From positions 1 to 32,046 of the IMG/VR virus record IMGVR_UViG_3300010368_000055: DNA of 32,046 nt, one strand, 5' to 3'. The notes below the pieces were generated by a model. That model saw only the letters and a list, made by a program, of their open reading frames with translations, ran no database searches and was not told where the DNA came from. This document shows positions 1-32,046 of this stretch, in pieces. The number at the start of each line of letters is the position of its first letter. The stretch's first letter is position 1. Origin of the DNA: a virus. The translations under genes and the position numbers were made by a program.

Positions 1-61
1 CGAGAAGCTCGGAAGGACGCTCGAGACGAATAGGTTGCACGTTGTCCTCCAGTAGTATAGA
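1..61 (+). other. left edge; possible 3' end of an upstream gene
   Basis: All three forward frames are open from the first base. Frame 1 ends at a TAG at 31-33 after ten mostly charged codons (REARKDARDE). Frame 2 ends at a TAG at 53-55. Frame 3 runs into the downstream small gene. One of frames 1 or 2 is probably the tail of a rightward gene lying outside the window, but the sequence does not decide which. A weak -10-like TATAGA at 56-61 is visible without a convincing -35. Confidence 0.2.
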
Positions 62-272
62 AGTGGTCAACAAATGGAGGACAAGTATGGCCCGTAAAAA
101 GATGAAAGAAAAAGAGAAGCAGCAATTTCAGAATGTCGGTCTGATTAAAGAGGACCACGAGTTGCTTCGGAAGATCTCTAATAAAGAACAGAGGTCCATG
201 GCTCGACAGCTTTCGGTATTGATTCGAAAGGCTGTTGCTGAAATGGAAGAGAGCTGATACTATTTGACCACT
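62..272. repeat. 9-bp inverted repeat flanking the small RHH-like gene (possible operator pair)
   Basis: The left arm AGTGGTCAA (62-70) and the right arm TTGACCACT (264-272) are perfect reverse complements. The left arm lies six bases upstream of the GGAGG ribosome binding site (76-80) of the gene at 87-257; the right arm lies seven bases after its stop codon. Ribbon-helix-helix proteins commonly bind short inverted repeats near their own genes, so these could be operator half-sites. That role is inference; only the repeat is seen. Confidence 0.4.
87..257 (+). CDS. small basic protein, possible ribbon-helix-helix DNA-binding regulator
   Basis: The product is about 56 residues with a Lys-rich N-terminus (MARKKMKEKEKQQ). 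It then shows a short strand-like segment (FQNVGLI) followed by two predicted helices (KEDHELLRKIS and SMARQLSVLIRKAVAEME). This is the order of an Arc/CopG-type ribbon-helix-helix fold. I chose the ATG at 87 because GGAGG lies at 76-80 with six bases of spacing; the in-frame ATG at 42 has no such site. The gene is monocistronic: a strong hairpin terminator follows at 307-333. It would act as a DNA-bound repressor or accessory factor in the infected cell, possibly on the flanking inverted repeat. The RHH assignment rests on pattern only; no family member is recognised by name. Confidence 0.45.
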   Translation: MARKKMKEKEKQQFQNVGLIKEDHELLRKISNKEQRSMARQLSVLIRKAVAEMEES

Positions 273-306
273 GCTCAGGACCCACTCCTGCGGTCCCCCT
301 AACTAG

Positions 307-333
307 CCCCGACTGTGTCGGGGTTATTTTTTT
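307..333 (+). terminator. intrinsic terminator
   Basis: A perfect 7-bp GC-rich stem CCCCGAC (307-313) / GTCGGGG (317-323) with a TGT loop is followed by TTATTTTTTT (324-333). It ends the rightward transcript of the small gene at 87-257. The stop codon of the leftward gene at 324-572 abuts the hairpin, but the leftward side lacks a T-run, so it is a one-directional terminator. Confidence 0.85.
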
Positions 334-572
334 GCCTCGTTGGCTTTTCGTTTTTTCCCTGCGATCTGGTAGTCTTTTTCTTTGGAGTACCCACGGATCT
401 GCGTGACGGTGGTGTATGATTTGTTCATGCCTTTGAGCAGGGCTTTTGCCACGTCATCCTCGAGCCCTGTTTGCTCGGCAAGGACCTTGGCCCCTGTATC
501 GAGGGTCCTTAGTCCTTTTTTGTAGTCTACCATTGTTTCGATTATTTCATCGTGGGTTTTAGACTGAGCCAT
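324..572 (-). CDS. hypothetical protein (82 aa)
   Basis: I do not recognise this 82-residue protein. It is polar, with a helix-rich N-terminal part (SKTHDEIIETMVDYKKGLRT, then TGAKVLAEQTGLEDDVAKAL) and a strongly basic C-terminus (KKRKANEAKK), which could contact nucleic acid. It overlaps the 3' end of the upstream SNF2-type helicase gene by about 31 bases. The two are therefore co-transcribed leftward from the divergent spacer at 2012-2087 and may be translationally coupled. Its stop codon lies directly on the foot of the hairpin at 307-323. A role linked to the helicase is only suggested by position. Confidence 0.65.
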   Translation of the reverse strand: MAQSKTHDEIIETMVDYKKGLRTLDTGAKVLAEQTGLEDDVAKALLKGMNKSYTTVTQIRGYSKEKDYQIAGKKRKANEAKK

Positions 573-2011
573 TCTCTTGCCTGTTCTCCTAATACTTTGG
601 CCCCGATATCGATCTTGGACCGTAGGGCTTTAACGATACGTTCGTCGATGCTGCCTTCACAGATCAGATCGATGTAGGTTACGTTGTTCTTTTGACCGAT
701 CCGATGTGCGCGGTCCTCTGATTGGATGCGCGTCTCGAGGTTAAAGTCATTGGCATAGTAGACCACAAGGTTTGCTTCGGTCAACGTCAGTCCGTACCCT
801 GCGGTTGCGGGGTTGCCTACGAAGAACCGAAGGGGGTGGTCTGGGTCTTGGAAGTTCTTGACGATGTTGTTGCGGTCATCGTCGGTTGTGTCTCCAAAGT
901 ATGATGCTGCGCAACCCGCTCCAAACTTCTCGTTCAGCATGGCTGTGATCTGTTGGATGTCGTACCGGAAGCGAGACCAGATGATAGCTTTGCCTCTGTG
1001 CTCGTCCATGATTTCGGTCAGCGCGTCCATTCGTTTGGAAGGGAAGTACAACATCTCGTCGTCGTCCGTCTTCAGGTGCCCTGACATAATCTGTTGGAGC
1101 CGTAGCATCTGTGTGATCACAGCGGGTGCGGTGACCAGTTGGTGGTCCTCCAGTAGAACCATTGCGTGGCGTCGAATGTCTTCGTACATTTTAGATTGTT
1201 CTTTCGTCATGCCAACGTATCGAGCAGTGTAGATCTTCTCGGGAAGGTCGAGGCAATCTTTTTTCAGCACTCGGAAAGAAAACGTATCTATTTTCTGGGT
1301 CAGTTCGTCTAGGTTTTTGAAGCCGACGATCTGCTGGAACGCTGCCTGCCCCATGGTTTTACGTTGCACCACGGCGTATCTTCCTTGGAACGCGTAGTAC
1401 GAATCAAAACCCAAGAGCCCAGGGCGGAGGAACTCGCACTGCGAATAGATATCCATGGGTGTCTTGGTGATTGGAGAACCTGTGAGCAGGCGACGATACT
1501 TGAATCCTGCTGCGATCTTCATGAGGGCCTTGGTCCGCTTGGCCTTGTGGTTTTTTATCGTGGTGCTTTCATCGATGGCGATTAGTCCGTGGCTACCAAA
1601 CCTCTGAGCCATCCACTTCCCTGCCGTCTGTCCTTTGACCGAGGAGAAAGACTCTACGTTTATGACGAAGATTGTCAGACCGTCGAACTTGTCTTGAACT
1701 GATTGCATCTCTTCCGTTTGTTTTTTGTTGGGTGATGCGACCCACCGAATCACTCGATGCGGGACATCATCAGACATATGCTCGGGGATTTCTTTGGCGA
1801 CCCAGTTACGATACACACCTTTGGGTGCGATGACCAAGGCAAAGTCAATCTGCCCTGCTTGGTACAACATGCCCATGTTATCGATCAGAACCTTTGACTT
1901 ACCTGTCCCCATCTCCATGAACAGACCAAACTCGGGGTCGTTCCACCCATACTCGAGCGCATCTTTCTGATGGTTAAACGGAGGAAGTTTATATTTGTAG
2001 TTGACATCCAT
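542..2011 (-). CDS. SNF2-family (SF2) DNA helicase/translocase
   Basis: This 489-residue protein is an ATP-dependent DNA translocase of the SNF2 group in helicase superfamily 2. Visible motifs are: Q-like N-terminus FNHQKDAL; Walker A GTGKS (about 35-39); FALVIAPKGVYRNW (motif Ia region); Walker B IAIDEST (about 144-150), a DEST variant of DEAH; LLTGSPI (motif III, about 176); and the diagnostic motif VI region EDRAHRIGQ near residue 440. The length fits a bare two-lobe core without accessory domains. GTG at 2014 also opens the frame, but GGAGA at 2022-2018 is only three bases from it and six bases from the ATG at 2011, so I prefer 2011. It faces away from the other replication genes yet shares the spacer at 2012-2087 with them. 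Likely roles are replication, recombination or displacing bound proteins from phage DNA. Confidence 0.9.
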   Translation of the reverse strand: MDVNYKYKLPPFNHQKDALEYGWNDPEFGLFMEMGTGKSKVLIDNMGMLYQAGQIDFALVIAPKGVYRNWVAKEIPEHMSDDVPHRVIRWVASPNKKQTEEMQSVQDKFDGLTIFVINVESFSSVKGQTAGKWMAQRFGSHGLIAIDESTTIKNHKAKRTKALMKIAAGFKYRRLLTGSPITKTPMDIYSQCEFLRPGLLGFDSYYAFQGRYAVVQRKTMGQAAFQQIVGFKNLDELTQKIDTFSFRVLKKDCLDLPEKIYTARYVGMTKEQSKMYEDIRRHAMVLLEDHQLVTAPAVITQMLRLQQIMSGHLKTDDDEMLYFPSKRMDALTEIMDEHRGKAIIWSRFRYDIQQITAMLNEKFGAGCAASYFGDTTDDDRNNIVKNFQDPDHPLRFFVGNPATAGYGLTLTEANLVVYYANDFNLETRIQSEDRAHRIGQKNNVTYIDLICEGSIDERIVKALRSKIDIGAKVLGEQAREWLSLKPTMK

Positions 2012-2087
2012 CACATATCTCCACTATTGTCTTCAATGTGGATAGCACGAGGCTTCCACTTAAATCAACCCTGAAGAGGAAAAACTT
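2012..2087. promoter_or_regulatory. divergent intergenic spacer, likely bidirectional early promoter region
   Basis: This 76-base spacer separates the leftward helicase gene from the rightward replication operon and must hold, or lie downstream of, both transcription starts. It contains ribosome binding sites for both sides (GGAGA at 2022-2018 leftward; AGAGGA at 2075-2080 rightward, seven bases before ATG 2088). It also has a 5-bp inverted repeat, GTGGA (2038-2042) / TCCAC (2055-2059). I could not find convincing -35/-10 pairs in either direction. Confidence 0.4.
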
Positions 2088-2648
2088 ATGACAGACATAT
2101 TTGAAGACTACTTCGACGAATCAGAGGCGCTCGCGTCTATTGATACTGGGACTGGTAAACAGCTCAGTCAACTGGTTCGAACACTGCGTGACGTGGAAAC
2201 AAAGATCAGCGAAGCGGAGGACTATATCAAAACCTTAAAGCAAGAGAAGCACAAGCTCTCGGTCGAGAACATCCCAGCCTTGATGGATGAGATGGGGGTC
2301 GAGCGTCTTGACGTTGACGGCTCGGTCGTCGAGCGCAAGATGATTGTGGCTGCTTCGATACCCAACGATCGCAAGGACGAGGCTTTGGGTTGGCTGCGAG
2401 ACAACAACTTGGATGACATCATTAAGAACGACATCACAGTTTCATTTGGTAAGGGCGAAGACAATGTTGCGGGGGACGTGATTGGACTCCTTAAAGATCG
2501 AGGGTTTGATCCACAGACTAAGACACATGTACATCCGTCCACACTGAAAGCGTTTGTGAAAGAACGCGTGACGGAAGGTAAACCGATTGATCTCGATATG
2601 TTCGGGGCATTCATTTCAAATACAGCACAGATTCGGAGGAAAGCGTGA
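2088..2648 (+). CDS. coiled-coil phage protein of the replication operon, function unknown (186 aa)
   Basis: The first gene of the rightward operon. Residues about 24-60 form a heptad-rich coiled coil (QLVRTLRDVETKISEAEDYI and onwards). A mixed alpha/beta domain follows, with a tryptophan-containing helix (DEALGWLRDNN), a segment IIKNDITVSFGKGED and a C-terminal region ending PIDLDMFGAFISNTAQIRR. I recall similar proteins next to DNA-replication genes in other podoviruses, annotated as hypothetical, but I know no tested function. Plausible roles are nuclease inhibition or a replication accessory, by position only. The ribosome binding site is AGAGGA, seven bases upstream. The stop codon overlaps the start of the next gene (TGATG), which argues for coupled expression with the putative ssDNA-binding protein. 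Confidence 0.7.
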   Translation: MTDIFEDYFDESEALASIDTGTGKQLSQLVRTLRDVETKISEAEDYIKTLKQEKHKLSVENIPALMDEMGVERLDVDGSVVERKMIVAASIPNDRKDEALGWLRDNNLDDIIKNDITVSFGKGEDNVAGDVIGLLKDRGFDPQTKTHVHPSTLKAFVKERVTEGKPIDLDMFGAFISNTAQIRRKA

Positions 2649-3457
2649 TGGGCGCAGTAGTTAAGAAAAAAAGTGCAGAGTTAAGCACAGATGTAATGGA
2701 CGACATCCTAGAGTTTGCGGGGGTGGGAGCAACGTTCGACAGTAGCGAGATGCAGATTCCATTTGTCCGTATCCTGCAAGCGATGTCCCCTCAGTTAAAA
2801 AAGCGTGAGGCTCAATACATCGAAGGGTCAGAGCAGGGCGACATGTTCAACAACGTGACCATGGAGTTGTTCACAGGAGAGCAGGGCATCAACGTGATTC
2901 CCTGTTACCAGACAACTAAGTACCTAGAGTTTGTACCTCGTGATCAAGGGGGCGGGTTTCAGGGAGAGATTCCAACGGACGATCCTGTGCTTACGAAGAC
3001 TACGCGCAGCGGGGCCAAAGAGATCCTGCCTAACGGCAACGAGTTGGTTAAGTCAGACCAGCACTTCTGTTTGATCGTTGGAGAGGACGGCATTACTCAA
3101 CCTGTTGTTGTTGACATGAAGTCCAGTCAGTTGAAGGTCAGCCGTCGTTGGAAGACCCAGATTGCAATGCAGAAGATCAAGCACCCGAAGACAGGGCAGA
3201 TGATCTTGCCGCCTCTTTTCGCAACTCAGTGGAAGTTTACCACTGTTGAAGAGAGCAATGACCAAGGATCGTGGTTCAACTACGCGATTGAAAAGGTAGG
3301 TCTGGTACAGGACCGCGATCTAATGCTCGAAGCCAAAGCCTTCCGTGACAGTGTTGCGGCTGGCGAAGTGAAAGCTGCACCAGAGGAGGGGGATCCCAAA
3401 CACTCTTCTCAACAGGGGTCCTCTACACAGGACCAGGACGACGAAATCCCGTTCTAG
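2648..3457 (+). CDS. putative single-stranded DNA-binding protein with SSB-type acidic tail
   Basis: The product is about 269 residues. A compact N-terminal and central domain (for example QIPFVRILQAMSPQLKK near residue 37, GINVIPCYQTTKYLEFVPR near 85-103, and KVSRRWKTQIAMQK) is followed by a disordered Gln/Ser/Asp-rich stretch ending exactly in DDEIPF. An acidic flexible tail closing in Asp-Ile-Pro-Phe is the partner-recruiting tip of bacterial SSB proteins. The natural reading is an ssDNA-coating protein that recruits replication enzymes, as gp2.5 does in T7. The DNA-binding core is not an OB fold I can identify by eye. GTG at 2645 is an alternative start; ATG 2648 overlaps the previous stop by one base and lies eight bases after GGAGG. 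A GC-rich hairpin follows at 3466-3493. Confidence 0.7.
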   Translation: MGAVVKKKSAELSTDVMDDILEFAGVGATFDSSEMQIPFVRILQAMSPQLKKREAQYIEGSEQGDMFNNVTMELFTGEQGINVIPCYQTTKYLEFVPRDQGGGFQGEIPTDDPVLTKTTRSGAKEILPNGNELVKSDQHFCLIVGEDGITQPVVVDMKSSQLKVSRRWKTQIAMQKIKHPKTGQMILPPLFATQWKFTTVEESNDQGSWFNYAIEKVGLVQDRDLMLEAKAFRDSVAAGEVKAAPEEGDPKHSSQQGSSTQDQDDEIPF

Positions 3458-3465
3458 CAGCCTCG

Positions 3466-3493
3466 GGGGGGCGGGTGTTGCAGGCCGTCCCCC
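3466..3493 (+). promoter_or_regulatory. GC-rich stem-loop between the SSB-like and primase genes
   Basis: GGGGGGCGG (3466-3474) pairs with CCGTCCCCC (3485-3493), nine pairs including one G-U, around a 10-base loop. It occupies half of the 57-base gap, which is the only sizeable gap in the otherwise tightly packed rightward operon. There is no T-run after it, so it is not a classical terminator. It could act as a partial attenuator or as a 3' stabiliser that lets the SSB-like gene be expressed above the downstream genes. Confidence 0.5.
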
Positions 3494-3514
3494 AACTTCA
3501 TTTGGGAGCAGTAA

Positions 3515-5041
3515 ATGTCACAATCTAAAAAGCTGCTTGCCGCGTTTGCCGGGGCCAAGAATGCTCACGGCACGACATCCGTAGGTCGGATAGGTCGGAA
3601 CGGTAAGGCAGACTCAAAGAGTAAGATCATACGCGAGCCGTTGACCGAGGAGCTAGTTCAGGCTCACATCGATGGCAAGCAGGGGGTTGGCGCTATTCCG
3701 ATCAATGAAGAGAACCAATGTAAGTTTGGTGCTATTGATATTGATGTGTACGACCTGAACCAGAAAGAGTTGCAGGACAAGATCCAGAAGCTCAAGCTGC
3801 CGTTGCTACAGTGCCGATCTAAGTCGGGCGGTGCACACCTGTATTTGTTTCTCAAGGAGTGGGAGCAGGCAGCGGTGGTCCGAGAGTACCTGACCGAGAT
3901 GTCTATTATGCTGGGCCACAGCGGTGTCGAGATATTCCCGAAGCAGGACAGGATTATTGTTGAGCGCGGGGACGTCGGTAACTTTATTAACATGCCATAC
4001 TTCGATGCGGAAATGCCTCAACGTTTTTGTTATGATGCAAAGGCAGAGTCTATGGAGCTCGACCAGTTCCTTGCGGCAATTGATAAGTGCCGGGTTTCTC
4101 TTTCTGACTTAGAAGCCATTCGAACAGTGACCAAGGTCCGTAAACATTTCGACGATGGCCCTCCGTGCATCCGTAATATCTTTTCGGACGGTCCACAAAG
4201 CGAGCCTCGGAACAAGCTCCTGTTTTTTATTGGCGTGTACTGCAAGAAGAAGTTTCCAGATTCATGGCAGGCGTCATTGGAAGAGTACAACAGGACGTTG
4301 TTCTCTACACCATTGCCCTCGAACGAGGTCATGACGGTTATTAAGCAGCACGAGAAGAAAGACTGGGGGTACACTTGTAAGGACGAGCCGTTCAAGTCGT
4401 ATTGTGATCCGTCTCTGTGCGTGTTGGCAAAGCATGGAATCAGCGACGATGCACCTGATGCGCCACAGGTTGGCGGCCTGACAATCATGCTGTCCGAGCC
4501 TCGACTGTACTTCATGGATGTCAACGGGCTGCGGATCCAGTTGGGATCAGAGCAGTTGCAGAACCAAACGCTTTGGCAGAGGGCTTGCATGGAGCAGTGT
4601 AACTTCATGCCTCCGACCACCAAGCCACAGAAGTGGCAGCAGATGGTCAACAGCTTGATGAGCCAAGCAACGTACATCGACATACCGTATGAGGAGACGA
4701 TTGCGGGTCAGTTTAAGGAGCACTTGTTCTCCTACTGCACCAGCCACATCCGTGCCATGGCTCCCGAAGAGATCGAGATGAACAAGCCGTGGACCGATGG
4801 CGGAGTAACGAAGTTCAAGTTGGAAGGTCTGTTGGAGTATCTGCACCATCGAAGGTTTGTTGGTCAGACCCGAGCGCACATCATCCAGATGATACGGGAC
4901 ATGGGCGGCGACAATGGGATTCAACATGTTACTAAAAAGAAAGGGCAGCGGACAACGATACGATGTTGGTATGTCCCTGCTTTCGAAGAAGATGAAACCG
5001 AATTGCCTGTGAAGGAGATATCTAATGACATCCCATTCTAA
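3515..5041 (+). CDS. AEP-type DNA primase (TOTE-like)
   Basis: A 508-residue primase of the archaeo-eukaryotic primase superfamily, expected to make primers for the phage polymerase. The metal-binding motif I is FGAIDIDVYD (Asp75, Asp77); motif II is SKSGGAHLYLF (His about 108); VEIFPKQ at 138-144 is typical of TOTE-type primase domains; GNFINMPYF (155-163) resembles the conserved G-N-x-x-x-x-P element. Four cysteines downstream (PPC at 218, then 288, 297 and 302) match a metal or Fe-S cluster constellation seen in primase C-terminal regions. The last residues read EISNDIPF, another SSB-like tip. GGGAG at 3504-3508 sets the start. The 3' end overlaps the next gene by 17 bases. No helicase domain is fused; unwinding must come from the UvrD- or SNF2-type proteins or the host. 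Confidence 0.85.
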   Translation: MSQSKKLLAAFAGAKNAHGTTSVGRIGRNGKADSKSKIIREPLTEELVQAHIDGKQGVGAIPINEENQCKFGAIDIDVYDLNQKELQDKIQKLKLPLLQCRSKSGGAHLYLFLKEWEQAAVVREYLTEMSIMLGHSGVEIFPKQDRIIVERGDVGNFINMPYFDAEMPQRFCYDAKAESMELDQFLAAIDKCRVSLSDLEAIRTVTKVRKHFDDGPPCIRNIFSDGPQSEPRNKLLFFIGVYCKKKFPDSWQASLEEYNRTLFSTPLPSNEVMTVIKQHEKKDWGYTCKDEPFKSYCDPSLCVLAKHGISDDAPDAPQVGGLTIMLSEPRLYFMDVNGLRIQLGSEQLQNQTLWQRACMEQCNFMPPTTKPQKWQQMVNSLMSQATYIDIPYEETIAGQFKEHLFSYCTSHIRAMAPEEIEMNKPWTDGGVTKFKLEGLLEYLHHRRFVGQTRAHIIQMIRDMGGDNGIQHVTKKKGQRTTIRCWYVPAFEEDETELPVKEISNDIPF

Positions 5042-5252
5042 TCGCCTGCTCCGAGTAGGGGAAGTTGCGGACCTATTGGGTGTGTCGCGATCCTACATCT
5101 ACAAACTAGGCCAGACGAGTGAAGACTTTCCTAAGCCCATCATACTCGGGGTAGAGGACAATCGACGCTCCGCCTCTCGCTGGGTCCTGTCCGAGGTTGA
5201 AGACTGGGTGAACTCAAGACCAAGGGGGAAAGACTATGATACCGAAAGCTGA
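5025..5252 (+). CDS. AlpA/excisionase-like helix-turn-helix protein
   Basis: A 75-residue protein with a winged helix-turn-helix of the AlpA/MerR/Xis type. LLRVGEVADLLGVSRSYIYK (residues about 7-26) is the helix-turn-helix, followed by FPKPIILG (wing) and SRWVLSEVEDWVNSRP, the usual C-terminal helix that follows the Arg-Trp of AlpA proteins. Such proteins bind DNA as small regulators or as excisionase/recombination directionality factors. It starts inside the 3' end of the primase gene with AGGAG at 5013-5017, and its own end is overlapped by the helicase gene. A regulator or architectural factor buried in a replication operon suggests early-gene control or origin binding. No integrase is visible to pair it with. 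Confidence 0.8.
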   Translation: MTSHSNRLLRVGEVADLLGVSRSYIYKLGQTSEDFPKPIILGVEDNRRSASRWVLSEVEDWVNSRPRGKDYDTES

Positions 5253-6765
5253 ACTGGTCCTTGGACCGCCGGGCACAGGCAAGACTCACTACTTGATTGA
5301 GCAGATCAAGGAAGCGTTAGCGATGGGGACGCACCCATCTCGTATTGGTGTGATCTCGTTTACTCGAAAAGCCATTGAAGAGATGGTGTCTCGGGCTTGC
5401 GCTGAGTTTAATCTCGAGCCCAAAGACTTTCCGTACATGAAGACAAGCCACTCGTTTGGATTCCACGGGCTGGGATTACAGCCACAGGACATCATGTCGA
5501 AGGAAGACTATGACAACATCGGACGGGAGCTCGGCCTAACGTTCGAAGGCAAGATGCGTATGTCACTGGAGGACGGCCTGTCCATGCCCACGCTCGGAGG
5601 ATCGGGGTCCAAATACCTACAGCTCGAGCACCGTGCTCGGATGCGTATGGTTGATTTGGACACGGAGTTTAACCAGGAGAACGACAGGGACCTGTTCTTT
5701 CCTAAGCTCGAGCAGTTGTCTAAGCAGATCCAAGAATACAAGTCAGCCACGAACAAGTATGACTTCGTGGACATGATCGAGAAGTACATCACATTGGGGG
5801 AAGCTCCGAACTTAGACTATTTGTTTATCGACGAGGCTCAAGACTTCACCCCATTACAGTGGCACATGGCCTCCAAGATCGCGGACAAGGCAGAAACTGT
5901 ATTCATTGCGGGGGACGATGATCAAGCGATCCACCGATGGACTGGGGTTGACGTGGCGTTGTTTAACGAGAGCTCGGACAGGGTAAAAGTTCTGGATCAA
6001 TCCTACCGCATACCACGATCGGTGCATCGTTTAGCGACGAATATATCCAAGCGGATCAGCCGACGACATGAAAAGATCTTCAACTCTCGGGACGAGGAGG
6101 GGCTGGTAGATTACGTTTACCACATGGAAGACATCCCTTTTCACGAAGGGTCATGGACGATTATGGCTCGAACCAACGGATACGTCTATGATTTAGCAGA
6201 GTCCATTAAACGAGCAGGGTTTAAGTACTCGATCAAAGGCAAGCCCAGCATCTCTCTTGAGCTGGTGTCGAACATCGAAACTTGGAACGACCTATGCGCG
6301 GGCAAGAGCGTGGGGCTGCAACGCATTAAGGACTTCTACTCAGCAGTTCCTAAACAGGGGAAGTCGGCTGTTGTTAAGCGCGGCAGTCAACAGATGCTGG
6401 ACGTGCTGGCTCCCGATGCCGAGTTAGACATGGAGATCTTACAGCTCCAGTATGGGTTGTTGACGGGAGCCGAGCAGGGTGCGTATGATGTACTTCGTGT
6501 AGGACAGGGCGAGCAAGACTACATCGATGCGATGCAGAGACGAGGCGACGATCTCCTGTCTGAGCCACGCATTAAACTGTCCACGTTTCACGCCATGAAG
6601 GGCGGAGAGGACGACAACTGTGTTGTATATACAGCATCCACCGCAGCCTGTGTGAACAGTGACTATCCTGACGACGAGCATCGAGCGTTCTACGTTGGGG
6701 TAACTCGAGCGCGACACTCGTTGTACATTCTACAAAGCAACAACAAGTATAGGTACATGTTATGA
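5236..6765 (+). CDS. UvrD/Rep-like superfamily 1 DNA helicase
   Basis: This 509-residue protein carries the full SF1A motif set. Walker A GPPGTGKTH is at 10-18; motif Ia ISFTRKA is near 40-46; TSHSFG is near 70; Walker B DEAQD is at 199-203; motif III GDDDQAIHRWTG is at 226-237; motif IV is DQSYRIPRSVHRLA; motif V is STFHAMKGGEDDN; and motif VI is YVGVTRARHSLYIL near 482-496. It is shorter than cellular UvrD or Rep (about 670-720), with reduced accessory subdomains. It would unwind DNA 3'-5' during replication or repair. GGGGGA at 5225-5230 precedes the ATG, which overlaps the HTH gene by 17 bases. Its stop overlaps the next start (ATGA). In the absence of a DnaB- or gp4-like enzyme it is a candidate replicative helicase. 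Confidence 0.93.
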   Translation: MIPKAELVLGPPGTGKTHYLIEQIKEALAMGTHPSRIGVISFTRKAIEEMVSRACAEFNLEPKDFPYMKTSHSFGFHGLGLQPQDIMSKEDYDNIGRELGLTFEGKMRMSLEDGLSMPTLGGSGSKYLQLEHRARMRMVDLDTEFNQENDRDLFFPKLEQLSKQIQEYKSATNKYDFVDMIEKYITLGEAPNLDYLFIDEAQDFTPLQWHMASKIADKAETVFIAGDDDQAIHRWTGVDVALFNESSDRVKVLDQSYRIPRSVHRLATNISKRISRRHEKIFNSRDEEGLVDYVYHMEDIPFHEGSWTIMARTNGYVYDLAESIKRAGFKYSIKGKPSISLELVSNIETWNDLCAGKSVGLQRIKDFYSAVPKQGKSAVVKRGSQQMLDVLAPDAELDMEILQLQYGLLTGAEQGAYDVLRVGQGEQDYIDAMQRRGDDLLSEPRIKLSTFHAMKGGEDDNCVVYTASTAACVNSDYPDDEHRAFYVGVTRARHSLYILQSNNKYRYML

Positions 6766-7082
6766 AACGAGATGAAGTTTTAGACGAGGCAAAGGAATTG
6801 ATTAACGGTCAACGGGCCGAGGACTACGGTGATGCGTACGACAACCACGCTCGTATTGCTGATGGCTGGAACATCATACTGCGGGGCGCTATGCTGAGTC
6901 ACGGGCACATAACTCCCTCTCACGTCACCTTAATGATGGACTGGATGAAGACCAGCCGTTTACTAGAGACATTGGACCACGCAGATTCCTGGGTGGACAA
7001 AGCTGGTTACACGGCTCTCGGTGCAGAGTTTATAGAGCGTGACGCGCGTCCCATCAGCGAGATTATTTCAAATGCAAAGTAA
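6762..7082 (+). CDS. DUF6378-like phage protein (106 aa)
   Basis: A 106-residue protein with the signature RAEDYGDAYDNHARIADGWN (residues about 18-37) followed by helices HVTLMMDWMKTSRLLETLDH and DSWVDKAGYTALGAEFI. This is the pattern I associate with the DUF6378 phage family, a compact all-alpha protein with conserved Tyr-Gly-Asp and Asn-His residues that resembles small nucleotide-pyrophosphohydrolase-like folds. Its function is not established as far as I know; a nucleotide-metabolism role is a guess from the replication context. It begins in an ATGA overlap with the helicase gene and overlaps the polymerase start by 11 bases, so it is embedded in the coupled replication operon. Confidence 0.7.
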   Translation: MKRDEVLDEAKELINGQRAEDYGDAYDNHARIADGWNIILRGAMLSHGHITPSHVTLMMDWMKTSRLLETLDHADSWVDKAGYTALGAEFIERDARPISEIISNAK

Positions 7083-9006
7083 TCTATTCGGCAGTGCGCT
7101 GCACCACCAGATTAAAAACGAACTGGACCTGATCGATCAGGACTGGAACATTCCACCTGAGTACCCGGACCTAACAGGGTACAAAGAAGTGGCTGTCGAC
7201 TTGGAGACGTATGACCCAAACATAAAAACTTTGGGTCCAGGGTGGGCGCGTAAGGATGGGCACATCATCGGAATTGCGGTGGCAGCGGGGGAATACCAAG
7301 GTTACTTTCCTATCCGTCACGAGAACTCTCACAACCTAGATCCGAAGTTCACGATGCGGTGGCTCAAGAAGCAGTTGTCGGTGCCTGATATGAACGTGAT
7401 CATGCACAATGCAACGTACGATGCAGGCTGGCTAAGAGCCGAGGGCATAGAGATCAAGGGTCGGATTATCGACACGATGATTTCAGGCGCGTTGGTTGAC
7501 GAGAACCGCTGGTCCTTTGGCTTGGACTCGATGGCTCGGGACTTTGCTGCGGTGCGCAAGAACGAGCGGCTGTTGCAAGCGGCTGCTAAGGACTGGGGCG
7601 TTGATCCCAAGGCTGAGATGTACAAACTGCCACCTAAGTATGTGGGCGCGTACGCTGAACAGGACGCCGTAGCGACGCTTAAACTATGGCAGGCTCTGAA
7701 GATCGAGCTCGAGTCCCAGGAACTGTGGCACATCTGGGACATAGAAAACGGACTAATCCCCTGCATGTTGGACATGCGAACCCAAGGGGTGCGGGTAGAT
7801 CTGGACAAAGCCGAGCAGAACAAGAAGTTAATCCGTAAGCAGTCCAAGCTGCTGCGCGGCAAGATCGAAAAGGAAGCTGGCATGGAGGTGGACATCTGGG
7901 CGTCCGCTTCAATCCAGAAGATGTTTGATAAGCTGGGCATGGAGTATCCAAGGACCGAGATAAAAGAAAACGAGGACACGGGTAAGACCACGGGCGGAGC
8001 TCCGTCGTTTACCAAGTCTTGGCTCAACAACCACCCAGCCGAGGTATGCCAGCAGTTAGTTAAGCTGCGTGAGTTCGACAAGGCGGACGCTACGTTTATC
8101 GACAGTATCCTACGGCACGAGCACAACGGACGCATCCATACAGAGCTGCACTCCACGCGTCGAGATGAGGGCGGTACGGTAACGGGCAGGTTCTCTTCGT
8201 CCAACCCAAACCTCCAGCAGATCCCGGCTCGAGATCCAGACATCAAGAAGATGATCCGTGGATTGTTTATTCCAGAGGACGGTATGAAGTGGGGGTCGTT
8301 TGACTACTCGAGCCAAGAGCCGAGGTTGCTGGTACACTTTGCAGCAAGCGTTCCGTCTGCGCTGCGCAGCCATGTGGTTGATAACGTAGTGGAAGAGTTT
8401 AACAGCGGGGACGTCGACCTGCACCAGATGGTTGCGGACCTTGCTGGGATTACCCGCAAGCAAGCTAAGACGGTCAACCTTGGAATCATGTACGGCATGG
8501 GCGTAGCCAAACTGGCGGATCAGTTGGGTATTCCTGCGGGAGACGCCAAGGATCTAATCAAGCGGCACCGCAGTAAGGTTCCGTTTGTTAAGCAGCTCGC
8601 GGACATGGCTACCAAACAGGCGGACAAGAACGGTCAGATCCGCACTCTGCTGGGCCGTAAGTGCAGGTTCCATCTGTGGGAGCCAATGAAGTTCGGAGTA
8701 GGCAAACCCCTACCTCACGAGGAAGCTCTGAAGGAGTACGGCAAGGATATTAAGAGGGCATTCACATACAAGGCGCTCAACCGTTTGATCCAAGGATCAG
8801 CGGCGGACCAAACTAAGAAGGCTATGCTCGATTGCTACAACGAGGGACTTACTCCTATGCTCACTGTTCACGATGAGCTATGCTTTAACATAGAGAGCCA
8901 GGAACAAACGGACAGGATTAAGGAGATCATGGAGACAGGGGTGTCTCTCAAGGTCCCTTCAAAGATAGACGTAGACATCAAGGAAGATTGGGGAGAAATC
9001 GAATGA
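7072..9006 (+). CDS. polA: family A DNA polymerase with 3'-5' exonuclease (PolA, Leu762 type)
   Basis: The phage replicative polymerase, 644 residues. The proofreading exonuclease is intact: Exo I VAVDLETYDP (Asp43, Glu45), Exo II MHNATYDAGW (Asp117), Exo III YAEQDA (Tyr194, Asp198). Polymerase motif A is FDYSSQEPRLL (about 409-419), motif B KTVNLGIMYG (Lys466 to Tyr474) and motif C TVHDEL (about 598-603). There is no 5'-3' exonuclease domain, as in T7 gp5. In motif B the residue equivalent to E. coli Phe762 is Leu470 (codon CTT, 8479-8481). A GTG at 7039 opens the frame earlier, but the ATG at 7072 (MQSNLFG) matches a typical start and gives an 11-base overlap with the preceding gene, so I prefer it. 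The stop overlaps the next start (ATGA). Confidence 0.95.
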   Translation: MQSNLFGSALHHQIKNELDLIDQDWNIPPEYPDLTGYKEVAVDLETYDPNIKTLGPGWARKDGHIIGIAVAAGEYQGYFPIRHENSHNLDPKFTMRWLKKQLSVPDMNVIMHNATYDAGWLRAEGIEIKGRIIDTMISGALVDENRWSFGLDSMARDFAAVRKNERLLQAAAKDWGVDPKAEMYKLPPKYVGAYAEQDAVATLKLWQALKIELESQELWHIWDIENGLIPCMLDMRTQGVRVDLDKAEQNKKLIRKQSKLLRGKIEKEAGMEVDIWASASIQKMFDKLGMEYPRTEIKENEDTGKTTGGAPSFTKSWLNNHPAEVCQQLVKLREFDKADATFIDSILRHEHNGRIHTELHSTRRDEGGTVTGRFSSSNPNLQQIPARDPDIKKMIRGLFIPEDGMKWGSFDYSSQEPRLLVHFAASVPSALRSHVVDNVVEEFNSGDVDLHQMVADLAGITRKQAKTVNLGIMYGMGVAKLADQLGIPAGDAKDLIKRHRSKVPFVKQLADMATKQADKNGQIRTLLGRKCRFHLWEPMKFGVGKPLPHEEALKEYGKDIKRAFTYKALNRLIQGSAADQTKKAMLDCYNEGLTPMLTVHDELCFNIESQEQTDRIKEIMETGVSLKVPSKIDVDIKEDWGEIE

Positions 9007-9209
9007 TTAACAAAGACATGCCGACACTTGGTTTAAAAGATATGCATCGTATGCAGGTAGAAGCACTTATGAATTTCGTAGGAGAGGCGCTTAACTTAGC
9101 AGCCCTAACCAACGACGAAGACATCCTGCACGAGACAGAAGAAAGCGCCGACGAACTGGTCCGGTTGTTCGGCGGCAATGGTGTTAAGGTAACTATCGAG
9201 ACGCTGTAG
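9003..9209 (+). CDS. small acidic protein, unknown (68 aa)
   Basis: I do not recognise this 68-residue protein. It is acidic and helical (MQVEALMNFVGEALNLAAL, then DILHETEESADELVRLFG) and ends in a short strand-like segment VKVTIETL. A TTG at 8988 could extend it, but ATG 9003 overlaps the polymerase stop (ATGA) and GGGAGA at 8991-8996 sits just upstream, so ATG 9003 is preferred. It is the last gene of the rightward operon. Its final 17 bases overlap the end of the leftward internal-virion-type gene, leaving no spacer for a conventional terminator. Confidence 0.65.
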   Translation: MINKDMPTLGLKDMHRMQVEALMNFVGEALNLAALTNDEDILHETEESADELVRLFGGNGVKVTIETL

Positions 9210-12200
9210 CGATCTCCATGTTTCGGGCGACATCGATTGGGTTGTCGCCCAGCAACGCTGGACTTACCGCAGCGGTTTGGGTGCGCGGGGTTGTTGCAGG
9301 AATCTTTGGTGGAGCTACGGGCTGCAAAGACCCTTCGTCATATGGCTGCGGCACAAACTCCTCTTCCATAGGCTGCGGCACAAACTCCTCCATCGTGGGC
9401 AACGGTTCGTCCAAACGGCGACGACGTTGTTGAGTAATCATCCGTCTTATCTCTGCTCTAGGCAATTCTTTTATTGTACCGTTACGCCGCATGTCATCCA
9501 GTACACTGTCACTGACATCTAAAGGTTTGTAAACGCCACGGATAATTTCGTTGATGCCACCGACGCCAGCTTCTTTCAACGCTCGACGGATGTCGTTGTC
9601 TTTCATTCCAAATTGTCTAACGGCTTCGACAACCTGATTAAATTCTCTGAAAGCCCGGAACCTAGCTTCACTGGCGTCCTCGTATGCCTCAAGGAGTTGA
9701 TCTTTGGTTACGTTTTGACGGCGAGCAATAGAGTTAAAAATGTTTGAGGTATCTTGACGGGCCCGAGCAAACTCATAGCCTTTGTACTTCAAGGAGGTAG
9801 AGGCTTGGGAATCAGACTCTGTGATGCCAGAGAAAGCCCGGGCAAGTTCCTGAGACAGATCACGTTCCCGTCCCATCCGGTCCTTCTCGCTAACGCCCAA
9901 GGTTTCATTTAAATCCAGTCCATTAATAAACCCACGGGCAAAACGACTGGGCTCAACTTTTCCACCGCTTTCGTCTAACGGAATGAAAGAAGGCAGTAGT
10001 GTGTCCGCGATATGGGCAAACGACTTGGCAACTTTGTCGCCAGCGTTGTCTTCTGGGTTGTAGATCTTTGCACCCGTAATTGTTTTACCGCCCCGACCAA
10101 ACTGACCCAGCGCACTCATCACAGGGTTCTCTGCATCAGGATCGAGCACGTCCCTAAACGCTGCCAGTGCGATTGCTTCCTGTGTAAAGGGAGCCATAAG
10201 CTCTCCCAAGGAAGAGAATGCTGCCTCCGATACTACCTGACTACTTGACTTACCGTCCTGCATACCTCGTTCGTAGGTATTTATGGCTGCAATCGCAGTG
10301 CGCTCAAGCATGTCGTATGGGTTCGAGTAACTGTAGTTGATGTACTTTGGTGTGCCGTCCTCGTGCCGACCAATCGGCACAAGACGTGCGTTCTTCTCCC
10401 ACGGTGCAGCAAGAGAATCTTGATACGCGTCCATCTCTTCTTTGGTTACACCAGATGTCTTATACGCTAGAGACGATACCCCTGCTGGCAGTAGGCCAAA
10501 CGTGGTTATCGCCCCCGTCAAACGACGCAGCCCGATCTTCTGTATCTCTACGTTGGGGTCTGCCAACTCATCGATGCCACGGGCAATCGTGTTGACCCCT
10601 GTCCGCATGATCTCGTAGGGGAAGGCAATGAAGTTACCCACTGGAGCACGGCGCAATGCACGGATAGCCTCGGGTGCGAGGTTGTAGTTCGGTACGGTAT
10701 TCCGTACGACTCGGGCTGCTTCTTCACGGATAAACGCATCTGTGTCCATGGGCTTGCCAGACTTACGGAGGATATAGTCTGACTGCTGTTCAGGTGTCAT
10801 CTTTGCCAGTGCATTACGCAGCTTGTTGCTTTCGAACGTGTAGTTGTACACCTTCCAGATGTCGTCGCCAGCTTGGTATAGATTCTCTGCGCTCTTACCT
10901 TTTTTCTTAATAAACCCGAGGATTGGGTTGTCTGTAAGGTTAGATCCAAACTTGCGGGTGGCAGCGATCCCCTCTACGGTTTTCTCGTCAGTGTAACCAA
11001 ACCCTTTGGCTACCAGTTCCTGTAGTTCGCGCAGTTCCGCTTGACTGTTTACAATGCCAAGCCGTTGTAGCTCCTTAAACTCTTCCGCCGCTTTTTCAGG
11101 AGGCATACGTTTGAGGTTGTTAAACACCAGACCCACGGACTCGTACAGGTTCGCACCTTTACCAACGTTGCCTTGCGCTGCGGCGAATGCCGAGGCCGTC
11201 GTAACATTCCGGATCTGTGTAATAGGGGACAAGATGGTCTTACCATACTGTGTCCCACCTTTGACCCGTAAGAACCCCGAGTAGGTGGAGCGAAGAGCGT
11301 TGCCCAACCAGCCCACATCACCCACAACCGTGCGTGTCAGATCCTGATACACCCGTTCGGGAACAGCGAACCCATGCAGTGAACCCCAACCAGACTCCAA
11401 GATGTCTTCGGGCTTGCTTTTGTCAGCCTTACTGCTGCCTCTTCCAGAACCGAGGACCACGAACCCTTCTTCTTCGATCATCTTGATTTGATCTGGGGAC
11501 ATGCCTTCGGTGTTGCGGAACAGTTTACCTATGCCATCTGGCGCAGCCTCCGCCGCAGCGCGAATTGTTCCGAAGTAGTTATCCACGGCGTTGAACTCAG
11601 CCATGTCAGACACAGTGGCAACGTAGTTTTCCAGTGGGTTCTTTACTTCTCCGAGCAGAGCTTTTTGATAATCTTTCAGGTTAGACCGTGTGATAAACAG
11701 GTCGGTCCTAAGTTTGTCGGCTGCTACTTTGGCTGTACCTTTAAAAGGTTTCTTGTTGCTCTGACGTTTATAGCGTTCCAAGAAATTGTCTCGGGCAATC
11801 CGTGCTTGGTCGTCGGTCACCTGACCAAGTAGTTTAAAGTCTTCGCTAAGTCCCAAGTCTTGTGCGCTTCTAGGATCCCGAGCGCTCTGAGCTACTCTAG
11901 CCAGTTCATCTTGCACGGCAACGGCGTCAGCTTTAAATCCAGAGGCGGCTTGCTCTAACGCTTCGTCTGTGGGTTTGTAGTCGGCGTCTTCAAAGATACG
12001 ATACCGCCTGCGCATGTACGAACCAAGGTTGCCTCGGATGGTTTCGGACAGCAGCTTCTGTGTATCTTTAGATACCATGTCATTCTTTTTTAGGAAGTCA
12101 CTGTCGAGAATCTTGGCGCTCAACTCATCCATGTGGCTGCGCATAGACTTCAACGTAACGCCGATATCGTCATCAAACAACTTCAGCATTTCGTCTGCGG

Positions 12201-13200
12201 CTTTTCTGTCGGGCATTGTCAGGTACTTGTCGATGGCGTTGTATGCGTCTGCTTTAGCAAACCTGCTGCCCTTCGCTAGTTTTTTGTTCGCCTTCTTCAT
12301 CAGCGTATCAAGCTGTTTGTCCAACAAATTAGTTAACTTATCTGCGGCTTGCACTTCGGCTTCGGTCAGTCCCGGGATCAAGGACCGAGATTCAGCAACC
12401 GACTCTGGTAGGATACCGCGATACCGCAACGTAGCCAGCGCTTCTGCTACGCCATTCTTAAACGCACCTTGGTCTGTACCCAAGCGCCGTGCTTCTTCAA
12501 TCTCCGCGGCTTTGCTCCCGACCTTTTCTGCGCCAGCCTTAATCCCACGAGCAACTTGAGTTGCGCCGGGGATCTGACCAACCGCTGTAGCTGCGACCCC
12601 TGCGGTAGCGCTAAGACCACGAGCAATATAAGGGGCAGCAATAATACCCGCTGCCCCTTCCAGTCCAACCTTGGCCTTGTTCATAAAGCCCTCTAGTGCT
12701 CGCTCTTCGCCCTCCAGACCAATTAGGTCCGTTGTTTCTGTAGGTCCGCCCTCAAAGAAATCACCGATGGTGGTAGTGTCGCTTGTGGCAGTGACTGCAT
12801 CTGCGAGCCCCGCAGCGCCGAGCCCCGCCATAAACTTACCCGCTTTCCCCGCCTTGGCTATGGCGTTTAACCCTTGGATGCCCTTGGCAGCAAGGCCTCC
12901 AGGTACAACAAACTGTACGCCTACTTCGCCGATTGCCCCTGCAATACCTTGAGGGTCAAGGCCAAGATTTGCTCTAAAGTCTTCAAACCCTTGAACCAAA
13001 TCCTCATGGTAATCTGTTCCTGCAAGAGCATCCGAGGCCAGAGCACCAAGCTCCGCGACTCCTTGTACAACTTTCGTTGCACCAGATCCTATGCCCTCGA
13101 AAAACTCTTGGGCTACGCCTTCGTACTCTTCCTCCTCAGAGAAAGGTTGGGGTAAAAATTCTTCTTCCACATATGGTTGAGGGGTAAACTCATCTGCCAA
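9193..13200 (-). CDS. large internal virion/DNA-ejection-type protein (1335 aa)
   Basis: The largest gene and the last of the leftward virion operon. The N-terminal 30 residues are very acidic and carry two copies of an EFxPQP motif; two more lie in the last 80 residues. Gly/Ala-rich hydrophobic stretches (about 90-140 and 180-215, e.g. AGIIAAPYIARGLSATAGVA) could insert into membranes. A conserved-looking central block reads PNYNLAPEAIRALRR then GNFIAFPYEIMRTGVNTIAR. Size, composition and position match the internal core or ejection proteins of short-tailed phages (T7 gp15/gp16 type); no lysozyme or transglycosylase motif was found. The start is a TTG at 13200, since an in-frame TGA lies two codons upstream (13206-13204) and the next Met is about 130 residues in; AGGTG lies 4-8 bases upstream. 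It converges with the replication operon. Confidence 0.7.
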   Translation of the reverse strand: MADEFTPQPYVEEEFLPQPFSEEEEYEGVAQEFFEGIGSGATKVVQGVAELGALASDALAGTDYHEDLVQGFEDFRANLGLDPQGIAGAIGEVGVQFVVPGGLAAKGIQGLNAIAKAGKAGKFMAGLGAAGLADAVTATSDTTTIGDFFEGGPTETTDLIGLEGEERALEGFMNKAKVGLEGAAGIIAAPYIARGLSATAGVAATAVGQIPGATQVARGIKAGAEKVGSKAAEIEEARRLGTDQGAFKNGVAEALATLRYRGILPESVAESRSLIPGLTEAEVQAADKLTNLLDKQLDTLMKKANKKLAKGSRFAKADAYNAIDKYLTMPDRKAADEMLKLFDDDIGVTLKSMRSHMDELSAKILDSDFLKKNDMVSKDTQKLLSETIRGNLGSYMRRRYRIFEDADYKPTDEALEQAASGFKADAVAVQDELARVAQSARDPRSAQDLGLSEDFKLLGQVTDDQARIARDNFLERYKRQSNKKPFKGTAKVAADKLRTDLFITRSNLKDYQKALLGEVKNPLENYVATVSDMAEFNAVDNYFGTIRAAAEAAPDGIGKLFRNTEGMSPDQIKMIEEEGFVVLGSGRGSSKADKSKPEDILESGWGSLHGFAVPERVYQDLTRTVVGDVGWLGNALRSTYSGFLRVKGGTQYGKTILSPITQIRNVTTASAFAAAQGNVGKGANLYESVGLVFNNLKRMPPEKAAEEFKELQRLGIVNSQAELRELQELVAKGFGYTDEKTVEGIAATRKFGSNLTDNPILGFIKKKGKSAENLYQAGDDIWKVYNYTFESNKLRNALAKMTPEQQSDYILRKSGKPMDTDAFIREEAARVVRNTVPNYNLAPEAIRALRRAPVGNFIAFPYEIMRTGVNTIARGIDELADPNVEIQKIGLRRLTGAITTFGLLPAGVSSLAYKTSGVTKEEMDAYQDSLAAPWEKNARLVPIGRHEDGTPKYINYSYSNPYDMLERTAIAAINTYERGMQDGKSSSQVVSEAAFSSLGELMAPFTQEAIALAAFRDVLDPDAENPVMSALGQFGRGGKTITGAKIYNPEDNAGDKVAKSFAHIADTLLPSFIPLDESGGKVEPSRFARGFINGLDLNETLGVSEKDRMGRERDLSQELARAFSGITESDSQASTSLKYKGYEFARARQDTSNIFNSIARRQNVTKDQLLEAYEDASEARFRAFREFNQVVEAVRQFGMKDNDIRRALKEAGVGGINEIIRGVYKPLDVSDSVLDDMRRNGTIKELPRAEIRRMITQQRRRRLDEPLPTMEEFVPQPMEEEFVPQPYDEGSLQPVAPPKIPATTPRTQTAAVSPALLGDNPIDVARNMEIATASR
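9225..9250. other. 8-bp perfect inverted repeat just past the convergent gene ends
   Basis: GGGCGACA (9225-9232) and TGTCGCCC (9243-9250) form a perfect stem around a 10-base loop. It begins 16 bases after the stop of the rightward operon and lies inside the 3' coding end of the leftward 1335-residue gene. There is no T-run, so if it helps to end rightward transcription it would do so as a hairpin without a U-tract, perhaps with Rho. Function is inference. Confidence 0.4.
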
Positions 13201-13207
13201 GGGTCAC

Positions 13208-14359
13208 CTACTGAACTTTGAATTTTTTGCCGTCTAGGGTGTAGAAAGGCTCTCCCTTTTCTTTTGCGGCGTCGTTGGCTTGTTGGTGCGTCATTGTCGG
13301 CTCGGGATCAGAACCTGTAGCTGGCATATCTGTCGAAGGACTTTGTTGCATCATAGCGGTAACAAGAATGTTGGCTTCTCGTTGTACTTTTGCGGGATCA
13401 ACCGCCCCTGTCTCGTCATTATATACATTGAACTGATCAGGGCTTCTAAGTATCGCCTCTATAGCACGTTGCCGTAATCTCTCTGGAGTGTAGTCGCTTG
13501 CCTTTCCAGCCATGGCTGCGGCGTTTCTCATGCCAGCAAGTTTCTCCGCAAAGACTTGTTGCAAAGCCATTTGGGACATTGAGTCATCACGAGCCAAAGA
13601 CTTCTCTTCAATAGCCGCTGCGCCCTGCGCACCACGCTCTAGTGCCGCAGCAATGTCGTCACCTTTAGCAATGGCAAAGCCCACGGCTGCACGGTTCAAG
13701 GCTTTTAGGTTATCGTACCTCGACGCGTCTACACCAAAGGTATCTCTGATCAGATCCTTCATGGCACCGATCTTTCCCTTAGTTCCTTTGGGTGCGTTTT
13801 TACCCATGCCTGTAAGTATAGCGTCGGCCTCTTCAGTAGGGGTTTTGTCTGGGTCGTTAAGAGTATTCACCGCATCGGCAAGAGGTGCTGGAGCCGTGTC
13901 TGGATTAAGCTCACCGTTATCTATAGCTTGTGCGCCAAGCTGCTCGGCTTGGGAAAGTGTATCAGCATCAGATGCTTCTGGCTTGGGCTTGGACGGAACA
14001 TCGGGATTAAGGAACGGGTCAGAATATTTTTCAACTTCCTGTGCCAAACCCTCCGCAGTAAACCCGCCCACGGTATCTGGAACAACGGTCTCCGTTACAG
14101 TCTCTTGAAACTCAACAGGATCTTGGGTGATGTCCACGGGTGGGCGCACTCGTACTTTATTACGTCCGCTTATAACAGGTCCACCCGGGGCATATCCCAC
14201 AGGTCCACCCGGGGCATATCCCATCGATGCTTGCATCAACTCAGGTGACGAAGCCATAATGCCGACAGGTTGCTGCATCATAGGTTGCTGCATCATAGGT
14301 TGCTGCATCATAGGTTGACGTGCATATCTCTGAAACAAAGGGCGATTAAGTACGTTCAT
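13208..14359 (-). CDS. virion-associated protein with MMQQP and GYAPGGPV repeats (383 aa)
   Basis: Probable minor virion protein of 383 residues; no enzyme domain is recognised. The N-terminus has three tandem MMQQP units, then VGIMASSPELMQASM, then two GYAPGGPV units. Next come a polar, Pro/Thr/Glu-rich, likely disordered region (about 80-190) and a more helical region containing EERSLARD-like charged helices near 240-300. The end reads EKGEPFYTLDGKKFKVQ. The IMASSPELM plus Gly-Gly-Pro-Val beginning recurs, to my recollection, in ejection-module proteins of pelagiphages. GGAGG lies seven bases upstream of the ATG, overlapping the end of the preceding gene. It is two genes upstream in type from nothing enzymatic: its neighbours are the 1335-residue protein and two Gly/Gln/Ala-rich proteins, consistent with an ejection complex. 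Confidence 0.6.
   Translation of the reverse strand: MNVLNRPLFQRYARQPMMQQPMMQQPMMQQPVGIMASSPELMQASMGYAPGGPVGYAPGGPVISGRNKVRVRPPVDITQDPVEFQETVTETVVPDTVGGFTAEGLAQEVEKYSDPFLNPDVPSKPKPEASDADTLSQAEQLGAQAIDNGELNPDTAPAPLADAVNTLNDPDKTPTEEADAILTGMGKNAPKGTKGKIGAMKDLIRDTFGVDASRYDNLKALNRAAVGFAIAKGDDIAAALERGAQGAAAIEEKSLARDDSMSQMALQQVFAEKLAGMRNAAAMAGKASDYTPERLRQRAIEAILRSPDQFNVYNDETGAVDPAKVQREANILVTAMMQQSPSTDMPATGSDPEPTMTHQQANDAAKEKGEPFYTLDGKKFKVQ
14175..14222 (-). repeat. tandem 24-bp repeat (2 copies, GYAPGGPV)
   Basis: Two identical 24-base units, 14175-14198 and 14199-14222, each encode the octapeptide GYAPGGPV on the minus strand. Perfect nucleotide identity points to a recent duplication by slippage. 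Confidence 0.9.
14267..14317 (-). repeat. tandem 15-bp repeat (3 copies plus a partial, MMQQP)
   Basis: Three identical 15-base units start at 14267, 14282 and 14297, followed by a six-base partial copy. They encode MMQQP repeats on the minus strand near the N-terminus of the 383-residue protein. Identity at the DNA level suggests copy number can change by slippage without breaking the frame. Confidence 0.9.
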
Positions 14360-14361
14360 TA

Positions 14362-15510
14362 TTAGCCTCCAAAGATTCCGCCATATCCACCTTGCTGCAA
14401 CCCTTGCAGCCCCATGCCGTAACCCAAGAATGTTTGTGTTGGGTTTTTAGTAGGGGCAAGACCCGCGGTCATGGAACCCGACAACGATGGCACACCACGG
14501 AAGATGTCGGACAAGAAGCCCAGACGTTGATACGGTTCATACGCATTTTCCATGGCAGCGGAACGTTGCGTATCGAGTTCCGCCTGTGCCTGTTGCTGCT
14601 CCAAGGTGCCTAGGTTAAACAGTGCGTTTACGTCTCGTGATCCCGCAGCCTGCGTCGCTTCTCCCGCAGCCATCTGTGTGGTGCCTGCACCAAACATACC
14701 CTGACCCAAAGATCCAAGCCCCTGACCCAAGTTGCCGTACAACTGCGCAGCGTTTTGTCCACGCTTCTGTGCAGACTCAAATGCGCCTTGCGCTTGTTGC
14801 TGCGCTTGACCGTAGGCTTGGGACCGTAGCTGTGCACCAACCCGAGCTTGCTCTCGCGCAGTGTTCCGAGCCAGTTCCTGTTCTGCAACCGCGCCACGGG
14901 ATCCACCAAATGCCCCTGCGCCAACCGCGCCAGCCCGTACCCGAGCCAACTCACGTTGCTGTTGGTCTCCGATGTCTCGTTGTGTTTCGTCAATCACCTC
15001 TTCTACAAAGGGATCGTAGTATGGCTGATATGACTGAGGGTCGTACTCGGCACCAGTGCCAGAAAGCGCTGTACCACCAAGACGTGCCATGTCCACAGCT
15101 TCACCATAAGTGCCAAGCCCTTGTGCAAACGTCTGGGACGCCGAGTCAAACATAGGCTGGTACGCACCAATCTGACCCACACCCAACTGCAATGCAGCAG
15201 TTTGTGATGGTGTAAACCCAGAGTAACTAACTTCTCCAGTTTGTGGATCCTTATAACCAAACTTAGCCAGAGTTTGTTCAGGGACCGTGGACAGAGGAGA
15301 TTCGGTCGCCAACCCTGTGGGCTGGGACACAAACGATTCTCCCTCTGCAAGAGCGTCCCCTTGCCGACCTTCGCGTAGGACGTTGCCCTGCGCGTCGGTA
15401 ACGTAGCCGCCATAAGGATCAAAGGCCGAGAACAAAAGGCTTTTGAGAAAGGCTTCTTGGTATTCGGGAAGAAGCTGCTGCGTCTGTTGGAGGTAGGTTT
15501 CTTCAGCCAT
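14362..15510 (-). CDS. Gln/Ala/Gly-rich virion-associated protein (382 aa)
   Basis: Probable internal or minor virion protein, 382 residues. The N-terminus is helical and conserved-looking (LLPEYQEAFLKSLLFSAFDP). The middle (about 185-260) is a long Arg/Gln/Ala/Glu helix with RVRAGAVGAGAFGGSRG-type glycine stretches (the visible string is LARVRAGAVGAGAFGGSRGA). The C-terminus is Gly/Tyr-rich (GYGMGLQGLQQGGYGGIFGG). No catalytic motif is seen. Long amphipathic helices beside glycine-rich segments fit ejection proteins that assemble into a trans-envelope tube. Its start overlaps the stop of the upstream gene by one base (TAATG), so it is translated in coupling with the glycine-zipper protein. 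Function is by context and composition only. Confidence 0.6.
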   Translation of the reverse strand: MAEETYLQQTQQLLPEYQEAFLKSLLFSAFDPYGGYVTDAQGNVLREGRQGDALAEGESFVSQPTGLATESPLSTVPEQTLAKFGYKDPQTGEVSYSGFTPSQTAALQLGVGQIGAYQPMFDSASQTFAQGLGTYGEAVDMARLGGTALSGTGAEYDPQSYQPYYDPFVEEVIDETQRDIGDQQQRELARVRAGAVGAGAFGGSRGAVAEQELARNTAREQARVGAQLRSQAYGQAQQQAQGAFESAQKRGQNAAQLYGNLGQGLGSLGQGMFGAGTTQMAAGEATQAAGSRDVNALFNLGTLEQQQAQAELDTQRSAAMENAYEPYQRLGFLSDIFRGVPSLSGSMTAGLAPTKNPTQTFLGYGMGLQGLQQGGYGGIFGG

Positions 15511-16337
15511 TATGCTTTCCCCTCGAACTGCTTCATCATTTGATACATCTTAGCGGCCCCTTTGGCTCGATCCCCGCCGCCTGCTCCCGCAACCGCAGCG
15601 TTGGTCATTACAAATTCACCGTCCGACAACGCCGCTTCTTGTACGGGCTGACCATTTTGATAGATCTTAGCAGGTATTGAGTCGCTGGTTCCTGTGCCGG
15701 GGCCCTCGATCATGCCGCCCATGGCAAATTCACCTTCTTGCCTTGCACGAATTGCGGCGTCTCTTTCCATTTTGGAATTATAATACTGACCTGTTGCACT
15801 GTCTACATACAGAGCGCCGATCCGTGCCCCGCCGTAGCCGGGACTTCGCTCACCTGTTTCCATCTGAGCACGTTGTTTGTCAGTCATAACAACCTTTGGG
15901 TTGGCTTGTTCGCTGCCTGTGAGTAGTGCAGCCATAACATACGGGTTGTTCATCAAACCTGTGATCCCACCCGTCCCTATGCCTTGAGCTACTGCGTTGG
16001 CTCCGGGCATTGACTTTGCCATCTCCGCAGTCTGTGCCACATTAGCCCCTGTGAGCATCTGCCCTAATTGAGTGCCGATGCCGCCTTGCGCTTGCGCATT
16101 TGCTGCCAACGCCGCGTTCGATCCTACGCCACCTAAACCTAAAGCGGAACCCGCGGTCGCCGCAAAGTTCTGAATCCCCGGAATAGACCCAATACCAAAC
16201 CCCATCAAACCTGCTTTAAGTGCGTCCTCTGCATCCCCGCCTCCAGCAAGGCTACCAATACCCGCACCAATAGCGGCCCCGCCGGGACCGCCTACTGCCA
16301 GACCAACCAGTCCACCAAGGGTCGATAATAAACTCAT
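15510..16337 (-). CDS. glycine-zipper protein with SDGEFVMT C-terminal motif (275 aa)
   Basis: The N-terminal 35 residues are a glycine zipper (LVGLAVGGPGGAAIGAGIGS), a pattern found in membrane-inserting proteins. The Ala/Gly-rich middle is followed by a distinct C-terminal domain: MGGMIEGPGTGTSDSIPAKI (about 206-225), then ALSDGEFVMTNAAVAGAGGG and GAAKMYQMMKQFE. That C-terminal block recurs, to my recollection, in many marine phage minor virion proteins. Together these suggest an ejected pore or tube component that crosses the host envelope. It overlaps both neighbours by one base (TAATG). Function is inferred; the zipper and the C-terminal block are directly visible. Confidence 0.65.
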   Translation of the reverse strand: MSLLSTLGGLVGLAVGGPGGAAIGAGIGSLAGGGDAEDALKAGLMGFGIGSIPGIQNFAATAGSALGLGGVGSNAALAANAQAQGGIGTQLGQMLTGANVAQTAEMAKSMPGANAVAQGIGTGGITGLMNNPYVMAALLTGSEQANPKVVMTDKQRAQMETGERSPGYGGARIGALYVDSATGQYYNSKMERDAAIRARQEGEFAMGGMIEGPGTGTSDSIPAKIYQNGQPVQEAALSDGEFVMTNAAVAGAGGGDRAKGAAKMYQMMKQFEGKA

Positions 16338-16558
16338 TATGCTTCTCCCGATATAGGTTCAGGGGCCGTCACTGTAATACTTGTATTACGTCTTTCCGAT
16401 CCAGTCCAGTTTTCTCCGCAGTCGGGGCAATTTCCGTCTGGGTAACTTGCGATTTCTGCTGGCGTGTCAACGATGTTTTCGCAGTTTACACAATGCAGTG
16501 TATCAGAACTTGTTGAAGGTTTCCAGCGGGAGCCGTCTGGCATTGTAATTACAGTCAT
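16337..16558 (-). CDS. small zinc-ribbon protein (73 aa)
   Basis: A 73-residue protein with two CxxC knuckles, CVNC (about 23-26) and CPDC (about 44-47), separated by about 17 residues. This is a classic zinc-ribbon arrangement. The rest is polar. It starts in an ATGA overlap with the preceding gene and its stop overlaps the next start (TAATG). Location among virion genes suggests a small structural or assembly protein rather than a transcription factor, but this is not certain. Confidence 0.7.
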   Translation of the reverse strand: MTVITMPDGSRWKPSTSSDTLHCVNCENIVDTPAEIASYPDGNCPDCGENWTGSERRNTSITVTAPEPISGEA

Positions 16559-16848
16559 GTTGTCACCGTTACTGCGCCTACTGTACCTGTTCCTGAAGAA
16601 CCGCGAACGTAAGGCTGGTTGGGTTGTGGTACTCTAACAACTCCATCGTGTTGAAACAATGCCCCCGGCGGAAGACCGCTGTCATCACTTTGTAAATTGG
16701 TAATTGTTATCTCTGTCGCTCGAATGTCCCCGGGGTTTTGTACCTGCTCCAAGAATACAGAAAACGAACGAAGCACCTCTGCGAAATACCTTTGCTCGTA
16801 ATCTGCGGGGGGAATAGGAAAGTAAGGACGGGAGAGACGACGAGACAT
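16555..16848 (-). CDS. small conserved virion-region protein (97 aa)
   Basis: A 97-residue protein: N-terminal LSRPYFPIPPADYEQRYFAE, an amphipathic helix FAEVLRSFSVFLEQVQNPG, then a beta-rich half ending GTGTVGAVTVTT. I recall similar proteins beside the tail nozzle-like gene in marine phages, annotated only as hypothetical. It sits in a four-base ATGA overlap with the zinc-ribbon gene and a one-base TAATG overlap with the nozzle-like gene, so a role in the tail or in connecting tail and core is plausible. Confidence 0.6.
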   Translation of the reverse strand: MSRRLSRPYFPIPPADYEQRYFAEVLRSFSVFLEQVQNPGDIRATEITITNLQSDDSGLPPGALFQHDGVVRVPQPNQPYVRGSSGTGTVGAVTVTT

Positions 16849-18767
16849 TACCGCCTCCCATCTGGTCTAAGATCCAACCGGGGAGATCCTAGCCGCCATG
16901 TAACGCCTGTATCGTTAGACTGAATCTTGAACCGCATTTGCCGCCCACGAAGGCGGAAGTAAAGTTGCTCTGTTCGAGAGTCTACAGGAACGGACTGGGT
17001 TTTAACAAACGCATCTGTCTGGCTAACCGAGTACGTCCCGTCAGGGGCGTTCTTTACATCTAACGTTATGTTTACGTCAGGTATAATCGCTGTCGAAGAC
17101 TTGAAGTCTACGTCAGGTATCATCTTGCGAAGCAGCATAAACTGCTCTCCGTCCCCAATATCCATGGGGCTGGACTGTATGTATGCCACGATAGGAGTTA
17201 CGGGGTCCGTGGTCCCATCGTCAAAGCCAATCTCATGCTCGTAGATATAGCCGTCTGTGTTGGCGGCAAACGGAAAGTCAAAGATTCCACGGTCTATCCA
17301 CGCTGTGCGAGCAAACGAGCCGTAATACCAAACCTGTTCGGTGTAGTTGTACACCACATAGCGGTCTACTTCCCCGCTGTTCAGGCTTGGGTAGAACCAC
17401 CAAAGCTCAGAGTGTTCGGTGTTCAAACCCACCGTGATCTTTTCTAGTTCGCCTTCGTTAATGTCGCTAAACACAAAGTCTCGAACCGTACAAGGCAAGC
17501 GCTGAACCGCACCAGAGTAGATGTAAAACTCAGAGCGACCCATCCAAAACACAGTATCGTCCACCGCAATCGCAGCGTTCGGCCCAGCTATCGTGATGTT
17601 TTCTGACAACGCAGTTACACCAAACGTGAACGGTGGCCCAAGGAACTGCATGGCGTACAGAGTAGTGTCCGTAAACACTAGGATCTGCTGACGTGTTTCT
17701 ACGGCAGTAACAATCTCGGAACCCGAGCCCAGTCGCAGTTCGCCAGCCGTGTTCGTACTTGTTGTCTGCCAGTCGGTCAAAGATTCTTGGTCCGAGAACC
17801 GTATAGCCAACGGATCCTGCACTCCGGGGTTGGCTTCCGTGTCACAACCAAAAGCAAGAACGTGCCTATCTCGATCCGAAACCATGACCTGCTTTGCAAC
17901 TGTCGGGACGCTCTGTCCGCCAGCCAAGCTAGTAATGTCCACGGCCCGTGTGCTCACGGTTCCTGTTTGATCCCAATAGTATATTCCGCCGTCTCGCACG
18001 TTCATTAACAAGTCTTCACCAAAGTTGTCGTGCGACCAAAGACGGATTGTGTTTGATACGATTGGATCTGTAGAGGCAGAGCCCCATGTGCCACGGCTCC
18101 ATGTCCCTGCACCCCAACCCGCACCAGACACAGTGATGTCCAGGCCCGTGTTGATCTGGTACGCGCCTACCACCGAGCCGCCTCCGTTGCCTGAGTCGGA
18201 ACCATTCGCAGTGACGTATGTAGGTGTGAGTTGACCGTCTACTGTAATGTCATAGATGGGGGTGTTGGCAGCACGGGCGTCAATCTTATACGAGTTGTTG
18301 TCCACGACCTCTGTAATCTGGTACTCTTGATTTATCACGGCGGCGGTGATGTTGCCGCCTAAAGACGCCGCACCAGAAAACGTGACAAAGTCGTTTACGA
18401 CTGCGCCATGCGAAGCGTCCGTTACTGTAATTGTGTACGACCCATTGGTTGCAGCAAACGTAACATCCCCTGCGGCTGTAGTCAGCCTAATCGGTGTTAT
18501 ATCGTTGTAAAAGCCACCCTCGTCTATGTAATACTTGAGGTGCGTACCAACGCCAATGTATCTGTCTCGGTCTAATGAAACCCACGGATGAAGCGCACGA
18601 CATGTTCCGAGGAAAGAGTTGCTGGAACTCTTCTGCCAACCACCAATCTTTTCCGGAAAGCCTTTTTGGAATCGAACATGATCAATGTCGAACCAGCCTC
18701 CTTGATTAGTGTACGACGTTACCTCGCGGTTTACGCCGGGTCGAAACTGTAGTTTTGAGAGCGCCAT
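16848..18767 (-). CDS. tail nozzle/hub-like protein (T7 gp12 / P22 gp10 type, tentative)
   Basis: A 639-residue beta-rich structural protein. The beginning, LQFRPGVNREVTSYTNQGGW followed by FDIDHVRFQKGFPEKIGGW, recurs in large virion proteins of marine podoviruses annotated as stabilisation or tail tubular proteins. The repeated W/Y-containing strands across the whole length (for example LTDWQTTSTNTAGELRLGSG, VFWMGRSEFYIYSG and WWFYPSLNSGEVDRYVVYNY) suggest a beta-propeller-like body, as in T7 gp12 and P22 gp10. These proteins form the distal tube that seals the packaged DNA. It is followed within three bases by an upstream small virion gene and overlaps its downstream neighbour by one base. 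The assignment is by pattern and context, not by a decisive motif. Confidence 0.6.
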   Translation of the reverse strand: MALSKLQFRPGVNREVTSYTNQGGWFDIDHVRFQKGFPEKIGGWQKSSSNSFLGTCRALHPWVSLDRDRYIGVGTHLKYYIDEGGFYNDITPIRLTTAAGDVTFAATNGSYTITVTDASHGAVVNDFVTFSGAASLGGNITAAVINQEYQITEVVDNNSYKIDARAANTPIYDITVDGQLTPTYVTANGSDSGNGGGSVVGAYQINTGLDITVSGAGWGAGTWSRGTWGSASTDPIVSNTIRLWSHDNFGEDLLMNVRDGGIYYWDQTGTVSTRAVDITSLAGGQSVPTVAKQVMVSDRDRHVLAFGCDTEANPGVQDPLAIRFSDQESLTDWQTTSTNTAGELRLGSGSEIVTAVETRQQILVFTDTTLYAMQFLGPPFTFGVTALSENITIAGPNAAIAVDDTVFWMGRSEFYIYSGAVQRLPCTVRDFVFSDINEGELEKITVGLNTEHSELWWFYPSLNSGEVDRYVVYNYTEQVWYYGSFARTAWIDRGIFDFPFAANTDGYIYEHEIGFDDGTTDPVTPIVAYIQSSPMDIGDGEQFMLLRKMIPDVDFKSSTAIIPDVNITLDVKNAPDGTYSVSQTDAFVKTQSVPVDSRTEQLYFRLRGRQMRFKIQSNDTGVTWRLGSPRLDLRPDGRR

Positions 18768-18770
18768 TTA

Positions 18771-19145
18771 TCATGTAATCTCTTCGTAAGTTACGATAAT
18801 TTTTAGATCATTCGCCGCACTAGCCGTGGCACCCAAAGATTTGTCTTCCTCTAAGTAGATAGGCGTATCTTTCGTGACAACATCAAGGAAGGTGTTTGCT
18901 GCAACACTTTTAGCCTGCACCAGTTCCATTGCCGTGCCGCCCAAATTGTCTTGTGTGTAGTACGAAATGGTTGCGTCAGCGGAGTTGCTCCCATCTACGT
19001 TGACAACCCGAACTAACGTGACCCGCAGCACTTTGTTTGAGCCTACAGCGTTTTCTAAAACCGAGGTGGCACTCGTTGTGGTAAGGCTGGTAGCGTCCGT
19101 CTTCCCCAGCATCGATGTGATGTTTACAATGTTCGGCGCGGTCAT
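18771..19145 (-). CDS. small beta-rich virion protein (124 aa)
   Basis: A 124-residue Thr/Ser/Val/Ala-rich protein with alternating strand patterns (NKVLRVTLVRVVNVD, ATISYYTQDN, TPIYLEEDKSLGATASAAND, LKIIVTYEEIT). The layout of a short N-terminal lead followed by a jelly-roll-like set of strands is typical of small decoration or tail-attachment proteins. It recalls the right-edge protein at 31707-32046 in style (a strand-rich body and a penultimate conserved strand), though I see no clear sequence identity. The start has GGAG upstream. It lies between the fibre gene and the nozzle-like gene, pointing to a tail-tip or fibre-attachment role. Confidence 0.6.
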   Translation of the reverse strand: MTAPNIVNITSMLGKTDATSLTTTSATSVLENAVGSNKVLRVTLVRVVNVDGSNSADATISYYTQDNLGGTAMELVQAKSVAANTFLDVVTKDTPIYLEEDKSLGATASAANDLKIIVTYEEIT

Positions 19146-19155
19146 GTTCTATCTC

Positions 19156-19872
19156 CTAACCAAAAATAAGGCTGAAGGCTACGGCCTTGCCTGTTGTTGC
19201 TCTTTCTGAAAACGACAGGGTTCCTGACCCATTCGTCACCAGAGTCTCATTCGCGGACCCGTCACTGGTAGGTAGGGTAAATGCCGCCACAAACGCTTGC
19301 AAGTTTGCATCATACGCCAGAACATCTGTGCCAATCACCACGCCAAGATTCGTCCGTGCCGCAGCGGCTGTGCCTGCGCCAGTGCCCCCGTCTGCAATTG
19401 CAAGATCCATGATCCCAGTTACACTGCCTCCGGTTATGGACACATTGCCCATTGCAAAGTTGGTTGTAAGGTCACTGACCGCGGCCCCCGCTCCCGCTCC
19501 ATCAGCATAGATAATTTTAGACTGACCATTTGGAACAGTGACGTTACTACCAGAGCCTTGCGAAAACACCGCAGCCTGCCCAGAGTTATTGTAAACAAAG
19601 TAAACATGCTGACCGTCATTCGGATCGATAGTAATGGTGTTAGTTCCAGAAGGTGACCCCGCCAAAACAAGCACTTTGTATTGACCCGGGGACAGAGACC
19701 CATCGTTCGTGCTTAACGTATGCGTAGTACCCGCAAGAGAAATAGTACCAACGCCGTTAGTCAAACGGTCTATGATGTTTAAGTTTGTGTTAGTGATCGT
19801 GCCCCATGTACCCGACTTTTCGCCGTTACGAATAAGCTCTATACCACTGTTATCTGCGTATGTACTAGGCAT
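19156..19872 (-). CDS. tail fibre protein, N-terminal attachment type (238 aa)
   Basis: A 238-residue fibre-type protein. The first 130 residues (GIELIRNGEKSGTWGTITNT, then NIIDRLTNGVGTISL, ending around KIIYADGAGAGAAV) form a module common at the start of marine phage tail fibres. A Gly/Ala collagen-poor linker follows (IADGGTGAGTAAAARTNLG, a classic phage fibre repeat motif). The end carries LPTSDGSANETLVTNGSGTL, a spacer that is also found, in variant form, in the middle of the YadA-like fibre at 25550-28144. It likely anchors a trimeric fibre to the tail, with no receptor-binding tip visible in this chain. Confidence 0.7.
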   Translation of the reverse strand: MPSTYADNSGIELIRNGEKSGTWGTITNTNLNIIDRLTNGVGTISLAGTTHTLSTNDGSLSPGQYKVLVLAGSPSGTNTITIDPNDGQHVYFVYNNSGQAAVFSQGSGSNVTVPNGQSKIIYADGAGAGAAVSDLTTNFAMGNVSITGGSVTGIMDLAIADGGTGAGTAAAARTNLGVVIGTDVLAYDANLQAFVAAFTLPTSDGSANETLVTNGSGTLSFSERATTGKAVAFSLIFG

Positions 19873-19880
19873 CTACTTTC

Positions 19881-20579
19881 CTATGCAGCTATGATTTCTG
19901 TCCAGATCGTATCGTTGTCTGGTATAATTCTGCCCCAAACTAGCACGTTTCCAGTTCGACCGCTACCCGCAACTCCAGTAACGGAAACCGCGGCGTTACC
20001 CTTGATTGTTGGATCCCCGACCTCTCCCTGTGCAGGGGCCACAGTGCCAATAGGAATGACGCTGTTGATTCGGATACTAGGCAAACCAACCGCCCCTGTT
20101 GCCGCTATGCCCACGACCGAAACTATCTGGTCTGTTTTGACCGTGACGCCGCCAACGTTACCTGTAGCTTCAAGTCCAGTAACAGGAACAGACGCTGCGC
20201 CTTCGATAGTTACTGAGCCGACTCCGCCCGTAGCGGCAATCCCGACAACGGAGATGTTCTGGTCCGTAACTAAAGTAACAGAGCCAACTTGCCCTGTTGC
20301 AGCAACTCCGGAAACAGGAATGCTATGACCTGTCTTAACCGTAACACCGTTTACGGCGGTTGTCGCCTCAAGACCCGTGACCGGAACTTGCGCTTCACCT
20401 GAAATGCTGACAGAGCCAACGCCACCTGTTGCGGCGACTCCGGTTACAGAGATGTTCTGATCCGTAACTAAAGTAACAGAGCCAACGCCACCTGTTCCAA
20501 CTAAACCTGAGACAGGGACAAAGGTAGTAGAATCCTCCGCCGCTAACGGAGCCGTCGTTAGTGGGGAGAATCCAAGCAT
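19881..20579 (-). CDS. beta-repeat virion protein with nine 22-residue repeats (232 aa)
   Basis: After a 20-residue lead (MLGFSPLTTAPLAAEDSTTF) the chain is nine consecutive repeats of about 22 residues. The consensus is [VI]-x-V-[ST]-G-[LV]-x-A-T-G-x-V-G-x-V-T-[VL]-x-T/G-x-x-x. A short unique tail closes it (DNDTIWTEIIAA). Neighbouring copies alternate in a three-repeat super-period: one ending VTLVTDQN, one ending SISGEAQ or TIEGAAS, one ending VTVKTGHS or VTVKTDQI. Such short Val/Gly/Thr repeats suit a beta-solenoid or a stack of beta sandwiches, as in fibre shafts. It lies among fibre genes and probably forms a shaft or decoration. No homologue with known function is recognised. Confidence 0.65.
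   Translation of the reverse strand: MLGFSPLTTAPLAAEDSTTFVPVSGLVGTGGVGSVTLVTDQNISVTGVAATGGVGSVSISGEAQVPVTGLEATTAVNGVTVKTGHSIPVSGVAATGQVGSVTLVTDQNISVVGIAATGGVGSVTIEGAASVPVTGLEATGNVGGVTVKTDQIVSVVGIAATGAVGLPSIRINSVIPIGTVAPAQGEVGDPTIKGNAAVSVTGVAGSGRTGNVLVWGRIIPDNDTIWTEIIAA
19922..20519 (-). repeat. nine tandem 66-bp repeats inside the beta-repeat protein gene
   Basis: Nine consecutive units of about 66 bases encode the 22-residue repeats; one unit is 69 bases. Near-identical DNA in copies one and four, and in copies two and five, shows the array grew by duplication of a three-unit block of about 198 bases, beyond single-unit slippage. Confidence 0.8.
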
Positions 20580-20582
20580 AGT

Positions 20583-20897
20583 TTACGGCTCTCCGTGGTC
20601 GTCGCACCATGCGTTGACCGTGGCGGTTAATTCTTCGTCGGTAGCGGGAACGGAAGAGCCGTCTTCGTCGAGCTCCATGGTCGGGTAGCGGGTGTTGATG
20701 TCCAGTACCCGTGCGATAAGACTAGCACGGTTGAGTTCTACCACCGAATCCGGGACGTAGTAGTCACGGTTCGCCATATCAGGCGACCAGCCAATCAGAG
20801 TGTTGTTGTCGGGGTCCATGAAGTAGCCCCCGTCTTCGACCCATGAAGGGGCGCGCTTGCTACCCATTTCGCGGACAAGCATGTACTCAAGAATCAT
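20583..20897 (-). CDS. unknown small acidic protein (104 aa)
   Basis: A 104-residue acidic protein beginning MILEYMLVREMGSKRAPSWV. I placed the start at ATG 20897, because GGAGG at 20908-20904 is six bases upstream; the frame is open for 27 more codons but those lie inside the previous gene. It contains two aromatic/Asp clusters (GGYFMDPDNNTLIGW and MANRDYYVPDSVVELNRA) and an acidic end (DEDGSSVPATDEEL). It overlaps the upstream coiled-coil gene by 11 bases. I do not recognise it. Position between fibre-type genes suggests a chaperone or a small tail component. Confidence 0.6.
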   Translation of the reverse strand: MILEYMLVREMGSKRAPSWVEDGGYFMDPDNNTLIGWSPDMANRDYYVPDSVVELNRASLIARVLDINTRYPTMELDEDGSSVPATDEELTATVNAWCDDHGEP

Positions 20898-21702
20898 CTT
20901 TTGCCTCCAGTCGGAGCATGTACTCCGGGTTAATGAAATCAGTTTTACCAAACAACCGCTCGGCTGTCTTATCCACATTGGCGCAATACTTGTCGGCCAT
21001 GAGGTCGAGGAAGTCTTCGAGGTCGTTCGAGTGCATTAATTCCGCTTTGGCAATGCGCTCTGCGGTATGCTTCACGTACCCGCTAACCTCGGTGAGTGCC
21101 ACCTGTGGGTGCACACCATACTGCTGTAGGTATTCAATCGTGGCTGTGTTAGCTCGACCGCCATCAAGTAGGTTGCGATACATAAGCTCAAAGCCGCGGC
21201 GCACGTGGTGGCGTTTCTCTTCGCGCTCGTAGGCCTCTTCGTCCCAGTCGTCGATGCCGTTTTTCGCCTTGATGTTCTCGTAAGCGTCAATCATCGTGGC
21301 AATGTCTTTGAACGAGCCGTTGATCTTGGACTCAAGCATGTCGATGCTAAACCGCTTTTGCCGAAGTTCTGCCTGTTCAACAGGGTCGACACTGCCTTCT
21401 AGGTCTTGAATCTCCTTGACCGTCTTGGCATGGTTCACCTGCGCTTCGGCCAGCGCCATCTTGCGCTTCTCAACTTCGGCCATGACCTGACGCATCATGC
21501 GGTAGGGTGATTGCCCGTTCAGCATGGTCAACGTCATCAGAGACAGCGTGTGCTGGCTGTTGTTGCGGTCGAACGCACGGGTCTTCTGCTCCAGCTCGGG
21601 CAGGTATTGGTTCACCTTAGCCACCGCAGCAGCGTTGATCTTGTCTGCGGATACAGCCGGTAGGCTGAAGGTGATTTCGTCAGTCGTTGTAAGTGCAGTC
21701 AT
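20887..21702 (-). CDS. helical/coiled-coil protein of unknown function (271 aa)
   Basis: The product is 271 residues, starting MTALTTTDEITFSLPAVSAD. I placed the start at ATG 21702 because GGAGA lies just upstream inside the end of the kelch-like gene; a longer frame to 21783 is not needed. The chain is almost entirely helical: QVMAEVEKRKMALAEAQVNH forms a coiled coil near 70-120, and the second half contains EKRHHVRRGFELMYRNLLDG and further helices. It has no transmembrane segment and no enzyme motif that I recognise. Being helical and intracellular-looking while lying between adhesin genes, it may be a fibre-assembly chaperone. That is a guess from context. Confidence 0.6.
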   Translation of the reverse strand: MTALTTTDEITFSLPAVSADKINAAAVAKVNQYLPELEQKTRAFDRNNSQHTLSLMTLTMLNGQSPYRMMRQVMAEVEKRKMALAEAQVNHAKTVKEIQDLEGSVDPVEQAELRQKRFSIDMLESKINGSFKDIATMIDAYENIKAKNGIDDWDEEAYEREEKRHHVRRGFELMYRNLLDGGRANTATIEYLQQYGVHPQVALTEVSGYVKHTAERIAKAELMHSNDLEDFLDLMADKYCANVDKTAERLFGKTDFINPEYMLRLEAKDDS

Positions 21703-21703
21703 T

Positions 21704-22780
21704 TTAGTCTCCTGAACATGCGGCGGGACCACGTGGGTTGTTGACCAAGTCACCAAAATCAACAGCATTACCCGTCGTTGCAATAGTTACATAGTCAATT
21801 ATGTTTTGATTAGATGCTCCAAAACCGCCGCCCCACACACCCCTAGTGTTGTTAGCAGTAGAACCAAGCCACGACCTAACAACAGTTAAATCACCAAAAT
21901 CGGCGGCATTTCCCGGTGTTGCAATAGTCACGTAGTCAATCGTGCCTTCTGTCCCGACTCCATCCTTGTATCCGCCACCAAACAGCCCTCTAACCATGTT
22001 AGAACAACCGGCCAAATCTTGTCTACCAACAGTTAAATCACCAAAATCGGTGGCATTTCCCGTTGTTGCGATAGTCACATAGTCAATTATGTTAGAGGAT
22101 GCGGAGGTTCCTCCGGCCCAAAGACCATACGTCGTGTCTGCAACACCCGCAACAAAATCCCTAGCAGCAGTTAAATCACCAAAATCGGCGGCATTTCCCG
22201 TTGTTGCGATAGTCACGTAGTCAATCGTGTTTAGTGGGGAGCCGTCACTACCACCACCGAAAGCCCCTATCGTTCCATTTGAGCACCCAGCTAAACCTCT
22301 TCTTCCAACGGTTAGATCACCAAAATCAACAGAGTTAGATAAAGAGGAAAAGGTGATATACGCTATATCAGTGAGGTAGGGGCCGGTAGCGCCTCCGGCG
22401 AAGAGACCTCTAGCGCCGTTTGAACACGCCCCCCTATAGCCATTGGACGTTGGTAAATCCCCAAAATCCGAAGCATTTCCAGTCGTGCTAATTGTGATGT
22501 ACTGGATTGTGTTGTCGCTTTGACCTCCCCCAAAAACACCTCGATCCCCAAGATTAGTAGGAGGAGGACTAGCACTGACCTCGTACCACTCACCATCAAT
22601 GTACATCTTCAGGGTTTCATCTGAGTCATTCCACCAGATAGCACCGTCAGTTACACCCGTAGGTTCCGTTGTCTGGTCGTAGTATTCACGTTCAGCATAG
22701 CCGTTGCCTGCTTTAAGGTTAGCAGGGAAGTTGACCGCTGCGCCGCCGTTCTCAATTGCATCTGTTTTTAAGGTACTCAT
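21704..22780 (-). CDS. kelch-like repeat tail adhesin, paralogue 1 (358 aa)
   Basis: The third transcribed of three tandem paralogues. An N-terminal module of about 75 residues (YYDQTTEPTGVTDGAIWWND, then YIDGEWYEV and a PPP hinge) resembles a fibre-attachment or chaperone-free linker domain. Six repeats of about 47 residues follow, each with a GxFGGG or GLWAGG turn, an IDYVTIATTGN strand and a DFGDLT turn. Six such blades would close into a beta-propeller displayed at the fibre tip. The chain ends PAACSGD; the codons for Gly-Asp-stop (GGA GAC TAA) also form the ribosome binding site of the downstream gene at 20887-21702. Probable role is receptor binding on the host surface. Propeller closure is inference. 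Confidence 0.75.
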   Translation of the reverse strand: MSTLKTDAIENGGAAVNFPANLKAGNGYAEREYYDQTTEPTGVTDGAIWWNDSDETLKMYIDGEWYEVSASPPPTNLGDRGVFGGGQSDNTIQYITISTTGNASDFGDLPTSNGYRGACSNGARGLFAGGATGPYLTDIAYITFSSLSNSVDFGDLTVGRRGLAGCSNGTIGAFGGGSDGSPLNTIDYVTIATTGNAADFGDLTAARDFVAGVADTTYGLWAGGTSASSNIIDYVTIATTGNATDFGDLTVGRQDLAGCSNMVRGLFGGGYKDGVGTEGTIDYVTIATPGNAADFGDLTVVRSWLGSTANNTRGVWGGGFGASNQNIIDYVTIATTGNAVDFGDLVNNPRGPAACSGD

Positions 22781-24757
22781 AAGTTAGTCTCCCGAACACG
22801 CGCCGTTGTTGCCCCGAGCAACTGTTAAATCTCCGAAATCTGTGGCGTTACCGGTAGATGCAATTGTAACATAGTCTATTACATCTGTTGCAGTGGGGCT
22901 AAAACCCCCGCCAAAAACTCCGTAAGTTCCGTCTGCGCACGCCGCAAAGCCTCCTCGGGCAGAGGTTAAATCTCCAAAGTCTGTAGCGTTTCCGGGTGAA
23001 GCAATAGTCACGTAATCTATAACATTCGTGTATGTAGTAAACCCTGTCAATAATCCGCCGCCAAACAATCCTCTGGTTTCACTTGAACAGGCCCCTAAAC
23101 CACCTCTTGCAACAGTAAGATCACCAAAATCTATAGCGTTACCTGTTGTGGCAACAGTAACGTAATCTATGGTGACGGTTGGAACAGAAAATTCATAACC
23201 ACCCGCAAATAAACCATAGGTGCCATCAGAACAAGATGCTATGGCTTCTCGGGCCGTAGTCATATCACCAAAATCTGTAGCGTTACCCGTGGATGCAATC
23301 GTTATGTAGTCAATAGTATCTTCGGTGGCTGATCCACTCCAACCTCCAGCAAATAAACCATAGGTGCCATCAGAACAAGAGCCTAAATTGTTTCGAGTGA
23401 CGGTCAGATCACCAAAGTCTGTGGCGTTGCCCGTGGATGCAATTGTAACATAGTCTATTACATTCGAGTACGATCCAGAGGCGATACCGCCACCAAATAC
23501 ACCTCGTGTTCCATTGGAACAGGATGCCGGCGTTCTCGCGACGGTTAAATCACCAAAATCAGTAGCGTTTCCGGGCGTCGCAATACTGATATAATCAATT
23601 ACATTACTACTATTTCCACCACTAAATAAGCCTCTAGAACCGAACCACGTTGGAGGGGGTATGAATGTTAACGTCATCCATGTATCGTTCAGATACTGGT
23701 AAACATCACTACCATCATACCAAACCGCACCGTCAGCCGGGGACCCCGGTTCGGAGGCTTGGTCGTAGTACTCGGTCATCGTAACCAAGCTGGTGATGTC
23801 TGTGCCTCCCACGGTAAGCCCTTGGCTGAAGCTCGGTGCCCCGCCAGAAGTGCTTTCGATGTTCGTCGTGTTAAAGGTGCTCATGTGTTATGCCCCCGAA
23901 AATGCGGCTTGGGTGGATGCCGGAGCAAGAAGGTCCCCAAAATCCGTAGCATTACCTAAAGTGTTTATGGTCACGTAATCAATTACGTCGTATTGAGTGG
24001 GCCCATAAGTACCGCCACAAAAAAATCCGTATGTTGCGTCGGAGCTCGCAGCCACTTCGTTGCGTACCACGGTTAAGTCGCCAAAATCCGTCGAGTTAGA
24101 TGGGGTGGCAATAGTTATATAATGAATGGCGTTTGTAGAACCGCTTGAAGTCCCCCCACCAAAAAGCCCTCGAGGGCCGTTTGAACACGACCCGTAACCG
24201 TACCAATTAGCTAACATGTCCCCAAAATCGGTTGCGTTCCCCGGAGTGTTAATAGTGACGTAATCGATCACGTTCGTTGATGCGGAGTTAGCTCCGTTGC
24301 CAAACACCCCATACGTACCGTCGGAACAAGCACGTAAAAAATACCTTGACTCAGTTAGGTCACCGAAGTCCGTTGCGTTTCCTGTCGTAGCAATAGTCAC
24401 GTAAGAAATAGTGACCTCAAAAGTGGTGCTAATACCTCCTCCAAAGAGGCCATACGTTTTATTCGAGCAAGCACCAATATACTGTGTGGCGGACGTCAGG
24501 TCACCAAAATCAGTGGCGTTGCCGGTAGTAGCAATTGTGATGTAGTCAATAATGTCGGACTTAGCGCCGCTGCTCACGCCGCCTCCCCCAAAAAGCCCCC
24601 TAGACCCACTAGAGCATGCCCCTAAGTCTTGTCTACCGACTGTCAGGTCGCCAAAATCAGTGGCGTTGCTCGGCGTCGCGGCAGAAAAGTACTGTATAGT
24701 ATTTAAAACAGTAGGCGTTGCCCCTCCACCAACAACCTGCCTGTCCCCTAAAAAAGC
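21720..24757 (-). repeat. array of 18 kelch-like repeats across three genes
   Basis: Three blocks of six repeats (about 22555-21720, 23650-22800 and 24757-23900) are separated by the N-terminal modules of paralogues 1 and 2. Units are roughly 140-160 bases. Short DNA phrases recur almost exactly (for example the sequence encoding DFGDLT next to the one encoding IDYVTIA), which provides ample substrate for recombination and gene conversion. Confidence 0.8.
22784..23884 (-). CDS. kelch-like repeat tail adhesin, paralogue 2 (366 aa)
   Basis: The middle paralogue of the tandem trio. Its N-terminus differs in the first 30 residues (MSTFNTTNIESTSGGAPSFS) but keeps YYDQASEPGSPADGAVWYDG, a Trp-containing strand and the PPP hinge. 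Six repeats follow with GLFSGG/GVFGGG turns, IDYVTIASTGN strands and NATDFGDLTVAR turns; these are the most regular of the three genes. Two inner repeats share the exact phrase SCSDGTYGLFAGG, so conversion or duplication within the gene is likely. The end is NGACSGD, and GGGAGA at the stop doubles as the ribosome binding site for paralogue 1 four bases downstream. Expected to act at the tail-fibre tip in host attachment. Confidence 0.75.
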   Translation of the reverse strand: MSTFNTTNIESTSGGAPSFSQGLTVGGTDITSLVTMTEYYDQASEPGSPADGAVWYDGSDVYQYLNDTWMTLTFIPPPTWFGSRGLFSGGNSSNVIDYISIATPGNATDFGDLTVARTPASCSNGTRGVFGGGIASGSYSNVIDYVTIASTGNATDFGDLTVTRNNLGSCSDGTYGLFAGGWSGSATEDTIDYITIASTGNATDFGDMTTAREAIASCSDGTYGLFAGGYEFSVPTVTIDYVTVATTGNAIDFGDLTVARGGLGACSSETRGLFGGGLLTGFTTYTNVIDYVTIASPGNATDFGDLTSARGGFAACADGTYGVFGGGFSPTATDVIDYVTIASTGNATDFGDLTVARGNNGACSGD

Positions 24758-24997
24758 AGGCGGCGGGGGAGTATAGTCCACCTCGTACCACGCGTCATTG
24801 ACGTACATCTTAAACAGCTCATTTGCGCTGTCCCACCACAAGGCACCATTGGACGGGGACGACGGCTCAGAGGCCGAGCTTGTGTATTCCATCTGCGGAA
24901 CAGAAGCCAACGCCGTGCCTGCAATCGTAACCCCGTCAGGGATGTTTGGTGCGCCTGTGCCTGCGACGTTAGTAATTGTGTCTACTTTAATCGTCAT
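23888..24997 (-). CDS. kelch-like repeat tail adhesin, paralogue 3 (369 aa)
   Basis: The first transcribed of the trio. I prefer ATG 24997, which overlaps the stop of the preceding gene (ATGA), over the upstream ATG at 25012. The N-terminal part is MTIKVDTITNVAGTGAPNIP, with the fibre-type phrase SASEPSSPSNGALWWDSANE, then a PPPP hinge at about residue 77-80. Six repeats follow (GLFGGG or variants, IDYITIATTGN, NATDFGDLT). It is the most divergent copy: some blades have lost a glycine (GVFGNG, GFFCGG) and the end is QAAFSGA instead of ACSGD. It is coupled to the small fibre-module gene at 24994-25230. A host-attachment adhesin is the likely role. Confidence 0.75.
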   Translation of the reverse strand: MTIKVDTITNVAGTGAPNIPDGVTIAGTALASVPQMEYTSSASEPSSPSNGALWWDSANELFKMYVNDAWYEVDYTPPPPAFLGDRQVVGGGATPTVLNTIQYFSAATPSNATDFGDLTVGRQDLGACSSGSRGLFGGGGVSSGAKSDIIDYITIATTGNATDFGDLTSATQYIGACSNKTYGLFGGGISTTFEVTISYVTIATTGNATDFGDLTESRYFLRACSDGTYGVFGNGANSASTNVIDYVTINTPGNATDFGDMLANWYGYGSCSNGPRGLFGGGTSSGSTNAIHYITIATPSNSTDFGDLTVVRNEVAASSDATYGFFCGGTYGPTQYDVIDYVTINTLGNATDFGDLLAPASTQAAFSGA

Positions 24998-25230
24998 GTT
25001 ACCACCGTCCAAGTTGAGCCAGAAGGTACTGTGACCGTAACCCCACTACCAATGGTTATAGGGCCTGCAGACATCGCGTTCTTGCCTGACGTAATCGTAT
25101 AGTCCGAAGACACCGTTGTCGAGTTTTCGTAAAAGATGCCATCAGATGCGCCTAAAGCGTTTCCATCAATCGTCATGGACCCGCTAGTTGCTGAGATGTC
25201 ATTCGTCTGATGATTGATGGTTAGTGCCAT
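24994..25230 (-). CDS. small tail-fibre module protein (78 aa)
   Basis: A 78-residue beta-rich protein. The second half, YTITSGKNAMSAGPITIGSG followed by VTVTVPSGSTWTVV, is a module I recognise from the C-terminal ends of longer marine phage tail fibres, here as a stand-alone gene. It may be the detached tip of a split fibre or a small capping subunit. It starts one base downstream of the stop of the gene at 25232-25537 and its stop overlaps the first kelch-like gene (ATGA). Confidence 0.65.
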   Translation of the reverse strand: MALTINHQTNDISATSGSMTIDGNALGASDGIFYENSTTVSSDYTITSGKNAMSAGPITIGSGVTVTVPSGSTWTVVT

Positions 25231-25231
25231 G

Positions 25232-25537
25232 TTATACCGCCGTGCTTCCTGACATATCGTCTTGATCCATAACCCAAGCGTAACACTTGTCTAAAAACGT
25301 AGAGCCAGACTTAGCTTCTACATCTGTGAGGTTTGCGTTGTAGCGTTTGAAGTCCACCTCACGAGTGTCGTCACCGGGAGTTGCTACCGCATATGCTGAC
25401 AGGTCAATCATTACGGAGAACTTTGGATCAGTTCCACGTTGACGGCTGATTGCCGCTGTCACGATGCGGTAGTAGGCGTTGTTGAAAGCGATGCCATATT
25501 GGGAGGCACCTTCTGCGATGTTGTTTTGAATAGCCAT
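25232..25537 (-). CDS. small virion-region protein, unknown (101 aa)
   Basis: A 101-residue protein, MAIQNNIAEGASQYGIAFNN then AYYRIVTAAISRQRG, with a strand-rich centre (KFSVMIDLSAYAV) and a final helix FLDKCYAWVMDQDDM. GGAGAAAC precedes its ATG. I recall similar small proteins next to fibre genes of marine phages; their role is unknown to me. Placed between the YadA-like fibre and the small fibre module, it is probably a fibre-associated subunit or assembly factor. Confidence 0.55.
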   Translation of the reverse strand: MAIQNNIAEGASQYGIAFNNAYYRIVTAAISRQRGTDPKFSVMIDLSAYAVATPGDDTREVDFKRYNANLTDVEAKSGSTFLDKCYAWVMDQDDMSGSTAV

Positions 25538-25549
25538 TGAGTTTCTCCT

Positions 25550-28144
25550 TTAGGCGTAAGTTACTTCAGATGTGTGGATCGTAGCCACCCACCGAATGTT
25601 TGTAGAGGCTGCACCAGTGACTGTGATCGCCAAGCCACCGTTTGTTGTGTCAGCAGATAAGGCCATGCCCCACGATGGTGTGTTGTCTAGGACAGTTGTC
25701 GCACTGTTGACCAGAACTGTTGTACCAGCAGAACCTTCCCTGCGGATCAATCCCTTTACTTCCCATGCTGCACTTGCAGTGCCAGCGGATGCTTGCTGAC
25801 GGGCTACGATGGTGCCGTGGAAGGCATAGGCTGAGTTGTTGGGGAGGATGATTTGGTTGGTGGTGCTTGCGGCGGCTTTGTCTGAAGTCAAGACTTTTGG
25901 TGTAGCATCAGTCGTGGCTGCGACAACAACCAATATACCTGTTTGCATGTCTGCGTAGTCGCTGAAAAACCCAGAGGATTTGGCAAATTTACCGTAAATT
26001 GATTGTGTGTTTGCCCCGTAACCAATGGATTGCGAATAACTGCCGCTTGCGATGTTCAGATAACCAATCGCAGTAGACCCCAGACCTGACGCCGTTGATG
26101 ACGACCCCATAGCCACAGCCCCGTCAGCTTGGGAAGCTGTTACAGAGTTTCCGATAGCGGTGGCATATGCTGCGGTTGCTTTTGCGAGCCTCCCAATCGC
26201 CACCGAGTTAGCACCAGTAGCGCCATAGGTAGAAGTATTGTTGGCTATAGCTGCTGCAAAGCTGTAACTTCCTGATGCCCGTGATTTACCTAACGCTACA
26301 GCATCACTTCCCGCACCTTTAGCATCATTTCCTAATGCACTTGCGTTTATTGCCGTAGCATCAGCGGATGTACCAATAGCCGTACCGTAGGTGCCTGTAG
26401 CGTCAGTGAAGTTACCAATCGCTATGCCACCTGATGTAGCATTAGCGTCACGCCCTAAAGCAAGAGAAGGAGAACTACCATTAGCTGTAGCGTTGGCGTT
26501 TACACCAATAGCAACGTCATCGTCTGAAGTAGCTGTAGCACTATCGCCTATTGCAATGGCATTTGCACCAGTAGCGCTTGGTTGGGCAGCAGGGGAACTT
26601 TCGTTCGCATCATAAAGAGCAGCGCCAACCGCAGAAAAAGACAAAGCCCCTGAGCCATCTGTAACAAGCGCAGTTCCTGCCGATCCGTCGGCTACCGGAA
26701 GAGTGTAGGCAGAAGATATACGAACAGTTTCGTCTGTGTGACCTAAAACAATTTCGTTTGCTGCCGCTGATGTAATGCCGCTGCCGAGGACGACATTGTT
26801 GTCGTGAGTAACGGTGTTTCCGTTACCTATGCTGTAACTATAACTGCCTGAAACCGAGTGCTGAGTACCAAATGCACCGCCCCCGTTTGTAGAACTAATA
26901 GTGTTTGAAAGACCAAAGGCATACGCATAACCGCCAGTAGACGTCGCATTATTGCTGTACCCAATCGCAGCAGAACCCGCCCCTGTGGCTTGGTTAGTAT
27001 AACCAACGGTTACTGCTTGCGTTCCAGACGCTGTATTTGCTTTACCAATAGCTACAGAATCTGTTCCAGAAGATGTTGCGTTTTGCCCAATGACGATTGA
27101 ACCTGTTCCGCTTGCCGTACTGTTAACACCTAAGCCTATTGTGTAATTTGCACTGGCGACTGTTGCCTCATTGAAAGCCCCTGCATTAATTGCAATCGCC
27201 GCATTGCCCGTAGCCTGCGCGAAGTTGCCAACAGCCGTAGCTGAGTTTCCTGTTGATTGGCTTTCAACACCTATAGAAAGAGCTTCAAAACCACTTGCCG
27301 TAGCAAGTTGACCTATTGCAATAGCAGATGTGTTGGTTGCTTTTGCATCTCGACCGACAGCTAAACTCTGAGCACTTGTTGCGCCGTAACTTGAAGTGTT
27401 TCTAGTGATAACGGCTGCAAAAGCATCTCCAGCATTAGCATAAGCAGTGCCTAACGCTACGGCTGACGTGCCACTACTGCCAATTATAGGAGCGTCTCCC
27501 GCTGCAAAAGATTGTGCCGCACCTGCCTGTGCTTGGTAGCCAAAGGCTAAAGCATTTGCACCTGACGCAACAGCACTGTCGCCTATCGCAATAGCATCAT
27601 CACCAGTAGCTGACGGTTGTGCCGTTACGCTTACTTCATTTGCAGCGTATAGGTCAGCACCAGCCGCTGCCCAATCATAGTCTGAACCATCCCACGACAG
27701 GAACTCTCCAGAAACAGCAGTGCTTGTGTTCAGGTGGGAGTCCACTAGCGGGTTTACATTCCCCGCGTCCGTTACGTCCGCGTTTGCTTCGATACCGTCT
27801 AGCTTAGTCTTGTCGCCATCGACAAAAGGCCCTTCTGACGGAGGCTGCTGAATATCCTGTCCCGCCGCCGTAATAAAGACTTCCGCATTTCCACTTAGAG
27901 AAATTGCCGAGCCGCCACTTGAGCTTTCGCTAGGAGTGCGGGAAAGCGTGGTTCCACTAGCGGTGTAAGTCCCAAGACCGATTTCCCAATTCACGCCGTC
28001 TTGAATCGTGTACCTGACTTGATCGCCGTTACTAACTCCCGCCGCAGAAAAACTTTGGTAGCCTGAAAGAGCAGAACCCAGAGTTATTGTACCAGTACCC
28101 GTGGTACTGGTGGACATTTTTGCCCTGTTCTTTAAAACAGCCAT
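25550..28144 (-). CDS. long tail fibre with YadA-like head repeats (864 aa)
   Basis: An 864-residue fibre. Residues about 1-100 ([20 protein letters not shown] and onwards to FITAAGQD) are a known tail-fibre N-terminal module. Residues about 100-165 hold linkers of the type [20 protein letters not shown]. From about 181 to 718 the chain is built of 14-residue-type repeats A[IV]AIGxxAxAxG, the left-handed parallel beta-roll signature of YadA/Hep_Hag trimeric adhesin heads. A non-repeat spacer near 485-525 divides it into two halves that begin alike ([16 protein letters not shown] and [16 protein letters not shown]), so the head was duplicated. The last 146 residues form a compact domain ([20 protein letters not shown] to SEVTYA), likely trimerisation or receptor binding. 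It should form a trimeric spike. Confidence 0.8.
25991..27604 (-). repeat. YadA/Hep_Hag-type repeat region, internally duplicated
   Basis: About 1.6 kb codes for AIAIG-type beta-roll repeats in two arms separated by a short spacer. Both arms open with QPSATG[10 protein letters not shown], and the phrase NTSxYGATxAxS-[LV]-A-[VI]-GR occurs once in each, which shows a duplication of a long block followed by divergence. Confidence 0.75.
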
Positions 28145-28156
28145 AGTCGCACTCGC

Positions 28157-28606
28157 TTATGCTATGCGGATAATTGCGTTACTCGCGTCCGCTGTCGGGA
28201 AAACAATCTGGAAATCCCCAGCCGAGGAAGATTTATCTGAACCAAAGTCCAAAATCACGACGGAGTTGGTCGTTCCAGTTGCTGCTCCCGCAGTAGTATT
28301 GTAGATCAAAGCACCACGCGCTGTAATCGTAGCTGACGTAAACGTTAGATCCGAAAAGTCTGTCAATGCCGTAGTGCCCGACGATGTAGGCGTCACATTC
28401 ACCAACGTTCCGCCACCCGCGCTATATGTGCCTGAGTTACCAACCTCGTTTGAGCTTGTGTAATCAGTTGTAGCTGCGTTAAACGAGGCGTTATTATCAT
28501 ACAAGGCGAGCTTAAATGTGTCGCCAGTTCCGTTCGTAAAGTTGTGCGTAGCGGTCATCAATTCTTTCTTGAAAGACGTACACATGTAGTTTCCACTAAA
28601 GGCCAT
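28157..28606 (-). CDS. conserved small virion protein, unknown (149 aa)
   Basis: A 149-residue protein beginning MAFSGNYMCTSFKKELMTAT, with GDTFKLALYDNNASFNAATT, a Gly/Thr-rich centre, TARGALIYNTTAGAATG and a closing VVILDFGSDK and FQIVFP. I recognise the pattern as one that recurs in marine tailed phages and cyanophages just beside the adaptor genes. There it is usually annotated as a structural protein without known role. Beta-rich composition and position between adaptors and fibre suggest a tail-collar or fibre-base component. Confidence 0.65.
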   Translation of the reverse strand: MAFSGNYMCTSFKKELMTATHNFTNGTGDTFKLALYDNNASFNAATTDYTSSNEVGNSGTYSAGGGTLVNVTPTSSGTTALTDFSDLTFTSATITARGALIYNTTAGAATGTTNSVVILDFGSDKSSSAGDFQIVFPTADASNAIIRIA

Positions 28607-28903
28607 TTAAAGTCTCCTTATCAATTCTGCCAGTTCAGGGTTGCCAGCATCTTTAATCGCATTATACACAGTTGTCCTATCACTGTGAATAGCTTGTCTC
28701 AGGTAGTACGCAATGACTGTTTCCACATGACGGGAGAAAGCCTTTGCTTGTTCTTGGATCGCTGGATGGGCAGAATCAGATATCGAAATAATCTTTTCTA
28801 CACATTGCTCTGCAAGCTCGTCTGGGTTAAACCCGCGATTACTTGTTGTTCGTACCGATACTACCGCGTCTTTGCGGGGTAAGTCAAATGCTGCTAGTGT
28901 CAT
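28607..28903 (-). CDS. small helical protein, unknown (98 aa)
   Basis: A 98-residue helical protein (LAEQCVEKIISISD, IQEQAKAFSRHVETVIAYYL, TVYNAIKDAGNPELAELIRR). The four-base overlap with the adaptor gene (ATGA at 28903-28900) couples it to head-tail joining functions. It looks like a compact helix bundle. I recall similar proteins in pelagiphage-type genomes in the same position, without function. It may be a completion or assembly chaperone. Confidence 0.6.
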   Translation of the reverse strand: MTLAAFDLPRKDAVVSVRTTSNRGFNPDELAEQCVEKIISISDSAHPAIQEQAKAFSRHVETVIAYYLRQAIHSDRTTVYNAIKDAGNPELAELIRRL

Positions 28904-29559
28904 TGTTTCGCCCTTATAACTTTACCAGTGCGATATTCGTCCGTAGTTTCCTTGGCTTCACCCAAAAGTTTAATCCCCAGTATCGACTCCTGAAACCTCT
29001 GCGTATACATCTGCATAACGTCGGGCTCGCCCTTCATATAGATGTAAGCCTCAATCAATGCGCCATACAGCAAAGCCATTTCAGCGTTTTGACTTAACCA
29101 CGTTGTACCACTATCATCTCCTTCGGTTATACTCCGAGGACGATAAAAATAATGAAGCTCCGCCGTATACGCCGCGTTAGGCGTCGGGGCCATCAAAAAG
29201 TTATCAACATCGAACTGGCAATAATACTTCGGCTCCCCCGTAGTCGTGGGATCCGGGGTGTACGTCTGCACAAAGCTCGGATCTTTAAATTCCACAAAAA
29301 ACTTGTCGCCGTTTGACCCGGTCATACTTAACGAAAACGGAGCAAGGAAGTCCGCTGGCACTTTAATATATTGAGCGGCGGCGCTGCCCGAATTAGTCGT
29401 GGCAGTAGCGTTTTTCCGGAACAAACTTAACTGCACACTTTTAAGTATTCGCTCCTCAGACAGCCGAATAAACAACGGTATGTTCGTTACATACCCTGCT
29501 TCTTCGTACTCAGTATAATCCTTAATAGCCTGCTTTAGCTGCCCATATGTCATCGTCAT
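28900..29559 (-). CDS. head-tail adaptor protein (SU10/P22-like)
   Basis: A 219-residue protein matching the phage adaptor pattern: an N-terminal helix pair (MTYGQLKQAIKDYTEYEEAG, then FIRLSEERILKSV), a beta-sandwich centre (KVPADFLAPFSLSM, FVEFKDPSFVQTY, YYCQFDVDNFLMAP, AELHYFYRP) and C-terminal helices (AEMALLYGALIEAYIYMKGE, MQMYTQRFQESI). This is the layout of SU10-type and related podovirus adaptors that ring the portal and accept the tail. It is overlapped on both sides by four bases. Gene order adaptor, small protein, second adaptor-like gene is typical of head-tail joining modules. Confidence 0.75.
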   Translation of the reverse strand: MTMTYGQLKQAIKDYTEYEEAGYVTNIPLFIRLSEERILKSVQLSLFRKNATATTNSGSAAAQYIKVPADFLAPFSLSMTGSNGDKFFVEFKDPSFVQTYTPDPTTTGEPKYYCQFDVDNFLMAPTPNAAYTAELHYFYRPRSITEGDDSGTTWLSQNAEMALLYGALIEAYIYMKGEPDVMQMYTQRFQESILGIKLLGEAKETTDEYRTGKVIRAKQ

Positions 29560-29879
29560 GTGTTGATCTCCACTGTGCCTACCGAACCCACAGCTACTAA
29601 ATTGTTGGGCGGAGACAAGCCTTCTTGGTAGTTAAACCCCACCGGATTCCATCCCCACTGTAAAGCGCGTTGTTCAGCCAGACCACTTTCCGGTCTAGGG
29701 TTACGCAACGCTTGTGGGTCAGGGCCAACTTTTGGAGGATATAACTGCGGGTGCTTCGGCTCAAACTCATCAGGACCAACCTTGGCACCCGTCCACTCCA
29801 CCTTCATCTCACGAAGACGGTAACGGCGACCTGACCGATCCGATATACCCCAAGCATTTTTCCCGCTAGCGTATGCCAT
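29556..29879 (-). CDS. conserved small virion-module protein (107 aa)
   Basis: A 107-residue basic protein beginning MAYASGKNAWGISDRSGRRY, followed by RLREMKVEWTGAKVGPDEFE and PKHPQLYPPKVGPDPQALRN. The GISDRSG-x-R-[YF]-R-L-R-E-M and FEPKHPQL elements recur, to my recollection, in cyanophage and pelagiphage genomes near connector genes. The role is unknown; it could be a small connector or neck protein. It overlaps the adaptor gene by four bases and the upstream adaptor-like gene by one base. Confidence 0.65.
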   Translation of the reverse strand: MAYASGKNAWGISDRSGRRYRLREMKVEWTGAKVGPDEFEPKHPQLYPPKVGPDPQALRNPRPESGLAEQRALQWGWNPVGFNYQEGLSPPNNLVAVGSVGTVEINT

Positions 29880-30544
29880 TAAACCCTCAAATACCTAGCA
29901 CTTGGCTGTAACTTCAACGGAACTCGGTCCTCGTCTTCTTCCGCGGCACGTTGAAACTCTTCTTCATACACCGCTTTTAATATCTGTATCCGTTCCGGAG
30001 CACGTTTCATAGAAAGGTAGTAGGATAAACCAGCAACCATACAAGGATAAAAACGGAAAGGCATATCAGTAGTGTTGACCAACGCATCGGCATCCTCGAT
30101 CCTTTGAACATAATAGTAAATTAACTGGTCCGTAGAATTTTCAGGTGTTTGCCACAACGTTATAACAGAGTCGATCTGCCTGTTGAAGTAAAACTGTGAC
30201 GGACGGCCTTGATCAGTCTTGTTCGGAAACGTCAGATAATCGCCGCGACTAATACGCTCGACTTCGTAATCCGTCCCGTCCCTGCGCAAAACCATCTCCA
30301 ACATATCAACGACATCCGCCGTCAACGTATAGGTGGATGTGCCTTGCACCAAGTCAGTCGTACCTTGCGCCACGGTCCAGAGGTTTAAACCTCTGTTCGC
30401 CCAGTCCGCAAACATCAGGTTCAAGGACCGACGCGCTGTCCGCGCATCATACCCAGTGCGAACCTCTAGTCCGCACCGCTCATACGCCTCCTCGATTATC
30501 TCACCGACATCGAGGTTAAAATCTCTTGATCCTGAAGTTGTCAT
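29879..30544 (-). CDS. second head-tail adaptor/connector protein (P22 gp4 / T7 gp11-like)
   Basis: A 221-residue protein. The helical start DVGEIIEEAYERCGLEVRTG then ARTARRSLNLMFADWANRGL is the signature of a tail accessory or adaptor family widespread in podoviruses (P22 gp4, T7 gp11 type). The centre is beta-rich (LNLWTVAQGTTDLVQGTSTY, then VDMLEMVLRRDGTDYEVERI). The C-terminus has RFYPCMVAGLSYYLSMKRAP and a final helix. These adaptors bind beneath the portal and start tail assembly. It starts four bases from the end of the EF-hand-like small gene and overlaps the downstream gene by one base. Confidence 0.75.
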   Translation of the reverse strand: MTTSGSRDFNLDVGEIIEEAYERCGLEVRTGYDARTARRSLNLMFADWANRGLNLWTVAQGTTDLVQGTSTYTLTADVVDMLEMVLRRDGTDYEVERISRGDYLTFPNKTDQGRPSQFYFNRQIDSVITLWQTPENSTDQLIYYYVQRIEDADALVNTTDMPFRFYPCMVAGLSYYLSMKRAPERIQILKAVYEEEFQRAAEEDEDRVPLKLQPSARYLRV

Positions 30545-30547
30545 TAT

Positions 30548-30733
30548 CTACACCATCTTTGTGTCACGAACACCGCGACCCGACATTACACAGCCGCCAT
30601 TTTTGTAGCCTTTCTTGACCATGCCGCCGCCCATGTAGCCGTTCAACATGCCGCCGTTCTTCTTTTCGATGACACCACGACCAATCAACACATCTTTTTT
30701 AGTGACTTTTCCGTCTCCGCTAAGATCTTTCAT
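30548..30733 (-). CDS. small protein with EF-hand/dockerin-like calcium loop and Gly-Gly motifs (61 aa)
   Basis: A 61-residue protein. Residues 3-14, DLSGDGKVTKKD, match the 12-residue EF-hand calcium loop with Asp at 1, Ser at 3, Asp at 5, Gly at 6 and Asp at 12; the Asp at 12 and the following helix DVLIGRGVI are closer to a dockerin half-site. The rest is a Gly/Met/Lys tail, GGMLNGYMGGGMVKKGYKNG, with repeated GG-x-V-type steps. AAGGAG lies seven bases before the ATG. It resembles small GG-motif proteins of pelagiphages. Calcium binding at a virion joint is plausible but unproven; only one EF loop is present. Confidence 0.65.
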   Translation of the reverse strand: MKDLSGDGKVTKKDVLIGRGVIEKKNGGMLNGYMGGGMVKKGYKNGGCVMSGRGVRDTKMV

Positions 30734-30751
30734 AGCATACTCCTTCAGTTA

Positions 30752-30979
30752 TCAAAACACTCTTACCAAGCCACCACTGGCTTTCCAGTTGATACGCTTC
30801 GAAGACTTCTTCTTTTTCGCCGCGGACGTACACTGTGCCATCGTTGGACGACAGGCCGGATAACCCTTGCGCTTTTCGCCCTTCTGACGACCACAGGGCT
30901 TACCAGTCTTACAGTCAACCCAACCCTTCCCGTTATTCTGGGAAAACCATTTGCGTAATGAGTTGTCCTTCTCCGCCAT
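30752..30979 (-). CDS. small basic four-cysteine protein (DUF5872-like, tentative)
   Basis: A 75-residue Lys/Arg-rich protein, SLRKWFSQNNGKGWVDCKTG then KPCGRQKGEKRKGYPACRPT and MAQC. Cysteines at 23, 29, 43 and 50 give a small metal- or disulfide-stabilised knuckle. From memory, the GWVDCKTGKPCGR and YPACRPT pattern belongs to DUF5872-type proteins found in phages and in algal giant viruses; I have not been able to check this. The C-terminus ends NWKASGGLVRVF, another Gly-Gly peptide as in neighbouring genes. High basicity suggests nucleic-acid contact or packaging in the virion. It overlaps the next upstream gene by one base (TAATG). Confidence 0.65.
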   Translation of the reverse strand: MAEKDNSLRKWFSQNNGKGWVDCKTGKPCGRQKGEKRKGYPACRPTMAQCTSAAKKKKSSKRINWKASGGLVRVF

Positions 30980-31224
30980 TAGTAGTTATTCGTCTCTTTA
31001 CGACGCCCCTCTATAACTCCGCCGCAGCCGTAAGCAACATAGCCGCCGTCCTTCATCTTCTTCTTTACAGGGCGCTTACGTTTCTTAGAAGATTCGCCCC
31101 AGTTGTCGGCTCCCACCTTTCGACACTTGGCTACCGCTCCGCTTGCGTATGCGCTGGGCCACACCTTGTACCGAGCTTTGACCTTCTTTGCGCAGGCGTC
31201 GAGCTTTTTCTTTTTCTCGGCCAT
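30979..31224 (-). CDS. small basic protein with KVKARYKVWPSAYASG motif (81 aa)
   Basis: An 81-residue protein starting MAEKKKKLDACAKKVKARYK at ATG 31224, which overlaps the previous stop by one base (TGATG); a longer frame to 31272 lies inside the preceding gene and is not needed. The core ARYKVWPSAYASGAVAKCRK, followed by GADNWG, recurs to my recollection in cyanophage and other marine phage genomes. The C-terminal part has KDGGYVAYGCGGVIEG, two Gly-Gly steps like those of its neighbours. It is strongly basic and holds three cysteines. The function is unknown; a packaged DNA-binding or assembly role is a guess. Confidence 0.65.
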   Translation of the reverse strand: MAEKKKKLDACAKKVKARYKVWPSAYASGAVAKCRKVGADNWGESSKKRKRPVKKKMKDGGYVAYGCGGVIEGRRKETNNY

Positions 31225-31457
31225 CAGTTGACCTCTCTGGCGGCTTGGATATTTGGAACGGCATCTGCCCACGGCCTATCATAACGTGCCTTTCTTGTTG
31301 TCAATTGATCAACAGCTTCGACTAAGTGATCTAGCTTTACATTTATCACTTCAGTTCGTTTGTCTACGGCGATCAAAGTAGAAACCATCCACACGATCCC
31401 TGCAGTGCAAAGTGTAACCGCGCCGCCCCAGAAAATAAGCTGTACGTTCTTGTCCAT
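31224..31457 (-). CDS. single-TM membrane protein, holin- or spanin-like candidate (77 aa)
   Basis: A 77-residue protein with one clear transmembrane segment, LIFWGGAVTLCTAGIVWMVS (about 7-26), then a short amphipathic coiled-coil stretch (TEVINVKLDHLVEAVDQLTT) and a polar end. One TM segment after a short charged N-terminus, with a following coiled coil, fits class III-type holins, inner-membrane spanins or small membrane regulators. No endolysin gene is visible next to it, and the fifth residue context shows no lipobox, so the lysis role is only a candidate. It lies inside a cluster of small basic virion-region genes. Confidence 0.6.
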   Translation of the reverse strand: MDKNVQLIFWGGAVTLCTAGIVWMVSTLIAVDKRTEVINVKLDHLVEAVDQLTTRKARYDRPWADAVPNIQAAREVN

Positions 31458-31461
31458 GTTT

Positions 31462-31707
31462 CTACCACATCTTGCACGACCAGTATCTGGCCGATAGTTT
31501 ATCTAACTTCTTTGTATCACATCCATGCCGCGCACGGAAAGACTTCCTGCGCTTGGGATCCGACTTCTTGATCTTCATGTTGGCATCGCCAAAACGAATA
31601 ATCTTCTCCTTGCCGTCCTTACAGGCCTTCACAACAGACTTCTTGCCGCCAGAAATCTGGCGCTTTGGCTTGTTGCATTTCATCTTGGACTTGTCGATCT
31701 TAGCCAT
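31462..31707 (-). CDS. small basic protein with SFRARHGCD / ARYWSCKMW motifs (81 aa)
   Basis: An 81-residue strongly basic protein: KMKCNKPKRQISGGKKSVVK then ACKDGKEKIIRFGDANMKIK, and the end RRKSFRARHGCDTKKLDKLS followed by ARYWSCKMW. Cysteines at 11, 29, 63 and 77 could form a metal knuckle. From memory, closely similar small proteins (KEKIIRFG, FRARH, YWSCKxW) occur in cyanophages and in Phycodnaviridae; unverified. The stop of the upstream structural gene overlaps its start by one base. A virion DNA-associated role is possible given its charge. Confidence 0.65.
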   Translation of the reverse strand: MAKIDKSKMKCNKPKRQISGGKKSVVKACKDGKEKIIRFGDANMKIKKSDPKRRKSFRARHGCDTKKLDKLSARYWSCKMW

Positions 31708-32046
31708 CAGAGTGGTCCCGCGTTTCGAATGTATACGATATCAAGTGCAGCCGAAACGTGCAGCTCAGAGTTAGAACTGCTACCTACGGCACGAACCTCA
31801 ATGTCAGTTTTCTCGGGAAACGACAAAGGCGTTGAGTAAGCTATTTCAGTGTGCCCGTTTTGAACGGAAAACTTATCCTGAGTTCTAAACACTCCCCCCG
31901 ACTTTTTCGCAACCAAGCTAATCGTCCCAAACTTGTTGTTTGCCTCAGTAAGACAAGTAACATCTTTTTGAAAAAGATACGCCGTATACCCAGCGGGAAC
32001 TGTCCAAACGCACATGAGAGTTTGATTCTCCCCCAGCGTTATACGA
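31707..32046 (-). CDS. partial beta-rich structural protein (right edge, N-terminus missing)
   Basis: The frame stays open from the ATG at 32015 to the end of the window, reading RITLGENQTL before MCVWTVPAGYTAYLFQ, so the gene starts outside and only its C-terminal 112 residues are here. The phrase TLGENQTLMCVWTVPAGYTA followed by FGTISLVAKKSGGVFRTQDK and PEKTDIEVRAV is a pattern I recognise from small marine phage virion proteins of about 200 residues. The ATG at 32015 is therefore unlikely to be the true start. The protein is beta-rich, probably a decoration or neck component. It is the most upstream gene of the leftward virion operon in view. Confidence 0.65.
   Translation of the reverse strand, partial: RITLGENQTLMCVWTVPAGYTAYLFQKDVTCLTEANNKFGTISLVAKKSGGVFRTQDKFSVQNGHTEIAYSTPLSFPEKTDIEVRAVGSSSNSELHVSAALDIVYIRNAGPL

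Follow-up and report, generated by a model that had tools for sequence, protein, structure and literature searches.

Tandem kelch-like propeller genes in an aquatic phage and whole-propeller replacement among its relatives

Three paralogous repeat genes lie one behind the other in the 32,046 nucleotides of viral DNA analysed here (IMG/VR record IMGVR_UViG_3300010368_000055; hereafter, the window). What do these genes encode, and how does such an array vary between phages?

Three six-blade genes in a tail gene neighbourhood

We found that the three genes are minus-strand ORFs of 358, 366 and 369 amino acids, arranged head to tail with 3-nt gaps (Table 1). As a preliminary description of this DNA had reported, each encodes a Trp/Pro N-terminal module, a PPP(P) hinge and, as judged with a blade HMM, exactly six repeats. 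The repeat layout is the same in each gene: blade 1 lacks its N-terminal third, five full blades follow, and a C-terminal stub (e.g., LTVARGNNGACSGD) supplies the missing part of blade 1. The N-terminal modules (hereafter, stems) comprise about 80 residues each and had no match in Pfam or PHROG searches. Gene C, the first transcribed of the three, encodes 369 amino acids from its ATG and 374 from a TTG start.

Table 1. Coordinates of the array genes, their stems and neighbouring genes in the window
Feature	Position	Strand	Description and basis
Gene C, slot 1	23888..24997	(-)	kelch-like propeller of six blades (aa 86-369) behind an N-terminal module (aa 1-85); ORF, blade HMM
Gene B, slot 2	22784..23884	(-)	366 aa; propeller of six blades (aa 82-366) behind an N-terminal module (aa 1-81); ORF, blade HMM, AF2
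Gene A, slot 3	21704..22780	(-)	358 aa; propeller of six blades (aa 80-358) behind an N-terminal module (aa 1-79); ORF, blade HMM
Slot-1 N-terminal module, gene C	24743..24997	(-)	MTIKVDTI...PSSPSNGALWWD...PPPP; border at first blade-HMM match
Slot-2 N-terminal module, gene B	23642..23884	(-)	border from blade HMM
Slot-3 N-terminal module, gene A	22544..22780	(-)	border from blade HMM
Downstream neighbour (anchor)	20887..21705	(-)	about 272 aa, predicted all-helical
78-aa gene	24994..25230	(-)	directly upstream of gene C, overlaps its start
864-aa trimeric-adhesin-like protein	25550..28144	(-)	YadA head repeats; PF05658, E=2.3e-33, 12 stretches
639-aa tail hub / P22-gp10-like stabilization protein	16848..18767	(-)	phrog_3287, E=3.9e-73

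The genes had been described as adhesins, and they do lie among tail and adhesin genes, with a YadA-type fibre and a tail hub in the neighbourhood. The hub protein shows 41% identity to the 'stabilization protein' of phage DSL-LC04 and 33% to HTVC027P; because this P22-gp10-like gene is nearby, we assign the array to a podovirus-type tail module. The YadA-type gene is located upstream of the array in the same module. The N-terminus of the 78-aa protein (MALTINHQTNDIS) is similar to the stem that carries the propellers in two related loci, L044 and L101. The downstream anchor protein is conserved (mean column identity 75% across 39 relatives); it had zero matches among 50,697 phage records, and its structure model (pLDDT 83) gave no significant fold match (top E 0.4); it could act, for example, as a chaperone or a structural protein. 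The start codon of the anchor gene is uncertain, and an overlap with the end of gene A is possible.

The preliminary description further held that the 18 blades are near-identical, that DNA phrases recur between genes, and that blades are shuffled or converted among the three genes, which would serve one another as a reservoir. Pairwise blade identity, however, averages 56% at the amino acid level and is the same within genes as between them. Nor are the codons of different genes more alike than chance: synonymous codon identity between genes A, B and C is 0.377, and codon-shuffled controls give 0.374; the longest run shared between genes is 16 nt, versus 17.6 expected. Since between-gene codon identity equals chance, conversion of blades between the genes is unsupported in the window. 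Blades of one and the same gene do exceed chance (synonymous codon identity 0.453 versus 0.373, reached in 0 of 200 shuffles; longest shared run 32 nt, B3/B4), so that neighbouring blades within single genes offer the idea some support; in the window, above-chance codon sharing is restricted to blades of the same gene.

Predicted fold and variable face of the propeller

We counted blades in 302 distinct complete ORFs that carry the repeat, and found six in 254, 12 in 19, 18 in one and seven in one. This distribution is far from chance, and its quantisation in steps of six indicates that six blades are the unit. The AF2 model of gene B (m520160a49481) has a mean pLDDT of 91.3 and a pTM of 0.83, with pLDDT of about 97 over the propeller; the five models agree, and the strands are in register. 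A structure search with residues 81-366 returned 7onc at VIA Z 39.5 and Keap1 (1x2j) at VIA Z 38.0; for Keap1 and SAKe structures together, VIA Z was about 38-39. Every one of the best PDB matches was a kelch domain with six blades, at VIA Z 37-39.5 and an rmsd of about 2 A over 270-278 residues. The model thus predicts a closed six-bladed kelch fold in which the terminal strands complete one blade, in agreement with the propeller first proposed from the repeats.

Like Keap1, KLHL12 and the designed protein SAKe6, the predicted domain has six closed blades, a glycine doublet in strand B and closure by the terminal strands of one blade. The consecutive glycines occupy the end of strand B, at columns 21-22 of 1108 aligned blades (G 88% and G 95%). 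Unlike these proteins, with which sequence identity is about 11-19%, proteins A, B and C matched none of the Kelch Pfam models at E<=1, and a PDB sequence search did not find a kelch chain. In addition, the array proteins carry a phage tail-type stem in place of BTB/BACK domains.

Variation within the blade is concentrated in columns 3-8 and 23-29, corresponding to the D-A and B-C loops, where mean entropy is about 3.0-3.3 bits versus about 1.0 for the C-D turn. From the strand order and kelch topology, both variable loops are predicted to lie on one face. This bears on whether the propellers act in recognition at all, as they could instead be capsid decorations or intracellular proteins akin to eukaryotic substrate-adaptor kelch domains. 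The fold by itself reveals no function, kelch domains have many roles, and the propeller proteins are predicted from gene sequences. Nevertheless, the gathering of variability on one predicted face, the tail-fibre-like Trp/Pro motifs of the stems and the location of the array, with the YadA-type fibre gene on one side and the tail hub gene on the other, make such a role unlikely.

Fixed stems and exchanged propellers in related phages

To describe variation of the array, we compared phages that share the conserved anchor gene, all of them metagenome assemblies. Among these relatives, the stems fall into three slot types in a fixed order: the slot string is 123 in 38 loci and 112233 in five, with exceptions in L137 (112323), L155 and L129. 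The stem of gene C is 45-83% identical to those of gene 1 in relatives and 30-50% identical to those of other slots, and the stem of gene A matches slot 3. In 76 of 81 cases, the stem most like a given stem sat in the matching slot of another genome, and in none was it a paralogue from the same array. For propellers, the matching slot of another genome was nearest in 46 of 81 cases, and a paralogue from the same genome in five, a proportion that speaks against an exchange of blades among the genes of one array. Between most genomes the propellers are saturated at about 44% identity whatever the slot. In the relatives, both copy number and the propeller that occupies a given slot vary, in keeping with the preliminary description.

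Saturation of this kind could arise from rapid point divergence alone, if propellers were tail tips that evolve fast in response to pressure from the host, with no cassettes exchanged. Close genomes argue otherwise. We examined 19 genome pairs with anchor proteins at least 95% identical, giving 72 slot comparisons that are non-independent, as pairs have members in common. Stem identity ranged from 0.69 to 0.98, whereas propeller identity was bimodal: below 0.65 in 60 slots, at least 0.80 in 12, and never between. The stems are thus variable too, even between close genomes. Replaced and near-identical propellers occur together in eight of the 19 pairs, and they are found as neighbours in genomes with 99% identity. 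In L161/L162, for example, the flanks are 99-100% identical in nucleotides, propellers 1 and 2 are replaced and propeller 3 is identical. Some propellers are even more alike than their own stems, as in gene 2 of L122/L129 (codon identity 0.96 versus 0.45) and gene 3 of L161/L162. These patterns render point divergence without exchange quite improbable.

The borders of replacement are the hinge and the stop codon, and the propellers of the relatives behave as all-or-none cassettes. No single foreign blade was seen: propeller pairs at least 78% alike contain no blade below 0.69, which indicates that the exchanged unit in the relatives is the whole propeller. A search for circular blade shifts was uninformative (best register 0 in 149 of 304 pairs, the others scattered among weak pairs). 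Shuffling of blades among the three genes, lacking both a between-gene signal in the window and single-blade exchange in relatives, is therefore largely refuted, and we consider it distinctly unlikely. As to the reservoir idea, a few propellers do turn up in one slot in one genome and in another slot elsewhere, and in both L005 and L161 two slots contain propellers that are partly alike (67-71%, codon identity 0.62-0.71); most replacements, however, bring in propellers unlike any other of the same genome, leaving this idea with limited support. The pool from which propellers come is unsaturated, as 140 propellers form 126 clusters at 80%.

Moves between slots are few, with three strong cases. 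The propeller of L145 gene 1 equals that of L148 gene 2 at 92% nt and is identical up to the stop codon, with unlike stems in front. The propeller in slot 3 of L026 (gene 5) equals the one in slot 2 of L128 (gene 4; 91% nt), and that of L044 gene 3 equals that of L101 gene 1. These cases also bear on a possible assembly artefact, in which the conserved stems of one strain are joined to the propellers of another: across strains, the stems of a given slot have enough length and similarity to mislead an assembler. Yet the cross-slot cases have only about 14 nt in common at the junction, and identical arrays were assembled from different metagenomes (L129/L130/L131, L148/L149/L150, L144/L146, L128/L133 and the window/L004). 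Moreover, a strain chimera still needs both propellers behind that stem in the population. An artefact is accordingly highly improbable.

Phages are known to diversify their receptor-binding proteins with dedicated systems, namely diversity-generating retroelements and invertases. As a source of the present variation these appear extremely improbable: neither RVT_1 nor a resolvase was matched in 20 records, the window and 19 related ones (up to 260 kb; several are fragments), and the changes are whole-domain replacements, not point changes. The suggestion of diversification without a reverse transcriptase thus agrees with these 20 records, two of which contain a tyrosine recombinase.

Taken together, we think it likely that the locus is a three-slot, putatively receptor-binding array of a podovirus-type aquatic phage, diversified by whole-propeller recombination. 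Each stem would tie its protein to one of three distinct positions, presumably by docking on the virion, and the six-bladed propeller probably attaches to a structure on the host surface. The types of stem and their order would be kept as 1-2-3, or as 1-1-2-2-3-3 when doubled, while the propeller coding unit, from hinge to stop codon, would be replaced in one piece when the phage recombines with others and, less often, would be moved from slot to slot. The conserved stems may be where ordinary homologous recombination brings about the swap. The window's own phage would swap propellers as its relatives do; no array switching was seen against its only very close relative (L004/L084), a near-identical phage with the same three genes and one difference in 3294 nt.

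Known systems and significance

Receptor-binding proteins with a conserved stem and an exchangeable head are known, usually from a few cultured enterobacterial phages. Host recognition through the branched tail-spike complex TSP1-TSP4 of Ackermannviridae can be altered by experimental exchange of whole tsp genes (PMC11414711). The kelch array resembles this system, at the level of genetic pattern, in its adjacent putative receptor-binding genes, slot-specific conserved N-termini and variable C-terminal domains. The linking domains of the TSPs are gp10-like XD/TD domains; the short stems of the array had no Pfam or PHROG match. The array differs in its predicted six-bladed kelch propellers and stereotyped 1-2-3 or 1-1-2-2-3-3 order. 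Marine phages carry metaviromic islands, under-recruiting genes and regions that include hypervariable host-recognition modules (PMC3909814). Tail-fibre and binding-domain genes there likewise differ between near-identical phages, with conserved N-termini and variable C-termini; a text search of that paper found no mention of tandem or paralogous arrays.

Relatives of these genes are spread widely among aquatic virus contigs, yet the family is annotated as unknown. We obtained at least 599 pattern matches in such contigs, at least 595 of them encoding a relative, compared with seven loci in 84,980 prokaryotic genomes, where the family is almost absent. PHROG 19111, a propeller homologue (E 6e-26), is annotated as unknown, as are repeat proteins of Synechococcus phage S-SKS1, which are 30% identical to the propeller; S-SKS1, matched by gene B, is the only named phage found. 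A synthetic three-blade consensus gave no match among isolate phages, probably because it was masked as repetitive, and a plasmid search gave none. Our literature search found no paper joining phage, kelch, propeller and receptor binding.

What this family adds to the known stem and head principle is a different head fold, the predicted kelch propeller, together with a strict slot code that includes slot-wise doubling and natural genome pairs in which one or two heads are replaced. More speculatively, and rather doubtfully, the array could be a combinatorial display: three distinct tail sockets, or three doubled ones, would each carry a different propeller, recombination would occur preferentially at the hinge and stop codon, and propellers would circulate between phages and sockets. 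If true, these would be multi-receptor phages that re-assort their specificities. Propeller swapping is a likely way to track changing bacterial surfaces, and with the slots as a fixed frame and the propellers as the variable part, receptor turnover in uncultured phages becomes testable from sequence.

Gene anatomy and predicted fold

The array consists of three adjoining minus-strand genes that, as the preliminary description had stated, are set apart by 3-nt spacers and each encode an N-terminal Trp/Pro module, a PPP hinge and six repeats. The module (here called the stem) has 79-85 residues; the repeats have ~47 residues, with consensus LTVARSGLAACSNSTRGVFGGGSSSSSSTNVIDYVTIATTGNATDFGD. In all three proteins, the initial third of repeat 1 is absent from its usual place and instead forms the C-terminal end, as expected of a propeller closed by strands from both termini. 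The record itself (32 kb, linear ends) is probably a fragment.

Positions of the array and neighbouring genes in the window
Feature	Position	Strand	Description
Gene C	23888-24997	-	ORF, first in array order; slot 1
Gene B	22784-23884	-	ORF, middle of array; slot 2
Gene A	21704-22780	-	ORF, last in array order; slot 3
Anchor gene	20887-21705	-	conserved, predicted helical, downstream of array
78-aa gene	24994-25230	-	overlaps start of gene C; own start MALTINHQTNDIS
864-aa YadA-repeat, fibre-like protein	25550-28144	-	upstream of array; YadA head repeats in 12 stretches that form two blocks
232-aa repeat protein	19881-20579	-	~20-25-residue repeats (VPVTGLEATGNVGGVTVKT / SVVGIAATGGVGSVTI), near tail hub

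None of the A, B and C proteins matched the Pfam kelch profile; sequence alone did not reveal the fold. We built an AlphaFold2 model of the gene B product with an alignment of 84 relatives (mean pLDDT 91.3, pTM 0.83; ~97 in the propeller, low only at residues 1-35). Its best solved matches in Foldseek were six-bladed kelch domains, e.g. KLHL12 (E 1e-19), and VIA-align of residues 81-366 gave Z values of 39.5 to the designed SAKe6 protein and 38.0 to Keap1. The model thus argues for the closed six-blade propeller proposed earlier. The phage family of these proteins, PHROG 19111, is annotated as unknown function.

Among 302 distinct complete repeat ORFs from the fetched loci, 254 had 6 blades, 19 had 12 and one had 18, which identifies the ring of six blades as the unit of evolution. 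The longer proteins (19 distinct 12-blade proteins and the 18-blade protein of L074) comprise two or three rings per chain in other lineages (loci L010, L023, L034, L059, L063, L069 and L074), frequently at the final position of an array of three genes. Across 1108 blades, variability was highest at columns 3-8 and 23-29, which correspond to the D-A and B-C connections by strand positions in the gene B model, and lowest at 41-43 and 45-48. In a four-stranded antiparallel blade, these connections would lie on one face, which in Keap1 is the ligand face.

Relatives and array composition

The repeat family, with at least 595 confirmed relatives, is abundant in virus contigs and very rare in prokaryotic genomes (7 loci). 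To avoid bias toward the propeller genes' own sequence, we sampled arrays by the anchor gene. Among complete arrays, those of three adjacent genes were the most frequent (34 of the 55 loci whose run was not cut at a record edge), an underestimate since some one- and two-gene loci hold frame-broken copies. Typing of stems with three profile HMMs, each type defining an array position or slot, gave 123 as the string of 38 loci; in five it was 112233, with every type doubled in place, and other orders were rare. Because three- and six-gene genomes can be close (anchor 96-98% aa), doubling or loss is recent. The anchor gene (70% aa) also occurs together with kelch genes in two contigs of 148 and 260 kb (L115, L116), far above the 55-65 kb of the relatives; large phages may share the module, or these contigs may be composite.

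Within the window, the 18 blades, first described as near-identical, share a mean pairwise identity of 56%, the same within and between genes. Nor did the codon test at shared residues bear out the proposed inter-gene blade shuffling or gene conversion: agreement was 0.377 versus 0.374 in shuffled data, and the longest identical run between blades of different genes was 16 nt versus 17.6 expected. Codon agreement exceeded chance only among blades of one gene (0.453; a 32-nt run in B3/B4), which points to past duplication inside genes and leaves no trace of recent inter-gene exchange. The array structure of the window's only close relative, L004, is identical (1 difference in 3294 nt), and we found no exchange event in the window's phage. 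Eleven of the 19 differences between the two fall within 33 bp (20844-20876), in ORF 20583-20978 and the anchor gene end, reflecting either a tiny recombination tract or a nearby contig-end effect.

Replacement of whole propellers

Across 27 distinct arrays of three genes, 76 of 81 stems and 46 of 81 propellers had their nearest neighbour at the same position in another genome, indicating that the two parts evolve differently. Anchor proteins were identical at 95% or more in 19 genome pairs, which gave 72 slot comparisons (pairs share members, and the counts are not independent). Stem identity was 0.69-0.98; propellers were either 0.32-0.63 (60) or 0.80-1.00 (12) identical, with nothing between. 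Gradual divergence of propellers would not give this gap. Eight of the 19 pairs hold both unlike and alike propellers. In the clearest, L161/L162, both flanks are 99-100% identical, the propellers of genes 1 and 2 are unrelated and that of gene 3 is identical. At base level, the two borders of the replacement are the hinge, immediately ahead of blade 1, and the gene's stop codon.

Alike propellers also occurred across slots: L145 gene 1 and L148 gene 2 (92% nt; last 90 nt to the stop identical, following stems entirely different), L026 gene 5 and L128 gene 4 (91% nt), and L044 gene 3 and L101 gene 1. Among related phages, variation took the form of array copy number and of which propeller occupies which slot; single-blade exchange was not seen, as all six blades were alike in alike propellers. 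The 140 propellers fell into 126 clusters at 80%, so that the pool is large. All of this evidence comes from metagenome assemblies; chimeras are an unlikely source of the pattern, since assemblies made separately contain identical arrays.

Homologous recombination between co-infecting phages would be the economical explanation of propeller replacement: crossovers in the conserved stems on both sides, the gene's own and the next gene's, would replace exactly the intervening propeller part. Cross-slot moves would need shorter homology; ~14 nt are common at the L145/L148 junction. Of 20 records, none gave a reverse transcriptase or resolvase match, and just two had an integrase.

For two neighbouring genes of L122 (at 7623 and 8747) and of L129 (at 8841 and 7717), the best stem matches run crosswise (95% and 92% nt), whereas one propeller pairs with its direct counterpart, so that neighbours can apparently exchange stems too. 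The start of the 78-aa gene matches a propeller-bearing stem, MSLTFNHQTNDIS, of L044 and L101, suggesting that a stem and its head can exist either apart or as a fusion. Genes B and C both finish with conserved codons for Ser-Gly (TCGGGAGAC TAA, TCGGGGGCA TAA), which occupy the next gene's expected ribosome-binding-site position; a swapped propeller may carry its neighbour's start signal.

Genomic setting and known systems

Two SU10-adaptor-like proteins also lie upstream of the array, and the 864-aa protein is possibly a fibre adjoining the propellers. Downstream, the anchor gene is accompanied by small tail-type genes and by genes for a P22-gp10-like hub, a protein of ejection type and a virion protein of 1335 residues; replication genes come next, on the opposite strand. 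Neither PHROG nor Pfam gave a match to the 232-aa repeat protein. In layout, the window resembles Pelagibacter phage HTVC027P, Roseobacter phage CRP-901 and phage DSL-LC04, whose corresponding region has fibre or lectin genes. From gene position and by analogy, we infer receptor binding, a virion location and the role of the three slots.

The tail-spike complex of Ackermannviridae follows the same principle, with adjacent genes, conserved N-terminal linking domains and variable receptor domains; exchange there has been demonstrated experimentally (PMC11414711). Marine phages that are almost identical differ in host-recognition regions described as metaviromic islands (PMC3909814). A literature search, with most subscription journals outside its scope, found no paper describing slot-coded tandem arrays of kelch propellers.
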